This document shows positions 1 through 64,000 of a stretch of DNA of 64,000 bases, piece after piece; position 1 is the first letter of the stretch, and each line of letters opens with the position of its first letter. The stretch is from contig JAJFHE010000050.1 of NCBI GenBank assembly GCA_021775755.1, positions 62,001-126,000 of the forward strand, written 5' to 3'. A program made the translations under genes and the position numbers. Under the pieces are notes generated by a model that did not search any database, was not told the origin of the DNA, and worked only from the letters and a program-made list of their open reading frames with translations. This stretch comes from Hyphomicrobiales bacterium. Its GTDB lineage: Bacteria; Pseudomonadota; Alphaproteobacteria; Rhizobiales; JAJFHB01.

Positions 1-297
1 CTTGCCGATATGTACACAACGATGAACGCGACCAAGGCCTATGTCTATGCGGTGTCGCAGGCCTGCGACCGCGGCGAGACAACGCGCAAAGATGCGGCGG
101 GCGCCATCCTCTATGCCGGAGAAAAAACGACCTGGATGACACTTGAAACCATCCAGACGCTTGGCGGCATGGGATACCTCAATGAAAGTGCCGCCGGACG
201 GCTGTTGCGCGATGCGAAGCTTTACGAGATCGGCGCGGGCACATCGGAAATCCGTCGCATGCTGATCGGCCGCGAACTGTTCAACGAAACCGGGTAG
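1..297 (+). CDS. Acyl-CoA dehydrogenase, C-terminal part (isovaleryl-CoA dehydrogenase-like)
   Basis: The gene enters from the left edge, already open at base 1, and stops at 297, so only about 98 C-terminal residues are present. The end carries the family signature: a GGMGY motif, then [19 protein letters not shown] and a short IGREL tail. These belong to the C-terminal helical domain that closes over FAD and the acyl-CoA. The wording matches isovaleryl-CoA dehydrogenases of leucine breakdown best, but the substrate cannot be fixed without the N-terminal and middle domains. These enzymes pass electrons to electron-transfer flavoprotein. No terminator was recognised in the 223 bp that follow. 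Confidence 0.9.
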
Positions 298-520
298 TTC
301 GTTCGTGTCCGCATGAGTTGTGCGTCTGGCGACCGCAGAATCGCCTCATTTGCCGTTAGACTTGAAACATGATGTCTGTGCGGCGCCTGGTTAGGCGCAG
401 TGTGCGCAAGGATCGCCGGGCAACGGTTTCGGAGTGATCCAGGTCACAGCATCTTGTATCGGTCATGGCTAGTCTTATGTGTAGTGAGGTCGCGGCGGCA
501 GCGTCGCAAAGGGGACAAGA

Positions 521-1084
521 ATGAACAGTTCAAGCCGAGTTGGCTTAATTTGGTCCTGTTGCCTGGCGCTCGTAACACTGGGCGTGTTCACGGCACTTCT
601 CGTCGACCGGGACGACTCGACGGGGACGACACCGCGTGCGCAGGGCCTGGCCGTGACGCCGGTTAAGTCTGTGTCCAACCGCGACATCATTATGGTGTCG
701 CGGCCAGATGAAGACACCGGCGGCACGGTTTTCAACGACATTGACCAGAACAACATCTGGCAAACGGCGCTGTGGCGTACCGCAACGGTGCGCAACGGGC
801 CGACATGGCCGGAACGGCTCCAGGCGACTTGTACAAGCCTGCCGCATCCGGTCGTCGATTTCGAAGCCGATATCCATTCCGCCGAGGTGTGCGCGTCACG
901 CATAAGGTTTGCCGCGAGCAGCTATAAGAATTTCAGCGATATTGGGCCTGCATCGACGTACCCGCTCGAAACTCTGGTCTGTACCGACGCCTTGTGCGCG
1001 CGGTTTGAAGGCGTGGGCCACGACAAGTCGTTTGCAGAACCGCCGGCATTCGAACCCGATAGCCGCGCTATTATTATTCACTAG
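521..1084 (+). CDS. Hypothetical protein with N-terminal membrane anchor or signal
   Basis: I do not recognise this 187-residue protein. A hydrophobic segment at about residues 7-27 (LIWSCCLALVTLGVFTALLV) is followed by a polar, probably periplasmic domain with several cysteines (about 102, 122, 151 and 156), which could form disulfides. A purine-rich AAAGGGGA lies just before the ATG and supports this start. The last 11 bases overlap the end of the convergent transporter gene on the other strand. Reading-frame length, RBS and a plausible export signal support it being real. A reverse-strand ORF runs through the same bases but lacks such features. Confidence 0.6.
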   Translation: MNSSSRVGLIWSCCLALVTLGVFTALLVDRDDSTGTTPRAQGLAVTPVKSVSNRDIIMVSRPDEDTGGTVFNDIDQNNIWQTALWRTATVRNGPTWPERLQATCTSLPHPVVDFEADIHSAEVCASRIRFAASSYKNFSDIGPASTYPLETLVCTDALCARFEGVGHDKSFAEPPAFEPDSRAIIIH

Positions 1085-1985
1085 AGCGGCTGCCGGAACG
1101 CGCGACCGCGAACCCGGCGAGTACCAGCACAAGTGCGATGATGATTTTTGGCGACAGCGGCTCGCCGAGAAACAGCGCTCCCAACAGCACTCCCACGACC
1201 GGCATGACATAGCTTGCCATCGCCATGTAGTTCTGCCCCACAGACAAGACCAGGTGGTAGCGCAGGAGATAGCCGGCGCCCGTGACAATCACGCCCAGAT
1301 AGAGGATCGACAGCCATACCGTAAGGGAAAGACTGGCAAGCGGGGGCGTGTCGATGATCAAAACCACGGGAAGCAACATGACGGCGGCCATGGCCATGTT
1401 TATGGTGGCGATGCCTTCCTTGCGTGTCGTTCGAATCTTCCGGACGAACGACGTTGCGATCACGTAGCACGAGATTGCACCGAACATCGCCGCATCCCCA
1501 AGCAGGCTCGCCGTGAAACCGGCCATGGCTTCGGAGCCGACGATGACGGCGAGACCCCCCAGTCCGATCACCATGCCGGCCAGTTTGTTCATGCTGAAGC
1601 GATCGTCGGATGTCGTGATGTGAGTGACGAACAAGGTGAACAGGGGGCCGATACCCATGATGAGCGCGGCGACGCCCGAGGTAATGTGCAGGTTGGCCCA
1701 GTTGATCAGCACCAAAGGCACAACGGAATTCAGAATGCTCATGAGAAAGAGGATGTACCAGTCGCGCCGCTCGGTCGGCAGCGTGGCTCCCTTGACCATC
1801 ATGTAGGCGGCGAGGGCGATGAAGGCGGCGACGACCCGTAGGAAAACAAGCAGTACCGGCCCGGTATCGAAGACGGCGAGTTTGATGGCGAGGAAGGTTG
1901 ACCCCCAAAGTGTGCCGAGAAGGATGAGAACCGCTACGTCCGCTGCTCTGGGCTGGCGTAGTTTACCCGCTGTCGAGGTGGTCAT
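1074..1985 (-). CDS. DMT-family (EamA) membrane transporter
   Basis: This 303-residue protein has about ten hydrophobic segments arranged as two repeats of the EamA fold. The first repeat opens with LLGTLWGSTFLAIKLAV, the usual start of drug/metabolite transporters, and the second repeats the pattern near residues 155-285. Family members export amino acids, metabolites or drugs across the inner membrane; the substrate here is unknown. The C-terminus ends in a short basic tail. The gene is convergent with, and overlaps by 11 bp, the hypothetical gene to its left. A second EamA gene lies near 49 kb and is clearly diverged from it. Confidence 0.88.
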   Translation of the reverse strand: MTTSTAGKLRQPRAADVAVLILLGTLWGSTFLAIKLAVFDTGPVLLVFLRVVAAFIALAAYMMVKGATLPTERRDWYILFLMSILNSVVPLVLINWANLHITSGVAALIMGIGPLFTLFVTHITTSDDRFSMNKLAGMVIGLGGLAVIVGSEAMAGFTASLLGDAAMFGAISCYVIATSFVRKIRTTRKEGIATINMAMAAVMLLPVVLIIDTPPLASLSLTVWLSILYLGVIVTGAGYLLRYHLVLSVGQNYMAMASYVMPVVGVLLGALFLGEPLSPKIIIALVLVLAGFAVARSGSRSSE

Positions 1986-2142
1986 GGTGTTCCAGTTTGC
2001 CTGATACTGACGCCACCGCGCGCTGCTTCATTTCTCACAATGCGCCGCGAGCATTGGTATTATCAGTTCATATGGTATCGTGCCATGTGCTCACTCGCGA
2101 GAGCGGGGGGAAGCCCTCGCGGACCCATCAGGAGGAACCGAT

Positions 2143-2334
2143 ATGAAGACATTGAAATCAACCGTGGCGGCACTGGCAATCTGTGGCTTTACGATGGCCC
2201 CGGTCGCGTCGATGGCCGGCGATGACGCCGCGGACCCGATCGGAGACGCCGTCAATGATGTTGGCTGTGCGATCGTGACGGTTGTGACACTGCCCATCAA
2301 GATTCTCACCGGTGGCGAACCGGGGTGCAAGTAA
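2143..2334 (+). CDS. Small exported protein, unknown function
   Basis: This is a 63-residue protein with a clear Sec signal: MKTLKS, then a hydrophobic core, then an AxA-type cleavage site after about residue 24 (VASMAG). The mature part is about 40 residues, contains two cysteines (near residues 41 and 62) and a hydrophobic stretch, and ends GGEPGCK. An AGGAGG ribosome site at 2130-2135 lies 7 bases before this ATG. An in-frame ATG at 2080 lacks such a site, so the later start is chosen. I do not know a function; two cysteines in so small a mature chain suggest a disulfide in the periplasm. Confidence 0.75.
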   Translation: MKTLKSTVAALAICGFTMAPVASMAGDDAADPIGDAVNDVGCAIVTVVTLPIKILTGGEPGCK

Positions 2335-2420
2335 GCATCTGAAACGCGAATGCGATTACAATTCGTGCGGGGCGGGCTTGCGATGGCTCGCCCTACCTCG
2401 TTTTGGGAACCGAACAGGCC

Positions 2421-2909
2421 ATGAGCAATTTTGAAGAGCTTATCACCAGCATGACCCAGGCAGCGGTGCGTGGCGATGGAGCGGGCGTTGCCGCGTGCTT
2501 TACCGCCGATGGCACTTATGACGATGTCTTCTACGGTGCGTTTACCGGGCCGGATGCCATCGCGGACATGATAGAGAATCACTTTCATCGCGACGGCGCG
2601 AACTTCCGGTGGGATCTATTCGACCCGCTCGACAACGGCGCTCTTGGGTATGTGCGATATGTATTCAGCTACGACGCAAAGATCGAGCGCTGGAAGGGCA
2701 ATCGCTCGGTGTTCGAGGGCATCATCCGCTGCCGGCTTCGGGACGGCCTGATCGAGCATTACGGGGAAGTCGCCACGGCGGCGACCGGGCTGCACCTTAT
2801 GGGGGCAAGTCCTGAACAGGTGGCGCGCTTTACCGCGCGGCAGGCGGACGAGCTTACGGGGCGCGATGAAGCGGCACCCCATATCGCACCGGGTGCCGGA
2901 ACGGCCTGA
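2421..2909 (+). CDS. SnoaL/NTF2-like fold protein
   Basis: The protein has about 162 residues and a sequence pattern typical of SnoaL-like NTF2-fold proteins: an N-terminal helix (FEELITSMTQAAVRGDG), then ACFTADGTYDDVFYGAFTGPDAIADMI, and later strands with YVRYVFSYDAKIERW and GIIRCRLRDGLIEHYGEV. Such proteins form cone-shaped pockets and include isomerases, cyclases, dehydratases and non-enzymatic binders, so no reaction can be assigned. The ATG at 2421 is taken as start; a TTG at 2403 in the same frame would add six residues. It is convergent with the dehydrogenase gene to its right, two bases away. Confidence 0.75.
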   Translation: MSNFEELITSMTQAAVRGDGAGVAACFTADGTYDDVFYGAFTGPDAIADMIENHFHRDGANFRWDLFDPLDNGALGYVRYVFSYDAKIERWKGNRSVFEGIIRCRLRDGLIEHYGEVATAATGLHLMGASPEQVARFTARQADELTGRDEAAPHIAPGAGTA

Positions 2910-2911
2910 AC

Positions 2912-3871
2912 TCAGCCGCCGCGATTAACGATGACTTCGTAGCCTTCTTCTTCAGGCTCGTCGTCGACCATTTCAGGTGGAAACCCAGGGGCGAGAATGT
3001 CGACGCCGCAGGCTTCCTCAAGGCGTTTGATGATGTTGTCCGACCACTCGCGCGGGCCATACCGTTTTTCGCCGTCCTTGAAGATATCGATGAGCAGGGG
3101 CGAGAGCTCCAACGGCACGTTGGCGCGCTCGGCGATAGCCTGGAACAGGCCGATATCCTTGCTCACAAGATCCATGGTGAAGTTAATGTCGCGGCTGCCG
3201 TTCAGGATGACCTGACTTTCCGTCTCGTGAACGAAGGAATTGCCCGAGGAAATGCGGATTGCCTCAAAGGTGGTGTTGAGGTCCATACCCGCCATTTTCG
3301 ACGTAACGAGCGCCTCGCAGACCGACACGAGGTTGGCGGTGGCGAGATAGTTTGTCATGACCTTTAGGGTCGAGGCCGAACCCAGAGGTCCGGTGTGCAG
3401 AATGCGCCGGCCCATGGCCTTGAGCACCGGCAGGACTTTCTCGAATGTGGGGCGCTCGCAGCCGGCGAATATGGAAATGTTGCCGGTCGCCGCGCGGTGG
3501 CAGCCTCCGGATACGGGACAGTCAACGGGCCGGGCGCCCCGTGCTTCGACGAGGGTGCCGAGGCGCTTCACCTCCGCCTCGTCGGTGGTGCTCATCTCCG
3601 CCCAGATCATGCCCCCCGAAAGGCCAGCAAGGATGCCGTCCTCGGCCTCCATAACGGCTGAACAGGCGGCGGGGCTCGGCAGGCACGTGATCACGAGATC
3701 CACGGCTTCCGCCATTTCGCGGGGACTTTCAGCGAACACTGCGCCCTGGTCGACGAAGGGCTGCGCAGCTGCGCGGTCGAGATCGCGCACAGTCACATCA
3801 AACCCGTTGCGCACGAGGCTGCCGGCAAGTTTGCCTCCGACATTTCCAAGACCGATAAAGCCGATTTTCAT
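2912..3871 (-). CDS. NAD(P)-dependent dehydrogenase of the 3-hydroxyisobutyrate dehydrogenase family
   Basis: This protein of about 319 residues begins MKIGFIGLGNVGG, a GxGxxG dinucleotide-binding motif at the very N-terminus. DCPVSGG, the family substrate-binding signature, is near residue 115, and the catalytic-lysine helix (STLKVMTNYL) is near 170. Members oxidise or reduce beta-hydroxy acids or succinic semialdehyde-type substrates. The C-terminus carries an acidic tail (DDEPEEEGYEV) not needed for the fold. An ATG two codons upstream (3877) is only 3 bases from the GGAGGG site, while the one at 3871 is properly spaced, so the latter is preferred. The exact substrate is not evident. Confidence 0.85.
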   Translation of the reverse strand: MKIGFIGLGNVGGKLAGSLVRNGFDVTVRDLDRAAAQPFVDQGAVFAESPREMAEAVDLVITCLPSPAACSAVMEAEDGILAGLSGGMIWAEMSTTDEAEVKRLGTLVEARGARPVDCPVSGGCHRAATGNISIFAGCERPTFEKVLPVLKAMGRRILHTGPLGSASTLKVMTNYLATANLVSVCEALVTSKMAGMDLNTTFEAIRISSGNSFVHETESQVILNGSRDINFTMDLVSKDIGLFQAIAERANVPLELSPLLIDIFKDGEKRYGPREWSDNIIKRLEEACGVDILAPGFPPEMVDDEPEEEGYEVIVNRGG

Positions 3872-3926
3872 CTGCATGTCCCTCCACGATTGTGCCGCGG
3901 TTTAGTGGATAAGCCGGAGGCGAAAA

Positions 3927-4799
3927 TCAAACGAATTTATTTCCTGTGCCGGTGTTTTGCTGAGAAGCGATTTCAGGAGTGGCGGGCGCCGTTGCCGGGC
4001 GAAAGGGCAGCCTCAGCAACCACCAGAACGAATTCGCCTCCGCCTCGCGAAATTCATCCAGCCCAAGGCGCATGGATTCAAGGTGCGGATCCATCTTGCG
4101 AACATGCGTGCCGAACAGACGGTCCCATAGCGACAGGGTCGCGCCGTAGTTGCTGTCGGTTTCAGGCTGGTAACTGGAATGATGAACCCGGTGCATGTCC
4201 GGCGTTACGATAACAAGGCGCAGAACACGGTCGGCGCGTTGTCCAAGCCGCAGGTTGGCATGGGAGAATACCGCCATCGCGGCATCGAAGAGTTCATAGA
4301 GCATAATGACGACCGGCGGGACGCCGAGGCAGGCGACTACCGTAACCACCAGCGGCACGGAAACCACGAACTCCAGAGGGTGAAACCGAACGGTTGTCGT
4401 AACGTCGAGCGCGGTGTCGGTGTGGTGCACTCTGTGAATGCGCCACAGGACGGGCACCTTGTGCATGAGAACGTGGATGACATAGGACACGAGACTTCGG
4501 CCCAGAAACCCCACGACCAGCACAACCGCGAAGGGCGCCGGCCACCAGTTGAAAAGGCCCCATTCGGCCTGCTGTGCATAGTGGGCGGCGGTTATGCCGG
4601 AAACGGGAAGGATCGTCAGGACAGCAAGGTTCAAGCCGGTCAAGGCGATATTTGCGGGCCATCTGAAAGACCGTCTGGTTGCGTGTGCGGCCCGGGCGGC
4701 GCGCATTTCAACAAGGCCCAGAACCAGCAGGCAGCCAAAGAACAGTCCGAAAGTCAGGATGTCGAAATTATCGCTTACAAACGTCAGGATGAAAGGCAT
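3927..4799 (-). CDS. Sterol desaturase/fatty acid hydroxylase family membrane protein
   Basis: This 290-residue integral membrane protein carries the histidine clusters of the fatty acid hydroxylase superfamily: HVLMH, then HRVHHTD, and later HRVHHSSYQPETDSNYG. The histidines bind a di-iron centre that uses oxygen to hydroxylate or desaturate lipids or carotenoids. Four or so hydrophobic segments flank the clusters. A strong AAAGGAGAT ribosome site lies before the ATG at 4799. The gene is divergent from the GST-led operon, with 199 bp between the starts. A second family member occurs at 29607-30623 and is not a close copy. The lipid substrate is unknown. Confidence 0.85.
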   Translation of the reverse strand: MPFILTFVSDNFDILTFGLFFGCLLVLGLVEMRAARAAHATRRSFRWPANIALTGLNLAVLTILPVSGITAAHYAQQAEWGLFNWWPAPFAVVLVVGFLGRSLVSYVIHVLMHKVPVLWRIHRVHHTDTALDVTTTVRFHPLEFVVSVPLVVTVVACLGVPPVVIMLYELFDAAMAVFSHANLRLGQRADRVLRLVIVTPDMHRVHHSSYQPETDSNYGATLSLWDRLFGTHVRKMDPHLESMRLGLDEFREAEANSFWWLLRLPFRPATAPATPEIASQQNTGTGNKFV

Positions 4800-4998
4800 G
4801 GCGATCTCCTTTTATGACAAGTTGATTGCCATATAATCTTAGACAAGTGAATTGTAAATATGTATGGATGCCAAGCGCTTCGATCCGCGCTAGTTTTATC
4901 TCGAAAGCATGACTAGCTGCCAACGCAAGGCTCTTGAGAGTCCATGCAGCCGTACGGTCCCGGGAGTGTGAGCCGGGGAAAACACAAGGACACCGGTA

Positions 4999-5649
4999 AT
5001 GGAACTTTATAGCGCCCGCATCTGCCCCTTCGCCGAGCGAACACGACTTGTGCTGGTCGAGAAAGGCATCGAGCACGAGCACGTGGAGGTCGATCTCTCC
5101 GACAAGTCCGAACGGTTTATGGAAGTTTCGCCCTACGGCAAGGTGCCCGCGATCATGCACAATGGCGTCGCCCTTTATGAGAGCGCCATCATCAATGAGT
5201 ATCTCGACGATGTGTTTCCCGAGCCCGCGCTCTCACCCGCCGACCCTGTCTTAAGAGCGCGCGGGCGTATCTGGGTGCACTACTGTGACGACAAGTTTTT
5301 GAACGACTACTACCCTCTTCTGACGGGCTCGGACGCCGATGCGCGCGATGATTTGCGTGGCCGGGTTCTCGACCATTTCCACTTTATCGACGAGCACGGA
5401 CTTGGAGCGTCATCGGATAACGGCCCGTATTGGTTCGGTGCGGCGCCGACCCTTGTCGACTTTGCCTATTTTCCGTTCTTTGAACGCCTGCCAGCGTGGT
5501 CACACTACCGCAGTATATCGATACCGTCCGAGTGTCGCCGGCTGAAACGCTGGATTGCGGCCATGTGGATGCGTGCGTCGGTGCAGGAGATCGCCAACTC
5601 GGCGGATTACTATGTCGAGCATTACAAGGGTTATGCCGACGCGGCATAG
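4999..5649 (+). CDS. Glutathione S-transferase family protein
   Basis: This 216-residue protein has an N-terminal thioredoxin-like domain that starts MELYSARICPFAERTR, placing a cysteine at residue 9 followed by Pro-Phe, as in omega-like GSTs and SspA relatives. KVPAI and the glutathione-binding YESAIINEYLD follow near residues 51-72. A helical C-terminal domain fills the rest. A cysteine rather than Ser or Tyr at the active site points to thiol-transferase or dehalogenase/lyase-type chemistry. It leads a five-gene operon; the next start is 13 bp downstream. AAGGA lies 8 bases before the ATG. Confidence 0.85.
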   Translation: MELYSARICPFAERTRLVLVEKGIEHEHVEVDLSDKSERFMEVSPYGKVPAIMHNGVALYESAIINEYLDDVFPEPALSPADPVLRARGRIWVHYCDDKFLNDYYPLLTGSDADARDDLRGRVLDHFHFIDEHGLGASSDNGPYWFGAAPTLVDFAYFPFFERLPAWSHYRSISIPSECRRLKRWIAAMWMRASVQEIANSADYYVEHYKGYADAA

Positions 5650-5662
5650 AGGATTTTAGGCC

Positions 5663-6568
5663 ATGCCCGAAGTCGAAGCGGTCGTATTCATGAACGGCGA
5701 TTATGTTGCCGCCTCGCAAGCCAAGGTTTCGATCTTCGACTCAGGCTTTCTTTATGGCGACGGCGTGTTCGATACGTCGAGCGCCTGGAACGGTTTCATT
5801 TTCAAGCTGGATGAGCATGTAGAGCGCCTGCTCCGTTCGTGTCATGCGGTGCGCATGGACGTGCCTTATACGGCGGCCGAGTTGCGTCAGGCCCATATTG
5901 AAACCGTGGCCCGCAACAACCTGACGAACGCCTACATCAAGTGCATTGTTACTCGGGGCATCAAAGATCCGCCAACGCTTGATCCGCGTGGCCGCGAAGC
6001 CGGCGTGTTCATATTCGCCAAGCCCTATATCCGTCTCGTCGAGGAAGGGGACGATGGCGGCATAAACGCCAAGATTTCCTCCGTGCGGCGCATTCCGATG
6101 GCAGCCCTCGATCCCAAGATCAAGACGCTGGACTATCTCAATCTCGTCATGGCGAAGTTCGACGCCATCGATGCCGGAGCCGACGATGCCATTCTGTGCG
6201 ATACGGAAGGCTATGTCTGCGAAGGGCCGGGGTACAACATCTTCATTGTGTCAAACGGTGAAGTGGTGACACCGGCGGATACGGTGCTCATGGGGATTAC
6301 GCGCGAGACGGTGATCGAGATTGCCCGCGAAAAGGGGCTCGACGTGGCGGAGCGGCGGTTTTCGCCGTTTGAATTGTACACGGCCGATGAAGCTTTCTTC
6401 TCAACCACCGCAGGCGGTGTCATTCCGATTGTCAGTGTGGATGGCCGCACGGTGGGAAGCGGCGAGCGCGGGCCAATTACCCGCTCCATTTCAGAGCGCT
6501 ACTGGGATATGCTCGAAACGGGCGAGCATGGTACCGAAGTGCTCAGTAATCGCGGCATTGGTTCATAA
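5663..6568 (+). CDS. Class IV PLP aminotransferase (D-amino-acid/branched-chain type)
   Basis: This 301-residue protein belongs to fold-type IV PLP enzymes. FMNGDYVAASQAKVSIFDSGFLYGDGVFD at the N-terminus is the usual first motif. The PLP lysine is most likely K154 in KTLDYLN, followed by the GADDAIL and EGPGYNIFIV motifs that bind cofactor and substrate. LMGITRETVIEIA and TTAGGVIP come near the C-terminus. Branched-chain aminotransferase, D-amino-acid aminotransferase and aminodeoxychorismate lyase share these features, so the reaction is not fixed. As the second gene of the GST operon it probably handles an amine or amino acid released by neighbouring steps. Confidence 0.85.
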   Translation: MPEVEAVVFMNGDYVAASQAKVSIFDSGFLYGDGVFDTSSAWNGFIFKLDEHVERLLRSCHAVRMDVPYTAAELRQAHIETVARNNLTNAYIKCIVTRGIKDPPTLDPRGREAGVFIFAKPYIRLVEEGDDGGINAKISSVRRIPMAALDPKIKTLDYLNLVMAKFDAIDAGADDAILCDTEGYVCEGPGYNIFIVSNGEVVTPADTVLMGITRETVIEIAREKGLDVAERRFSPFELYTADEAFFSTTAGGVIPIVSVDGRTVGSGERGPITRSISERYWDMLETGEHGTEVLSNRGIGS

Positions 6569-6601
6569 CCGGGAACGACCGGCACATACAGGGAGAGCGG
6601 A

Positions 6602-7450
6602 ATGACGACAGGCAGTTGCCTTTGTGGGGATATCACCTTCGAGGTCTCAGGACCCATCACCCAGATGACCCATTGCCATTGCACCATGTGCCGCAAGGAG
6701 CATGGTTCGATGTTTGCGACCTATGCCGAAGTTGCTGCGAAGGATTTTGCCTGGACCAAGGGCGAGGACAAGATTGAGACTTTCAAGTCCTCGGACATTC
6801 TGGACCGCCGGTTTTGCGGAACCTGTGGCTCGGTGATGCCGTCGACGGAACATGACGGAGAGCCGGTCTATATTCCGGCCGGGCTGTTCGTCGATGATAT
6901 CGTTGCACGGGCGGATGCGCACATATTCGTCGGCTCAAAGGCCGAGTGGTACGAGATACAGGACGACCTGCCGCAGTTTGAAGAGTATACGGACCCGGCC
7001 GATCCTTCCGTGGAGTATGAAAGCAAATCGCAAGCCGCGGAGGGCACCGTCGGCGGCGGATGCCTTTGCGGCGCCGTGGCGTTTGAATATACCGGCGTCC
7101 CGGAGTTCATTATGAACTGCCACTGCAGCAGATGCCGCCGGGCCAAAAGCGCGGCACACGCGACCAACGCCTTCATCAAGCCTGAATATTTCAAATGGAC
7201 ACGCGGCGAGGACCATGTGCGCATTTACAAGCTGCCTGAGGCGGAACGTTTCGGCCATGCGTTTTGTGACACCTGCGGATCGTCTGTGCCGCGCTGGTCG
7301 GAAGGTGCGCCGGTGGTGAACGTACCTGTGGGCTCGATCGATGGAGATCCTGGCGGCCGGCCCAAGGCGCATATCTTTGTCGGCTCAAAGGCGTGCTGGT
7401 ACGAGCCGCCGGAGAATGCGCCGCATTTTGAAGAGATGCCGACCGGCTGA
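6602..7450 (+). CDS. Tandem GFA/CENP-V domain protein (two zinc domains in one chain)
   Basis: This 282-residue protein contains two full copies of the GFA domain. The first has GSCLCGDITFEV near residue 3, HCHCTMC near 22 and RFCGTCGS near 63. The second repeats these as GGCLCGAVAFEY near 150, NCHCSRC near 170 and FCDTCGSS near 222. The cysteines bind zinc in the family, whose best-known member (Gfa) was proposed to speed the joining of formaldehyde to glutathione. Usual members have one domain of about 130-190 residues, so this is a duplication-fusion. Operon partners are a GST and a TMADH-like flavoprotein. A GGGAG site precedes the ATG. Confidence 0.88.
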   Translation: MTTGSCLCGDITFEVSGPITQMTHCHCTMCRKEHGSMFATYAEVAAKDFAWTKGEDKIETFKSSDILDRRFCGTCGSVMPSTEHDGEPVYIPAGLFVDDIVARADAHIFVGSKAEWYEIQDDLPQFEEYTDPADPSVEYESKSQAAEGTVGGGCLCGAVAFEYTGVPEFIMNCHCSRCRRAKSAAHATNAFIKPEYFKWTRGEDHVRIYKLPEAERFGHAFCDTCGSSVPRWSEGAPVVNVPVGSIDGDPGGRPKAHIFVGSKACWYEPPENAPHFEEMPTG

Positions 7451-7473
7451 AGGGCAATCGGGAGAAGCTGAAC

Positions 7474-8220
7474 ATGTCGGGCGTAATGATCGTTACAGGC
7501 GGCAGCCGTGGCATTGGCGCTGCCATCGTGCGCCGTGCCGCTCAGGACGGATACGCGGTTTGTGTGAACTACCATCGCTCCGCGGATCAGGCGCAGGCGC
7601 TCGCCGATGATATCTCCGGCGCGGGCGGCAGCGCCATTGCTGTGCAGGCCGATGTAGGTTCGGAGAAAGACATTGTCGCGATGTTTGCCGAGGTTGACGA
7701 ACGGCTCGGCCCGGTGACTGCGCATGTCAGCAACGCGGGCATCGACTACACCTCCTTTATCGCCGACATCGAAAGCGCGCCGCTTGAGCGTCTGTTTGCG
7801 GTGAACATTCTTGGCCCTATGTATTGCGCCCGCGAAGCGGTCAAACGCATGTCAACGTCGCGCGGCGGGCAGGGCGGCGTGATCGTCAATGTCGGATCGA
7901 TTTCGGCCCGGCTCGGCGGTCTTCCAAGAGATGTGTCCTATGCCACAAGCAAGGGCGCGCTCGATTCCTTCACCAGAGGGCTGGCAACAGAAGTGGGGCC
8001 GGAGGGTGTACGTGTGGTTTGTGTGCGTCCGGGCCTGACGCGTACCGATATTTTCGGTGGGGAGGACGGTCTCGCAGCCGCTGAGGCAACCGCCAAGCGC
8101 ACGGTCTCTATCGGACGCATGGCGGAGCCGGAAGAAATCGCCAACATGGTGGTGTGGATGTGTTCGCACGAAGCTTCCTATGTCACCGGGTTCACCTATG
8201 ACGTGAGCGGTGGCCGTTAA
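7474..8220 (+). CDS. Short-chain dehydrogenase/reductase (SDR)
   Basis: This is a classical 248-residue SDR. TGGSRGIGAA at residues 8-17 binds NAD(P), SNAG follows near 88, and the catalytic serine and YATSK tyrosine-lysine pair sit near 142 and 155. The C-terminus ends with VTGFTYDVSGG as in FabG-like enzymes. It likely oxidises or reduces a hydroxyl/keto group on an unknown substrate. It is the fourth gene of the operon starting at 4999, with 23 bp before it and 11 bp to the flavoprotein gene after it, so it is almost certainly co-transcribed and acts in the same pathway. Confidence 0.9.
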   Translation: MSGVMIVTGGSRGIGAAIVRRAAQDGYAVCVNYHRSADQAQALADDISGAGGSAIAVQADVGSEKDIVAMFAEVDERLGPVTAHVSNAGIDYTSFIADIESAPLERLFAVNILGPMYCAREAVKRMSTSRGGQGGVIVNVGSISARLGGLPRDVSYATSKGALDSFTRGLATEVGPEGVRVVCVRPGLTRTDIFGGEDGLAAAEATAKRTVSIGRMAEPEEIANMVVWMCSHEASYVTGFTYDVSGGR

Positions 8221-8231
8221 GGAGCAGTCCC

Positions 8232-10295
8232 ATGACGCGAGATCCCCGTTATGACGTGTTGTTCGAGCCGGTTGCAATCGGGCCGGTGACGGCGCGCAAC
8301 CGGTTCTATCAGGTACCCCACTGCAACGGTCTCGGACGCACGCACCCAACTGCCATGGCCGTTATGCGAGGCGTCAAGGCGGAGGGTGGATGGGCGGTCG
8401 TGTGTACGGAGCAGTGCGACATCCATCCGACCACCGAGACGACGCGCGAAATCCGGTTGTGGGACGATGGCGATATCGCGTATCTGGCGCGCATGACAGA
8501 ACAGGTGCATGCGCACGATGGTCTTGCGGCCATCGAACTCACGCACATGGGTTATCATGCCGTCAACAGGACCTCACGCGAGGTGCCGATGGCGCCGAGC
8601 GCTATTCCTGTGCTGGGCGACGACCCGGTCTATGCGCGTGAAATGGACCTGTGCGATATTGCCGATTACCGCCGCTGGCACCGCAATGCGGCACGCCGCG
8701 CCCGCGATGCCGGGTTCGATATTGTCATGGTCTATGCGGGGCACGACCTGTCGCTCGCCATGCAGTTTCTGTCGCCGCGCACCAACAAGCGAACAGACGA
8801 ATATGGCGGCAGTCTGGAAAACAGAACGCGCCTGTTGCGCGAACTGATCGAGGACACACGCGAAGAAGTGGGCGACGCATGCGGCGTTGCCGTACGTATC
8901 GCTGTCGATGAGCTCATGGGGAACCGGGGCATTGTGGCGGATCGCGAAGGCCGCGGTGTGCTTGAGTTGATCGGTGAATTGCCCGATCTGTGGGACGTCA
9001 ATGTTTCCGACTGGGACAATGATTCCCAAACCTCTCGGTTTTCCGAAGAAGGGTTTCAGGAGCCTTATATCTCCGACGTCAAGCAGTTCACTTCCAAACC
9101 GGTTGTCGGTGTTGGACGCTACACATCTCCCGATCGCATGGTGTCGCTGATCAACAAGGGCGTGCTCGACATGATCGGCGCGGCGCGGCCTTCGATTGCC
9201 GATCCGTTCCTGCCGAAAAAAATCGAAGAAGGACGGGTCGACGACATCCGCGAGTGCATCGGCTGCAACATCTGCGTGGCGAGCGACAACACCTCTTCGC
9301 CGATCCGCTGCACACAGAACCCGACAATGGCGGAGGAGTGGCGCCGCGGCTGGCATCCCGAGCGCATCTCGCCGAAGAATACGGACGATACGGTGCTCGT
9401 TGTCGGTGCGGGGCCCGCCGGGCTCGAGGCGGCCGTGTCGCTCGGCAAACGCGGCTACGACGTCATGCTGGCGGAAGCCTCGACGGAGCTTGGCGGCAGG
9501 GTTGCGCGCGAATGCCGGCTGCCGGGTCTGTCCGCGTGGGGCCGGGTGCGCGATTACCGCGCAGGGCAGCTTCACAAGCTCGCGAATGTCGGCGTCTATC
9601 TCGACAGCGCCATGACGGCGGAAACCGTGCGCGAGGCAGGCTGTTCGCTGGTCGCGGTGGCAACCGGGGCATCGTGGCGGCGCGACGGTACCGGGCGGCA
9701 CCATTCGGATCCCATCGGCATCGCCGAGGGCGCCGCGGTGTTCACTCCCGACGACATCATGTCCGGGCAGAAGGTTCCAGGACCGGTCGTTGTCTACGAT
9801 GATGATCACTACTACATGGGCGGCGTCGTTGCGGAACAGCTGGTGTCGAAGGGCCATGAGGTCATCTTGGTGACGCCGGCTGCGCAACCGTCATCGTGGA
9901 CTGTCTACACTCTCGAACTCGGGCGTATACAAAAGCGGTTGCTGGAAGCCGGTGTCACGATTGTTGCCTCGCACGCGATAACTCAGATCGAAAAGGATGC
10001 GGTGCAGGTGGCTTGTGTGCATACGGGAAGAGACCGCACGATCGCGGCCGCCGGCATCGTCCTGGTAACCGCCCGCACATCTGATGATGCGCTCTACAAC
10101 GATCTCTGCAAGGACGCGCCGGCGCTTGAAGCGGCGGGGATCAGGCGTGTCGTTCGCATCGGTGATGCAGAAGCGCCCGGCACCATCGCCGCGGCTGTGT
10201 GGAGCGGTCATCGCTTCGCGCGCGAACTTGGCGAACGCCTGCCGGACGGGCCGACTTACAGGCTGGAGCGGGTAGAGATCCCCGAGAGCGTTTAA
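8232..10295 (+). CDS. Trimethylamine dehydrogenase-like flavoprotein with altered substrate pocket
   Basis: This 687-residue protein follows Methylophilus trimethylamine dehydrogenase (TMADH) from end to end, as I recall that sequence. An old-yellow-enzyme barrel with FYQVPHC puts C31 where TMADH links its FMN. YAGH (Y168, H171) matches the catalytic Tyr/His pair. The 4Fe-4S cysteines are C342, C345, C348 and C360. A GAGPAGLEAA dinucleotide domain begins near 392. Two of the three aromatic residues that bind trimethylamine are missing: Tyr60 becomes Gln (TEQC) and Trp355 becomes Asp (CVASD); a Trp remains near the Trp264 position. It may demethylate or dehydrogenate another N-methyl compound. 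Last gene of the operon. Confidence 0.88.
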   Translation: MTRDPRYDVLFEPVAIGPVTARNRFYQVPHCNGLGRTHPTAMAVMRGVKAEGGWAVVCTEQCDIHPTTETTREIRLWDDGDIAYLARMTEQVHAHDGLAAIELTHMGYHAVNRTSREVPMAPSAIPVLGDDPVYAREMDLCDIADYRRWHRNAARRARDAGFDIVMVYAGHDLSLAMQFLSPRTNKRTDEYGGSLENRTRLLRELIEDTREEVGDACGVAVRIAVDELMGNRGIVADREGRGVLELIGELPDLWDVNVSDWDNDSQTSRFSEEGFQEPYISDVKQFTSKPVVGVGRYTSPDRMVSLINKGVLDMIGAARPSIADPFLPKKIEEGRVDDIRECIGCNICVASDNTSSPIRCTQNPTMAEEWRRGWHPERISPKNTDDTVLVVGAGPAGLEAAVSLGKRGYDVMLAEASTELGGRVARECRLPGLSAWGRVRDYRAGQLHKLANVGVYLDSAMTAETVREAGCSLVAVATGASWRRDGTGRHHSDPIGIAEGAAVFTPDDIMSGQKVPGPVVVYDDDHYYMGGVVAEQLVSKGHEVILVTPAAQPSSWTVYTLELGRIQKRLLEAGVTIVASHAITQIEKDAVQVACVHTGRDRTIAAAGIVLVTARTSDDALYNDLCKDAPALEAAGIRRVVRIGDAEAPGTIAAAVWSGHRFARELGERLPDGPTYRLERVEIPESV

Positions 10296-10299
10296 ATTT

Positions 10300-10500
10300 C
10301 GGGATGGCGGTTTGCAGAGGAGTACCGTGTCGCTAACCGTGTTTCCCGGTTGGCTCAGGCAAACCGGTACCGAACGTCCATCGGCGTCGACGCGGCGTTC
10401 TCCCATGAGGCCGCCCTTGACGCAATACATGCCATCGTCCGGATTTCCCCGATTATAGAACACGTGCCCTACATTGCGGCATGTCCAACAGGATAGAAAG
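10300..10500 (-). pseudogene. Remnant of a Crp/Fnr-family regulator (cyclic-nucleotide-binding domain only)
   Basis: On the minus strand, next to the end of the flavoprotein gene, an open frame reads GHVFYNRGNPDDGMYCVKGG followed by RRVDADGRSVPVCLSQPGN. This order (G..F..G.P.DGMY.V..G, then DGR, then PGD-like) is the beta-barrel core of the cyclic-nucleotide-binding domain in Crp/Fnr regulators. Only about 60 residues match. After the LLCK segment the frame continues into the antisense of the neighbouring gene, and there is no dimer helix or DNA-binding domain. I read it as a decayed or truncated gene, cut where the operon ends. No ribosome site was recognised. Confidence 0.55.
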
Positions 10501-10594
10501 ATGATCGGGCGTCGGGACCCATTCACCCGATTTCCGTCTTTTGCAATTTGGGTCTAGAATTGCTCTGTTCGATCGTAACCGGGGACGTTCGAAG

Positions 10595-12184
10595 ATGGCA
10601 GCGAAACGTAGCGTCAAGAAAACGGCACGAGAAAGCAGCAACAAACAGGCGGTCGTGCTCATTCACGGCATGGGCGAGCAAATCCCCATGGAGACGCTTC
10701 GCTCGTTTGTCGACACGGTCTGGGTTACAGACCAAGGGCTGATTTCCGAAGAACGGCCAAACTCAGACACCGATGAGGCGCGGGAAGAGAACGCGGTCTG
10801 GAGCAAGCCGGACAAGCGTAACCGCAGTTATGAACTCTGGCGCATGACGACCGAAAAAGCCGCGGACGGCACGCGCACGGACTTCTATGAGTTTTACTGG
10901 GCGCACCTGATGCACGGCACGACCTGGGAACACCTGAAGGCGTGGCTGATGGATCTTCTGGTGCGGTGGCCGAGCCGTGTGCCGGGCGATGTCAAACACG
11001 CCTGGCGGTTGATGTGGGCCGCTGCCATCGGTGCTCTGTTTTACATGATCTACTCGGCCTTGCCGATATCCGACATCAGGCAATGCCTGACGGGCGAATG
11101 CGATCCATCGGCGTGCAATGCCTCAGGTCTCTGCTGGACGTGGGTGAAACCTATATTGAGTGCACTCGTCGTGATCGTTGCCGGTTTTGCGGCAACTGTT
11201 CTTCTCAAGTATTTTGGCGACGTCGCGCGCTATGTGAAAGCCGATCCAGTCAATGTGGCACGGCGGCAGGAGATCCGGGAGAAGGGCGTGGAGCTGCTGG
11301 AAACGCTAATGGGGCTGCGCGACGCCGACAAACCCAAGAGCGATGAGGATGCAACAGAGCCGCCGGCCAATAAGGATTACAAACGTATCGTTGTGGTTTC
11401 CCATTCGCTCGGCACCATTGTTGCCTACGACATCCTCAAGCACACCTTTGCGCGTGTGAACCTGATGATGGATGCTCAACCGGGGCGCAAGCAGCCGCAA
11501 CGCCATGCCATGGAAGAGATGTTGCGGACCGCGATCGCCAATGGCGATGAGCTCAATCTCGACGCCTTTCAGGAACAGCAGGGAAAATGTCTGGAAGAGA
11601 TGATCGGTGAGGGCAGTCCGTGGATCGTCAGCGATTTCGTCACCATGGGATCGCCGCTTACCCACGCGGAGTTTCTGATGGCCTATGACGAGGCCGACCT
11701 GCGGGAACAGCAGGACCGGCGCATTCTGCCGACATGTCCGCCGATGCTTGAATGGGACGGCAAGACCAAACGCCACCATTTCAGCTACCGCCCGCCGAGT
11801 GTCGGTGGCACGAAGGCTCAGGCGCGGGTTGCCGAAAATTTCCGCTATCCCCACCATGCAGCGCATTTTGCGTTTACGCGCTGGACGAACCTCTATTCCA
11901 AAAGCAAACGTATTTGGCTCGGCGATATCATCTCCGGGCCCCTGCGCGATACATTCGATATGAAGGCGGGAGAAGTGCGTCTGAAGGGCGTCCGCGATAT
12001 CGCCGTGCTGCCGCAGCGCGGTGAAAACAGTATTGTGCGCGGGCGTATCCCGTTTTTCACGCATACGAAATACTGGAACGCGAAGGTCCGCACGGGCTTC
12101 CGGGATCAGGGCAAGGTGCCCTATCACATTTCGGTGCTGCGCCGGGCCATCAACTTGCTCAACAAACCCGATCCATGGGCCTGA
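10595..12184 (+). CDS. Alpha/beta hydrolase-like protein with internal membrane segments
   Basis: This 529-residue protein has an alpha/beta-hydrolase outline. AVVLIHGMGEQ (residues 19-29) resembles the oxyanion-hole strand, and VVVSHSLGTIVAYD places a nucleophile elbow serine at residue 271. Between them lie two hydrophobic stretches, around 130-150 (AAAIGALFYMIYSA) and 175-200 (ILSALVVIVAGFAATVLL), so the core is split by a membrane hairpin. A few cysteines sit in the loop between the hairpin segments. It may be a membrane-bound lipase or esterase, but no substrate is evident. The ATG at 10595 is chosen over one 18 codons upstream because the basic, polar MAAKRSVKKT start fits better. Confidence 0.65.
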   Translation: MAAKRSVKKTARESSNKQAVVLIHGMGEQIPMETLRSFVDTVWVTDQGLISEERPNSDTDEAREENAVWSKPDKRNRSYELWRMTTEKAADGTRTDFYEFYWAHLMHGTTWEHLKAWLMDLLVRWPSRVPGDVKHAWRLMWAAAIGALFYMIYSALPISDIRQCLTGECDPSACNASGLCWTWVKPILSALVVIVAGFAATVLLKYFGDVARYVKADPVNVARRQEIREKGVELLETLMGLRDADKPKSDEDATEPPANKDYKRIVVVSHSLGTIVAYDILKHTFARVNLMMDAQPGRKQPQRHAMEEMLRTAIANGDELNLDAFQEQQGKCLEEMIGEGSPWIVSDFVTMGSPLTHAEFLMAYDEADLREQQDRRILPTCPPMLEWDGKTKRHHFSYRPPSVGGTKAQARVAENFRYPHHAAHFAFTRWTNLYSKSKRIWLGDIISGPLRDTFDMKAGEVRLKGVRDIAVLPQRGENSIVRGRIPFFTHTKYWNAKVRTGFRDQGKVPYHISVLRRAINLLNKPDPWA

Positions 12185-12192
12185 TGTCGAAT

Positions 12193-12405
12193 TCAGTGCG
12201 ACTCTGAAGCTTCATCCATCCACGCGAGATAGTCGCGCCAGGCGCCGCCGAGCGGGTGGTTTTTGAGGGCGCGGTGGACGTGATGGTGTTCGTGTTCCTG
12301 TCCGTCGATCAGCTGCTGCAGGGAACTGCCTCTTACGCGATACCACATGAGGCCGAGCAGGGCGGCGAACATAATATAGACGAGCCAGCCGGTTTCACTA
12401 CTCAT
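12193..12405 (-). CDS. Small single-span membrane protein, unknown function
   Basis: This 70-residue protein has one hydrophobic segment (WLVYIMFAALLGLMWY, about residues 7-22) followed by a charged, histidine-rich part (GQEHEHHHVHRAL) and an acidic C-terminus. The His/Glu cluster could bind metal, but this is only a guess. A GGGAGGG ribosome site lies 4-10 bases before its ATG. It is convergent with the hydrolase gene, eight bases away, and reads in the same direction as the small exported protein gene to its right. I do not recognise the family. Confidence 0.65.
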   Translation of the reverse strand: MSSETGWLVYIMFAALLGLMWYRVRGSSLQQLIDGQEHEHHHVHRALKNHPLGGAWRDYLAWMDEASESH

Positions 12406-12498
12406 CGGACCCTCCCGTGAAAATTAGAGTCGGAAACTGTCCATTGTGTGTAGGCGGCAATGGTGAAGCTTTTGTTAGCCGGCACAGGGTGACGTTAC

Positions 12499-12532
12499 AA
12501 AAAAGGACGGCACTCCCTGGAGAGCACCGCCC
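12499..12532 (-). terminator. Rho-independent terminator for the small exported protein gene
   Basis: Read on the minus strand, a GGCGGTGCTC arm and a GAGTGCCGTC arm (pairing with several G-U pairs) form a stem with a short loop, followed directly by six Ts (12499-12504). It lies about 30 bases past the stop of the gene at 12564-12866, as expected for its terminator. Confidence 0.7.
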
Positions 12533-12563
12533 AAGATCGTTGGCTTTTTTGTTGTGTCTGGCG

Positions 12564-12866
12564 CTACCAGCTGCACGTTCCGTGGTTCGGGCGGCCGATG
12601 CCGTCGCTGCCGCTGACGTCGAAGTCGCCGCCGGTCGCCGCGCAGTAGGCAATCATTGTGTTGCATGACGAGACGTTGTTGCAGTGCTCGGGCACCTGCG
12701 CCGAAGAGCCGCCGCCGGTTGTCGGCGTGGCGGCAAAGCCGGTGGGCGTCTGTGAGGGGCGTTCGGTCCGCAGCTGGCCGGCGGAAGCCTGGGTGGCAAT
12801 GAGGGCGCTCAGCGCGAATGCGGCGGCGGTGACAAATGCAGTCTTACTATGAGGGGCAAAAACCAT
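12564..12866 (-). CDS. Small exported cysteine-containing protein
   Basis: This 100-residue protein starts MVFAPHSKTAF, followed by a hydrophobic core and a clear AxA signal peptidase site (TQASA, about residue 30). The mature chain is Gly/Ser/Thr-rich and has five cysteines (EHCNNVSSCNTMIAYC, and one near the end in HGTCSW), which suggests disulfide bonding outside the cytoplasm. An AAAGGAAA site precedes the ATG; a longer frame reaching 12986 lacks one. No known family is recognised. The strong terminator behind it and the 170 bp upstream spacer indicate a one-gene transcript. Confidence 0.75.
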   Translation of the reverse strand: MVFAPHSKTAFVTAAAFALSALIATQASAGQLRTERPSQTPTGFAATPTTGGGSSAQVPEHCNNVSSCNTMIAYCAATGGDFDVSGSDGIGRPNHGTCSW

Positions 12867-13036
12867 TGGAGTGTTTCCTTTCCGTTTGTCCGAGAGGGGG
12901 CTCGGTTGGTCCGATCTCAACGCAGCTGGGGAGGTTCTGTGCTGTCGAACAGAACAACATTTGGACACGCGATTGTGATCAATCAAGGAAAGGAAACAAT
13001 TGAAACGACTGAAACGTTAGAGCCTCGGAATCGCCG

Positions 13037-13561
13037 TCAGAGATACCAGTTTACCAGTCCGAGCAGTGTCGATGCGCCGAGGACGACGACGATGACGATG
13101 ATCGGCGTGAGGGCGCCGCGCCACACGGTTTGCCCTTCCACCGACGTTATTGCTTTTTGCAATGGATCTGACGGTGCGGCCGGCGTTTGGATTTCCTGGG
13201 GGTCGCGCTCGCGCACGCCTGTTTTCGGATAGAGCCAGTAGTTGAGCCAGCTGAAGCCGAGATATCCAAGCCACAAGACAATGAGTGTGCCGAAGAAGTA
13301 TTCCGCCAACGGGTCGCGCCAGGTCATGGTCAGCAAGAACGCGAGGACGATGCCAATGGCAAGCGCGGTAATCGCCGTCATCATTCCGAGACCGCCGAGT
13401 GGCGTCAGCTTCTTCTTGTGGCCACATTGCGGGCACCTGAAGATGATGTCGTGACCTGATCCGGACCACTCCGTGTCAACGGCGCGGAACCCCTCGCACC
13501 CACATTTGCGGCAGCGGCGTGTGTCGAGCGGCAGGGCGGGGCCGGTTTTGGGATTACCCAT
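13037..13561 (-). CDS. Zinc-ribbon membrane protein, unknown function
   Basis: This 174-residue protein opens with a four-cysteine zinc-ribbon-like module: CRKCGCEGF near residue 17 and FRCPQCGHKKK near 42. Two hydrophobic hairpin segments (about residues 59-80 and 88-105) and a final one (LTPIIVIVVVLGASTLLGLV) follow, so the ribbon probably sits in the cytoplasm below the membrane. The open frame extends upstream into the divergent synthetase gene, but the ATG at 13561 gives a sensible start and leaves an intergenic space. No function is known to me. Confidence 0.65.
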   Translation of the reverse strand: MGNPKTGPALPLDTRRCRKCGCEGFRAVDTEWSGSGHDIIFRCPQCGHKKKLTPLGGLGMMTAITALAIGIVLAFLLTMTWRDPLAEYFFGTLIVLWLGYLGFSWLNYWLYPKTGVRERDPQEIQTPAAPSDPLQKAITSVEGQTVWRGALTPIIVIVVVLGASTLLGLVNWYL

Positions 13562-13739
13562 GGATAAGGTTACTCGCGCATGTGGTTGGCCGGGCGGCGC
13601 GCGAGTGTGCCTGAGATTTCCGTTGGGCTCAATGGCGGGGATAAGCACCCGCCGCGATGAAGAAAATTCATTCGCGGCCGGTTCCGCCATGGCGCTAAAT
13701 CGGCTTGGACGACACTGATCAATGCGGGACCAAAGCGCT

Positions 13740-15854
13740 ATGAGCACCGCGGAAACGGAAATCACGGGTGTGGGCGCACTGCCACACCGCCTCGACCCGC
13801 TGTTGAAACCCCGCTCGATGGCGCTTGTTGGCGCCTCGGCCCGGGTTGGAAGCGTCGGCCATTCAATGGTTACCTGCTGTCTGCGTGGCGGATTCGCGGG
13901 CGAGGTTTTTCTGGTCAACCCGCGTTACGATGAAATCGAAGGTGCGGCGTGTGCCGGCTCGCTCTCCGATCTTGGCTGCGTGCCCGATATGGTAGTCGCA
14001 GGCGTTGGCGGTGTGCATATGGAGGCGCTGTTCGAAGAAGCGGTTTCGCTCGGCGTCCCGGCCATCACGGTGTTCGATGCCTGCCACGGCAAGGCGCGTG
14101 ATGGTGGGTCGCTGGTTGAGCGGCTGCGGGATATGGCGCGTGATGCCGGTATTGCCGTGTGCGGGGGCAATGGCATGGGCTTTCTCAATATTGCGGAACG
14201 ATGCCATGCAAGTTTCTACAATGCCGGCCAGCTAAAGCCCGGCGGTATCACATTGATCGCCCATTCGGGCTCGGTCTTCACTGTGCTGGCGCTCAACGAT
14301 CCACGCTACCGGTTCAACCTGGTGATATCCGCCGGGCAGGAACTCGGAGCCTATGTCGACGAATATATCGACTTCGCCCTGACACAACCCGAGACGCGCG
14401 TGATTGCGATTTTCATGGAGGCAGCGCGGCGGCCGGAAGCATTTTCTCAGGCGCTGGCGCGGGCTCAAGACGCAAACGTTCCTGTTGTTGCCTGCAAAGT
14501 CGGGCGTACGGAAGAGAGTGCCCGGTTTGCCCGGTCGCATTCCGGCGCGCTGACAGGCGATGACGCGGCCTACGATGCCTTGTTTGAGCACTACGGTGTC
14601 ATTCGCGCAGATACGGTGGATGAGCTCATGAACACGGCATTGCTGCTGGAGCAGGGACGGACGGTTGGTCAAGGCGGGCTTGGTATTGTGACCGACTCGG
14701 GAGGCTTGCGCGAGCTGGTGGTCGATCGTGCCAAATATCGCGGCGTTGCGCTGGCCCGGCTGTCGGAAGACACGCGAAACACTCTGCGCAAGGCTTTGCC
14801 GGAAGAGCTGGTCGCGGACAACCCGGTTGATGCCGCCGGATCCCTTTCGAAGGAGTTCAGCGCACCGTTCGCCGACGCGCTTTCGATCCTCGGCGGCGCG
14901 CCGGAAGTCGCGGCGATTGGCTATGAAATCGATGCGCGGGATGACTACATCTATCTGGACCGGCTTTTTCGCCTTGCGGAACAACTCCCCGAAACAACGG
15001 ACAAGCCCTGTTTCGTCTTTTCGAGCTTTTCTTGCGCGAACAACCGTGCGCTTGCCGACCGGTTGGCGGATCTCGGCGTGCCGTTGATCAATGGCCAGGA
15101 CGAAATGCTCTCTGCCGTGCGCAACCTGTTCAAACTGCGCGCCTATACGGAAGCGGAGGGGGAGAAGGGCCCGGTTGCAACAGCTCCCGAGGCGATTGTT
15201 GAGCCCTGGCGGGCACGGCTTGGTTCAGGCCAGGCGCTGTCGGAAGCAGAAGGGCTTGCGCTGCTTGGAGACTTCGGCATCGCTGCAGCAAAGAGCGCCG
15301 GTGCGGAAACGGAAGCAGAAACGCTGGAAGCGGCCCGCAGGCTCGGGTTTCCGGTAGTGCTGAAGACGGCGTCCGGCCTGGCGCACAAATCGGACGCCGG
15401 GGGCGTCAGGCTGAACATTCCCGATGAGGCGCAACTCAAGGAAACCTATCGTGAGCTTTCCGCAGCTCTCGGCCCTTCGGTTCTGGTGCAGACCATGGTG
15501 CCGGCAGGTGTGGAGATTGCCTTCGGTTGTGTCGCCGATCCGGATTTCGGCCCCCTCGTTATGGTGAGTGCCGGTGGTACACTGATTGAGTACATTGGCG
15601 ATCATGTCCATGCCCTGGCGCCGTTTGGAGTTGCAACGGCGCGCCGCCTGATTGACCGGCTTGGCGTACGGCCTCTGCTCGATGGAGCGAGGGGCGCGGA
15701 GGCCGCGGATGTGGAGGCGCTGGCGCAGGCGCTGTCGCGGTTTTCCATTATGTGCGCGGCAATGGGCAGTGGGCTCGCGGAGGCGGATGTGAACCCCGTG
15801 GTCGCTGGTCCCCGGGGATGCATCGCGGTCGATACTCTGATCGTCCCGGCCTGA
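13740..15854 (+). CDS. ADP-forming acyl-CoA synthetase (acetyl-CoA synthetase, NDP-forming, fused subunits)
   Basis: The 704-residue protein joins the alpha and beta parts of NDP-forming acyl-CoA synthetases. A CoA-binding Rossmann domain (PRSMALVGASARVGSVGH, about residues 20-45) is followed by ligase domains with SHSGALTGDD, whose histidine (about residue 267) is the likely phosphorylated residue. The C-terminal ATP-grasp domain starts near 480 and includes GFPVVLKTASGLAHKSDAGGV. These enzymes interconvert acyl-CoA, ADP and phosphate with free acid, CoA and ATP; the acyl group cannot be told. A start six codons earlier (13722) is possible. The gene is divergent from the zinc-ribbon gene. 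Confidence 0.88.
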   Translation: MSTAETEITGVGALPHRLDPLLKPRSMALVGASARVGSVGHSMVTCCLRGGFAGEVFLVNPRYDEIEGAACAGSLSDLGCVPDMVVAGVGGVHMEALFEEAVSLGVPAITVFDACHGKARDGGSLVERLRDMARDAGIAVCGGNGMGFLNIAERCHASFYNAGQLKPGGITLIAHSGSVFTVLALNDPRYRFNLVISAGQELGAYVDEYIDFALTQPETRVIAIFMEAARRPEAFSQALARAQDANVPVVACKVGRTEESARFARSHSGALTGDDAAYDALFEHYGVIRADTVDELMNTALLLEQGRTVGQGGLGIVTDSGGLRELVVDRAKYRGVALARLSEDTRNTLRKALPEELVADNPVDAAGSLSKEFSAPFADALSILGGAPEVAAIGYEIDARDDYIYLDRLFRLAEQLPETTDKPCFVFSSFSCANNRALADRLADLGVPLINGQDEMLSAVRNLFKLRAYTEAEGEKGPVATAPEAIVEPWRARLGSGQALSEAEGLALLGDFGIAAAKSAGAETEAETLEAARRLGFPVVLKTASGLAHKSDAGGVRLNIPDEAQLKETYRELSAALGPSVLVQTMVPAGVEIAFGCVADPDFGPLVMVSAGGTLIEYIGDHVHALAPFGVATARRLIDRLGVRPLLDGARGAEAADVEALAQALSRFSIMCAAMGSGLAEADVNPVVAGPRGCIAVDTLIVPA

Positions 15855-15859
15855 TTTGT

Positions 15860-16612
15860 CTACTTGTTGCCGGTCGGTGTGACCACGAGTTGTGCAATGT
15901 TGACATGATCGGGCGCACTCAAGGCGTAGATCACCGTGTCCGCGACTTCATCGGCGGTAAGCCAGTCCGGGAAGCCAGCGTAAAATTCATCCGCCATTGC
16001 GGTATCGCCGGCATGGCGCGCCTGGGCAAAGCCGGTCCGCACGAGGCCGGGCAGGACCTCGGTAATGCGCACCGGCTCTGTCTGATAGTCCTTGCGCAAG
16101 CTTTCGGTGAAGGCGCGCACGGCATATTTCGAGGCCGAGTACACGGACCCGCCGGCATAGGTCTGTTGTCCCGATACCGAGCCGATCGTAACGATGTGTC
16201 CGCGGCCGCGGGCGAGCATGCCCGGCAGTACGGCGTGGCATGAGGCCATGAGTCCCGTGACGTTTGTTTCGATGGTGCCGGCCCAGTCCTCCATCGTGCC
16301 CGCGTCGAAGCGCTGCCGTCCGCCGATATCGGAGCCGGCCGCGGCGACGAGGATGCTTATGTCGGCGAACTCTTCGGGAAGGGCTTCTTTGAGGTTGTCG
16401 GCAAAATCGGCATCGCAAACATCAAGCGCGACGCCGGCGACCTTGTCGCCGCAATGATCGCAAAGATCGACCAGCGCGTCGTGCGAGCGGCCGACGCAGA
16501 CGACTTTCAACCCGTGTTCAATGAGATCGACAACAACCGCCCGGCCGATGCCGCTCGTCGCGCCGGTGACAAGCGCGACAGTGCCGGGGGTGAGAAGAGT
16601 GGATTGTGTCAT
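15860..16612 (-). CDS. Short-chain dehydrogenase/reductase (SDR)
   Basis: This classical 250-residue SDR has TGATSGIGRAVV near residue 16, AAAGSDIGG near 90 and YSASKYAVRAF near 157 (catalytic Tyr and Lys). It ends ...VNIAQLVVTPTGNK, a C-terminus common in SDRs of the YdfG/clavaldehyde dehydrogenase-like type that act on hydroxy acids such as 3-hydroxypropionate or serine, although substrate cannot be assigned. Its start lies one base after the stop of the M20 hydrolase gene, and the GGGAGG site sits inside that gene's end, so the two are translationally coupled. Confidence 0.9.
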   Translation of the reverse strand: MTQSTLLTPGTVALVTGATSGIGRAVVVDLIEHGLKVVCVGRSHDALVDLCDHCGDKVAGVALDVCDADFADNLKEALPEEFADISILVAAAGSDIGGRQRFDAGTMEDWAGTIETNVTGLMASCHAVLPGMLARGRGHIVTIGSVSGQQTYAGGSVYSASKYAVRAFTESLRKDYQTEPVRITEVLPGLVRTGFAQARHAGDTAMADEFYAGFPDWLTADEVADTVIYALSAPDHVNIAQLVVTPTGNK

Positions 16613-16613
16613 G

Positions 16614-17864
16614 TCAGGCGCCTCCCGCGCTCAGGTTCAGCACTGTCTGCAACAGCACGTTCGCACCATCGACGAGGTGTTGATCGTCGGTATGTTCAGC
16701 CGGATTGTGGCTGATGCCGTCCCTGGAGGGTACGAAAATCATGGCCGTTGGGCAGATCCGCGCCATCATTTGGGCATCGTGGCCAGCGCCTGAGGTCATG
16801 CGGCGCACGGCGTGGCCAAGGCCGGTGGCGGTATTCTCGATGATCGCAACGATGACATCGTCGAAGGAGACCGGATCGAAACGCGCGAGGCGCCGCGATG
16901 TGAGCTCGACGTTCTCACGTGCGGCGAGATCTCTTGCGAAGCGGTCGAGCATTTCCTCTGCGCGAACCAGGGCCTTGTTGCTGGCATTGCGCAGATCGAC
17001 GGTCAGCCTGGCCGCGGAAGGCACGACATTGATGGACCCGGGCTCAAGTTCCATGACACCGACTGTCGCGACCTGGCTCGGACCGATTTCATCGGCAATG
17101 CGGCGCGCTTCGACGGCGATTGCGGCGGCGCAGTAGCCCGCGTCGCGGCGCAGCGCCATGGGAGTGGTGCCGGCGTGATTGGCTTGTCCCGAAAGCTTGA
17201 ATTCAGTCCATGAGATGCCCTGCAGGGTTTCGACGGCGCCGATAACGGTCGCTTCTCGCTCCAGCACCGGGCCCTGTTCGATGTGCAGTTCGACAAAGGC
17301 GGAGGGCACAATCGAGCCGCACACCATGTCGCCGGCATAGCCGATACGTTCAAGTTCTCGCCCGAGAGTGGTGCCGTCTTCCGATTTCGTGGCGAGGGCG
17401 TCGGCCGCCGAAAGTCCGCCCGCATAGACGAGCGAGCCCATCATGTCGGGTTGATAGCGCACACCTTCCTCGTTGGTGAAACAGGCGACGATGAAGGGAC
17501 GTCCAGTGGCGACGTCCGCGTCGTTCAAGGTTTCTGCGGATTCAAGTGCCGCGAGCACGCCGTAGCTGCCGTCATATTTGCCGCCGCCGCTGACCGTGTC
17601 GATGTGAGAGCCCGACATCACCGCAGGCAGGTCCGCTGCTGCTGCCCGGATGCCGAACATATTGCCGATCTCATCGACCCTTACCTCAAGTCCCGCCGCG
17701 CGCATCCAGTCTGCAAGAAGGCCGCGGCCATCACGGTCGGCATCGCTTGCGGCAAGCCGGTGAAGACCGCCATCGCCGCGGGCTCCAACGCGGCCGAGTT
17801 CATCGAGGCGGGACAACAGCCTGCCGGCATTGATCTTCAATTTGGAGTGAGCCGTGGAGGACAT
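16614..17864 (-). CDS. M20-family amidohydrolase (N-carbamoyl-L-amino acid hydrolase / allantoate amidohydrolase type)
   Basis: This 416-residue enzyme shows the metal-site order of the hydantoinase/carbamoylase branch of peptidase family M20: GSHIDTVSGGGKYDGSYGV (His and Asp ligands, near residues 80-98), FTNEEGVRY (Glu pair near 128), HIEQGPVLE near 195, and SGAGHDAQMM near 355. Members cleave N-carbamoyl amino acids, ureidoglycolate-like compounds or allantoate, releasing ammonia and carbon dioxide. The precise substrate is unclear. It is the first gene of a pair with the SDR behind it and is divergent from the YcaQ-like gene. Confidence 0.88.
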   Translation of the reverse strand: MSSTAHSKLKINAGRLLSRLDELGRVGARGDGGLHRLAASDADRDGRGLLADWMRAAGLEVRVDEIGNMFGIRAAAADLPAVMSGSHIDTVSGGGKYDGSYGVLAALESAETLNDADVATGRPFIVACFTNEEGVRYQPDMMGSLVYAGGLSAADALATKSEDGTTLGRELERIGYAGDMVCGSIVPSAFVELHIEQGPVLEREATVIGAVETLQGISWTEFKLSGQANHAGTTPMALRRDAGYCAAAIAVEARRIADEIGPSQVATVGVMELEPGSINVVPSAARLTVDLRNASNKALVRAEEMLDRFARDLAARENVELTSRRLARFDPVSFDDVIVAIIENTATGLGHAVRRMTSGAGHDAQMMARICPTAMIFVPSRDGISHNPAEHTDDQHLVDGANVLLQTVLNLSAGGA

Positions 17865-18032
17865 GAGGGATGCTGCCAGAATGCGTCAGGATCAGAGGGC
17901 AGGACTTAGCACGAACCGCCCGATTTCAGAATATGTCGAAGCTTGCGCCACCGGTTGCCTTGTCCATGCGAAGGGGCGCGCCTAGGATGCGGCGCCATCA
18001 ATGATTGTTTTCAGATCCCGCCGAGTGAAACA

Positions 18033-19241
18033 ATGACGGTTGTATTGACAAACGCGCAGGCGCGCCGCCTGACGCTCGCGCTTCAGGGGCTGGCGCGGGA
18101 CCCGTCGTACAAGCTCACGGCGCCGGGTCTGGACAATCTGATCTGCGATCTCGGTTTCGTGCAGGTCGATAGCATAAATATGGTGCAGCGCGCGCATCAC
18201 ATGATCCTGTTTTCGCGCAATCAAACCTACCGGCCGAAGATGCTCGACAGGCTGCTTGAGCGCGATCGCACACTGTTCGAGAACTGGACCCACGATGCTT
18301 CGGTGATACCGATGCGGTTCTACAAATACTGGCGTCACCGCTTTCACCGGCAGGAAGTGGAACTGCACGACAAATTCTGCGACTGGCATCAAAACGGCTT
18401 TGAACACCAGCTTGAGGAACTGCTGGAGCGGGTGCGCGCCGAGGGCGCGCTTCGGTCGCGCGATCTGGTGGGTGATGCGCCGCGGCGCGAACCGGGCTGG
18501 TGGAACTGGCATCCGGGCAAGACGGGGCTTGAGTATCTCTGGCGCACCGGCGCGCTTGCCGTGGCGCGCCGCGAAGGCTTTCAGAAGGTCTACGATCTTT
18601 CGGAGCGGGTCGTCCCGCCAGGGCTGTTCGAGGAGCGCTGCGATAAAGCGGAGTTCATCGACTGGGCCTGCCGCTCGGCACTTCAGCGCCTGGGCTTTGC
18701 AAGCGCCGGCGACATTTCCCGTTTCTGGGATCTGTTGACCATCGACGAGGTCAAGTCGTGGATCGGAGCGCAACCCGCTGGCGCCCTTTGCGAGGTTGAG
18801 GTGGCGGCGGCTGATGGTGGTAAACCTCGTCGGCTTTTGGGACGCGGCGATCTTGGCGCTGTCGCGGAGAGCGCTGGCGACGCGCCGGGGCGCTTACGTG
18901 TGCTTAACCCGTTCGACCCGATCCTGCGCGACCGCAAACGCCTCAAGTGGGTGTTTGGCTTCGACTATCGCATTGAGGTGTTCGTGCCGGCTGAAAAGCG
19001 TACCTACGGGTATTACATCTTCCCGCTGCTTGAGGGCGAACGCCTCATCGGGCGCATGGACATAAAAGCCGACCGGTACGCCGGTGTGCTGGATGTCACC
19101 GCCCTGTGGTTCGAGCCCGGAGTGAAAGCAGGCGCCGGCCGCATGGCGCGGCTTGACGCCGAACTCGACCGGCTGCGGCGGTTCGCGGGGCTTGACGGTG
19201 TGCGGTACCGCGACGGATACCGAAAGGAAAGCCTCGCTTGA
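18033..19241 (+). CDS. YcaQ-like winged-helix DNA glycosylase (interstrand crosslink repair family)
   Basis: The protein of about 402 residues matches the winged-helix DNA-binding family typified by E. coli YcaQ. LGFVQVDSINMVQRAHH near residue 35 contains the QxD signature linked to glycosylase activity, followed by the ENWTHDASVIPMRF stretch also typical of the family. The C-terminal half has LNPFDPILRDRKRLKWVFGFDYRIEVFVP and KRTYGYYIFPLL, again family hallmarks. YcaQ unhooks nitrogen-mustard-type crosslinks. An open frame begins 90 bases earlier, but the ATG at 18033 leads straight into the conserved N-terminus, so it is preferred. Confidence 0.85.
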   Translation: MTVVLTNAQARRLTLALQGLARDPSYKLTAPGLDNLICDLGFVQVDSINMVQRAHHMILFSRNQTYRPKMLDRLLERDRTLFENWTHDASVIPMRFYKYWRHRFHRQEVELHDKFCDWHQNGFEHQLEELLERVRAEGALRSRDLVGDAPRREPGWWNWHPGKTGLEYLWRTGALAVARREGFQKVYDLSERVVPPGLFEERCDKAEFIDWACRSALQRLGFASAGDISRFWDLLTIDEVKSWIGAQPAGALCEVEVAAADGGKPRRLLGRGDLGAVAESAGDAPGRLRVLNPFDPILRDRKRLKWVFGFDYRIEVFVPAEKRTYGYYIFPLLEGERLIGRMDIKADRYAGVLDVTALWFEPGVKAGAGRMARLDAELDRLRRFAGLDGVRYRDGYRKESLA

Positions 19242-19251
19242 TACCGGAAGA

Positions 19252-19545
19252 CTATTTACGCCGCCCGAACGGCAGCGAAATCAAAATTGCAATCGCCAGA
19301 TAGAACAGAAACATCACGATGTGTCCGGCGATGCCGTTGGGGGAGGCGCCGAATTCGTGAATGTCGAAGAAACCCGTCCAGACGAACACAATGCCTGGAA
19401 TGAACCAGATGTAGAGACCGGCGATGAACACGGCCGTGCCCACGACCGGCAGCATCAGCATGGTCCAGAGGCCGATTGTGGCAAAAAAGTAGATGACCGC
19501 CATGACGGCGGCGATGATCTTCCAGCGCCGGGCGAAGAAACTCAT
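19252..19545 (-). CDS. Small multi-span membrane protein, unknown function
   Basis: This 97-residue, highly hydrophobic protein has about three membrane segments (near residues 10-28, 32-55 and 72-92) and a basic C-terminal GRRK. Its ATG overlaps the stop of the upstream gene by the ATGA arrangement at 19542-19545, so the two are made together and may form a complex. It is convergent with the YcaQ-like gene. No family recognised. Confidence 0.65.
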   Translation of the reverse strand: MSFFARRWKIIAAVMAVIYFFATIGLWTMLMLPVVGTAVFIAGLYIWFIPGIVFVWTGFFDIHEFGASPNGIAGHIVMFLFYLAIAILISLPFGRRK

Positions 19546-19775
19546 CGGCTACGGGCGCTCCGCCCGAAGAGTACGGAAACGACCGCGCCGGGTCCAAAGC
19601 AGTGCAGGAACATGAGAGCGTGTCCGACGGCGAACCAGAGTAGTAGGCTCGGGAACACCAGAGCGTACGGGATCACTCCGTGACGACTTGCCCACCACAG
19701 AGCAGCCGTTGCGAGCAAAAACGCCATGCCGGTGACAGTACGTCCGCCGAGCATCAGAAGTTGCCTTGTCGTCAT
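19542..19775 (-). CDS. Small membrane protein, unknown function
   Basis: The protein has about 77 residues from the ATG at 19775 (MTTRQLLMLGGR) and two hydrophobic segments (MAFLLATAALWW; ALVFPSLLLWFAVGHALMFL). The frame is open to 19835, which would add 20 residues, but the later start leaves room for a promoter before the divergent decarboxylase gene. Overlapping by four bases with the next membrane protein gene, it is the first of a two-gene unit. Function unknown. Confidence 0.6.
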   Translation of the reverse strand: MTTRQLLMLGGRTVTGMAFLLATAALWWASRHGVIPYALVFPSLLLWFAVGHALMFLHCFGPGAVVSVLFGRSARSR

Positions 19776-19906
19776 GATGGCGAGCCTAGTGCCTAATACA
19801 TAACCGAATGCCAACGCCCGCACCGGTTTCAACATCGTCTTGACTTTGCACCGTTGTTGCGGGAAGTGGGGACACTCTTTCTCACAGTCGCTTCATCGGG
19901 TGCGCC

Positions 19907-21370
19907 ATGCTCAAACAACACGCCGTTCATCCCTTCGTGCGGGACCGCGACGCCTATGGCGACACCGGCCACAAAGTCGTGAACATGATCGAGGCCTACT
20001 TCGCCGATGTCCGCGACGGCACGCTCGACCGGCCGGTACCGCAGGCGCAGCGCGACAAGCTGATGAACCTGCCGATCCCTGAAGAGGGCCTTGAGGCGGA
20101 GGACATCCTTTCGTTCCTGCAGACCGACATCATGCCGTGGCCGCTGGCGACGGCGAGCCCGCGCTCCTATGCGTGGATCAACACGGGGCCATCGCCGATC
20201 GGTGTTGCCGTCGACCACATTTCAAATGCCATGAACACGGGCGTTGACGGTTATGACCATTCTAGCGTCTTCCTGAACATCTCGGTCGGGCGCTGGCTGA
20301 TGGAACTGACGGGCTTTCCGAGCGAGGAAAGCTTCGCCGTGCTGTTCTCCGGCGGTTCGGCGGCAAGCCTCAATGCGCTGACGGCAGCGCGCCATCACGC
20401 AGCCAAACAGGACGGCTGGAACATGCGCGAGGAGGGGCTGCAGAACGGCCATCCGCCCTTCGTCATATATGCCAGCGCGGAAGCCCACAGTTCCATCCAG
20501 AAGTGCGCCGAGCAACTTGGTATCGGCCGCCGTTTCATGCGCAAACTGCCAAGCGACGATGACTTCCGTATGGATGTGGCGGCGCTCGAGACGGCAATCA
20601 GGGCGGACCGGGAGCAGGGGCTGCGGCCGATGGCTGTGGCGGCCGCGGCGGGCTCGACGAATGTCGGCGTCATCGATCCGTTGGATGCAATCGCCGATGT
20701 TTGCGTGCGCGAAGACCTGTGGCTCCATGTGGACGGTGCCTATGGCGGTTTTGGCGGGCTTGATCCTGCTTATACCGATGCTTACCGGGGCATGGAACGC
20801 GCGGATACGCTGACCGTCGATCCTCACAAATGGCCGCAGGTGCCGCTCGATTGCGGTGCGCTCTTGATGCGCCACCCGGAGCGCCACTATGACGCCTATT
20901 CTCTGACGCCGGACTATCTGGTGGCACCGGACGGGAACACCGCGCGCTGGACCTATGAGTATATGTTTCAGCTCACCTACGCGAACCGCTCGCTCAAAAC
21001 CTGGGCGACCATCGCGCGGCTCGGACGCCAGGGCATGGCGGAGCTGGTAACACGCTGCAACGCTCTGGCTTCCATTCTTGGCGATCTGGTCGAGAAGGCC
21101 CCCGACTTTGAATTGCTGGCGCCGGTGTCACTGTCAGTCGTGAACTTCCGGTATGTGCCAAAGGGCGGAATGGACAATGCCGGGTTCGATGCCCTGAACG
21201 CGGCGATCGCGAACGCCATGACGCGCACCGGTGAGGTGCATATGGAGACCACCAAGGTGCGGGGCCGGGTGTCGCTGCGCGCGTGCATCCTGCACTACGA
21301 GAACTCGCATGACGATGTCGTGCACCTGATCGAACTGGCGCGGCGCTGCGGCGAAGAACTCTCAGGCTGA
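19907..21370 (+). CDS. Group II PLP-dependent decarboxylase (aromatic-L-amino-acid/glutamate decarboxylase type)
   Basis: This 487-residue enzyme has the group II decarboxylase pattern: FSGGSAASLNALTAAR near residue 145, AEAHSSIQKCAEQLG near 188, HVDGAYGG near 276 with the aspartate that pairs with the PLP ring, and VDPHKWPQVP with the Schiff-base lysine at K308. Members decarboxylate aromatic amino acids, glutamate or diaminobutyrate to amines. The exact substrate cannot be read. The gene ends by overlapping the end of the convergent CoA ligase gene by nine bases. It is transcribed alone from a spacer shared with the small membrane genes. Confidence 0.88.
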   Translation: MLKQHAVHPFVRDRDAYGDTGHKVVNMIEAYFADVRDGTLDRPVPQAQRDKLMNLPIPEEGLEAEDILSFLQTDIMPWPLATASPRSYAWINTGPSPIGVAVDHISNAMNTGVDGYDHSSVFLNISVGRWLMELTGFPSEESFAVLFSGGSAASLNALTAARHHAAKQDGWNMREEGLQNGHPPFVIYASAEAHSSIQKCAEQLGIGRRFMRKLPSDDDFRMDVAALETAIRADREQGLRPMAVAAAAGSTNVGVIDPLDAIADVCVREDLWLHVDGAYGGFGGLDPAYTDAYRGMERADTLTVDPHKWPQVPLDCGALLMRHPERHYDAYSLTPDYLVAPDGNTARWTYEYMFQLTYANRSLKTWATIARLGRQGMAELVTRCNALASILGDLVEKAPDFELLAPVSLSVVNFRYVPKGGMDNAGFDALNAAIANAMTRTGEVHMETTKVRGRVSLRACILHYENSHDDVVHLIELARRCGEELSG

Positions 21371-22969
21371 CCGCGTCACCTTGACGCCGGCGGCTTCGCG
21401 GTCCCAGGTTTCAGGCGTCAGGCCGCGGGCACGAAGATCGTATTTCTGGATTTTGCCTGTCTGGGTCTTGGGCAGCGCGTCGACGACTTCGACATAGCGC
21501 GGCACCATGTAATAGGCCATGCGCGGTTCGAGAAAGCGGATGAACTCTTCTTCATCGAGGTTTGCGCCTTCACGCAAAACCACAACCGCCATGACTTCCT
21601 GTTCGGTGTCGGCGGAGGCGACCGGGACAACCGCACTTTCCAGCACGGCGGGGTGGGCGTTCACTTCGTTCTCGACCTCCATCGATGAAATATTCTCGCC
21701 GCGGCGGCGAATGGCGTCGTTGGTGCGATCGACGAAGTAAAGATTTCCATCTTCGTCCTTCGACAGCATGTCGCCGGTGTGGATCCACTGGTTCACCCAA
21801 GCTTGTGCGGTTGCTTGCGGGTTGTTCCAGTAGCCCGCCATAACGATCCAGGGTTCTTTCGCCCGCACCAGCGCCTGGCCCGGAATACCCGGCGGCACTT
21901 CTTCATCGTCTTCATCGACGATGCGCACGTCGAACCGGTCATCGGCAACGCGTCCGCAGGTGCGGTTGTTGACGAGGGTGAAGCTGGAACGTGTCGGACA
22001 GTTCATCTCCGTGCCGCCCCAGGTCGTCGACGCCAGAACGCCAAAGCGCTTTTTGAAATCCTCGATTTCTGGAATGAGCGGCACGATGATCATGCGCTCA
22101 AGCGGGTTGTCCGCATCGTCGGATTGCGGCTCTTGTTGATAGATCCAGTTGACCATTGCGCCGAGAAGGAACGAGCAGGTAGCGCCGTGGCGCTTTATTT
22201 CGTCCCAGAACGACGTCAGCGAAAACGCCGTGGGAATGACGACGGTCGCACCTGCGATACAGCACGCGTAGACGCCCGCCCATTGCCCCGCAATGTGAAA
22301 CAGGGGCAGGGGGTTGTAGTGGATGTCCTTGTCGGTCAGTTCCAGCAGTTCGATGACGCAATGGGCGTACTCCCAAGCGTGGGCGTGGGTGATCATGACG
22401 CCCTTGGAAGGACCTGTCGTACCGGAAGTGTACATGACTGCGGTAAGGTCGCGGTAGCGCGGGCCGTCTTCGAGGCGAGTGCCGTTATCTGAAAAGTGCG
22501 CACTGATGGTGCTGCAAGTCAGCGCTTTCGAAATATCAGCTGTCTTGAATGCGGTTTCATCGCCGCAGAGGATGAGGTGCTCCAGATGATCGAGTTCGCC
22601 GGCCATGCTTGAGATGCGGTCGAGAAACTGCGCGTGAACGATCATCACGCGGGCTCGGCTGTCGTTCAGTATGTGTTTGAGGATGCCACCGCGCAGATGC
22701 GTGTTGACCTGCACCTCCATGGCGCCGAGTTTTGCAAGCGCGCACCATGCGTGAAGGATTTCGATTTCATCGGGAAGCATAACCAGCACAGTGTCGCCAC
22801 TCGCGATGCCTGAAACACCAAGCCCGCGGGCGAGGCTGTTCGTGGTCTCTTCCATCTCGCGATAGGACCAGGTTTTATCTTCCGTCACGATCCACGGCTT
22901 GTTGCCATAGGTGTCCGCACGATCGGCAAGCACCTGGGCCAATGTGTGGGATCGGCGATCGATGGACAT
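21362..22969 (-). CDS. AMP-forming acyl-CoA synthetase (CaiC-like)
   Basis: This 535-residue ligase carries the ANL-superfamily core: MYTSGTTGPSKGVMITHAH (phosphate loop) near residue 180, TWGGTEMNCP near 315, the WIHTGDMLSKDEDGNLYFVDR hinge near 398, and KTQTGKIQKYDLR near 510 with the catalytic lysine. It is most like the crotonobetaine/carnitine-CoA ligase and medium-chain ligase branch. It activates a carboxylic acid as acyl-AMP and then acyl-CoA. An AGGAGA site precedes the ATG. It lies 140 bp downstream of the C45 hydrolase gene on the same strand and might serve the amide cluster, but the gap makes that uncertain. Confidence 0.88.
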   Translation of the reverse strand: MSIDRRSHTLAQVLADRADTYGNKPWIVTEDKTWSYREMEETTNSLARGLGVSGIASGDTVLVMLPDEIEILHAWCALAKLGAMEVQVNTHLRGGILKHILNDSRARVMIVHAQFLDRISSMAGELDHLEHLILCGDETAFKTADISKALTCSTISAHFSDNGTRLEDGPRYRDLTAVMYTSGTTGPSKGVMITHAHAWEYAHCVIELLELTDKDIHYNPLPLFHIAGQWAGVYACCIAGATVVIPTAFSLTSFWDEIKRHGATCSFLLGAMVNWIYQQEPQSDDADNPLERMIIVPLIPEIEDFKKRFGVLASTTWGGTEMNCPTRSSFTLVNNRTCGRVADDRFDVRIVDEDDEEVPPGIPGQALVRAKEPWIVMAGYWNNPQATAQAWVNQWIHTGDMLSKDEDGNLYFVDRTNDAIRRRGENISSMEVENEVNAHPAVLESAVVPVASADTEQEVMAVVVLREGANLDEEEFIRFLEPRMAYYMVPRYVEVVDALPKTQTGKIQKYDLRARGLTPETWDREAAGVKVTRSA

Positions 22970-23110
22970 CGACGGTTCTCCTGTTCGGCGATCCTAACTT
23001 CGCCGGGCAAATGCAATCAACCGTCAATGCGGCCGGCCGGGAAAACATATCGCTGCATCGACGTGCGCTTGGCGAAGGTGAAGACGCACCTTCGGAAACT
23101 GTTGCGATGC

Positions 23111-24097
23111 CTATCCACCGTTCGTCTCATCGGGCGTGTGGATCCGCCGGAAGCCTTCCTCGAAGTCCGTGAGGGAGAACGACCACACAGCTCCAGGCCA
23201 GCGAATTTCAAGCTTACGCTGAGCCGCCAGAAAGACCGCCGTGTAGAGTGTTCCGAAGCCGGCGGCGTAAGCAGTCGAGTAAAGTGGCGGTTTGAGAAAT
23301 GCACCAATGAACTTTTCAAGCGGGTCGACATGCAGGGTCAATCTCTGCAGCAGAAACCGTTCGCGTTCCACGGTTGCTGTAAATCGGGCGTGGCTGATCC
23401 ACTCCACCGTCTCCTGATGATTCGTCGCCACTGCCGCGTGTGTCAGGACAGTGGGCCTGTCCGGCGCCATTTGTGCCGTCAAGTACCGACGTTTCGCATC
23501 CAGCACAGTTACATTGTAGCTCATGTGTGTTGGCACGCGTGCGAGTACCGTGCCCGCTTGTTCGGTGGTTTCGCACGTTTGCAGCACGTAGCGCAGGATC
23601 AACGGTACGCCGAAACCGTCCCCGACCTCTCGCCGGCCGCCGAATGTCAGGGACACTGCCAGCCCTGCATCGTTGATCCCATCCACCAGACCCCACAGGC
23701 CATCGCTGGTTCCCATTACCTGGCGGCCTTGCCAGTTTGTGTGCAAGATCAAACTGTCGAATGCATTGGGCGCATAGTCATAGTTGCGAACCAGCACCGG
23801 CTCCTTGCCCGGCCACACTGCCTGCGAGCATCCTGACAAATACGGAGGAGGGCGGTAAAAACTCAAGAAACGGGCCGCCTGGTCTCCGCCCCCTGAAAGT
23901 TCACACAGTTGCTCATAGAGCGGCAGGATCTCCGGCATGTGTCGGTTTAGCATCCGCCGGCTTTCGAGATATGTCGGGCGCATTTCCACTCCATCGCGCA
24001 GCCACCAGCGGCGATAGACCGGCCAATACTGCCGGAATAGCTCGGCCCATTTTGAACCCGGCTCAGTTTCTGAGACCGCGCGCCACAGTATTTCCAT
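23111..24097 (-). CDS. C45-family Ntn hydrolase / acyltransferase (self-processing)
   Basis: This 328-residue protein fits the acyl-CoA:6-aminopenicillanic-acid acyltransferase and linear-amide hydrolase group. The likely nucleophile is C90 in LSGCSQAVW, after an N-terminal prosegment of 89 residues; family members cut themselves before this Cys (here a Gly-Cys bond). VLVRNYDYAP follows at 101-110, the next family hallmark, and SLTFGGRREVGDGFG and ATNHQET come later. Such enzymes hydrolyse or transfer amides. It is the last gene of the four-gene unit, eight bases after the ATP-grasp gene, and may trim or rebuild the amide that ligase forms. Confidence 0.82.
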   Translation of the reverse strand: MEILWRAVSETEPGSKWAELFRQYWPVYRRWWLRDGVEMRPTYLESRRMLNRHMPEILPLYEQLCELSGGGDQAARFLSFYRPPPYLSGCSQAVWPGKEPVLVRNYDYAPNAFDSLILHTNWQGRQVMGTSDGLWGLVDGINDAGLAVSLTFGGRREVGDGFGVPLILRYVLQTCETTEQAGTVLARVPTHMSYNVTVLDAKRRYLTAQMAPDRPTVLTHAAVATNHQETVEWISHARFTATVERERFLLQRLTLHVDPLEKFIGAFLKPPLYSTAYAAGFGTLYTAVFLAAQRKLEIRWPGAVWSFSLTDFEEGFRRIHTPDETNGG

Positions 24098-24105
24098 CGC
24101 GCCTG

Positions 24106-25557
24106 CTACAAGATCTTGAAAGCGGGTTCAGCCAGAACCGCCGCGGTGGGTAGAGGCCGGGCGGAAAAGCTCGACTTGATTCCGTGGATCCATTTTTTCG
24201 CACGTTCGTTTAGCTGGAATCCCTGAGTCATCGAGCGTCCCCGGGTTACCAGAATACCCAGATCAGCACCTTCATAGCGGTAGTCGCCCGGCTTCAGAAT
24301 GCGCAGGAAGAATGCTTCCTTTTCACTTTCTACGGCGCGCCGGTGATAATCGAACCGGTCGAACACAACGCTTCCATCTTCGCGCATGCGATAGATGCCT
24401 GTTTCGGGCGCCTGCGTGAGGATGTCGACGCTGTCGTCGGTATGTTTGATGACCATCTGCGACCAGCTGTCAATCATGTCGGGATCGGCCCAGCGCGCAT
24501 TCAGTTCGTCGATGTCCAGTTTGAATTGCTTCTTTGAGAACTCAAGCAGGTGAAACAGGAACAGCGGTGCATCTGCGTGCGCAAAGGCTGCGTGATTGGT
24601 CATCGACGACGCACCGGTGATGCGCGGGTTGATTTCACCCAGCCATATTTCGCCCGACTTTTTTTCAATCAGGAAATCGAGTTCGAAATAGCCGCGATAA
24701 CCTTCCTTACGTAACTGTTCACCGAATTTGAACGTCAGATCGCGCGCCCGTTGACGGGTTTTGGGGGGAAAGGCGGTGGCGAAAATTTCATTACCGCACC
24801 AGCCGCCGCGGTAGGGCGTCAGATCCTTGAAGCCGACGAGTTCCGTCATCAAGGGGCCAACAATGGTGCCTTGCGACGTGGCGCAGGCCTCGATCGCCGA
24901 CCCGCGGCAATCGATGCGCTTCATCACCTTGATTTCACCTTCGCCTACGATCTCATGTTCATGGCGCCGGAAATCGGCCTCGGATTTGATGAAGAAGGTG
25001 GTGTGGCCGCTGTCACCGAATGCCGATTGCAGCACGAGATCGTGGCCGATCCCGGCTTTGTCACAGACACTGCGCAGTTGGTCATAATCCTTGATTTCGC
25101 TTAATGCGTTTGGCACGGAGGGTACGCCCGCCTTATTGCCAATGCGTACGGTTTCGATCTTGTTGTCGCAACGCGTGCGTAACTTCGCCTTGGGAAACCA
25201 CACTTCACCGCCCAATTCTTTGGCTAAACGTTCGGTTTCTTCATCGAACATCAAGAACACGAACCTCGGTTTGCCACCTCTCCGTTTGATGAGATCAATC
25301 ACTTCCTTGTGCTGGAGCAAGTAGTTGTTGATGTCTTCAATGGACTGGAACTCGGCATGCGGTGCATCGGATGGACAGAACACGTTGGGATGGCGACCGT
25401 CGTAGCAATCGATGTAGCAAATGTATTTGAAATTTTTCGCCCATTCGTCCAATCCGAGAAGATTGAAGTTGGTTGCCGAAACAAAATAGATCGGATCCTC
25501 GTTACGGTGAAAGTAGCGACGGATCTCCGATATGTTCTTCAAGACTTTTGTCGGCAT
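24106..25557 (-). CDS. ATP-grasp ligase (carboxylate-amine ligase-like)
   Basis: The 483-residue protein has an N-terminal domain of about 130 residues with no family I recognise, then an ATP-grasp fold. KAGVPSVPNALSEIKDYDQL and LVLQSAFGDSGHTTFFI (near 185-205) bind ATP, and ELDFLIEKKSGEIWLGEINPRITGASSMTN (near 320-350) supplies the acidic metal-binding residues. ATP-grasp ligases activate a carboxylate as acyl phosphate and join it to an amine or thiol. A GGGAGA site precedes the ATG at 25557; the frame upstream of it overlaps the decarboxylase gene and is arginine-rich and unlikely. Placed between decarboxylase and C45 genes it probably couples the amine product. Confidence 0.85.
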   Translation of the reverse strand: MPTKVLKNISEIRRYFHRNEDPIYFVSATNFNLLGLDEWAKNFKYICYIDCYDGRHPNVFCPSDAPHAEFQSIEDINNYLLQHKEVIDLIKRRGGKPRFVFLMFDEETERLAKELGGEVWFPKAKLRTRCDNKIETVRIGNKAGVPSVPNALSEIKDYDQLRSVCDKAGIGHDLVLQSAFGDSGHTTFFIKSEADFRRHEHEIVGEGEIKVMKRIDCRGSAIEACATSQGTIVGPLMTELVGFKDLTPYRGGWCGNEIFATAFPPKTRQRARDLTFKFGEQLRKEGYRGYFELDFLIEKKSGEIWLGEINPRITGASSMTNHAAFAHADAPLFLFHLLEFSKKQFKLDIDELNARWADPDMIDSWSQMVIKHTDDSVDILTQAPETGIYRMREDGSVVFDRFDYHRRAVESEKEAFFLRILKPGDYRYEGADLGILVTRGRSMTQGFQLNERAKKWIHGIKSSFSARPLPTAAVLAEPAFKIL

Positions 25558-25583
25558 TGTCGTCTCCCTGGATTGTTTTTCGA

Positions 25584-28292
25584 TCAGGTCTTGCGGGCCA
25601 TTTGTCTGCTTAGGGCTTCTTTGGTGAACACGCGCAAACCCAGGTCCGCCCGGTATCCGTGAATTTCGCTTACGTCGAGCGCGCGCATGAATGCGAGAAT
25701 TTCTTGTGAAACGACTTGCCCGGGTACGAGAATCGGGAATCCCGGCGGATAAGGAATAATGAAGGACGCAGACACCAGTTCGTTTTCGTTTTCGTCGTCG
25801 TTCAGGTCCAGATAGTCGCAATTGTTTTCATCGTAGCTGAGGAAGAATGCCTCACGCATATCGCCTTCCGGGGTTTCCTGATCTGCTCTGAAAGAGTCAT
25901 GAAACCGGCTGAAATCGGGTAGGGGGGGAAAGTCTACCATGAGGTTTTTCACACGGCGCTCAAACGCAAGTCGCTCCATTTTCGACGCGTCGTCCAATAG
26001 ATCGTCGAGATCCTGGGCAATCTGCACGAGAACCTCAATCAGATAGGCAACAGACGATCGCGTAGTGCCGATATTGGTCATAAAAAGGACCGTGTTGCGC
26101 GACGTCTTGTTTATCTGGATGCCGTATTTGTCCATTAGGATCTGGGTCTTGAAAGTATCGCCGTCCCATCCGGTGCCGCCGACCAACAATGTCACTCGGG
26201 TTGCATCGAGTACAAATTCATCGCGGGCCCAACATTCCCAGATATCATTCCAACCCTGTTCGGGATCGTAATAGGAGGTTATGCCGCTTTCGCGGTGTTG
26301 TTCTGGGATCATGTCCCCTGCCGTCAGCAGCTTGAAGTATTTCTTGAGCAAGGGGTGCGTGGCGATCGCCCGGCGCATCGACATGGCCGCTTCGACCTGG
26401 CGTTGCACGAATTCAAAGCCCTCGAGCTCGACCTGGCGCCGTCCGACATCGAGACTGGCTATGATCTGGTAGTTAGGTGAGGTCGAAGTATGCGTCATGT
26501 AGGCTTCGTGGAAGGCCTGCTCGACTTCGCCCTTGAAGTCCTGATCGTTGACATGGATCATCGACCCTTGTCGAAGTGCAGTCAGCGTTTTATGCGTGGA
26601 TTGCGTTGCGTAGACCCTGACCCGCGCGTTGGGCGGAGCCAGTAATGTGGTGGTTAGCCAGGTTTCATCGTCGGCGTCTTCCAGTTCGAGCTTCTGTGCG
26701 GCATAGGCATCGATGTGGCGGGGATCCTTGAGCCGTTCACGCAAGATGTTAGCCACATTCATGGCGGTCCGCTGACGGTAAGTTGGACCAAACCGGGCGA
26801 ATGCGAACCAGGCCTCGTCCCAGAGGAATACCAGGTCCGGCTTGATCGCCAGACACTCCTGCATTACGCGCTCAACGTTGTAGACGATGCCGTCGAAGGT
26901 GCAGTTGGTCAGTAGCAGCATCCGAACACGGTCAAGTTTGCCCGCGGCCCGGAGCTTCAGCAACTGGCGCTTGACTTCGCGAATGGGTACGGCGCCGTAC
27001 ATCGAGTACTCGTTGAGGGGGTAGCTATCGAGATAGAGCACGTTGGCGCCGGACAAAACCATTCCGTAGTGGTGCGATTTGTGGCAGTCCCTGTCGACCA
27101 GCACAATGTCACCAGGGCGGATCAGAGCCTGCACAACAACTTTGTTGCAGGTCGATGTTCCGTTGGTAGCGAAAAATGTTTGTTTGGCGCCAAAGGCGCG
27201 AGCAGCGAGTTCCTGAGCTTCCTTGATCGGACCGTGCGGCTCAAGCAGGCTGTCAAGTCCACCCGAAGTGGCCGATGTTTCCGCCAGAAAAATGTTGGGG
27301 CCATAAAAAGCACCCATATCCTGAATCCAGTGTGAGCGCGAAATTGATTTGCCTCGGCTGATGGGCATGGCGTGGAAAACGCCGGTAGGTTGTCTCGAGT
27401 AGTCCTTTAGCGCTGTGAAGAATGGCGTTTTGAAACGCGCCTGGACGCCACGCAGAATGTTGAGATGCAGTTCGAGAAAGTCTTCCTGATTGTAGAAAAC
27501 GCGCCGGCACAGCCCCAAATCGAGCCCCGCGATCGACTCTACTGAGCGGTCGGTTATCAGATACGCGTCCAGTTCGGGTCTGACTTTTGCAATCAAACGG
27601 CACATTTCCGGGCCGTAGTTTTCAGGCACCAGATTGTCGATATCCTCGTCCGATCCCATACGTGCCAGGTAACGCGTCAGGATTGGAAGCTCGTTGTGTG
27701 ACTTCAACGACAGGCCCGGACGGACGACGACCGCCTGAATATTGTGGTTGAACAATATACCGATCAGTGCGTCTTCAAGACTGGGAACCACTACTGCTTC
27801 ATAAGTGAACTGGTCCTCGCCGCGTCGCATCCGGTGCATCGACGCCTTTAGCCAGCGTTCCTGATGCTCAGTCACATTGTCGACAATGAGGACTTCGAAG
27901 TAGGGCTTGGTCAGCGCTCGCGCTTCCGGCGACAATAGTGCTTCATCTTCCAGCTCCTCGTTCTCGCCATCGTCTCCTTCCAGCGGAATTGAGCGCCGTC
28001 GATAGGCCCCAGATGTCAATGCCCGCGTGATGCGTCGCACGGCAAACGCCAGGTCGTCAAAATTAAGATGATCAAACTGCCGGCGCAGTTGATTGAACGC
28101 TGATTTGCCCGGAAATGCCCAGTAGGTCTCAATAGGTTCGAGCGCGTCGAACAATTCTTCGATGCTGACCAGATGCTTTTTTGCAGGCTTGCCGTTCGAC
28201 CTGTTGGCCACGGTTTCGGTTGCTTCGCGCAATGCGCTCCATCGATCCGAGCGTAGCTGGATCGCACTGTAATAATCGCTCATGGATTGCAC
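25584..28292 (-). CDS. Orn/Lys/Arg decarboxylase, class III fold-type I PLP, extended N-terminus
   Basis: At 902 residues it is larger than the usual 710-760 of biodegradative arginine, lysine and ornithine decarboxylases. Residues 1-130 are extra. A response-regulator-like wing domain (about 133-295) precedes the PLP domain: NGTSTCNKVV near 380, DRDCHKSHHYG near 401-410, WDEAW (D492) and STHKTLTALRQGSM with the Schiff-base lysine at K568. A C-terminal domain ends ...YPPGFPILVPG. It makes an amine or polyamine from a basic amino acid; which one is unclear. GTG start with GGAG seven bases ahead. It is followed 26 bp later by the ATP-grasp gene. Confidence 0.88.
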   Translation of the reverse strand: MQSMSDYYSAIQLRSDRWSALREATETVANRSNGKPAKKHLVSIEELFDALEPIETYWAFPGKSAFNQLRRQFDHLNFDDLAFAVRRITRALTSGAYRRRSIPLEGDDGENEELEDEALLSPEARALTKPYFEVLIVDNVTEHQERWLKASMHRMRRGEDQFTYEAVVVPSLEDALIGILFNHNIQAVVVRPGLSLKSHNELPILTRYLARMGSDEDIDNLVPENYGPEMCRLIAKVRPELDAYLITDRSVESIAGLDLGLCRRVFYNQEDFLELHLNILRGVQARFKTPFFTALKDYSRQPTGVFHAMPISRGKSISRSHWIQDMGAFYGPNIFLAETSATSGGLDSLLEPHGPIKEAQELAARAFGAKQTFFATNGTSTCNKVVVQALIRPGDIVLVDRDCHKSHHYGMVLSGANVLYLDSYPLNEYSMYGAVPIREVKRQLLKLRAAGKLDRVRMLLLTNCTFDGIVYNVERVMQECLAIKPDLVFLWDEAWFAFARFGPTYRQRTAMNVANILRERLKDPRHIDAYAAQKLELEDADDETWLTTTLLAPPNARVRVYATQSTHKTLTALRQGSMIHVNDQDFKGEVEQAFHEAYMTHTSTSPNYQIIASLDVGRRQVELEGFEFVQRQVEAAMSMRRAIATHPLLKKYFKLLTAGDMIPEQHRESGITSYYDPEQGWNDIWECWARDEFVLDATRVTLLVGGTGWDGDTFKTQILMDKYGIQINKTSRNTVLFMTNIGTTRSSVAYLIEVLVQIAQDLDDLLDDASKMERLAFERRVKNLMVDFPPLPDFSRFHDSFRADQETPEGDMREAFFLSYDENNCDYLDLNDDENENELVSASFIIPYPPGFPILVPGQVVSQEILAFMRALDVSEIHGYRADLGLRVFTKEALSRQMARKT

Positions 28293-28376
28293 AGCTTATC
28301 TCCTCCCCGACCAACGCGAGGATCGACAAATGTGCTTTGTCCCTCATCCGGACTTCGGATGACCCCCTGGCCGTTT

Positions 28377-29348
28377 TCAGCCGTTTACTGTTTCACCCGT
28401 AATCGATGCCACCACATTACCAACGGGTTTTGGGTTCACATCCGCGCTCGTGAAATCGTAGAGAGAACTCGAATCGGCAAGTGTGCCAAGCGCCCCTTGT
28501 TTAGGAATTTCCAGTGGTCCCAACGCGTGCAAAAACTGATCTACGTTACTATCTCGATTGTACGCTGGAAAATCAACCGCACGATCCCGGAAGCTCTTGA
28601 GAACCTGTCCAAGCCCTTTCAAGCCGGTCTCGCGCTGGCGGCGGACATGATCGAGATCGATTTCGATGGGAAACATGTCTTCAAGTCCAGCCGACTGATG
28701 CAAGACGGTTGCGCTCGGATCAACTACGCACGAGCGGCCGACGCCGCCTGCGCCAAGGCCATTTACATCAAATACGAAGCACTGAAACTGGGCTGCCGTC
28801 GCCCGCGCAATCGCTAGTTCGGCGTCCCTGTCGGTTGTGCCAGTGAGTACCGGATGCAGCAATACCTCCGCACCCAGGCTGGTCAGGTGCCTGGTGGTTT
28901 CGGGAAACCAGATATCATAGCAGATGGACAATCCGAAGCGCCCAACGCCGGGCACGTCGAACACACAAAACTCGGTACCTGCGGCAACTCCCTGTTCGTA
29001 GGGGAGGAAGGGAAACATTTTTGAGTATTTCGCGACGATCTCACCTTGCGGGTCGATGACACTTGATGTGTTGAAAATCCGGCCGTCGGGAAGTTGTTCG
29101 TACGTCGAACCGGGAATGAGCCAAATGTTGTGGCGTCGCGCGTCTTGGCGGAAAAGCTCGATCGTTTCATTGCCCGGGGGAGCAGCAAAGCGCGGTAATG
29201 GTCCAAAAGGCGCGAGTTCGCTGAACAGCACCATTTGCGTCCACGGAAAACGTGCCATCAAGACATCAAGCCTGTGGCGCATATCCGCTACGTTGGAGTG
29301 CAGCGCTGCAACATGCATCTGAATGCCGGCTATCGCGAAAGGCGTCAT
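28377..29348 (-). CDS. Nitrilase-superfamily carbon-nitrogen hydrolase
   Basis: This 323-residue enzyme has the Glu-Lys-Cys triad of the family: E44 in FSELAPFG, K110 in AKYSKMFPF, and C143 in SICYDIWFPE. This makes it an amidase, carbamoylase or nitrilase-like enzyme. A C-terminal tail of about 80 residues after the core is unassigned. It is first in the four-gene unit, 84 bp before the decarboxylase gene. In polyamine pathways family members cleave N-carbamoylputrescine, so a role on an amide or ureido intermediate is plausible but not shown. Its ATG overlaps the stop of an upstream gene remnant (ATGA). Confidence 0.87.
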   Translation of the reverse strand: MTPFAIAGIQMHVAALHSNVADMRHRLDVLMARFPWTQMVLFSELAPFGPLPRFAAPPGNETIELFRQDARRHNIWLIPGSTYEQLPDGRIFNTSSVIDPQGEIVAKYSKMFPFLPYEQGVAAGTEFCVFDVPGVGRFGLSICYDIWFPETTRHLTSLGAEVLLHPVLTGTTDRDAELAIARATAAQFQCFVFDVNGLGAGGVGRSCVVDPSATVLHQSAGLEDMFPIEIDLDHVRRQRETGLKGLGQVLKSFRDRAVDFPAYNRDSNVDQFLHALGPLEIPKQGALGTLADSSSLYDFTSADVNPKPVGNVVASITGETVNG

Positions 29349-29440
29349 TTGGTAGGGAACTCCGGGAGGGGTTGATTCCCGCCCTTATAGTCGAAAACGT
29401 GTCGGAAATATGCCGAAATTTCCAAGCTCGGATACAGCGC
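29345..29440 (-). pseudogene. C-terminal remnant of an unidentified gene coupled to the nitrilase gene
   Basis: On the minus strand an open frame ends HALYPSLEISAYFRHVFDYKG... and stops at 29345, sharing ATGA with the start of the nitrilase gene, as in coupled operon genes. Upstream of about 29440 the frame runs into sequence better explained by other gene fragments, so only about 30 C-terminal codons survive. I could not identify the parent protein. It may be a chance frame; the ATGA overlap and protein-like composition are the only support. Confidence 0.3.
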
Positions 29441-29503
29441 GTGGAACAGGTGATTCATAAACTCGAGCCGCCTGATGTCATGCGCCCCGAGGTGCCCGAT
29501 GTG
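29441..29503 (+). pseudogene. Fragment of a quinone-oxidoreductase (Qor/zinc-less MDR) gene, first ~20 codons
   Basis: From a GTG at 29441 the plus strand reads EQVIHKLEPPDVMRPEVPDV. The intact quinone oxidoreductase at 31824 starts VAKAQVIHELGPPEVMRWEEWDV. Fourteen of twenty aligned codons encode the same residue, and many of those codons differ only at the third position, so the match is a coding remnant and not a recent copy. The frame leaves the family after this point, where a CoA-ligase fragment in the other orientation begins. Confidence 0.6.
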
Positions 29504-29541
29504 TACATGACTGCGGCAAGGTCGCGGTTGCGAGGACTGAG
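29491..29541 (-). pseudogene. Fragment of an AMP-forming CoA ligase gene (phosphate-loop region)
   Basis: The minus strand encodes PRNRDLAAVMYTSGT, which matches PRYRDLTAVMYTSGT of the intact ligase gene at 21362-22969 at 13 of 15 positions. At the DNA level it includes 16 consecutive identical bases, in the same orientation as the intact gene. Only the segment before the ligase phosphate loop is kept. It abuts and slightly overlaps the quinone oxidoreductase fragment. Confidence 0.6.
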
Positions 29542-29606
29542 TCGCCGCTCCTGTGCAGTGTTCCAAGCACCAGCCGGAAAATACGTTTAACCGTCAAAAT
29601 TCAGGG

Positions 29607-30623
29607 TCACGCGGCTTCGGTCATTTGACGACGCCGCTCTTTGAACTTGCTGTGCGAAGCGTCTGTGCCGTCATGAAATGACCCGAACCATTTGTCCCAG
29701 GGCATTTCGAGGTTGCCGTAATTGCACTCGAAGTAGCGGTGATGCATCTGGTGGTGGAAGGTGCCAAGGGCCAGTCGGCTCTTGTCCCTGACGAGCAGTC
29801 CCTGAAAACCGGTGTGAGAGGTTGCGGCCGTCAGGGCCTGATGCTGCATGTGGAACAGGATATGAAGGGGGTGTGCCGCCAGCACCAGGTGGATCGCAAT
29901 CGAGGAGAAGAAAATCAGATGCTCCACCGGGTGCATGGACAGGCCGGACCACGGGCCGACATTGGTGTTGCGATGGTGCAGGGCGTGAACGGTGCGGTAA
30001 AGCGGCGGCCAGTGAATGAGGCGATGGATCCAGTAGAAATGGAAGGATATCCACACCGGCGTGAGCCAGAACAGCGCCACGAACCAGACCGGATTGTCGC
30101 TCCAGGCCAGTAGCGGGGCATAGCCGTTGACCATGGCCCAGAACATCGCGACTTCGTAGGCCGTCCATAACGCCACGCCACTGCCGAGCGACCAGAACAT
30201 GTTGTCGAACACCTGGTCCTTGAACGTGAACGCGCGGTTATTTGTCGTCAGGTCGCGCCGGTCAAACTTCAGGCGCTTTTCCTGGCGCTTCCAGGTGTAG
30301 AAATATAGATGCAGACCGCCTGCGACGACGAGAAGCAGAATGATGTTGCGGATGTAAATTTCCGCGATCCATCCGGCCGCAAGTTCTTTTGTTTCCTCCA
30401 GAGGCGGCTGGAACCAGAACCACGATATGGCCGCAACGATGACAAGCAGCGAGTTTTCCGCAACCGCAAACCATCTGTCCGCAACCCAGCGCAGCATCCG
30501 CAAGGGATCGGGCGGCCAGGTAAAAAATGGCGACGCCTTGATCGGAACCGGTGGGCGGTGATGCCACTGCCGGGCAAATGTGCTTTCGCTTGCGCCCGCG
30601 GTGTTGGCGGTCGTTTCCTGCAT
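29607..30623 (-). CDS. Sterol desaturase/fatty acid hydroxylase family membrane protein
   Basis: This protein of about 338 residues has several membrane segments and the di-iron histidine clusters of the family: HFYWIHRLIHW, then TVHALHHRNTNVGPWSGLSMHPVEH, and later FHHQMHHRYFECNYGN. The last region is characteristic of the C-5 sterol desaturase-like branch. Substrate unknown. An upstream TTG at 30680 would add 19 residues, but the ATG at 30623 is a better start. The gene is divergent from a LysR regulator; an inverted-repeat box between them suggests LysR control. It is unlike the family member near 4 kb, being longer and with more sequence before the first cluster. Confidence 0.85.
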   Translation of the reverse strand: MQETTANTAGASESTFARQWHHRPPVPIKASPFFTWPPDPLRMLRWVADRWFAVAENSLLVIVAAISWFWFQPPLEETKELAAGWIAEIYIRNIILLLVVAGGLHLYFYTWKRQEKRLKFDRRDLTTNNRAFTFKDQVFDNMFWSLGSGVALWTAYEVAMFWAMVNGYAPLLAWSDNPVWFVALFWLTPVWISFHFYWIHRLIHWPPLYRTVHALHHRNTNVGPWSGLSMHPVEHLIFFSSIAIHLVLAAHPLHILFHMQHQALTAATSHTGFQGLLVRDKSRLALGTFHHQMHHRYFECNYGNLEMPWDKWFGSFHDGTDASHSKFKERRRQMTEAA

Positions 30624-30709
30624 GTTTCGAGTGTCCAAACGGCTGCTGCTCTCCCGGCCACAATATTTCACAACTCCCAAAGTTTGAAAAACTGAACGTT
30701 TCGATCCAT

Positions 30710-30730
30710 AACATCAAATTATTCGATGTT
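30710..30730. promoter_or_regulatory. Probable LysR-type operator (AACATC-N9-GATGTT)
   Basis: A perfect 6-bp inverted repeat AACATC / GATGTT with a 9-base AT-rich spacer contains ATC-N9-GAT, a known LysR-type binding pattern. It lies between a LysR gene and its divergent neighbour, about 20 bases before the GTG start preferred for the regulator. Confidence 0.5.
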
Positions 30731-30752
30731 TTGGCAAAGGAAGAACAATCCG

Positions 30753-31685
30753 GTGCGGGTTTCGATCAAGGCATTGCAGTATTTCATGTGTGCGGCAGAA
30801 CGCGGCTCGATTGCACAGGCGGCCGAGAGTTTGAATGTCGTGCCGTCCGCGGTATCGAGCGCCATTGAACTCGTCGAGACGGAGTTCGCCCTCAAACTGG
30901 TGCAGCGTTATCCCGCGAAAGGGATCAAGCCGACCGCCGCGGGCATCGCGATCATGCGAAAGATCCGACATCTGATCGAGGAGTACGACAACCTTCTTCT
31001 GGAGGGTGCGGAGCTGCGTACGGCACTGTCGGGCAGCATTTCAATCGGCTACTACGCGCCCGTCGCACCCGCATTCATGCCGCAAATCGCCGGACCTCTG
31101 GTTCGCGATCACCCCGGAGTAACATTAAGGCTGGTGGAAACCGACAACGAGCAGGTGCAAAGCGGCCTTGCCGACGGTGAGTTCGACGTGATTTTATTTG
31201 TGGCTGAAAATGTCAGGACAGGCATTGTCTGCAAGCCGTTGATCGACGCACCGCCTTACGTTCTTGTTCATCGCGGCCATGAATTCTGCGGGCGAAAGTT
31301 TGTCACACAGGCGGACCTTCAACACGAGCCGCTGGTGCTTCTCGACCTGCCGATGACGAACGAGTATTACCGCAACCTTGCGCAGGATGCGGGAGCCGGC
31401 GCAAATGTCGTGGCGACGGCGTCCACCCATGAGATGGTGCGCAGCCTTGTCGGCGCCCGTGTCGGGAGCTCAATCCTCAACATGCTTCCCTCTACCGCCA
31501 TCACCTATGCCGGCGACGAAGTTGTCGCCATCCCGGTTCAATCGGAGGTGCGGCCCCTCAGGTTGGTGCTCGGCCATGTTGGCGGCAAGCCCCGCCGGCT
31601 GGTGCAGGCGTTCATGGACGCTTGTGCAGGCTATTTCGCTCAAGACGCGGCGCGCGAGTTGATCGTATCCTGCGAACCCGATTGA
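30753..31685 (+). CDS. LysR-family transcriptional regulator
   Basis: This protein of about 310 residues has an N-terminal winged helix (ALQYFMCAAERGSIAQAAESLNVVPSAVSSAI) and a LysR substrate-binding domain (SGSISIGYYAPVAPAFMPQI near residue 90, later MVRSLVGARVGSSIL). It would control its own gene and the divergent sterol-desaturase-like gene in response to a small ligand. An ATG at 30726 is in frame, but it overlaps the inverted-repeat box at 30710-30730, and GGAAG sits well spaced before the GTG at 30753, so the GTG start is preferred. Confidence 0.88.
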   Translation: MRVSIKALQYFMCAAERGSIAQAAESLNVVPSAVSSAIELVETEFALKLVQRYPAKGIKPTAAGIAIMRKIRHLIEEYDNLLLEGAELRTALSGSISIGYYAPVAPAFMPQIAGPLVRDHPGVTLRLVETDNEQVQSGLADGEFDVILFVAENVRTGIVCKPLIDAPPYVLVHRGHEFCGRKFVTQADLQHEPLVLLDLPMTNEYYRNLAQDAGAGANVVATASTHEMVRSLVGARVGSSILNMLPSTAITYAGDEVVAIPVQSEVRPLRLVLGHVGGKPRRLVQAFMDACAGYFAQDAARELIVSCEPD

Positions 31686-31823
31686 CCCGGGTGCACCTTT
31701 CATCGCCCCAATGACTGCCACCATGTGACGTCCCCACATTCCAACTGGCGGGAAAATTCCCCAGCAGTGATCTGGTATCGCCGTATGCCGTTTAGTCTTC
31801 CGGCTTCATTGAGGAGAAGTGCC

Positions 31824-32813
31824 GTGGCAAAAGCACAAGTCATCCACGAACTCGGACCGCCCGAGGTCATGCGCTGGGAGGAATGGGACGTGCCGCCGCC
31901 CGGTGAGGGCGAAGTGCGGATGCGTCACACAGCAATCGGCGTCAATTTTGCCGACACCTATCACCGTGGCGGCATCTCACATCCGCTGAAGGTTGCGCCG
32001 CGTCCTTGCGTGATCGGGTTTGAGGCGGTTGGTGTGGTGGAAGAAGCTGGCGCCGGTGTCACCGAATTCAAGGCCGGCGACCGCGTTGCTTATGCGGTGC
32101 CGCCGATGGGCTCTTACGCCGAGGCACGGAATTATCCGGCGGACAAACTCCTGCACCTACCAGACGATATGGACGATAAGGTCGTGGCGGCACTGTTGAT
32201 GAAGGGGCTGACGGCGCAGTTTCTGCTGCACCGGACCTATGCCGTGCAACCGGGCGATGCCATTCTCGTGCACGCGGCGGCCGGTGCCATGGGCCTCATT
32301 CTGTGCCGCTGGGCAAGCCATTTGGGCGCCACCGTGATCGGTACAGTCTCAACGCCGGAAAAAGCGGAGATTGCCCGTGCTGCGGGATGTCATCACCCGG
32401 TCGTGCGGTCGCAAGAGGATTTCGTCGCGAAGTGCCGTGAGGTGACGGACGGCAAGGGTGTCGCCGTTGTTTATGAATCGATCGGCAAGGACACGCTGCA
32501 GAAGTCGCTCGATTGCCTGCGGCTGGTTGGTGTTTGCGCCGCTTACGGCCACGCCTCGGGACCACCCGATCCCGTCGATATCATTCAGGATCTCGGTGCG
32601 CGGGGCTCGCTGTTTATTACCCGGCCCGCCTATCTGCACTATATGGCCGAGCGCGAGCAGATGGTGGCGGCGGCCGATGTATTGTTTCAAACCATCCGCG
32701 ACGGCGTGATCGAGCCCAATATCAATTATGAGTATCCGCTTAAGGACGCCGTGAAGGCGCATCAGGCTATTGAAAGCGGCACAACCACGGGCGCCAGCGT
32801 TCTGGTGGTGTAG
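31824..32813 (+). CDS. Quinone oxidoreductase (zinc-less medium-chain reductase)
   Basis: This 329-residue protein has the two-domain medium-chain reductase fold without catalytic zinc ligands. VIGFEAVGVVEEAGAGV near residue 65 and the NADPH motif AAAGAMGLILCRWASHLGATVIGT near 150 place it with Qor (NADPH:quinone reductase). The start is a GTG preceded by GAGGAG at proper spacing; an upstream ATG at 31725 would add 33 residues unlike the family. A degraded copy of its first codons is present at 29441. It lies downstream of the LysR gene with 138 bp between, so it may be transcribed separately. Confidence 0.88.
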   Translation: MAKAQVIHELGPPEVMRWEEWDVPPPGEGEVRMRHTAIGVNFADTYHRGGISHPLKVAPRPCVIGFEAVGVVEEAGAGVTEFKAGDRVAYAVPPMGSYAEARNYPADKLLHLPDDMDDKVVAALLMKGLTAQFLLHRTYAVQPGDAILVHAAAGAMGLILCRWASHLGATVIGTVSTPEKAEIARAAGCHHPVVRSQEDFVAKCREVTDGKGVAVVYESIGKDTLQKSLDCLRLVGVCAAYGHASGPPDPVDIIQDLGARGSLFITRPAYLHYMAEREQMVAAADVLFQTIRDGVIEPNINYEYPLKDAVKAHQAIESGTTTGASVLVV

Positions 32814-32849
32814 TTTGCCAGAAGTTTGAACGCCGGTAATTCCGCAGGC

Positions 32850-33728
32850 CTATTGGAGTATCCGCTCGCAGGTTCGGGCAAAACTTGCAAAGGCCGGGCT
32901 TTTGCCGAGTTCGGCGGGCAGGTCGTCACCTGGTGCCATTGCACTTATGCGGTCGCATTCGTCGGCGATGCGCAGGCACAACCGCGCCATCGCACCATCA
33001 ACCTCCTCTTCAGACGCCGCTCGAGCGGTTCCGGCGCACTGGCGCACCAGCGCGATGTCCCGGTCAAAGGCATCGTCTCCGGACGGCGACAGTTCGACGG
33101 CGGGAACCGGCGCCGGCACGGGTACCGCGGAACTGAGCGCACCGCGCCGCACCATTGCCGTTGGATACAACATCGCCGCACCGCTGATTTGCCACGCGGT
33201 GTCCGCGCCGTCGTGGTCGCTACGCTGCCGGAGCATGAATGCATGAACCATGGCCTGTTCGACCAAGGCGATGAGCTGTGCAGTCAAGGTGCCGAGTGCC
33301 GGTCCGGTTTCAGCCACAGTGCCCTTTGAGGGGTGCGAGGGCATCGTCTCTTCGAGCCAAGCTGCGTAGGCGCGGCGCGGCCCAGCAGCACGCGCCACAC
33401 ACGCTTTCGCCTCGGGCGTTTCAACCTCCAACTCCGAAAGGAGTTCGCCAAAACGCAGTTCCACCTCGTGTTCCGCCTTGAGTATCGCGGCGATGTCGGA
33501 TCCCGGGACAAACCGATGCGCCCCGAGTTCGACCGGCACTCCTTTCTCGACAAGCAGATCTATGATCTGCATTGCGTTCTTGAAGTCTTCGTTGTCTACC
33601 TCCGTGATGTGTGCGGCAATCGCATCTTCGCCCATGGCCTTCAGTGCGAGGACATGAAAGAACTGCTGATGGACGGCGGTCAGTTGCAGCCGCAGCAGGC
33701 GCATGAGGTTTGATTGATCTTTGTACAT
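32850..33728 (-). CDS. Hypothetical protein with ferritin-like N-terminal helices
   Basis: The roughly 292-residue protein starts with LMRLLRLQLTAVHQQFFHVLALKAMGEDAIAAHITEVDNEDFKNAMQI, which resembles the first helices of bacterioferritin-type proteins (the Glu and E..H-like spacing of the second helix is partly kept). The middle and C-terminal parts are helical, with an Ala/Pro-rich linker near residues 200-215 (SSAVPVPAPVPAVEL), and match nothing I know. Metal binding is therefore only possible. The ATG at 33728 is used; a start eleven codons earlier is also open. It is divergent from the thiolase operon, which could mean shared control. Confidence 0.5.
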   Translation of the reverse strand: MYKDQSNLMRLLRLQLTAVHQQFFHVLALKAMGEDAIAAHITEVDNEDFKNAMQIIDLLVEKGVPVELGAHRFVPGSDIAAILKAEHEVELRFGELLSELEVETPEAKACVARAAGPRRAYAAWLEETMPSHPSKGTVAETGPALGTLTAQLIALVEQAMVHAFMLRQRSDHDGADTAWQISGAAMLYPTAMVRRGALSSAVPVPAPVPAVELSPSGDDAFDRDIALVRQCAGTARAASEEEVDGAMARLCLRIADECDRISAMAPGDDLPAELGKSPAFASFARTCERILQ

Positions 33729-33937
33729 CTCGATGCGGAGTGTATCAGCGGTCCGGCACATTGCCCACGTGCGTCAACGGCAGTTTCAAAGCGGCCTCAT
33801 TGCCGGGTTGTGCTCTTTCTGAACCGTGAACCGATGGCCGGGTATGGCGGAGCTTTATGCGGCCTCTTCCTTGGTGTAGAAAGCCGCAATCCTTCTGGAG
33901 AAATCTCCAGCACGCAAAACCGCGAGGAGTTGGCGTC

Positions 33938-35134
33938 ATGAAATCAGCCGCAGAAGATCCTATCGTCATCGCGTCCACGGCACGCACGCCCATGGGGGGA
34001 TTTCAGGGAGAGCTTGGTGCCGCGACCGCATCCGAGCTGGGTGCGGCGGCAATTCAGGCAGCAGTTGAACGCTCCGGTGTGGAGGCGGCTGAGATCGATG
34101 AGGTCCTGATGGGCTGTGTGCTGCCGGCCGGGCAGGGCCAGGCGCCGGCGCGGCAGGCCTCGTTTGGCGCGGGATTGCCGAAGGACGTGCCGTGCACGAC
34201 CGTCAACAAGATGTGCGGCTCCGGCATGAAGACCGTCATGATGGCTTATGAGGCACTGCATGCGCGGCCAGCCGACGTGATCGTCGCGGGCGGTATGGAG
34301 AGCATGTCGAATGCCCCTTATCTGTTGCCGAAAGTTCGCGACGGGCTGCGGCTCGGGCACGGCGAGGTTAAGGATCACATGTTTCTCGACGGTCTTGAGG
34401 ACGCCTACGACAAGGGCCGCCTCATGGGCACATATGCCGAGGCAACGGCAACCCACTACCAGTTTACCCGTGAAGCGCAGGATGCCTACGCTATTGAATC
34501 CCTGAGGCGCGCCAAGGCCGCGAATGAAGACGGCTCCTTCGGCAGTGAGATTGTGCCGGTCACTATCAAAACGCGAAAGGGCGAGAGCGAAATTTCTCTC
34601 GATCAGCAGCCCTTCACCGCGCGTCCCGACAAGATACCCACCCTGAAGCCGGCTTTTGCCAAAGACGGGACGGTTACGGCGGCGAATTCGAGTTCGATTT
34701 CCGATGGCGCAGCGGCCCTCGTGCTGATGCGGGCGTCCGAGGCTGAAAGGCGCGGGCTGACGCCGCTGGCGCGCATTGCCGGCTGTACGTCGCACGCGCA
34801 GGAGCCGGCGTGGTTCACGACCGCACCCATCGGTGCGGTTGAAAAACTCTTTGAGCAAACCGGCTGGAGCGCTGGGGACGTCGCACTGTACGAGGTGAAC
34901 GAGGCCTTTGCCGTCGTTGCCATGGCGGCGATGCGCGATCTCGGGCTCGATCACGAGCGCGTCAATGTGCATGGCGGCGCCTGCGCACTCGGCCACCCGA
35001 TCGGTGCATCGGGTGCGCGCATTCTCGTCACGCTTCTGGGTGCGCTCCGCAAACACAGTGAAAAGCGCGGTGTCGCGTCGCTTTGCATTGGCGGCGGCGA
35101 AGCGACCGCCGTTGCCGTTGAGCTTGTGAACTGA
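33938..35134 (+). CDS. Acetyl-CoA C-acyltransferase (thiolase)
   Basis: The 398-residue thiolase has C93 in [11 protein letters not shown] as the acylated cysteine, [10 protein letters not shown] near residue 322, [18 protein letters not shown] near 345 and a final SLCIGGGEA with the second catalytic cysteine. It makes or cleaves beta-ketoacyl-CoA, in beta-oxidation or acetoacetyl-CoA synthesis. GAGGAG lies nine bases before the ATG at 33938, so the frame extension to 33857 is not used. It leads a four-gene operon with rhodanese, RidA-like and GST genes (spacings of 10 bp, then two overlaps). Confidence 0.92.
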
Positions 35135-35144
35135 AGGAAAGCAA

Positions 35145-35546
35145 ATGCCGCAGGAAATAACGATTGGTTACAAAGCCTTGTGCGCCGAGGCGGAGAAAGA
35201 GATTCAAACGATCAGCGTTGAAGAGGCGCATGAAATGTCAGGCCGCGACGATGTCGTGGTTATCGACATTCGGGACGTGCGCGAATTGCAGCGCGAGGGC
35301 CGGGTGGCCGGTTCCAAGCACTGCCCGCGCGGCATGCTGGAATTCTGGATCGACCCGGACAGCCCCTATCACAAAGAACTGTTCGCGGAGGACAAGTCCT
35401 TCATTTTCATGTGCGCTGGCGGACTGCGCTCAGCGCTCGCCACCCAGATTGCCCAGCGTATGGGGCTGAAGCCGGTTTTCAACATGGCGGGCGGGTTCGG
35501 CGCGTGGAAAAAAGCGGAATGTCCGGTGGAAGACTATGACAGGTGA
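35145..35546 (+). CDS. Rhodanese-like domain protein
   Basis: This 133-residue single-domain rhodanese has [16 protein letters not shown] near residue 35 and an active-site loop [11 protein letters not shown] with the cysteine near 88, then [10 protein letters not shown]. Such proteins carry sulfur as a persulfide or transfer it to cyanide or thiols. The gene overlaps the RidA-like gene by 11 bases and follows the thiolase closely, so all are co-transcribed. The link with acyl-CoA chemistry is unclear. Confidence 0.88.
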
Positions 35547-35988
35547 AGGGCGGCGCGGGACGCGCGTTTTTTCAGGCTCGTCGTTTGAGAAGCTTGCAGG
35601 TTATGCGCGCGCGGTGATCCTGCCCGATCCCGGCGGTGACTGGGTCATGGTGTCGGGAACCACGGGCTTTGATTATGCCGCCGGGACGATTGCGGACGAC
35701 ACCGCCGAGCAGACGCACCAGGCTTTCCGCAATATTGCAGTGGCCCTGGAAGAGGCCGGATCGTCTTTTGTCGAAGCGGTGCGGGTGCGCGTCTATGCGG
35801 TGAGCGAAGCGGACTTCCAGATCATTGCGCCTATTGTCGGGGAATACATGGGCGGCGCGCGTCCGGCGAACACGTCCGTGATCAGCGCGCTTGTCGACCC
35901 GCGGATGAAGGTTGAGATCGAGGTTACAACCAGAAAGGCCCCCGACGGGGCGGTTCGGCGACCACACCGGGAAGAGGGCCGTGGCTGA
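35536..35988 (+). CDS. RidA/YjgF-family protein
   Basis: This 150-residue protein has the Rid fold: WVMVSGTTGFDYAAGTI near residue 35, QAFRNIAVALEEAGSS near 66 and PIVGEYMGGARPANTSVISALVDPRMKVEIEVT near 100. The PANT and VDP residues shape the pocket. RidA enzymes remove reactive enamine/imine intermediates that form in PLP chemistry. This member lacks some residues typical of true RidA around the catalytic Arg (here R108 in GARPAN), so it could be another Rid subfamily. It overlaps both neighbours, the GST gene start by eight bases. Confidence 0.86.
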   Translation: MTGEGRRGTRVFSGSSFEKLAGYARAVILPDPGGDWVMVSGTTGFDYAAGTIADDTAEQTHQAFRNIAVALEEAGSSFVEAVRVRVYAVSEADFQIIAPIVGEYMGGARPANTSVISALVDPRMKVEIEVTTRKAPDGAVRRPHREEGRG

Positions 35989-36646
35989 ATTCACGCTCGT
36001 TATCGGCAATAAGAACTATTCGTCCTGGTCGTTCAGGGCGTGGATCGCCATGCGTCATTTCGGCTTCGACTTCGACGAGGTTCTGGTGCGGCTGAACTTC
36101 GAGGGCTCCGAAGATGGCCTGAGCACAAACAAGGAGCTCTTCGAGCACTCACCTGCGGGCCGCGTTCCGGTACTCAAGCACGGCGGCCTGACGGTCTGGG
36201 AATCGCTCGCGATCCTTGAATATCTGAACGAGGTGCGCCCGGGCGCGGGTATGTGGCCTGAAGAACCCGCGGCGCGCGCGAAGGCGCGGATTGCCGCCAA
36301 CGAAATGCACGCGGGTTTTGCGGCGCTGCGGTCGGAAATGCCGATGAACATCCGGCGCGCGCCAGCTGCAATACAGGTATCGGTGGAGGCTAAGCGCGAT
36401 GTGGCGCGGATCCAGGATATTTGGCGCGACTGTCTGTCGGAGAGCGGCGGGCCGTTTCTGTTCGGTTCGTTCTCGATCGCCGATGCGTTCTATGCCCCGG
36501 TCGTCAACCGGTTTCACATTTACGATGTGCCTGCTGATGAGGCCGTGCGGTCATATATGGATGCCGTAACAGCGCTGCCGGCCTATGAAGAATGGCGCGC
36601 GGCCGCACAAGCTGAGCCGTGGATCATCGAGCAGGAAGAGCGCTGA
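35981..36646 (+). CDS. Glutathione S-transferase family protein
   Basis: The 221-residue protein has the thioredoxin-like N-domain LVIGNKNYSSWSFRAWIAM (a Ser-Ser-Trp-Ser start seen in zeta/beta-like GSTs) and RVPVLKHGGLTVWESLAILEYL near residue 57, then a helical C-domain. GTG at 35981 follows GAAGAGGG and fits the start of the conserved domain; the longer ATG frame lies inside the RidA-like gene. It closes the thiolase operon and is convergent with the glutamate-synthase-like gene. The thiol substrate is unknown. Confidence 0.85.
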   Translation: MAEFTLVIGNKNYSSWSFRAWIAMRHFGFDFDEVLVRLNFEGSEDGLSTNKELFEHSPAGRVPVLKHGGLTVWESLAILEYLNEVRPGAGMWPEEPAARAKARIAANEMHAGFAALRSEMPMNIRRAPAAIQVSVEAKRDVARIQDIWRDCLSESGGPFLFGSFSIADAFYAPVVNRFHIYDVPADEAVRSYMDAVTALPAYEEWRAAAQAEPWIIEQEER

Positions 36647-36666
36647 GGGATCCGGCGGGGTGGCAG

Positions 36667-38250
36667 CTATCTGAAGCTTTCCGCAGATGCATTTTCCATC
36701 ATGTGTTCAAATCTCTGCGGAAATGGAGCCTTGAGCAATGCGCCGGGCTCGACGTCAGGAAACAACTCTGCATAACTTGCCGTGGCGTGGGCGCTGATCC
36801 TGCGTTCGACGTGCTCGCGCGCGATCTGATCGGTCGATGTAAGACCGGAAGCGGCCAGCAACTCAACGACCGCATGAACCATCCCACGATGAAAGGACGC
36901 GACCCGGTCGCGCTTGCTCGGAATGTTCAGGGCCTTGTAGAGTTCGGGATCCTGAGTGGCGACCCCGGTCGGGCAGGAGTTCTGGTTGCATTCAAGGGAC
37001 TGAATGCAGCCAAGCGCGAGCATCATGCCTCTTGCCGTGTTGACCATGTCCGCACCAAGCGCGAGCGCGCGGATCAGATGAAAGCCGCTGAACACGCGTC
37101 CCGAAGCGATGACCGCGATGTGTTGCTTCAATCCAAAGCCCGTCAAACAATCAACAACGAAAGCGAGACCTTCGCGCAGCGGGGTGCCGACAGAGTTGGT
37201 GTACTCCAGCGGGGCGGCGCCTGTGCCGCCTTCGCCACCGTCCACGGTAATGAAATCCGGCGAGATTCCGGTTTCCGCCATTGCCTTGCAGAGTGCGACG
37301 AACTCGCGTTTGTTGCCGAGGCAGAGTTTAAAGCCGATGGGCTTCCCGCCGGACAATTCCCGCAGTTGGGCAATGAAATTTATAAGTTCGAGCGGCGTTG
37401 AAAATGCGCTGTGCGTGGGCGGAGAGTCGACCTGGGTATAGGGCTCAACACCTCGGATCTCGGCGATTTCCGGGACGTTTTTGGCAGCCGGTAAGATGCC
37501 ACCATGACCGGGCTTGGCGCCCTGGGAGAGTTTAATTTCGATCATTTTCACGTTCGGCAATTGCGCCTTTTCGGCAAAGCTGTCCGGTGCAAAAGTTCCG
37601 TCTTCCCGGCGGCAACCGAAATAGCCGGTGCCGATCTGCCAAATGATGTCGCCGCCGTTTTTGAGATGATACGGGCTGAGGCCGCCTTCGCCGGTATTGT
37701 GGGCGAACCCGCCGTCCTTGGCGCCACCGTTGAGAGCCAGAATGGCATTCTTCGACAGGGCACCGAAACTCATCGCCGATATGTTGAATATGCTGGCATC
37801 GTAGGGCTGCTTGCAGGCAGGCCCGCCGACGCGTACGCGAGGATGCTGTTCAAGATCCGATCCCCGGCACGCGGAAAGCGAATGGTTCATCCACTCATAC
37901 CCTGTTCGATAGGTGTCCATCTTTGTGCCAAGCGGCACTGTATCTAGCGCGCCCTTTGCACGTTGATAGACCACCGAACGGAACATTCGGTTGATGGGGA
38001 CGCCATCGGTCTCGGACTCGATGAAATACTGATAGATCATCGGCCGCAGCCACTCCATGAACCAGCGGCCATGGCCCGCGACTGGAAAATTTCGCCAGAT
38101 GGTGTGCTCGGTTTGGGTCAGATCGTAAATGCCAAGCGCGACGACCGATACGACCGCGATGAGCAGCACTATGGCAGGGTACCAAAGCCATGTAAGGCCT
38201 GCGCTGATCAAAAGACCGAGGATTGAAAGAGCGTAGAACCGGGTTCGCAT
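36667..38250 (-). CDS. FMN-binding glutamate synthase family protein
   Basis: This 527-residue membrane-anchored protein starts with two hydrophobic segments (about residues 7-24 and 26-44). The glutamate synthase FMN barrel follows: GEGGLSPYHLKNGGDIIWQIGTGYFG near 190, VDGGEGGTGAAPLEY near 345, and LGCIQSLECNQNSCPTGVAT near 418, whose cysteines match the 3Fe-4S site of glutamate synthase. There is no glutaminase domain, so it cannot use glutamine by itself in the GltB manner. The function of this free-standing family is not settled. The aldehyde dehydrogenase gene lies 56 bp upstream on the same strand. Confidence 0.87.
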   Translation of the reverse strand: MRTRFYALSILGLLISAGLTWLWYPAIVLLIAVVSVVALGIYDLTQTEHTIWRNFPVAGHGRWFMEWLRPMIYQYFIESETDGVPINRMFRSVVYQRAKGALDTVPLGTKMDTYRTGYEWMNHSLSACRGSDLEQHPRVRVGGPACKQPYDASIFNISAMSFGALSKNAILALNGGAKDGGFAHNTGEGGLSPYHLKNGGDIIWQIGTGYFGCRREDGTFAPDSFAEKAQLPNVKMIEIKLSQGAKPGHGGILPAAKNVPEIAEIRGVEPYTQVDSPPTHSAFSTPLELINFIAQLRELSGGKPIGFKLCLGNKREFVALCKAMAETGISPDFITVDGGEGGTGAAPLEYTNSVGTPLREGLAFVVDCLTGFGLKQHIAVIASGRVFSGFHLIRALALGADMVNTARGMMLALGCIQSLECNQNSCPTGVATQDPELYKALNIPSKRDRVASFHRGMVHAVVELLAASGLTSTDQIAREHVERRISAHATASYAELFPDVEPGALLKAPFPQRFEHMMENASAESFR

Positions 38251-38306
38251 GGGTGTTGTTCCGCTTGTTCGATGGGGTGAATAAAACGGTTGGTGCTCCG
38301 GTTGCC

Positions 38307-39737
38307 TCAGAGCGAGCGGGAGCGCAAAACGAGCATCTTTTCGCTCTGCATATCGCGGTAGGTGTAGGGAATGCCGCCGACGCCGTAGCCGGATTGCCGG
38401 AGGCCGGCAAACGGCATCCAGTCGACGCGAAAAGCCGTGTGGTCATTGATCATGACGGCGGATGCGTCGAGACGTCTGTAAGCGTGCATGGCAAGATCGA
38501 TGTCGCGGCTCATGACGGCCGCCTGGAACGCAAAGGGCAGGGCGTTCGCCTGGTCTATCGCGGTGTCGATGTCGTCATACGAATAGACGCAGATAACCGG
38601 TCCGAAGATTTCCTGCGTGCTCACTTTTGCCGTTTCGGGAGCGTTTGCGATTATCGTGGGTTCGTAAAGCGATGGCGTTAATCTGGTGCCGCCGCTGAGA
38701 ATTGCCGCGCCGGCCTGCTCCGCTTCTGTCACCCACTGATCAATCCGATCTACTTCGCGGTGCCGGATCAACGGGCCGACATCAGTGGCGGCAATCTGGG
38801 GGTCGCCGACCTGTAATTGCTGTGCATGGTTCGTAAGGCCATTGCACACTTCGCGGAATATCGAACTGTGGGCAAAGACGCGCTGCACCGATACGCACAC
38901 CTGACCTGCGTGATAGAAGCCGCCTTTCGTCATCAGCGGCAGTGCATCGTCGAGGTCTGCACTCTGGGTCACGATGACCGGAGCAGCGCCGCCGTGTTCT
39001 AGTGCGCAGCGCGTTCCCGGGGCAAGCTTGGTGCGGAGCATCCATCCGACCTTCGGGCTGCCGATGAAGCTGAAAAAGGCGACACGCGGGTCGGTCACGA
39101 GCTTCTCGGCGACCGAAACGTCGGCAACGGCCACGGACTGGCACCACTTCTCCGGCAGTCCGGCTTCGCGAAAGATGTTCACAAGCTCAAAGCACACAGC
39201 GGGCGTGTCTTCAGCCGGTTTGACAATTACCGGACAGCCGCTGGCGATCGCAGGGCCGATCTGGTGGACGATGAGGTTGATAGGGTGGTTGAACGCGCTA
39301 ACGGCGACGACAACGCCGATCGGTTCATGACGTGTGACGGCAATGCGCTGCGCGGATGCGGGGTTGAGGCGCATTGGAATTTCCGTGCCGTGCTCTGAAC
39401 GAATGCATTCGATGCAGTTTCGAATGCCATCGACCGCACGATCAAATTCAATACGCGTATCGGTCAGTGGTTTGCCGCCTTCCCGTACGGCAAGGCGGAT
39501 GAGCGCATCTGCGCGCTCCAGCATCAGCTGAGCGGCACGTTCGAGAATAGCGATGCGCCGGTCGGCGGGGAGCCACGTTGCCGGGGAGCGAAACAGTTCA
39601 AAGGCGTTTTGCAGCGCCTGTTCGGCTCCAGTTGCATCGATGGTCTCGACCGTTGCGACTTCCACCCCATCATAGGGAGAGGTGACCAGAAGCTGACCTG
39701 CGCTTTTTGCTCCGGGAACCTGAACTGCGAAGTGCAT
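38307..39737 (-). CDS. NAD(P)-dependent aldehyde dehydrogenase
   Basis: This 476-residue ALDH has the Rossmann signature FNHPINLIVHQIGPAIASGCPVIVKPAEDTP near 150, the catalytic-glutamate motif ALEHGGAAPV near 245 (histidine where Leu is usual), and the nucleophile motif GQVCVSVQRVF near 282. It oxidises an aldehyde to an acid or acyl-CoA. The TPP enzyme gene 51 bp upstream on the same strand suggests that this ALDH uses the aldehyde or ketol that enzyme makes or consumes. The substrate is not recognisable from sequence. Confidence 0.9.
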   Translation of the reverse strand: MHFAVQVPGAKSAGQLLVTSPYDGVEVATVETIDATGAEQALQNAFELFRSPATWLPADRRIAILERAAQLMLERADALIRLAVREGGKPLTDTRIEFDRAVDGIRNCIECIRSEHGTEIPMRLNPASAQRIAVTRHEPIGVVVAVSAFNHPINLIVHQIGPAIASGCPVIVKPAEDTPAVCFELVNIFREAGLPEKWCQSVAVADVSVAEKLVTDPRVAFFSFIGSPKVGWMLRTKLAPGTRCALEHGGAAPVIVTQSADLDDALPLMTKGGFYHAGQVCVSVQRVFAHSSIFREVCNGLTNHAQQLQVGDPQIAATDVGPLIRHREVDRIDQWVTEAEQAGAAILSGGTRLTPSLYEPTIIANAPETAKVSTQEIFGPVICVYSYDDIDTAIDQANALPFAFQAAVMSRDIDLAMHAYRRLDASAVMINDHTAFRVDWMPFAGLRQSGYGVGGIPYTYRDMQSEKMLVLRSRSL

Positions 39738-39788
39738 GAGAGTTGTCCGTGACTGTCTGGTGTTTTTGATATGGGTGTCTGGCGATCT

Positions 39789-41429
39789 CTAAATCGCGCA
39801 GATCAGTTGGCCGAGAGCTTCAGTGAGCTTCATGTTCTCGCGGTAATCGACCGGCACATCGACCACGGCCACTGTGTTGTCTTCGAACGCGCGCTCAAGA
39901 GTGGGGATCAGCTCTTCAGTACGGTTGACGCGATAGCCCTTGGCACCGAACGACTCCGCGTATTTGACAAAGTCGGGGTTGGTGAAACTGATATCTCCGT
40001 GGCGTCCGAAACGGCGGTCCTGATGCCACTTGATGAGGCCGTACTCGCTGTCCGACCAGATCATGATGACAAACGCCAGTTTGTGGCGCAGGGCAGTCTC
40101 GATTTCCTGCGAATTCATCAAAAACCCGGCGTCACCGGTCAGTGCGAGAACACGACGTTCGGGGTTTGCCATTTTTGCAGCGAGTGCGCCGGGCACGGCA
40201 ATGCCCATGGATGCGAATCCGTTGGAGATGATGCAGGTGTTGGGGCGTTCACAGCGGTAAAGCCGCGCCACCCACATTTTGTGTGCGCCGACATCAGAGA
40301 GGAGAATATCTTCATCGCCCATGACCTTGCGCGTGTCGTAGAGAATGCGTTGAGGCTTGACTGGAAACGCATCGTCGCCGGCGTAGCCGTCAAGTTGCGA
40401 AATGATTGTTTCGCGCAGATTGGCGGAAACGGAACCATTCCGAGGGGTCGTGCTGTCTGCTATCTGGCCGAGCGATTCCGCAATATCTCCCAATACGCCT
40501 ACGGCCGGCAGATAGTGTGCGTCCACTTCCGCGTAGGTCTGGTCGATGTGGATTATCGATTTTTCCGCATTCGGATGCCACAGCCGGGGATGGTACTCCA
40601 CCATGTCGAAGCCGATACAGATCACCACATCGGCGCGGTCAAATCCGCAGCTCACATGGTCATGTGCCTGAAGGCCGATGGTGCCAAGACTGAGCGGATG
40701 AGAAAACGGAATGCAGCCCTTCGCCATGAACGTCTGTGCCACGGGTATGTTGAGAGCCTCGGCAAACTGCACGAGCGCCGCGCTGGCGCGGCCCCGGATA
40801 ACGCCGTTTCCTGCCAGTATGATGGGAAACTTTGCGTTCGATATAACGTTGGAGGCTTCGGCAATCTTGACCGGCGAGGGGTAGGGTGGTGTGACCTCGT
40901 GTACCTTCAACGGCGCCGCGCCTTCTGGAGCGTCGGCGCCGGCAATGTTTTCCGGGAAGCTGATAAACGAACCGCCCGGCTTTTCAGCTTCGGCATCCTT
41001 GAATGCCTTGCGGACAATTTCGGGAATCGTCGCCGGGTCCAGTACTTCGGTACTGTATTTCGAAATAGGTTCGAACAGGTTCACAAGATCCAGGATCTGA
41101 TGGCTCTCCTTGTGAAGTCGCGTCGTCGAGCCCTGGCCGGCAAGCGCGACGATTGGGGCGCGGTCCATGTTGGCATCGGCGAAGCCGGTAATGAGGTTGG
41201 TTGCGCCGGGTCCGAGTGTGCCCAGACAGACGCCGGCACGCCCGGTTAAACGCCCGTAGACGTCCGCCATGAACGCGGCACCCTGCTCGTGGCGGCAGGT
41301 GACGAATGTGATCGGGCTGTCGCGCAGAGCATCCATGAGATGCAGGTTTTCTTCGCCCGGGATGCCGAAGATGTATTCCACGCCTTCGTTTTCAAGGCAC
41401 TTTACGAAAAGTTCGGACGCTGTCGGCAT
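39789..41429 (-). CDS. Acetolactate-synthase-like TPP enzyme
   Basis: The 546-residue protein is a complete thiamine-diphosphate enzyme. EYIFGIPGEENLHLMDALRD and CRHEQGAAFMADVYGRLTG near residue 46 carry the catalytic glutamate (RHEQ), the middle domain binds cofactor, and GDAGFLMNSQEIETALRHKL near 430 is the TPP-Mg site. FAD residues typical of biosynthetic AHAS are not obvious, and no small regulatory subunit gene is near, so a catabolic AlsS-like or related role fits better than amino acid synthesis. An aldehyde dehydrogenase gene follows 51 bp later. GGAGGATCCC precedes the ATG. Confidence 0.85.
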   Translation of the reverse strand: MPTASELFVKCLENEGVEYIFGIPGEENLHLMDALRDSPITFVTCRHEQGAAFMADVYGRLTGRAGVCLGTLGPGATNLITGFADANMDRAPIVALAGQGSTTRLHKESHQILDLVNLFEPISKYSTEVLDPATIPEIVRKAFKDAEAEKPGGSFISFPENIAGADAPEGAAPLKVHEVTPPYPSPVKIAEASNVISNAKFPIILAGNGVIRGRASAALVQFAEALNIPVAQTFMAKGCIPFSHPLSLGTIGLQAHDHVSCGFDRADVVICIGFDMVEYHPRLWHPNAEKSIIHIDQTYAEVDAHYLPAVGVLGDIAESLGQIADSTTPRNGSVSANLRETIISQLDGYAGDDAFPVKPQRILYDTRKVMGDEDILLSDVGAHKMWVARLYRCERPNTCIISNGFASMGIAVPGALAAKMANPERRVLALTGDAGFLMNSQEIETALRHKLAFVIMIWSDSEYGLIKWHQDRRFGRHGDISFTNPDFVKYAESFGAKGYRVNRTEELIPTLERAFEDNTVAVVDVPVDYRENMKLTEALGQLICAI

Positions 41430-41483
41430 GGGATCCTCCGGGGGTGTGGTAATTGATATGTTGCGCTGCCGTGGCAGTCGGTC

Positions 41484-41933
41484 CTAGTGGCGTGTCAAAG
41501 TTGCGAATACCGCGCCGAGGACGGCGCCGAATACGATATGTAAAACAAACGACATAACCGCCGGGGCCATGCCCAGGGACATGGCGAAGGCGCCGTGGCC
41601 CGCAAGCGGCATGAAAACCACCATCATGCCGAGCCAGGCCGCTATGCCGAATATGAGACCCTTGACAAGCCCCGGTCCCGGCATCACCCGCGCGAAGATG
41701 GCGAAAAGCACACCCCATCCGATCACACCAAGACCGAAATGCAAAGCCCATCCGACCAGCGGCGATTCGGGCAGTCCGGCAAATTGATGGGCGACGCTCA
41801 CGAGATCGCCGATCGGGTCCATTTCCGGCATGACACCGGCAATTTTCTTGCCGATCATCATGATCGACAGCACTAACGTCGCAGTCAGGCTGGCGAGGAG
41901 GCCGCTGCCGAGTTCAACACGATGTGTGGTCAT
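41484..41933 (-). CDS. Small integral membrane protein (possibly DUF6789-like)
   Basis: This 149-residue protein has about four membrane segments and glycines typical of tightly packed helices (GVIGWGVLFAIFARVMPG, and GLIFGIAAWLGMMVVF). I tentatively place it with the DUF6789-type proteins, whose role is unknown. The ATG at 41933 is used; the frame extends two codons to a TTG. The gene lies between the acetolactate-synthase-like gene and parE on the same strand, 54 bp upstream of the former, so co-transcription is possible. Confidence 0.6.
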   Translation of the reverse strand: MTTHRVELGSGLLASLTATLVLSIMMIGKKIAGVMPEMDPIGDLVSVAHQFAGLPESPLVGWALHFGLGVIGWGVLFAIFARVMPGPGLVKGLIFGIAAWLGMMVVFMPLAGHGAFAMSLGMAPAVMSFVLHIVFGAVLGAVFATLTRH

Positions 41934-42048
41934 TTCCAAATCCCCAAAATGCGGTCAACGCATCTGGGATGCCGGCAACAGCAAACCGGTTACGAAAATA
42001 TCGTGGGAACGTCGTTGAACGGTTGTTCGCCGCGGTGGGCAGCGTCCG

Positions 42049-44091
42049 TCAGATATCCAGTTCCTCGCCGGACACGAACTCCGCGCGTTCCTGGATGAAC
42101 TGAAAGCGCGCTTCGGGTTTGTTGCCCATGAGGCGGTCGACGGAGCGCTTGGCCGCCTTGGCCTCGTCTTCGGTAAGTTCGACCCGCAACAGGGCGCGGG
42201 TTTTGCGGTTCATGGTGGTTTCCTTGAGTTGCGCCGGCATCATTTCGCCGAGGCCCTTGAAGCGCGATACTTCAATCTTCTTGCGGGCGTCGAATTCGGT
42301 TTCGATCAACTCGTCCTTGTGTGCGTCGTCGCGGGCGTAGAGCGCCTTGCCGCCCTGCGAGATGCGGTAGAGCGGCGGCACGGCCAGATAAAGGTGGCCG
42401 TTCTCGATGAGGCCTTTCATCTGCTCGTGGAAGAACGTGATGAGGAGGGCGGCGATATGCGCGCCGTCGACATCGGCATCGGTCATGATGATGACCTTGT
42501 CGTACCGCAGGTCCGCATCGCGGTAGGCGCTGCCCGAGCCACTGCCCAACGCCTGGATCAGGTCGGAGATCTGCTGGTTCTGGGCGATCTTGCCGGAGGC
42601 GGCCGAGGCGACGTTCAGAATCTTGCCGCGCAGGGGCAGGACGGCCTGGGACTTGCGGTCGCGTGCCTGTTTGGCGGAGCCGCCGGCGGAATCGCCCTCG
42701 ACGATGAAGATTTCCGAGCCCGCGGCCTGGTTCTGAGAACAGTCGGAAAGCTTGCCGGGCAGACGCAGTTTGCGCACCGCGGACTTGCGGTTGACTTCGC
42801 GCTCCTGGCGCCGGCGCACGCGTTCTTCGGCGCGCTCTATAACCCAGTCCAGCAACTTGTCGGCCTGGCGCGGATGGCCCGTGAGCCAGTGGTCGAAGTG
42901 ATCGCGCAGGGCGTTTTCAACGATCTTGGCCGCTTCCGTCGTGGCGAGCCTTTCCTTCGTCTGGCCCTGAAACTCCGGTTCGCGGATGAAGATCGACAAC
43001 ATGATGCCGGCGGAGGAGAGAACATCGTCCGCCGTGATCGCCTGCGCGCGCTTGGTGTTGGTCAACTCGCCATAGGCCTTGAGGCTGCGCGTCAGGGCCA
43101 TGCGAAGGCCGGTTTCGTGGGTGCCACCCTCGGTTGTCGGCACGGTATTGCAGTACGAGTTCACGAAGCCGTCGCGGCCGCCGAACCAGGCGATGGCCCA
43201 TTCGACGCTGCCATGGCCGCCGGGTTTTGACACATTGCCGGCAAAGATCTCGTCGACAACCTGAGGGGCGCCGGCAATGGTGGCGCTAAGATAATCCTTG
43301 AGGCCGCCTGGAAAGTGCAGCGTGTCCTTTTCAGGGGTCTGCCCGTCATCGCCGAGATGGCTCGGGTCGCATATCCAGCGAATTTCCACACCGCCGAAGA
43401 GATAGGCCTTGGAGCGCGCCATCTTGTAGAGGCGGGCGGGGCGGAATTTGGCGCTTTTGCCGAAGATTTCACTGTCGGGAAGAAAGCGGATGCGGGTGCC
43501 GCGGCGGTTATGCACCTTGCCGTGGTCCTCAATGCCGCCCAGCGGCCGGCCGCGGGAATAGCTCTGACAATAAAGGTTCTGGCCGCGCGCTACCTCGACA
43601 TCTAGATGTTCAGACAGCGCATTGACGACCGAGACGCCGACGCCATGCAGGCCGCCCGAGGTCTCATAGACCTTGGAATCGAATTTACCGCCGGCATGCA
43701 GCGTCGTCATGATGACTTCGAGTGCGGACTTGTCGGTGAATTTCGGGTGCTGGTCGACCGGAATTCCGCGTCCGTTGTCGGTGACGGTCAGGTAGCCGTC
43801 GGCCCCGTACTCGACCTCAATGAAGCTCGCGTGGCCCGCCACGGCTTCGTCCATGGAGTTGTCGAGCACCTCGGCAAAAAGGTGGTGCAGGGCTTTTTCA
43901 TCGGTGCCGCCGATATACATGCCCGGCCGGCGACGCACTGGTTCAAGTCCTTCGAGGACCTCTATGTCGGCTGCCGTATAACCGTCTTCGGTCGACACAG
44001 ACTTCGCCTTGCCCTTGGCCACGCGTTTCTTGGCGGCGTCCGGATTGACTTCCGCTTCAAGCTTGTCGAACAGGTCGTGGACGTTGGACAT
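42049..44091 (-). CDS. parE: DNA topoisomerase IV subunit B
   Basis: The 680-residue protein has the GyrB/ParE order: VRRRPGMYIGGTDEKALHHLFAEVLDNSMDEAVAG near residue 45 (ATP site with the catalytic Glu and Asn), the TSGGLHGVGVSVVNALSE glycine loop, and the TOPRIM metal site EGDSAGGSAKQARDRKSQAVLPLRGKILN near 470 with IIMTDADVDGAHIAALL near 550. The MYIGGTDEKALHHL wording points to ParE. With ParC it separates daughter chromosomes. The frame reaches 44235 but the ATG at 44091 (MSNVHDLFDKL) is chosen. 117 bp separate the frame end from the next gene on the other strand. Confidence 0.95.
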   Translation of the reverse strand: MSNVHDLFDKLEAEVNPDAAKKRVAKGKAKSVSTEDGYTAADIEVLEGLEPVRRRPGMYIGGTDEKALHHLFAEVLDNSMDEAVAGHASFIEVEYGADGYLTVTDNGRGIPVDQHPKFTDKSALEVIMTTLHAGGKFDSKVYETSGGLHGVGVSVVNALSEHLDVEVARGQNLYCQSYSRGRPLGGIEDHGKVHNRRGTRIRFLPDSEIFGKSAKFRPARLYKMARSKAYLFGGVEIRWICDPSHLGDDGQTPEKDTLHFPGGLKDYLSATIAGAPQVVDEIFAGNVSKPGGHGSVEWAIAWFGGRDGFVNSYCNTVPTTEGGTHETGLRMALTRSLKAYGELTNTKRAQAITADDVLSSAGIMLSIFIREPEFQGQTKERLATTEAAKIVENALRDHFDHWLTGHPRQADKLLDWVIERAEERVRRRQEREVNRKSAVRKLRLPGKLSDCSQNQAAGSEIFIVEGDSAGGSAKQARDRKSQAVLPLRGKILNVASAASGKIAQNQQISDLIQALGSGSGSAYRDADLRYDKVIIMTDADVDGAHIAALLITFFHEQMKGLIENGHLYLAVPPLYRISQGGKALYARDDAHKDELIETEFDARKKIEVSRFKGLGEMMPAQLKETTMNRKTRALLRVELTEDEAKAAKRSVDRLMGNKPEARFQFIQERAEFVSGEELDI

Positions 44092-44352
44092 GATACTGAC
44101 GGTGGCCTCTGTTGCGTGCGCTACGTGCCGTGAAAACGGCGGCGAATCAATACTTAAAGCGTATTCCAACCTTAGTGAATCAAAGGTCCGGGTCAATCGA
44201 CTGTGTTCGCGGTTCAAACCGCCGCAGGGGCACACTGGCGTCGGTCGGCGATCTTTTCAGGCTCTTATTGATGCGCGTCAATGCGGTGCGCCGCACGAGT
44301 TGCTCCGATGGTTGTGGGGCTGAGGTAAACCTAAACTCAGGGAGCCGCAACG

Positions 44353-44631
44353 ATGAAAATGCGCCATATCCCCATGTTCCTCGGTGTTCTTACCGCGTTA
44401 GTTTCCGGACCCACCTTCGCGGCGTCAGGTAACTTCGATCTGGCCGCATTGCTTGAGGCGGCTGGGGTTCGGGTTGCCGAGACAACCGGCTGCGCAACAG
44501 ATTGCGAGGAGCGCAAGCAAGCCTGTCTGATCCCCTACACCCGAACCAACAGCTCAGGCGTAACATACGTGACTGTTGAAGGTACGAAATACTGCAATGA
44601 ACGCTATCGTGCCTGCGTAAAGAAATGCTGA
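44353..44631 (+). CDS. Small exported cysteine-rich protein
   Basis: This 92-residue protein has a signal sequence (MKMRHIPMFLGVLTALVSG) with a cleavage site near PTFAA. The mature part contains six cysteines (GCATDCEERKQACL, KYCNERYRACVKKC), spaced to form disulfides. The C-terminal CxxxxxxCxxxC pattern resembles small secreted proteins that I cannot identify. GGAG sits before the first ATG. It is divergent from parE and may be a single-gene transcript. No function known to me. Confidence 0.7.
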   Translation: MKMRHIPMFLGVLTALVSGPTFAASGNFDLAALLEAAGVRVAETTGCATDCEERKQACLIPYTRTNSSGVTYVTVEGTKYCNERYRACVKKC

Positions 44632-44788
44632 GCACTTCATGCTTTTGGGTGGTCGCACGACCCACGATGTTTCCGAAAGGTGATGCGACTGTCGGCAGTG
44701 GTGGTCGTTTTATCGCCGCCGCTCCATTGACATGGCCGCCGAATTTGTCTGCACTCACGGTGTGACATCAAACGGATGCGGTTGGTCC

Positions 44789-45190
44789 ATGCGGAAAGTT
44801 ATCGCAAGGGTTTTGCCTGTGCGGCTGCTGGCAATTGTCGTCGTTGCCTGGGCGGCTTGTTCTGTGGCGCCGGATGCCCAAGGCGATGAAACCGCGCTTT
44901 CCGGCGACGAGATCCAAACCGTGCTTTCCGGCAATACGGCGTCGGGGGTCCAGGATGGCGTGGCCTGGAGACAGTACTTCGCGCCATCGGGCGCCACCAC
45001 ATACATCACGCAGGGCCGCCCATCGCTGGGCCAGTGGAGCGTGCGTGATGATTATTATTGTTCGACATGGCCGCCATTTCCGTCCTGGAGCTGTTATGCC
45101 GTGACCATGGAAGACGATCACATCAACTTTCTGCCCAAAGAGGGCGGCGATCCATGGCCGGTTCGGGTTCTTGTCGGAAATCAGCTCTGA
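44789..45190 (+). CDS. Exported protein, unknown function (DUF995-like)
   Basis: The 133-residue protein begins with a basic, hydrophobic signal (MRKVIARVLPVRLLAIVVVAW) and AACSVAP; the cysteine is not in a good lipobox, so export as a soluble protein is more likely than lipidation. The rest has ALSGDEIQTVLSGNTASG and GVAWRQYFAPSGATTYIT, then GQWSVRDDYYCSTWPP and SWSCYAV, a pattern I associate with DUF995-like alphaproteobacterial exported proteins of unknown role. The ATG at 44789 is chosen over an in-frame one at 44732. It is convergent with the PLP enzyme gene. Confidence 0.6.
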   Translation: MRKVIARVLPVRLLAIVVVAWAACSVAPDAQGDETALSGDEIQTVLSGNTASGVQDGVAWRQYFAPSGATTYITQGRPSLGQWSVRDDYYCSTWPPFPSWSCYAVTMEDDHINFLPKEGGDPWPVRVLVGNQL

Positions 45191-45205
45191 ACACGACTGT
45201 TGACG

Positions 45206-46378
45206 CTACCATCCGCCAAAACGCGGCCATACTGCCGTGATGTTTCCGCCCGTATCCACAACATTGTATGAGGCATGCTGCGCCGCGGTCGCGCAGGCGT
45301 GGTTCGGGAGAATGCGAAGTCGGGTACCGAGAGGGAGATCTGGGATTTCCGCAAGTTCGGTGCCAGGCCGTCGTGCGATGATGCCGTGTTCCTGATTTGC
45401 CCGGACGACGATCAGATCCTCAAACGGCCTGCCGGTTTCATCACACACGACGCCGTAGCCCTGGTCACGTTGCTGCGATGAGGTTCCCCGGTCGGTTGAC
45501 AGCGCCATCCAACCGGCATCCGTGATGATCCAGTTCTTGTGCTGTTGATGCCCGATTACCGTTGCCAGTACGCTGAGGGCAATGTCGTCCTCGGTACAAA
45601 CGCCGATGCCGGCCTGCACAAGATCGAAGAACATATAGACCCCGGCGCGAATTTCGGTGACACCGTCAACTGGCGCGTTAGAGAAGAGCGTCGGTGTCGA
45701 GCCGATGCTCACGATGGGACACGGCAGGTTCGCGCCGCGCAGGGTTTGCGCCAATTCAACCGAAACCTGTTGTTCGATGAGTGCCGCTTGCGCCCGTCCA
45801 TCGTCCGTAACCGTCCCGTAGCTTTCACCCGCATGCGTTATGACGCCGGCCAGTTCCGCGGCGCTGTTGTTCAATATGGTGCCTATTTGCACGAGCAACC
45901 CGGCATCTTCCCGACCGATGCCGGAGCGGTGGCCATCGACATCAAGCTCGATCAACACCGGCAGCGGATCGGCCTCTGCCGCAGCGCTGTTGGCAACCGC
46001 ATGCGCGGCGGAGATGGAATCCACGACGATCTTCAGATCGACGCCGGTGCGCCGCAGGGCGTGCACCTGCTGCAGCTTCTGTGGGGACACCGCAACCGCA
46101 TAAAGCAAGTCGCGATACCCCGCCGAGCCGAACTCGCTGGCTTCTTTCAGTGTCGAGACAGTGGCTGGAATTTTGCGGCCGGAGAACGTGAAGGATATGG
46201 CGTCAACGCTCTTTACCGTTTTCAGGTGCGGCCGCAGTTTTGTGTCCGATCCAGTCAAACGCCCGGTGGCACGGGCGACATTGCGCGTCATTTTCGAAGT
46301 ATCGACGATGAGGCAGGGCGTTTGCAGTTGTGAAATGTGTTGCGGCAGATGTGCGCGCATGGGTTCGGCAAATCCCAT
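45206..46378 (-). CDS. D-threonine aldolase / D-serine dehydratase-like PLP enzyme (DSD1 family)
   Basis: This 390-residue enzyme has the alanine-racemase-type N-terminal barrel. LRPHLKTVK places the PLP lysine at K53, with GHRSGIG near 150, and VTHAGESYG-like motifs near 180. A C-terminal domain ends PNHACATAAQHASYNVVD, whose His and Cys form the metal site of the DSD1/low-specificity D-threonine aldolase family. It therefore breaks down D-threonine or D-serine-type amino acids. The 539 bp upstream to the exported cyclase gene hold no gene. Confidence 0.88.
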   Translation of the reverse strand: MGFAEPMRAHLPQHISQLQTPCLIVDTSKMTRNVARATGRLTGSDTKLRPHLKTVKSVDAISFTFSGRKIPATVSTLKEASEFGSAGYRDLLYAVAVSPQKLQQVHALRRTGVDLKIVVDSISAAHAVANSAAAEADPLPVLIELDVDGHRSGIGREDAGLLVQIGTILNNSAAELAGVITHAGESYGTVTDDGRAQAALIEQQVSVELAQTLRGANLPCPIVSIGSTPTLFSNAPVDGVTEIRAGVYMFFDLVQAGIGVCTEDDIALSVLATVIGHQQHKNWIITDAGWMALSTDRGTSSQQRDQGYGVVCDETGRPFEDLIVVRANQEHGIIARRPGTELAEIPDLPLGTRLRILPNHACATAAQHASYNVVDTGGNITAVWPRFGGW

Positions 46379-46858
46379 CTGTTTCCGTCAGGTTGTGAGA
46401 GGGTGTTTAAACGACGGCTGAAGCCCGAACAACAAAATGCTGTGCCGGGGACGGGAGCGAGCCGGTGGAGCCCGATGCGGAAGGCGACAAGACGATGGGT
46501 GTGCGAGCGGAAAACCGGAGGCCCCGGGCCGTATCGGCGCTCGGGGCCTGTATCGGGTTTCCCCTGCCGATCAGTAATGACCGGCTATATTTCAGTATTC
46601 CCGCAATATTTCTGCATGAAATCGCAAACACTTTAGTCGATTGCGCAAACCATGCAACAACATTGCTTGTGTTCTGAATAATTCATTAGATTTTAAGAGA
46701 TGCCGGCCGCTGACCGTCTTGTTCAAAACGGACCTTAGGCCGGCTTGGGTTCCTTCGGTGGGAGCATTTTCTTAGACCTCCCTCGTGATGACTGTTAGCC
46801 ATCCTGAACCATGATTCGTTTTGCGTCAAATCAAACTTTGCAGACGCGGAGGGTTCTG
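46379..46858. other. Intergenic region without recognised gene
   Basis: About 480 bases before the D-amino-acid enzyme gene. An inverted repeat AGGCCCCG (46519-46526) / CGGGGCCT (46542-46549) could form a hairpin; no T-run follows it in either direction. An AT-rich patch around 46575-46710 may hold promoters for the leftward gene, but I see no clear -35/-10 pair. No frame in it resembles a known protein. Confidence 0.5.
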
Positions 46859-46892
46859 TGAAAAAGCAACGAGGCCGGGCATGCCCGGCCTC
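46859..46892 (-). terminator. Probable terminator of the exported cyclase-family gene
   Basis: A perfect 22-base palindrome (GAGGCCGGGCA / TGCCCGGCCTC, 46871-46892) lies 25 bases after the stop of the minus-strand gene. In its direction of reading a T5 run follows five bases later (46861-46865). The long GC stem and T-run support a terminator; the gap before the Ts makes it slightly unusual. Confidence 0.65.
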
Positions 46893-46917
46893 TGAATTGT
46901 CGTTGTCGCAGAAAGGA

Positions 46918-47907
46918 TTAGCGGATCGCTGTCGGATTGATCATCATCTGAACCGCACCGCGCATGCGTGTGACGCCGAGCACAAACATGAACTCCCACG
47001 CTTCGTCCTTTGCCAATTCGCGTGTATCCATGGTTTCCAGAATGAAGATGCCGGCCTTTGGAATCAAGATCTGGTGAATTTCAAATACACCGACGCCTTC
47101 TTCAAATGGCACCGCTTCGAGACCCCAGGTGTCCGCACCAACCGCGACGATGTCCTGCTCGACCAGATACTCAGCGCCGGTCTTGCCAAGGCCGGGTTCG
47201 GTTCCGCCGTATCGCGCGTGGTCTGGATTTTCACCGTCCAGCAGGTTGAGCCAGCCTGAGTGGAACAGAACGACATCGCCTTTGCGGATTTCCACATTCT
47301 GACGGCTTGCCGCGCCGATGATGTCTTCGCGTGTGTAGGGGGTACCCTCAGGCACGATGTCCTGGCCGAAGTATCCCGCCATGTCGAGGAGCACACCGCG
47401 TGTCACGATCGGCGGCAGTTTCTCCACGCCAAGGGCGGTCAGGCCGTCTGCCTTGGCGAAATCGGAATCACGATGACCGTTATAGTAGACGTGGTCGATT
47501 CCGATATGTCCGAGGCCGTCCAACTGCGGACCGATGCCGAGCCAGCCCATGAAGATATCGTCGTTGTAGGTAGTGTGCGTCGGGCCGAGCCCGTGGGACT
47601 CGATCTGATTGGGCTGCAGGATTGTAACGCTCATCGAGCGCGGCGGAAATGCCGGCGTGTTGGAGTCGATGATGATCCCGAGATTGTAGGTTTTCCCGGT
47701 CTTGACGAGCTGGGAAGCAGCCAGAACTGATTCCGGCGTGATGAGATTGGCGGCACCGATTTCGTCGTCCGGTCCCCAGCGCGATTGTGTCCAGTCGTCA
47801 TCCGCCTGGGCCGTTGTGATCGACAGCCCAAGGGCAGTTGTGAATGCCGCCACGGTCAAACCCCTGCCGGCAGCGGATATTGCCCGCTTTAGTTGTCCCG
47901 ATTTCAT
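46918..47907 (-). CDS. Exported cyclase-family protein (kynurenine formamidase fold)
   Basis: The 329-residue protein starts with a signal sequence (hydrophobic core near residues 17-33, TTAQA cleavage) and WTQSRWGPDDEIGAANLITPE. The metal-site region QLDGLGHIGIDHVYYNGH near 120 resembles the HxGTHxDxPxH motif of this family, and REDIIGAASRQNVEIRKGDVVLFHSGW follows near 180. Members hydrolyse formamides or lactones. Export to the periplasm is unusual for the cytosolic kynurenine formamidase. GGAGGGG precedes the ATG, and a strong palindromic terminator follows. It is divergent from the GNAT gene. Confidence 0.85.
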   Translation of the reverse strand: MKSGQLKRAISAAGRGLTVAAFTTALGLSITTAQADDDWTQSRWGPDDEIGAANLITPESVLAASQLVKTGKTYNLGIIIDSNTPAFPPRSMSVTILQPNQIESHGLGPTHTTYNDDIFMGWLGIGPQLDGLGHIGIDHVYYNGHRDSDFAKADGLTALGVEKLPPIVTRGVLLDMAGYFGQDIVPEGTPYTREDIIGAASRQNVEIRKGDVVLFHSGWLNLLDGENPDHARYGGTEPGLGKTGAEYLVEQDIVAVGADTWGLEAVPFEEGVGVFEIHQILIPKAGIFILETMDTRELAKDEAWEFMFVLGVTRMRGAVQMMINPTAIR

Positions 47908-48205
47908 GGTGTTCCCCTCCTGAAGTTATGCTTTTCCGGTTATCCGTCGCTCAATTTATGCGAACAGGACAAAATTCTGTCACGCAGAAGTTGTCCGGTC
48001 AAAACATGGAACAGCAATGTGTCAGCGGCGTGTTGTCACGTGACGTAGGGTCAACCTGGCATTGTGGATATCTGTCCGGGAGGCGCCATCCGGGTAGTTT
48101 TGCGGCTGTTGAAGCGGGCAACCATTGTCGCCCTTGCATGTCGCGTCAAATCCACTAATCTCTGGCGTTAAGGTCCTGTTAAGGATTGGGAAGGCGTTGA
48201 GTGTT

Positions 48206-48793
48206 ATGAGTACGACGGTTCAGATCAATTCCCTGGAGTCCCCGGCGCTGGTCGTGCGCGAGGTCTGCAAGGAGGATTTGAGAGACTTTGCGAGCTACAT
48301 GCTGCGCTCCGATTATCAGCAGCATCTGGCGAGCCGCTACACGTCGATCTCCGAAGTGCAGGCCTTTGTAGCGCGCTGTCTCAGGCGCCAGTCGCTGCCG
48401 AACCGGCGCGGCTACTATCTGGCATCGGAACTGAAGGCAACGCGTCACGTCATCGGCGATGGTTTCGTCGTGCTGCATGGCGGCAAGACGGCGGAGCTTG
48501 GCTGGGGACTGCATCCAGATCTCTGGGGCAGGGGATTTGCAACCGAACTTGCCAGGGCGCTGCTGTGCGTGAGCTTCGAGAAGCTCAAATGCAACAAGGT
48601 GTGGGCCAAGTCCTTCTCGGAAAACCGCGCTTCCATGCGCGTCATGGAAAAGATCGGCATGGCGCACGACCAACTGGTGCGCGACCAGCGTGTGGCGCCG
48701 GGTCTTTGTGTCGATGTCTCCTACTGGAAGATGTCGGCGCATCAGTATTTCGAACTCGACTACGTCATGGGCGAGCACTGCGACGACGTCTGA
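48206..48793 (+). CDS. GNAT-family N-acetyltransferase
   Basis: This 195-residue protein shows the GNAT fold of the RimJ/RimL-like type. ELGWGLHPDLWGRGFATELARALL near residue 100 carries the acetyl-CoA-binding pattern, followed by KVWAKSFSENRASMRVMEKIGM near 135. It likely acetylates a protein N-terminus or small amine. The ATG at 48206 is chosen because the frame before it is not protein-like. It is divergent from the cyclase gene by about 300 bp and convergent with the transporter gene. Confidence 0.86.
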   Translation: MSTTVQINSLESPALVVREVCKEDLRDFASYMLRSDYQQHLASRYTSISEVQAFVARCLRRQSLPNRRGYYLASELKATRHVIGDGFVVLHGGKTAELGWGLHPDLWGRGFATELARALLCVSFEKLKCNKVWAKSFSENRASMRVMEKIGMAHDQLVRDQRVAPGLCVDVSYWKMSAHQYFELDYVMGEHCDDV

Positions 48794-48869
48794 ATCCGCC
48801 GGTGCGGCGGCTGTGGAATATTCTCAAGAGTTTTTGTCTGACGTTTAGTCGGTGTCCTGGTCAGGGCGC

Positions 48870-49763
48870 TCAGGCACCGCGTGTCTGCCGTTCTCTGTAA
48901 AGCAGATAGAGGCCAGAGCTTACGATGATTGCCGCGCCCGCAAGGGTTGCGGCGTCGGGCAGGTCGGCAAAGATGAAATAGCCAAGGGCCGTCATCCAGA
49001 TGATGTTGACGTAGAAGAACGGCGAGATGACCGGCGCGGGTGCGCGGGCAGCAGCCTGAATAAAAAGCCAGTGGCCGAACGCTCCGGTCGCGCCGAGCCA
49101 AAGAAGAAGCCCCCACGATGCTATGTCGCGCGGCCACACCCAATCCGACAGGGCCAGAGGTGTCATGACAAGGAGGCCGGCAAGAGGCGTATAGAACTGC
49201 GTTGTGCCGGAACTGTCGAAAGCGGCCAGGTACCGCGTTGCGACGTTGTAAAGGCCGTAGCAGAGCGGCGCGCCGAGCGATACGAGCACGGCCCAATGCA
49301 TCATGCCGAAGCCCGGTCGCACGACGATGAGGATGCCGCAGAATCCGACAAGCACCGCGGTCATGCGCCGCCAGCCGATCCACTCGCCGAGCAGCGGGCC
49401 GGCGATCACCGCAACAATCAGCGGCGACAGAAAGAAGATCGTGGCGGTGACGTCGAGCGGCAGAAAGGATACGGCGACAAAATTGCACAAGGTGGCGCCG
49501 AGCATGAAACCGGAGCGTACCCACTGAACAAGCGGTTTGGCCGTGCGCGCGAGGGCCGGCAAGCGGTGCGGCCCAAGCAGCAGGAGGCTCAAGACGGCAT
49601 GGCCGAGAAAGCGCACCCAGACGATCTGCGACAGCGGTATGTCCGAATTGCTGAGATATTTCGCCGTGGCATCAAGCAGGCAGAAAAAGAACCCGGCGCC
49701 ACAGGTCAACGCAATCGCGAGATAGCGCTGTCTCAGTTGCTCGGTGGCTGGATGGTCTTGCAT
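48870..49763 (-). CDS. DMT-family (EamA) membrane transporter
   Basis: This 297-residue protein has two EamA repeats with about ten membrane segments. The first repeat is near residues 10-140 (LAIALTCGAGFFFCLLDATAKYLS at the start), the second near 150-285 with YNVATRYLAAFDSSGTTQFYTPLAGLLVM. As a DMT member it probably exports a metabolite, drug or amino acid; the substrate is not known. It is diverged from the EamA gene at 1074. It lies downstream of glnA on the same strand, but a strong terminator separates them, so it has its own promoter. Confidence 0.88.
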   Translation of the reverse strand: MQDHPATEQLRQRYLAIALTCGAGFFFCLLDATAKYLSNSDIPLSQIVWVRFLGHAVLSLLLLGPHRLPALARTAKPLVQWVRSGFMLGATLCNFVAVSFLPLDVTATIFFLSPLIVAVIAGPLLGEWIGWRRMTAVLVGFCGILIVVRPGFGMMHWAVLVSLGAPLCYGLYNVATRYLAAFDSSGTTQFYTPLAGLLVMTPLALSDWVWPRDIASWGLLLWLGATGAFGHWLFIQAAARAPAPVISPFFYVNIIWMTALGYFIFADLPDAATLAGAAIIVSSGLYLLYRERQTRGA

Positions 49764-49825
49764 GAAAAATCGGCAGGCCGTCTACATGGGGACCGTTCTA
49801 GGTTGCGCACAAATGCACTGGAGGC

Positions 49826-49859
49826 AAACAAAAAGGCCGGAGCGAGAAGCTCCGGCCTT
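49826..49859 (-). terminator. Rho-independent terminator of glnA
   Basis: An 11-bp perfect stem (AAGGCCGGAGC / GCTCCGGCCTT) with a GAGAA loop lies 18 bases past the glnA stop. On the minus strand it ends with GGCCTTTTTGTTTG, a T-run of five followed by more Ts. Confidence 0.85.
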
Positions 49860-49876
49860 GTGTAGCGTGTGAAAGG

Positions 49877-51286
49877 TCAGACGCTGTAATACATGTCGAA
49901 CTCGACTGGATGCGGGGCGTGTTCGAAGCGGATGACCTCTTCCCATTTGAGGTCGAGATAGGCATCGATCTGATCGTCTGAGAAGACGCCGCCCTTCTTC
50001 AGGTAGTCGCGGTCGGCATCGAGGCTTTCGCACGCCTCGCGCAGGGACGCGCACACGGTCGGCACCTCTTTCAGTTCCTCAGGCGGCAGGTCGTAGAGGT
50101 CCTTGTCCATCGGGTCGCCGGGGTGGATCTTGTTCTGGATGCCGTCGAGGCCGGCCATCAGCATTGCCGCAAATGACAGGTAGGGGTTGGCGGTCGGATC
50201 GGGGAACCGCACCTCGACACGCTTGCCGTTCGGCGAGGCGGTGTAGGGGATGCGGCACGATGCGGAACGGTTGCGCGCCGAGTAGGCCAGCAGCACGGGC
50301 GCTTCGAAGCCCGGAACCAGACGCTTGTAGGAGTTGGTCGAAGCGTTGGTGAAGGCGTTCAGCGATTTGGCGTGCTTGATGATGCCGCCGATATAGTAGA
50401 GGCAGTCTTCGGAGAGATCGGCGTACTGGTTTCCGGCGAACATCGGCTTGCCGTCTTTCCAGATCGACTGGTGGCAGTGCATGCCCGTGCCGTTGTCGCC
50501 GTAAACGGGCTTCGGCATGAAGGTTGCCGTTTTGTGGTAGCCGGCGGCGACGTTGTGGACGACGTATTTGTAGATCTGCATGCCATCGGCGATGCGTGTA
50601 AGCGTATCGCGCATGATGCCGAGTTCATGCTGGCCGGCGCCGACTTCGTGGTGGTGTTTTTCGACCTGCACGCCCATTTCGGTCATGACGCTCAGCATTT
50701 CAGAGCGCATATCCTGGGCGGAATCGATCGGGTTGACCGGGAAGTAGCCGCCCTTCATGCGCGGCCGGTGGCCGAGATTGCCCATCTCGTATTCGGTGTT
50801 GGTGTTGGTGGGCAATTCGATGCTGTCGAGCTTGAAGCCCATGTCGTAAGGGTCGGAGGAGAAACGCACATCATCGAAGACGAAGAACTCCGCCTCGGGA
50901 CCGAAGAACACCGCGTCGCCGATGCCGGTCTGCTGCAGGTAGGCCTCGGCCGCCTTGGCGGTCATGCGCGGGTCGCGGTCGTAGCCTTCACCGGTGGTCG
51001 GCTCGAGGATGTCGCAGAATACCGCAAGCGTTGGCTGGCCGTAGAACGGATCGAGATGCGCGGTCTCGGGATCGAGCATCAGGGTCATGTCGCTTTCGTT
51101 GATCGCCTTCCAGCCGGCAATCGATGAGCCGTCGAACATGACGCCGTCTGCGAACATGTCCTCATCGACCATGGAGGCATCCATCGTCAGATGCTGCATC
51201 TTGCCGCGCGGGTCGGTGAAACGCAGGTCGACAAACCTGACATTGTTGTCCTTTATCGTTTTCAGCACGTTTTCGGCATTGGCCAT
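49877..51286 (-). CDS. glnA: Glutamine synthetase, type I
   Basis: This 469-residue protein matches GSI from end to end: [28 protein letters not shown] near residue 44, [10 protein letters not shown] near 125, [17 protein letters not shown] near 205, [21 protein letters not shown] near 315, and the adenylylation tyrosine in [10 protein letters not shown] near 398. It makes glutamine from glutamate, ammonium and ATP. Adenylylation and PII control are expected. It is the second gene of the glnB-glnA unit, with 93 bp between, and has GAGGACC before its ATG. Confidence 0.97.
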
Positions 51287-51379
51287 TTTCGGTCCTCGGT
51301 TGATGTCGGGATGCTATCCCGCGTTTTGATATCATTCAGAGCCCGACCGCCCCGCGGCCGGGTGCGTAGAATCTTGGAG

Positions 51380-51886
<507 letters not shown>

Positions 51887-52086
51887 CTAACGAATGTGCG
51901 GACTGCCTAAATTTTGTGCGTACAATTTGGATGAGTTCAGGCTGTGGAGAAGAAATTTGTGTGTTTAGGAATGCGCGCGGCGTCATCATACGATTGCCGG
52001 ATTGTTTGTATTGAAAAGAGGCAAGGGATGTCGCCGCGCGGGCAGGGCGTGTTGCCACCGGCGGCCGGTAAAGGGATCGTGGTGTC

Positions 52087-53796
52087 TTGTTGAGAGTGGT
52101 TGGTATCTTGTTGTGCGCCGGAATGCTTCTGGCTGCGGGCGTTACGGGTAATCTGGTGCGCGCGCAATCCGATGGCGCGGCGCCGGAGACCGCGCCGGTG
52201 CGAGAGGCTGGATGGCTGCCGCCGGATGAAGGCGGTTTTGGCGCTTTTCTGGGTGCGCTGGAGAGCGAGCAGTTCACCCGCCTGCTGTTCCGCCGGCTAT
52301 CGACAGAGGTGACGGAGGGCCGCGTGCAGGCGGCCTGTCATCTCTTTGTTCCGTATTTTGCGCACCTCCAGTCACAACTGCCAGATCCGGCCGCGGCGCA
52401 GTTGCCCAACTACGGCGTGATCCGCGATGACATCAAGACGGCGCTTGGCGCGGCACAGGGATCATCCAGTTTCGATGTGCCGCACAAGAAAATCGAGACG
52501 CTGATCGGGGTTGCCATCCGGGTCGCCCGCCACATTTATGGCCGGGCGCCCGGCGAGCCGAGGGTCTGCGTGATCTGGCCTGGTCCGGAAGGCGAGGCAC
52601 CTGAGGCGGAAGCGGGAAGGCGCGCCGAAGCGACAGGCCTGTTGTTCGATGCACCGCGCTTTGTGGAGCAGTCGCATCTGGCGTTCCTGTTCGCTGCAAC
52701 CGGGCCGGGTGCGAATGAAACACTTCTTGGCGAACTGCTTCAGATCGCCATCACTGACGGGCTGACCGTCGACCGGGAAACGGTCACCGCCTTTGTCGAC
52801 CGTCTCATTGAAGCCGGCAAGGTGGGGCCACGCCGCCGTTTCGATGCGGTCAACAATGTCTGGCAGTCGCTGCAGCCGTCGCCGCCTGAGGACACGGATG
52901 GCGAAGCTGCGCCGGAAGAACACACCGGTACCGGCGAAGAGGCGGGTCGTGCAGCCGCTGCAGGCGAGGGCGAAACCGCTGCACCACAGGTGCCGGAGAG
53001 CGATAACCCGCCACAGGACGGTTCCGCCGAAACCGGGCCGGAGATCGTAATTGTCACCGAAGAAGGACGCTCGGATCGCGCCGATATCGAGCGTAACGAG
53101 GTTGTTGTGCCGCACGCACCGGCGGACGCGGCGGCCCAGACGGAAGATCGTTTGCCCGCCCTGGTGCCCTCGCCGGGGCCGGTGTTTTTCCTCGAAGGCG
53201 GTTTCGGGTTTGCCGCACCGGTGGAACGGCGCGACCTCGACCCGGTGGGCCAGTCCGTGAGCGGCGATCCAGACATCGCCCTGCGCATGGCTTTCGGCGT
53301 GCTGTGGCCGAAGGCGCTGGGCGAGGCGCATCTCAGCGTAAGCCTCGTTGGGGTGCTGAACCGGACCTCGAACCAACGCTCGAGCGGCGGGCCCTCGGCC
53401 AAGGTAGCCGGTCACGATACCTATTTCGGTGTAATGCCCTATGTAGGCGCCGAGTTGCCGCTCGATGAGCGCGTTTCCGTGCGCGTCGGTGTGGGGCTTG
53501 GTGTTGCCTGGCGGGATTTCGAGCTTATCGATGGCGGAGCGCAGCTTGCCGGCGGCGACGGTGCGGCGTTGCTGGCGCAGCTCGGTGCCGGTGTCCGGGT
53601 CGCCATCACGCAGTGCATCGACTTTGGCGTCGATGTCTACGCCACCTATGTGGGCGAGGTGGACGGCAGGCGCGGGCCCGTGGCGATCACCGTCGCGGAT
53701 GCATGGGATCTGGCCGTCCTCGCCGGCATCCGCATAGCGCTTGCAGGAGGCGGGTTGCCGGAGATTTCCGGGGCTGCGGAGAATTCCTGCGGCTGA
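52087..53796 (+). CDS. Large exported protein with Glu-rich linker and beta-rich C-terminal domain, unknown
   Basis: This protein of about 569 residues starts at a TTG in this frame (a GTG at 52093 and an ATG at 52120 are alternatives) and has a signal-like hydrophobic core LLCAGMLLAAGV. Residues 35-250 form a mixed domain with four cysteines (such as near 85 and 158). Residues 280-330 are an acidic, low-complexity linker (EEHTGTGEEAGRAAAAGEGE). The C-terminal 200 residues are glycine-rich with alternating hydrophobics (FLEGGFGFAAP, VGVGLGVAWRDFELIDGGAQ), like an outer-membrane barrel. I recognise no family. It sits after glnB, divergent. Confidence 0.65.
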   Translation: MLRVVGILLCAGMLLAAGVTGNLVRAQSDGAAPETAPVREAGWLPPDEGGFGAFLGALESEQFTRLLFRRLSTEVTEGRVQAACHLFVPYFAHLQSQLPDPAAAQLPNYGVIRDDIKTALGAAQGSSSFDVPHKKIETLIGVAIRVARHIYGRAPGEPRVCVIWPGPEGEAPEAEAGRRAEATGLLFDAPRFVEQSHLAFLFAATGPGANETLLGELLQIAITDGLTVDRETVTAFVDRLIEAGKVGPRRRFDAVNNVWQSLQPSPPEDTDGEAAPEEHTGTGEEAGRAAAAGEGETAAPQVPESDNPPQDGSAETGPEIVIVTEEGRSDRADIERNEVVVPHAPADAAAQTEDRLPALVPSPGPVFFLEGGFGFAAPVERRDLDPVGQSVSGDPDIALRMAFGVLWPKALGEAHLSVSLVGVLNRTSNQRSSGGPSAKVAGHDTYFGVMPYVGAELPLDERVSVRVGVGLGVAWRDFELIDGGAQLAGGDGAALLAQLGAGVRVAITQCIDFGVDVYATYVGEVDGRRGPVAITVADAWDLAVLAGIRIALAGGGLPEISGAAENSCG

Positions 53797-53913
53797 ACCG
53801 TGCCGGCGCTGCCGAAATATCTCGAGCACATAGTTCTCTAAACCTCTTGATTTGCGGGCGTGGCGTGGCAAACATGCGCGCCATATGGATCTGTTCACGA
53901 CAGGGGAAGCTGT

Positions 53914-55089
53914 ATGAGCTCGGCGCGGCCGCTAAATCAGGTCTACTCCGGATTGGGTACTACCGTCTTTACGGTCATGTCCGGTCTGGCGGTGGAGCAT
54001 CAGGCAATCAATCTGGGGCAGGGGTTTCCCGATGTGGATGGGCCCGAAGAAGTGCGCCGCCTGGCGGCGGAGCGCCTGATCGACGGGCCGAACCAGTATC
54101 CCCCGATGACCGGCATCGCGGAGTTGCGCCAGGCAGTCGCGGCACACGACAAAACCTGTTACGGCCTCGACTATGACTGGCAGTCGGAGGTCATCGTGAC
54201 TTCCGGGGCGACCGAAGCGTTGTCCGACTGCATCATGGCGTTGCTCAACGCGGGCGATGAAGCCATCATCATCGAGCCGTTCTATGATTGCTATCTGCCG
54301 CAGATCGAGCAGACCGGGGCCACGGTGCGCGCCGTTTCGGTGACGCCGCCCGACTGGACGCTGTCGGAAGAGGCATTGCGCGCAGTCTTCAATGAGAAGA
54401 CCAAGGCAATCATTCTCAACACCCCGATGAACCCGGCAAGCAAGGTGTTCACGAGTGAGGAACTGCAGCTCATCGCCGGCCTGCTTGAGGAGTTCGATGC
54501 CTATGCGATTTGCGATGAGGTCTACGAACACCTGACGTTCGACGGTCGTTCGCATGTGCCTCTCGCAACTCTGCCCGGGATGCGGGAGCGGTGCCTGCGC
54601 ATCGGTTCGGCGGGCAAGACGTTCTCGCTCACCGGTTGGAAGGTCGGTTACATTTCGGGCCCGGAACATTTGACGTCGGTCGTTGCCAAGGCGCATCAGT
54701 TCGTGACGTTTACGACCTGTCCGGCACTGCAGTACGGAGTGGCGCATGGTCTCGGTATGGACCGCGGCTATTTCGACGGGCTGGCAGCGGAACTGCAGCG
54801 CAAACGGGACTTTCTGCGTGAAACGCTGGAGGGCATCGGGTTGCCGGTGCTGCCTTGCGAGGGCACATATTTCATGACCGCGGACATCAGCCGTTTCGGG
54901 TTCAACGGTTCCGATTACGACTTTTGCCGCCACATTACGGCGAACGCCAAGGTCGCCGCCGTGCCGATGAGCGTGTTCTATCATCCCGACAGCAAGGACG
55001 TGCCGAACTCGCTGGTGCGGTTCTGCTTCTGCAAGAAAGACGATGTCATGGCCGAAGCGGCGGAGCGGCTTAACAAATATTTCGGCTGA
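53914..55089 (+). CDS. Class I/II aminotransferase (kynurenine/methionine aminotransferase-like)
   Basis: The protein of about 391 residues is a fold-type I aminotransferase. It begins SSARPLNQVYSGLGTTVFTVMSGLA, has INLGQGFPDVDGP near residue 30 and VTSGATEALSDCIMALLNAGDE near 97. NTPMNPASKVF near 172, YAICDEVYEHLTFDG near 205 and SAGKTFSLTGWKVGY near 238 (PLP lysine) follow. It resembles the KAT/YbdL methionine aminotransferase branch. An ATG at 53914 is used; the open frame extends 18 codons earlier. The next gene starts 12 bp downstream, so both are likely one operon. Confidence 0.88.
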   Translation: MSSARPLNQVYSGLGTTVFTVMSGLAVEHQAINLGQGFPDVDGPEEVRRLAAERLIDGPNQYPPMTGIAELRQAVAAHDKTCYGLDYDWQSEVIVTSGATEALSDCIMALLNAGDEAIIIEPFYDCYLPQIEQTGATVRAVSVTPPDWTLSEEALRAVFNEKTKAIILNTPMNPASKVFTSEELQLIAGLLEEFDAYAICDEVYEHLTFDGRSHVPLATLPGMRERCLRIGSAGKTFSLTGWKVGYISGPEHLTSVVAKAHQFVTFTTCPALQYGVAHGLGMDRGYFDGLAAELQRKRDFLRETLEGIGLPVLPCEGTYFMTADISRFGFNGSDYDFCRHITANAKVAAVPMSVFYHPDSKDVPNSLVRFCFCKKDDVMAEAAERLNKYFG

Positions 55090-55100
55090 CGGTGGAGTGA

Positions 55101-56621
55101 ATGCCGATCCAATCTGAAAACGCGGTTGCCGTTCTCACAACGGAAGAAATGTACATGGCCGACAGGCTGGCCATGGAGGCCGGCATCGCCGGTGTGATCC
55201 TCATGGAAAATGCCGGGCAGGCGTGTGCGGAGGAAATCGCCGCGCGTGTCCCGCCGTGTCCGACTCTGGTTTTGTGCGGTCCCGGAAACAATGGCGGCGA
55301 CGGGTTTGTGGTGGCGCGGGCGCTAAAGGCGCTTGGCTGGCCGGTGCGCCTCGCTCTGCTTGGGCCCCGTGAAGCGCTCAAAGGGGACGCAGCCCACATG
55401 GCCGCGCTCTGGGACGGTGAGGTGATGGATATCAAAAGCGTCGACCTTGCCGATGCCGCTCTGATTGTCGATGCCCTGTTCGGTGCGGGACTGTCGCGGC
55501 CGATCGAGGGAGAGCTGGCCGCGCTGTTCCTGCGCATTGAAAAGCTCAGGTGCACGGTTTGCGCTATCGACGTGCCCACCGGCATTGAGGGAAACAGCGG
55601 CGCGGCGCGGGGCATGGCGCTGACCGCCGACTTCACCGTGACTTTCTTCCGCAAGAAACCGGCACACCTGCTCGCCCGGTGCAAAGAAACCTGTGGCGAG
55701 GTTATCGTCGCGGACATCGGTATTCCCGATGCGGTGTTGGAATCCATCGAACCACAATTGTGGGACAACGCATCGGCGCTCTGGGACCAGGTGTTCGCGG
55801 CCATCGACGCGCATGGTCATAAATATGGCCGTGGCCATGCAGTGGTGGTGTCCGGCGACTATTCGCATACCGGAGCGGCCCGCCTGGGAGCAGTTGCGGC
55901 TTTGCGGGCAGGTGCGGGGCTTGTCACGCTGGCCTCGCCGGAAAATGCACTGGCCGTAAATGCCGCACATCTGACATCGGTCATGTTGCGCAAGGTCGAC
56001 AACGCGCCCGAACTGTTGCGATTGCTTGGCGACCGCCGCATAACCGCAGCGATGATCGGCCCGGCCGCGGGCCTTGGTGTGGCGACTCGCGACAAAGCGC
56101 TAGCAATTCTGAAAAGCGGCGTCAGTTGCGTCATCGATGCGGACGCGATCAGGTCGTTTGAGAACGAGCGGGGAATGCTGGCCGACGCGATCAATGCCCG
56201 CCCCCGGGGCCAGACGACGGTGCTGACCCCGCATGAAGGCGAGTTTGCCGCTGCGCGCTTCTCCAAACTTGGCAAGTTTGCAAGCAAGCTCGACAAGGCA
56301 CGCGATGCGGCGCAACGCACGGGCGCCATCATTGTCTATAAGGGACCGGACACGGTGATCGCCGCGCCGGACGGCCGCGCGGCAATCAACAACCACGCTT
56401 CGCCGTGGCTGGCGACCGCGGGTACAGGCGATGTGCTGGCGGGTATCATCACAGGTATCATGGCGCAGAAGGTGGATGCTTTCCTCGCCGCCTGCGCCGG
56501 TGTGTGGCTGCACGGCGAAGCGGGGATCCGCCTTGGACGCGGGCTTATCGCGGAAGACCTTCCCGGCGTTCTGCCTGCCTGCATTCAGGCGCTTGAGGCC
56601 GAGATTTTAGCGACACGGTAG
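55101..56621 (+). CDS. nnr: Bifunctional NAD(P)H-hydrate epimerase / ADP-dependent NAD(P)H-hydrate dehydratase
   Basis: The 506-residue protein has an N-terminal epimerase domain (VLTTEEMYMADRLAMEAGIAGVILMENAG near residue 10, CGPGNNGGDGFVVARAL near 60, DVPTGIEGNSG near 160). A C-terminal kinase-like dehydratase domain follows, with HKYGRGHAVVVSGDYSHTGAARLGAVAALRAGAGLV near 236, VLTPHEGEFAAARF near 375 and ATAGTGDVLAGIITG near 437. Together they repair hydrated NADH and NADPH. It follows the aminotransferase gene by 12 bp. Homologues near glnBA are known in related orders. Confidence 0.94.
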   Translation: MPIQSENAVAVLTTEEMYMADRLAMEAGIAGVILMENAGQACAEEIAARVPPCPTLVLCGPGNNGGDGFVVARALKALGWPVRLALLGPREALKGDAAHMAALWDGEVMDIKSVDLADAALIVDALFGAGLSRPIEGELAALFLRIEKLRCTVCAIDVPTGIEGNSGAARGMALTADFTVTFFRKKPAHLLARCKETCGEVIVADIGIPDAVLESIEPQLWDNASALWDQVFAAIDAHGHKYGRGHAVVVSGDYSHTGAARLGAVAALRAGAGLVTLASPENALAVNAAHLTSVMLRKVDNAPELLRLLGDRRITAAMIGPAAGLGVATRDKALAILKSGVSCVIDADAIRSFENERGMLADAINARPRGQTTVLTPHEGEFAAARFSKLGKFASKLDKARDAAQRTGAIIVYKGPDTVIAAPDGRAAINNHASPWLATAGTGDVLAGIITGIMAQKVDAFLAACAGVWLHGEAGIRLGRGLIAEDLPGVLPACIQALEAEILATR

Positions 56622-56691
56622 TCACTCCGCGCGCTACGAACTTCCAACAATCGGAACCGCGGCATGTGCCGGCTTAGCCAATAGAGGCGAT

Positions 56692-56907
56692 GTGGCACGG
56701 ATTGTGCAGATTTCGAACCAGGTGCCGGGAGGATCCGGCGAAAGTAACCGTTGGAGGATTACGGTGGTTCATGTTTTTTTCGGGTTCGTCGCTTTGGCGG
56801 TCGGCTTTACGGCCTTTCAAGAGGGCGCCCTGTCGACTGAAGTCTTTGTAATTGGGTTGTTTTTTGCAGCATACGCGGTTTGCATGGGGCTGTTGTTCCG
56901 CGACTGA
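56692..56907 (+). CDS. Small membrane protein, unknown function
   Basis: A 71-residue reading frame from a GTG start has two hydrophobic segments (VVHVFFGFVALAVGFTAF and VFVIGLFFAAYAVCMGLLF) and a short polar start. It lies between the NAD(P)HX repair gene and the tRNA gene. Start choice is weak because no good ribosome site is visible, and its reality rests mainly on hydrophobic pattern and position. No function known. Confidence 0.45.
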   Translation: MARIVQISNQVPGGSGESNRWRITVVHVFFGFVALAVGFTAFQEGALSTEVFVIGLFFAAYAVCMGLLFRD

Positions 56908-57077
56908 GCGGCGAGCGAAGCGGCAGGGCGGGGGCCGCGTTGCGAATTGTGCCAGATCGGACAGCGTGTCCCATTTCTGAAAAAAGTTCGGTGAGAGCGC
57001 TTTCCGGGCTGGAATCCTGAATTTTCCTCGTGCTATAGAGGCGCCGGCGACGCGTGCGGCCAAGTCCGCTCCCGGGC

Positions 57078-57162
57078 GCGGGCGTGGTGGAACTGGTAGA
57101 CACGCAAGATTTAGGTTCTTGTGGCGCAAGCCGTGGGGGTTCAAGTCCCTCCGCCCGCACCA
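57078..57162 (+). tRNA. tRNA-Leu (anticodon UAG)
   Basis: An 85-base gene with acceptor arms GCGGGCG and CGCCCGC pairing fully, encoded CCA at the 3' end, a D-arm (GGTGGAACTGGTAGACAC), anticodon stem CAAGA / TCTTG around loop TTTAGGT with anticodon TAG, a long class II variable arm, and T-arm GGGGGTTCAAGTCCCTC. The anticodon and long variable arm identify leucine. It lies upstream of tig. Confidence 0.95.
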
Positions 57163-57273
57163 GTTAGCGATCACGGCCGGTTACGTGAGGAGCGAGGACC
57201 GCGCGCGAGGACGATCATCTAATCAGATTCTGGCGCCCAGGTGGCGCATGGCTTTTCGGGAAAGCGACTAATC

Positions 57274-58740
57274 ATGGAAGTTTCGGAAAATCTCAATGAA
57301 GGGCTCAAGCGTGAGCTCACCATCACGTTCTCCGCGAACGAGCTTGAAGACAAGCTGGTGTCGCGCCTGAGCGAATTGAAATCGCAGGCCCGCATCAATG
57401 GTTTCCGGCCGGGCAAGGTACCGGTCTCACATTTGCGCAAGGTCTACGGCCGCTCGGTCATGGCCGAAGTGGTGCAGGAAACGGTCACCGACTCGACGCA
57501 GAAAATTCTCGACGAGCGTAGCGAGCGGCCCGCATACCAGCCCGAAGTCGCCCTGACCGAAGATCAGGAAGAGATGGAAGGCGTGATGGCGGGCACCGGC
57601 GATCTTGCCTATACGCTGAAGTTCGAAGTGATCCCGCAGATCGAAGCCCAGGATTTCTCGACGGTCAAACTTGAGCGGCTCGTGGCGGAAGTGAACGACG
57701 GCCATGTCGACGAATCGATTGCGGAGATGTCGAAGCAGCAGCGCGATTTCAAAGCGCGCGATGCCAAGAGCAAAGCCAAGGACGGAGATCGCGTAACCAT
57801 CGACTTCCTCGGCAAGATCAACGATGAGCCGTTTGACGGCGGCAGCGCGGAAGGCGCACCGCTTGAGCTTGGTTCCAACAGCTTTATCCCGGGCTTCGAA
57901 GAACAGCTCGTCGGCACGAAGGCGGGCGATAGCCTGAATGTTGAAGTTTCATTTCCCGACGACTACCAGGTTGCCGAACTTGCCGGACAGCCGGCGGTGT
58001 TCGAAGTCACCGTGAACGAGGTGGCCGAGCCGGTCGAGACTGAGGTGAACGAGGAGTTCGCCACGCGCATGGGATTTGAGTCGCTTGAGAAGCTGCGCGA
58101 AGCGATCAAGGAGCAGGTCGAGCGCGAATTCGGCATGGTCGCGTCCGCGCAACTGAAGCGCCAGCTTCTCGACAAGCTGGACGATCATTACTCATTCGAG
58201 CTGCCGGAGCGGCTGGTGGATCAGGAGTTCGATCAGATCTGGCAGCAGATCTCCAATGAACTCGAGCAGGCGGGCAAGACGTTCGAGGACGAGGACACGA
58301 GCGAAGAGGCGGCGCGCGGGGAGTACCGCACCATTGCCGAGCGGCGTGTTCGACTTGGATTGCTGCTTGGTGAGGTCGGCGAGAAAAACGACGTCAGCGT
58401 CAGCGATGAAGAAGTCAATCAGGCGATGATGGAGCGGTTACGCCAGTTCCCCGGCCAGGAACGCCAGGTTTACGAGTTCTACCAAAACAACCCTCAGGCG
58501 TTGCTGGAGCTGCGTGGTCCGATATTCGAGCAGAAGGTGGTGGATTACATCACCGGCGAAGCCGATGTCACCGATCGCACGGTGAGCAAGGAAGAACTTT
58601 ACCGCGACCCAGATGAGGACGGCGACGACGACAAGCCGGCGAAGAAAAAGGCTGCGGCCAAGAAGCCCGCTGCAAAGAAGAAGGCGCCGGCGAAGAAGAA
58701 GGCCGCTGCGAAGAAAAAGGACGATACAGCTGAAGGCTGA
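57274..58740 (+). CDS. tig: Trigger factor (ribosome-associated chaperone and prolyl isomerase)
   Basis: The 488-residue protein starts MEVSENLNEGLKRELTI, with the ribosome-binding signature GFRPGKVP near residue 46. A PPIase domain follows (GDRVTIDFLGKINDEPFDGG near 170; NSFIPGFEEQLVGTKAGD near 205), then the helical chaperone arm. It is longer than the E. coli protein (432) because of a tail from about 450: an acidic DEDGDDD patch, then about 30 residues of KKKAAAKK-type repeats. The GTG start 11 codons earlier is less likely. It begins the tig-clpP-clpX-lon block. Confidence 0.96.
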   Translation: MEVSENLNEGLKRELTITFSANELEDKLVSRLSELKSQARINGFRPGKVPVSHLRKVYGRSVMAEVVQETVTDSTQKILDERSERPAYQPEVALTEDQEEMEGVMAGTGDLAYTLKFEVIPQIEAQDFSTVKLERLVAEVNDGHVDESIAEMSKQQRDFKARDAKSKAKDGDRVTIDFLGKINDEPFDGGSAEGAPLELGSNSFIPGFEEQLVGTKAGDSLNVEVSFPDDYQVAELAGQPAVFEVTVNEVAEPVETEVNEEFATRMGFESLEKLREAIKEQVEREFGMVASAQLKRQLLDKLDDHYSFELPERLVDQEFDQIWQQISNELEQAGKTFEDEDTSEEAARGEYRTIAERRVRLGLLLGEVGEKNDVSVSDEEVNQAMMERLRQFPGQERQVYEFYQNNPQALLELRGPIFEQKVVDYITGEADVTDRTVSKEELYRDPDEDGDDDKPAKKKAAAKKPAAKKKAPAKKKAAAKKKDDTAEG

Positions 58741-58792
58741 GGCTTGTGCACGGCGCCGCTGCTGCGTATCGCCGCGTTCCGAATCGCAGTAC

Positions 58793-58820
58793 CTTGCTGC
58801 GCGCGTAAACACATCTATAT
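58793..58820 (+). promoter_or_regulatory. Possible RpoH (heat-shock) promoter for clpP
   Basis: CTTG at 58793-58796, 17 bases, then TCTATAT at 58814-58820 fits the alphaproteobacterial RpoH pattern CTTG-N17/18-CYTATNT with one mismatch. It lies 64 bases upstream of the clpP start, in the 144 bp after tig. clpP is a classic heat-shock gene. The motif is short and could be chance. Confidence 0.4.
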
Positions 58821-58884
58821 GTGGGACGGCACCGAGTGTCCGTGACGTTCCGAATATTTCCTAGCCGATGGAGAGCCCTCCGCG

Positions 58885-59529
58885 ATGCACGACCCGATTG
58901 ATACCTATATGAACACGCTTGTGCCGATGGTCGTGGAGCAGACCAACCGGGGCGAGCGCGCTTACGATATCTATTCGCGCCTCCTGAAGGAGCGGATCAT
59001 TTTCGTCACCGGACCGGTTGAGGACTACATGGCTTCGCTGATCACGGCGCAGCTTCTGTTCCTCGAGGCGGACAATCCGAAAAAAGAGATCTCCATGTAC
59101 ATCAACTCGCCTGGCGGAGTGGTTACCTCCGGTATGGCGATCTACGATACAATGCAGTTCATTCGGCCGGCGGTTTCGACATTGTGCATCGGCCAGGCGG
59201 CGTCTATGGGATCGCTGCTGCTGGCATCCGGCGCCAAGGACATGCGCTTTGCCCTTCCGAATTCGCGGATCATGGTGCATCAGCCCTCGGGCGGATTTCA
59301 GGGGCAGGCGAGCGACATCGAATTGCACGCAAAAGAGATCCTTGCGATGCGCCACCGACTGAACGAAATTTATGCCGGTCACACGGGACAGCCCGTCGAG
59401 GCCGTGGAGAAGGCGCTCGATCGTGACAACTTTATGACCGCGGACGCGGCCAAGGAGTTTGGAATTGTGGACACCGTTATCGACAAACGGCCTGATATCG
59501 GCGAAGAGGAGCCGGCGAAAAAGAAGTAG
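58885..59529 (+). CDS. clpP: ATP-dependent Clp protease, proteolytic subunit
   Basis: The 214-residue protein has the Ser-His-Asp site of ClpP: S107 in [12 protein letters not shown]132 in MVHQPSGG and the Asp near 180. [18 protein letters not shown] near 74 is the usual strand-turn region. It forms two heptameric rings that degrade proteins fed by ClpX and other unfoldases. The N-terminus is the normal ClpP propeptide type. Its partner clpX is the next gene, 386 bp away, so each may have its own promoter. Confidence 0.97.
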
Positions 59530-59915
59530 GCTTCGAGGATTGGCCGGGCTGATCTGATTCGTCCGGCCTTCCACGCGTACTGGTTGATTGCTGCGCTACA
59601 ACGAAGCCTGTTGGAAAACTCAGCCGCCCGGTCGAGGGTCGGCTTAACGCTTTGATAAATAAAGGTGAAAGTCTTGGGTGTTTAAAGCTGATCACAATAG
59701 GTTTTGGACAAGTGAACAGGCCCCTTGTTAATCAAATCTTGATCAGTGACTACATACCATGCTGAGATGCTCAGTCAGTGTCGGAGGGTTCGCCGTTTTG
59801 CGGTGTACGGCTTGGCTGATGGCGTGAACCGATGGACACAGGATTGCCTCGAAGTCTGCTTATTGGTTCACATTTATAAGGGTTGGAGCCCGCACGACTT
59901 GGCCAGGGAGTGCCC
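59530..59915. other. Intergenic region between clpP and clpX
   Basis: 386 bases without a gene. GGCCGG and CCGGCC around 59541-59570 could make a weak hairpin after clpP, without a T-run. An AT-rich stretch at 59650-59780 probably holds the clpX promoter, but I could not assign a -35/-10 pair. No open frame looks protein-like. Confidence 0.5.
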
Positions 59916-61184
59916 ATGAGTAAAGTGAGCGGAAGCGATTCGAAGAATACGCTCTACTGTTCTTTCTGCGGCAAAAGCCAGCATGAGGTTCGCAAGCTGA
60001 TTGCGGGCCCGACGGTGTTCATCTGCGATGAATGCGTCGAACTGTGCATGGACATCATCCGCGAGGAGAACAAGAGCTCTCTCGTAAAGTCGCGCGATGG
60101 TGTGCCGACACCACAGGAAATATGTGATGTGCTGGATGATTATGTGATCGACCAGTCGCATGCAAAACGCGTGTTGTCGGTGGCGGTCCACAATCACTAC
60201 AAGCGCCTCAATCACAGCGGCAAGAACAACGACGTTGAGCTTGCCAAATCCAACATTCTGCTGATCGGCCCCACGGGTTGCGGCAAGACGCTTCTCGCAC
60301 AGACGCTGGCGCGCATTCTCGATGTACCGTTTACGATGGCGGATGCGACGACGCTGACCGAAGCGGGCTACGTTGGCGAGGATGTGGAAAACATCATTCT
60401 GAAGCTGCTGCAGTCGGCCGACTACAATGTCGAGCGCGCGCAGCGCGGCATCGTTTATATCGACGAGGTCGACAAGATTTCCCGCAAGTCCGACAATCCG
60501 TCGATTACCCGCGACGTGTCGGGCGAGGGCGTGCAGCAGGCACTCCTGAAGATCATGGAAGGAACCGTTGCCTCGGTTCCCCCGCAGGGCGGTCGCAAAC
60601 ACCCGCAGCAGGAATTCCTGCAGGTCGATACGACCAACATCTTGTTCATCTGCGGCGGCGCGTTCGCGGGCCTTGAAAAGCTCATCAACGAACGCGGCAA
60701 GAGCACATCGATCGGTTTCGGTGCGCAGGTTCAGGCCGACGATGACCGCCTGACCGGTGAGGTTCTGAAGGGCGTCGAACCGGAAGATCTGCTGCGTTTC
60801 GGGCTGATCCCGGAATTTGTCGGCCGTGTGCCGGTGCTGGCAACGCTGGAAGACCTCGACGAAGAAGCGCTTATCCGCATTCTTGTCGAACCGAAGAACG
60901 CGCTGGTGAAGCAGTATCAGCGCCTGTTCGAAATGGAAGACGTGCAGCTGACATTCGCGGAAGATGCATTGCGCGAAATTTCCAAAAAGGCGATCGAGCG
61001 CAAGACCGGTGCGCGAGGCCTGCGGTCAATCATGGAGAGCATCCTGCTCGGCACCATGTTCGATCTGCCCAGCCTCGACAGTGTCGATGAAGTTGTCATT
61101 TCCGGCGAAGTCGTCAGCGGCGAGGCCAGCCCGTTGCTGATCTACGGCGACCGTGCGGACGAGGTTGAGGAAACCTCGGCCTAG
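59916..61184 (+). CDS. clpX: ATP-dependent Clp protease, ATPase subunit ClpX
   Basis: This 422-residue protein starts with the ClpX zinc domain: [19 protein letters not shown] and ICDECVELC give four zinc cysteines. The Walker [19 protein letters not shown] lies near residue 115, Walker [11 protein letters not shown] near 180, the GYVGEDVE pore-1 loop near 152, and the IGF loop in [10 protein letters not shown] near 265 docks on ClpP. It unfolds tagged proteins for ClpP. The ATG at 59916 (MSKVSG) is used. A typical alphaproteobacterial ClpX with no anomalies seen. Confidence 0.97.
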
Positions 61185-61428
61185 GCGGCCCGCGGGGCTG
61201 CGTCAAGAAGCGATACCGCGGCCGTTGCCTCGGGGCTTGACGAAACGGCAGACAATCGCCACCTAATGTCATCCGCCGGAGAGAGTACATCCGGTGTTTC
61301 AGTTGAGCGGCAATATGCGGGGACGGCATCGGTGCGTTGGGCGTACCAAAATGCAGTCCGCGCTTTGTGCCGCGCATACTGAACATCTTTAGAAATTGAA
61401 GTGTGAAACGGGATACAGGCTCAAATAC

Positions 61429-63870
61429 ATGACGGACAGTAACGAAATCACCTCCGGGACCCCCATTGGTGAAAAGTCGGACCTCTACCCGGTGCTGCCG
61501 CTGCGCGACATCGTGGTGTTTCCGCACATGATCGTTCCGCTGTTTGTCGGCCGCGAGAAGTCGATCAAGGCGCTTGAGGAAGTCATGCGCGACGACAAGC
61601 AGATCCTGCTGGCAAGCCAGAAGGATGCGGCGGACGATAATCCGTCGATCGAAGGCATATATTCCGTCGGCACGTTTGCATCGGTGCTGCAGCTCCTGAA
61701 GCTGCCGGACGGCACCGTGAAAGTGCTGGTTGAAGGCGCCCAGCGTGCGCGTGTCCTGAAATACACGGACAACCCGGAGTTTTTCGAGGCTCAGGCCGAA
61801 GCGTTGATCGAAAACGATGGTGACGAGCATGAGCTGGAGGCTCTTGCACGCTCCGTCACGGCGCAGTTTGAGAGCTATGTGAAGCTCAACAAGAAAGTTC
61901 CGCCGGAAGTGCTTGGCTCTGTCAGCAATATCGACGATCACTCCAAGCTCGCCGACACGGTTGCCTCGCATCTGGCAATCAAGATTCCGGAAAAACAGGA
62001 AATTCTAGAGCTGCCGTCGATCGCGGAGCGGCTTGAACGCATCTACTCGATGATGGAAGCGGAAATCAGCGTCCTCCAGGTCGAGAAGAAGATCCGTTCG
62101 CGCGTCAAACGCCAGATGGAGAAGACGCAGCGCGAGTACTATCTGAATGAGCAGATGAAGGCCATTCAGAAGGAGCTTGGCGACGGCGAGGACGGCAAGG
62201 ACGATCTTCAGGAACTTGAAGAGAAGATCGAGAAGACAAAGCTTTCCAAGGAAGCGCTGGAGAAGGCAACGGCGGAGCTGAAGAAGCTGCGCCAGATGAG
62301 CCCGATGTCGGCGGAAGCAACGGTCGTGCGCAACTATCTCGATTGGCTCCTGAACATTCCCTGGGCCAAGAAGGGGCGCGTCAACAAGGACCTGATCAAG
62401 GCCCAAGAGATCCTCGATGCGGATCATTACGGATTGGAAAAGGTCAAAGAGCGCATTGTCGAATATCTTGCTGTGCAACAGCGCACCAACAAGCTCAAGG
62501 GCCCGATCCTTTGTCTCGTTGGTCCTCCAGGTGTCGGCAAGACGTCGCTTGGCAAGTCGATCGCGCGTTCAACGGGCCGTGAGTTCATTCGCATGTCGCT
62601 GGGCGGTGTGCGCGATGAGGCGGAAATCCGTGGCCATCGGCGCACCTATATCGGGTCGATGCCGGGCAAGATCATCCAGTCGATGAAGAAGGCCAAGAAG
62701 TCAAATCCGCTGTTTCTGCTCGATGAGATCGACAAGCTTGGTGCGGACTTCAGGGGCGATCCGTCCTCGGCGCTGCTTGAAGTGCTGGATCCCGAACAGA
62801 ACAACAGCTTCAACGACCACTATCTTGAGGTCGACTACGATCTATCGCACGTGATGTTCGTGACCACGGCCAACACGCTCAACATTCCGCCGCCCCTGAT
62901 GGACCGGATGGAGATCATCCGCATCGCCGGCTATACGGAAGATGAAAAGGTGGAGATTGCAAAGCGCCACCTGATCAGCAAACAGCTGTCGGCCAACGGG
63001 TTGAAGAAGGGCGAATGGTCGATCGACGACGACGCGCTCATGCAGATGATCCGGCGCTACACCCGTGAAGCGGGCGTGCGTAATCTGGAACGCGAGATCG
63101 CCACGCTGACGCGCAAGGCCGTGAAGGACATCCTCACCGAGGATAAGAAGCGCATCAAGGTGACGCTCAAGAACATCGAGGACTATCTCGGCGTGCCGAA
63201 GTTCCGGTATGGCGAGGCCGAACTTGAAGATCAGGTCGGCGTTGTCACGGGTCTGGCCTGGACGGAAGTGGGCGGCGAGTTGCTTACGGTCGAAGGCGTT
63301 ATGATGCCCGGCAAGGGCAAGATGACGGTGACCGGCAACCTGCGCGATGTGATGAAGGAATCCATCTCCGCAGCGAACTCCTATGTGAAGTCGCGTGCGG
63401 TTGAATTCGGAATCAAGCCGCCGCTGTTTGAAAAGAAGGACATTCACGTACACGTGCCTGAGGGCGCGACGCCGAAGGACGGTCCTTCTGCCGGTGTGGC
63501 CATGGCCACGGCGATTATTTCGGTGATGACCGGCATTCGCGTCCACCGCGAAGTCGCGATGACCGGCGAGATCACCCTGCGCGGGCGGGTGCTGCCGATC
63601 GGCGGCCTGAAAGAGAAGCTTCTGGCAGCGCTGAGGGGCGGCATCAAGAAAGTGCTGATCCCCGAGGACAACGCCAAGGATCTCGCCGACATCCCGGACA
63701 ACGTGAAGAGCGGGCTGGAAATTATCCCCGTGTCTGTTCTGAGCGAGGTTCTGGTGCACGCGCTTGAGGAAAAACCGGTCGCGATCGAGTGGGATGAGGC
63801 GGCGGAAGAGGCGGCGAAGGCGAGCGTCATTGCCGACCAGGATGCCGCGTCAGCGCTCACAGCACACTGA
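61429..63870 (+). CDS. lon: ATP-dependent protease Lon
   Basis: The 813-residue enzyme has the N-terminal LON substrate domain ([27 protein letters not shown] near residue 18), a coiled-coil, then the AAA module with Walker [16 protein letters not shown] near 355 and Walker [14 protein letters not shown] near 418. The protease domain carries the Ser-Lys dyad: Ser in [11 protein letters not shown] near 684 and Lys near 727. It degrades misfolded and regulatory proteins. The ATG at 61429 is chosen over one 11 codons upstream. It ends the tig-clpP-clpX-lon block and has a strong terminator. Confidence 0.97.
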
Positions 63871-63930
63871 TCAGGGGCGAATTTCGCAGATTTCTGCGGA
63901 GAATCGTGATTCGCAAAACCGGACGATTTT

Positions 63931-63963
63931 AAAGCCGACATCTTAGCGATGTCGGCTTTTTCC
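63931..63963 (+). terminator. Rho-independent terminator of lon
   Basis: A 12-bp perfect stem AAAGCCGACATC / GATGTCGGCTTT with a 5-base TTAGC loop is followed by more Ts (TTTTT overall at 63957-63961). It lies 60 bases after the lon stop. The sequence beyond, to 64000, is AT-rich and holds no gene start that I can support. Confidence 0.9.
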
Positions 63964-64000
63964 ATCCAATTATCGCCGTAATCCTTTGAAACATATCAGG

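What the first reader, a model, noticed from the sequence alone, without database searches (positions are those of the whole stretch)
23111..29348. Compact four-gene set: nitrilase-fold amidase, large Orn/Lys/Arg decarboxylase, ATP-grasp ligase, C45 Ntn acyltransferase
The four genes run on one strand with gaps of 84, 26 and 8 bases. Seen: intact catalytic residues in all four (E44-K110-C143; K568; ATP-grasp acidic loop; C90). Known: such decarboxylases make amines or polyamines, ATP-grasp enzymes join carboxylates to amines, C45 enzymes transfer or cleave amides, nitrilase-fold enzymes cut amides or carbamoyl groups. Inferred: a pathway that makes an amine from a basic amino acid, links it to an acid, and remodels the amide. 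I know no described pathway with this exact set. The extra 130-residue N-terminus of the decarboxylase and the lower G+C of sampled lines (27, 30 and 31 of 60 at 25441, 26041 and 26521, against 43 of 60 at 16021) suggest an acquired unit.
Basis: partly seen in the sequence, partly recalled or inferred. Interest (0 to 1): 0.75.

Follow-up and report, generated by a model that had tools for sequence, protein, structure and literature searches.

The report
Widespread four-gene amide-metabolism operon
Four neighbouring genes that travel together in many bacteria look like an undescribed pathway that makes a small amino acid and joins or cuts amide bonds with it; one gene, named a basic-amino-acid decarboxylase, probably acts on an acidic amino acid instead.

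Summary
Four intact genes (NIT, DEC, GRASP, C45) lie on the minus strand, gaps 84, 26 and 8. In one family of another class the set sits inside the ectoine-degradation operon in 18 of 20 regions fetched. The basic-amino-acid reading is weakened: the Glu proposed to bind lysine in lysine decarboxylase is Asn in 110 of 110 DECs, and an Arg is gained beside the PLP lysine (108 of 108 readable); a sister clade (8 loci) pairs with AspT-family antiporters. DEC belongs with M. tuberculosis Rv2531c, activity unknown in print. GRASP, named 'biotin carboxylase', lacks that enzyme's motif in 128 of 128 ORFs. In six loci without DEC beside it, GRASP-C45 lie in an arginine-to-GABA type cluster. Best reading: DEC makes an omega-amino acid (beta-alanine or GABA), GRASP couples it by an amide bond, C45/NIT cleave. 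Product unknown. Five paper searches found nothing on the set.

The parts
28377..29348 (-). NIT: nitrilase-fold carbon-nitrogen hydrolase, 323 aa; E44-K110-E118-C143
   Evidence: PF00795 100 bits; no NCBIfam equivalog over its cut-off; catalytic residues invariant in 103 of 103 homologous ORFs
25584..28292 (-). DEC: 902-aa PLP decarboxylase of the Rv2531c branch of the Orn/Lys/Arg decarboxylase superfamily; PLP lysine K568; R574 and N728 differ from canonical members
   Evidence: PF01276 260 bits; PDB chains 9n0n/9n0o 829 bits; residue states
24106..25557 (-). GRASP: 483-aa ATP-grasp ligase of the NF005096/PRK06524 family, named 'biotin carboxylase' but without the RIQVEH motif
   Evidence: NF005096 758.7 bits, cut-off 684; motif in 0 of 128 ORFs; E292, E308, N310 invariant in 40 sequences
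23111..24097 (-). C45: 328-aa Ntn acyltransferase/amidase, nucleophile C90
   Evidence: NF040521 180.5 bits, cut-off 85; predicted fold (pLDDT 79.9) matches isopenicillin N acyltransferase 2x1c, E 1.5e-10

Best explanation
The four genes are one metabolic module. Shown: they are a conserved unit of intact enzymes. Inferred, in falling order of support: (1) GRASP is an ATP-dependent carboxylate-amine (amide) ligase, not a biotin carboxylase. (2) DEC removes the alpha-carboxyl of an acidic amino acid (aspartate or glutamate) and so makes an omega-amino acid, beta-alanine or GABA. (3) GRASP uses that omega-amino acid as one partner of an amide. (4) C45, after self-cleavage before Cys90, hydrolyses or transfers that amide, and NIT cleaves a related simple amide. 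Where a class-III aminotransferase or GabT lies next door the omega-amino acid may then be burnt; in family f232 the module hangs on ectoine breakdown, whose end product is aspartate. The second partner of the amide, and whether the net direction is synthesis or breakdown, are unknown.
For: Unit: in 80 loci found by GRASP, DEC 80, C45 79, NIT 77. Pocket: the residue equal to LdcI Glu526 (probable lysine-binding residue by docking, PMC5607190, passage) is Asn in 110 of 110 DECs and Glu in 4 of 5 canonical paralogues of related genomes; residue K+6 is Arg in 108 of 108 readable DECs and Ser in 5 of 5 canonical ones; the Rv2531c alignment shows the same Asn and K+6 Arg. AspT: 8 DEC loci without GRASP carry an AspT-family antiporter and form one clade (100/100); none of 110 loci has both; aspartate 4-decarboxylase lies near in L173 and L174, HdeA/HdeB-type chaperone in L173. 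Ectoine-to-aspartate genes flank the set in 18 of 20 f232 regions. An SDF-family symporter follows C45 in L177 (DctA 363 and GltP 324 bits, both below cut-off). GabT-like genes within 10 kb in 29 of 80 loci, class-III aminotransferase right after C45 in 22 of 80. Six loci without DEC beside GRASP-C45 hold a 5-guanidino-2-oxopentanoate decarboxylase, aldehyde dehydrogenase, D-amino-acid dehydrogenase and racemase; five of the six also a ureohydrolase (annotated agmatinase) and NIT. GRASP lacks RIQVEH in 128 of 128 ORFs. C45 fold.
Against: No substrate was measured. Asp versus Glu is not separated: AspT and ectoine point to Asp, GabT and the arginine cluster to GABA. That R574 touches the substrate is inferred from its place after the PLP lysine only. 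Another study puts E387 and E391 of a CadA at the substrate site (PMC6297170, passage), and a Glu at what I take to be the E391 position is kept in DEC (E591; numbering recalled). Rv2531c lacks the second Arg (Ile at +4 of the Asn). An agmatinase-family gene over the TIGR01230 cut-off (185 against 174 bits) lies 1.6 kb before NIT in L157, with a homologue in L217, which fits an arginine reading. In one of the six arginine-type plasmids (Roseateles XES5) a DEC exists 550 kb away. C. necator pBB1 has NIT-GRASP-C45 without DEC among genes with no clear GABA link. A GRASP paralogue (about 45% identical) occurs without DEC (L209, L210, L212-L214, L254). The GRASP model was too poor to use (pLDDT 45.7). 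In the window's genome ectoine hydrolase is on another contig.
Confidence: 0.42

Rival explanations
1. One reading: DEC makes a diamine or agmatine from Lys, Orn or Arg; GRASP joins it to an acid; C45 and NIT remodel the amide.
For: PF01276 family; agmatinase-family gene near L157 and L217; HDAC-family gene (a family that includes acetylpolyamine hydrolases, recalled) near L146; Glu of the FxEA motif kept.
Against: Glu526-equivalent is Asn in 110 of 110 and Arg gained at K+6; AspT sister clade; the M. tuberculosis homologue adi/Rv2531c was not crucial for growth on arginine (passage of PMC4569260).
Confidence: 0.2
2. DEC decarboxylates 2,4-diaminobutyrate, the ectoine intermediate, to 1,3-diaminopropane, and the other three genes process that diamine.
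For: Set inside the doe operon in 18 of 20 regions; DABA is the product of DoeB (PMC5924519, passages); ectB-annotated gene near DEC in L172.
Against: Arg gained and Glu lost in the pocket do not suit a second positive charge; AspT clade; the arginine-type clusters that carry GRASP-C45 have no annotated DABA gene.
Confidence: 0.14
3. An amide-protection catabolic route like the Puu pathway: GRASP caps an omega-amino acid or amine, an aminotransferase and dehydrogenase oxidise it, and C45 or NIT remove the cap.
For: Ligase and hydrolase in one operon; class-III aminotransferase right after C45 in 22 of 80 loci and TRAP permease genes in 38 of 80; PuuC-like dehydrogenase (656 bits, below the 850 cut-off) in the C. 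necator cluster.
Against: Transporter and aminotransferase were not found around many of the 80 loci, nor among the window neighbours scanned; no oxidase or dehydrogenase is constant.
Confidence: 0.17
4. GRASP is a true biotin carboxylase subunit, as its database name says.
For: NF005096 name and weak similarity to carboxylases.
Against: RIQVEH absent in 128 of 128 ORFs; no biotin carrier or carboxyltransferase family among the window neighbours scanned.
Confidence: 0.02

Closest known systems
M. tuberculosis Rv2531c (PDB 9n0n, 9n0o, 9n0p)
   Same: Homologue of DEC over residues 13-900 (829 bits), same Asn and K+6 Arg in the printed alignment
   Different: Ile instead of the second Arg; activity not established (PMC12910592, passages); its gene neighbours were not examined here
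E. coli LdcI/AdiA-type extended Orn/Lys/Arg decarboxylases
   Same: PLP fold family, SxHK motif, PF01276
   Different: Glu526 equivalent is Asn, K+6 is Arg; longer N-terminus
Isopenicillin N acyltransferase and insect Tan (N-beta-alanyldopamine hydrolase)
   Same: C45 fold; Tan is self-cleaved at Gly-Cys and resembles isopenicillin N acyltransferase (PMC5085778, passages); C45 has Gly before the Cys in 107 of 118 ORFs
   Different: Substrate unknown; 13-16% identity in the best structural alignments; Tan itself was not compared by sequence
Halomonas elongata doeABX-doeCD ectoine degradation genes
   Same: Homologous flanking genes in f232 genomes
   Different: In H. elongata doeX is followed directly by doeC, without the four genes (PMC3187862, passages); the window's set has no doe gene among the neighbours scanned
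AspT-AspD aspartate:alanine exchange systems
   Same: AspT-family gene beside the sister clade of DEC in 8 of 8 loci
   Different: Those loci lack GRASP, C45 and NIT

Membership tests
Orn/Lys/Arg decarboxylase superfamily (PF01276) | Profile match over gathering score and PLP-binding SxHK lysine | tested here: met
   260.3 bits against 27; STHK, K568
Lys/Orn/Arg decarboxylase by function | Acidic residue equal to LdcI Glu526, proposed to bind the basic side chain | tested here: not met
   Asn in 110 of 110; Glu in 4 of 5 canonical paralogues
Acidic amino-acid decarboxylase by function | Decarboxylation of Asp or Glu | not testable with these tools
   Only context and residues
NF005096/PRK06524 | Score over curated cut-off | tested here: met
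   758.7 against 684
Biotin carboxylase by function | R-I-Q-V-E-H motif (recalled as the bicarbonate/biotin site) | tested here: not met
   0 of 128 GRASP ORFs; 20 ORFs in loci L032-L053 (weak NF005096 matches) bear it
C45 Ntn family (NF040521, PF03417) | Score over cut-off, nucleophile Cys, IAT fold | tested here: met
   180.5 against 85; Cys 118 of 118; 2x1c top hit
C45 Ntn family | Self-cleavage before the Cys | not testable with these tools
   Gly at 89 in 107 of 118
Nitrilase superfamily (PF00795) | Profile match and Glu-Lys-Cys | tested here: met
   100 bits against 23.2; 103 of 103
Named nitrilase equivalogs (AguB, deaminated-glutathione amidase, formamidase) | Score over the model's cut-off | tested here: not met
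   55.8-58.7 bits against cut-offs of 355-410
Ectoine-degradation cluster | doeA/B/C/D beside the set | tested here: not met
   None among the six neighbouring genes scanned; the one ectoine hydrolase over cut-off in the genome is on contig C30, the window on C45. Met in 18 of 20 f232 regions

The most novel reading that the evidence does not exclude
The operon is a bacterial counterpart of the insect black-ebony-tan cycle, built mostly from other enzyme families: an aspartate decarboxylase of a new kind (DEC, the Rv2531c family) makes beta-alanine, an ATP-grasp ligase (GRASP, in Ebony's place) conjugates it to an amine or amino acid, and a C45-type Ntn hydrolase, which like Tan resembles isopenicillin N acyltransferase, releases it, storing or silencing a small molecule made during ectoine, aspartate or arginine metabolism.
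Probability: 0.15. Interest if true: 0.85.

Novelty: new variant of a known kind. Interest (0 to 1): 0.6.

Why it matters
The residue and context evidence also gives a first testable substrate class for a decarboxylase family whose M. tuberculosis member has solved structures but no known activity.

Tried and rejected
Acquired-island reading: G+C difference is small and five relatives do not show it. FAH (29607-30680), LysR (30726-31685), acyl-CoA ligase (21362-22969) and the GAD-type decarboxylase (19907-21370) as parts: in the 80 loci no FAH, LysR or GAD hit at E<=1e-15, only weak ACS hits in 3 loci and QOR in 2. Pantothenate reading (DEC only replaces PanD): the window genome has panC and no panD, but two f232 genomes and the AspT-type G038 have panD as well, and G213 with the set has neither gene, so it is at most one role. 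GRASP structure: 40 close sequences gave pLDDT 45.7, not used. Ectoine co-occurrence in alphaproteobacteria: ectoine hydrolase over cut-off in 16 of 23 genomes with GRASP against 16 of 53 relatives without a full-length DEC (Fisher p 0.002); the groups are not matched by kinship (the 53 are all of the window's order, the 23 are not), so this is weak support only. Papers: PRK06524 0; ectoine+nitrilase+ATP-grasp 0; Ruegeria/C45/nitrilase set, 4 of 5 terms, 0; C45 family peptidase/biotin carboxylase/carbon-nitrogen hydrolase/decarboxylase, 3 of 4 terms, 1, unrelated by its listing; broader set 5, unrelated by their listings.
Full report
Observation. The four ORFs, their strand, gaps and catalytic residues are as stated. 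Family scans agree for NIT, DEC and C45; GRASP has no Pfam match but is a strong member of NF005096/PRK06524.

Conservation. In these 80 loci DEC is present in 80, C45 in 79, NIT in 77, in the order NIT-DEC-GRASP-C45 (in L080 DEC is read as two ORFs); the loci lacking NIT (L062, L095, L103) or C45 (L099) end there. FAH, LysR and GAD of the window have no match there, ACS weak matches in 3. In even draws the set is uncommon: GRASP over cut-off in 7 of 289 genomes of the class, E<=1e-40 in 11 of 398 of the phylum, E<=1e-100 in 14 of 397 of the order (two with the paralogue only) and 40 of 151 of family f232 (one with the paralogue only). Searches by DEC instead of GRASP give: 8 full-length DECs in 61 relatives, 6 with GRASP and 2 with AspT; 16 plasmid regions fetched of 39 records, 9 with GRASP, 5 with AspT, 2 with neither. 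Many of the 80 named loci are Rhodobacterales; plasmid copies occur in Roseobacter, Rhizobium, Sinorhizobium, Cupriavidus and others.

Order changes but the set holds. NIT-GRASP-C45-DEC in L145-L147; NIT and C45 divergent from DEC-GRASP in L148; DEC-GRASP-C45 without NIT nearby in L149, L150 and in Rhizobium and S. meliloti SM11 plasmids. On Rhizobium plasmids L181 and L183 a peptide-type ABC importer and an amidase follow.

Ectoine link. In f232 the four genes lie between doeA-doeB plus an AsnC/Lrp gene (doeX) and doeC in 18 of 20 regions fetched (doeD seen in 17 of the 18); one further region shows doeCD only and one holds only the GRASP/C45 paralogue. The two f232 regions first seen, L145 and L147, show the same. 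The doe names rest on TIGR02993 (670 and 654 bits over the 613 cut-off in G691 and G417), AstE/AspA, an aminotransferase over the PRK07482 cut-off and an SSADH-like dehydrogenase below the SSADH cut-off, and on the published gene order of H. elongata, where doeX and doeC are adjacent (PMC3187862, passages). The term 'nitrilase' is in neither that paper nor the 2018 review, and 'decarboxylase' and 'carboxylase' are not in the review (main-text counts). f232 is unnamed; calling it halomonad-like would be my inference from this likeness.

What DEC acts on. phmmer finds Rv2531c as the nearest solved protein by far (829 bits; next 210.8) (name from PMC12910592). That review says its activity is not clarified (passages). 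In the printed alignment DEC reads QINKTS where lysine and arginine decarboxylases read VEKTG; Glu526 of that stretch was proposed to bind lysine (PMC5607190, docking, passage). Aligned with five canonical decarboxylases of related genomes, 22 of 22 DECs have Asn there and Arg at K+6; the canonical ones have Glu in 4 of 5 (Ser in L015) and Ser at K+6 in 5 of 5. Over 110 DEC loci: Asn 110, Arg at K+6 108 (2 unreadable by the pattern), Arg four residues after the Asn 109 (Pro once). One acidic residue lost and an Arg gained argue for an acidic or neutral side chain. Against this, a mutational study puts two other Glu residues, E387 and E391, at the substrate site of a CadA (PMC6297170, passage), and a Glu in the FxEA stretch is kept in DEC.

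Sister clade. Of 110 DEC loci 100 hold GRASP, 8 hold AspT, 2 neither, none both; 77 of the 110 were found by GRASP. On a maximum-likelihood tree of 43 rows the AspT loci are one clade (100/100). AspT is annotated aspartate-alanine antiporter in five plasmid records, with aspartate 4-decarboxylase near in L173 and L174 and an HdeA/HdeB-type chaperone in L173; L151 scores 617 bits over the 547 cut-off, L152 matches the Pfam permease family. L180 has ectoine-utilisation genes beside DEC-aspT.

GRASP without DEC beside it. In L186, L187, L188, L208, L216 and L211 GRASP-C45 stand between an aldehyde dehydrogenase and a D-amino-acid dehydrogenase/racemase pair, with a 5-guanidino-2-oxopentanoate decarboxylase; five of six also have a ureohydrolase (annotated agmatinase) and NIT (56% identical to the window's in L186). 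That 4-guanidinobutanoate and GABA lie on such a route is described for S. meliloti (PMC7268258, passages). So in these six an omega-amino acid could come from arginine. Exceptions: the XES5 plasmid has a DEC 550 kb away, L189 (C. necator) lacks DEC without such a route, and the paralogue loci lack it too. Chromosomes of the plasmid hosts were not searched.

Other neighbours. Of 80 loci: TRAP permease 38, TAXI binding protein 35, GabT-like 29 (28 at 54% identity or more); a class-III aminotransferase right after C45 on the same strand in 22, PRK07483 type in the 3 tested. In L177 the gene after C45 is an SDF-family symporter (DctA 363.4 and GltP 323.9 bits, both below cut-off) and a MocR-type regulator is divergent. 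These lean to omega-amino and acidic amino acids; the agmatinase-family gene of L157 (TIGR01230 185.4 bits, cut-off 174.3) and its homologue in L217, and an HDAC-family gene near L146, lean to arginine or polyamines.

GRASP and C45. GRASP keeps E292, E308 and N310 (roles in ATP-grasp recalled) but reads NPR[IV][TSC]G where carboxylases read RIQVEH; 0 of 128 ORFs have that motif. C45 predicts well (pLDDT 79.9, pTM 0.84) and matches isopenicillin N acyltransferase first. The insect enzyme Tan, of the same resemblance, hydrolyses beta-alanyl amides, and works with an aspartate decarboxylase (Black) and an ATP-driven beta-alanyl ligase (Ebony) (PMC5085778, passages). The likeness of three roles is the basis of the novel case; it is analogy, not homology, for two of the three.

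Conclusion. A real, widespread operon for which five paper searches found no description; a decarboxylase whose name probably misleads and a mis-named ligase; an omega-amino-acid amide pathway as best reading, product unknown.

Noticed in passing
window 19907-21370 (+): A second PLP decarboxylase (PF00282; 195 bits to NF052646, DABA decarboxylase, below its cut-off of 900) lies near the set but has no match in the 80 loci.
   Followed up: partly
window 29607-30680 (-): Fatty-acid-hydroxylase (PF04116) gene upstream on the same strand; no match near the set in the 80 loci.
   Followed up: partly
G000 (window genome), contig C18: panC present, panD not found; same in G043, G138, G164, G141, G403 and G020, so their beta-alanine source is open.
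   Followed up: partly
L175, L181, L183: On Rhizobium plasmids radical-SAM epimerase and C-methyltransferase genes with a Nif11-type leader (hypothetical in L183) and a Glu/Leu-type dehydrogenase stand divergent from DEC-GRASP-C45.
   Followed up: no
L178: DEC-GRASP-C45 next to nifHDKEN on a Rhizobium leguminosarum plasmid; DEC is annotated as two ORFs.
   Followed up: no
L209, L210, L212-L214, L254: A GRASP paralogue about 45% identical occurs without DEC, sometimes with C45 or NIT near.
   Followed up: partly
L154: NIT is only a 113-aa ORF fragment here while DEC, GRASP and C45 are full length.
   Followed up: no
L187: A plasmid recorded as Roseateles (flagged UNVERIFIED_ORG) carries a cluster with proteins 91-96% identical to Shinella; the host name may be wrong.
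   Followed up: no
L186, L187: Divergent from the arginine cluster: nadE, adenylate-forming enzyme, acyl carrier protein and asnB genes, an unexplained small set.
   Followed up: no
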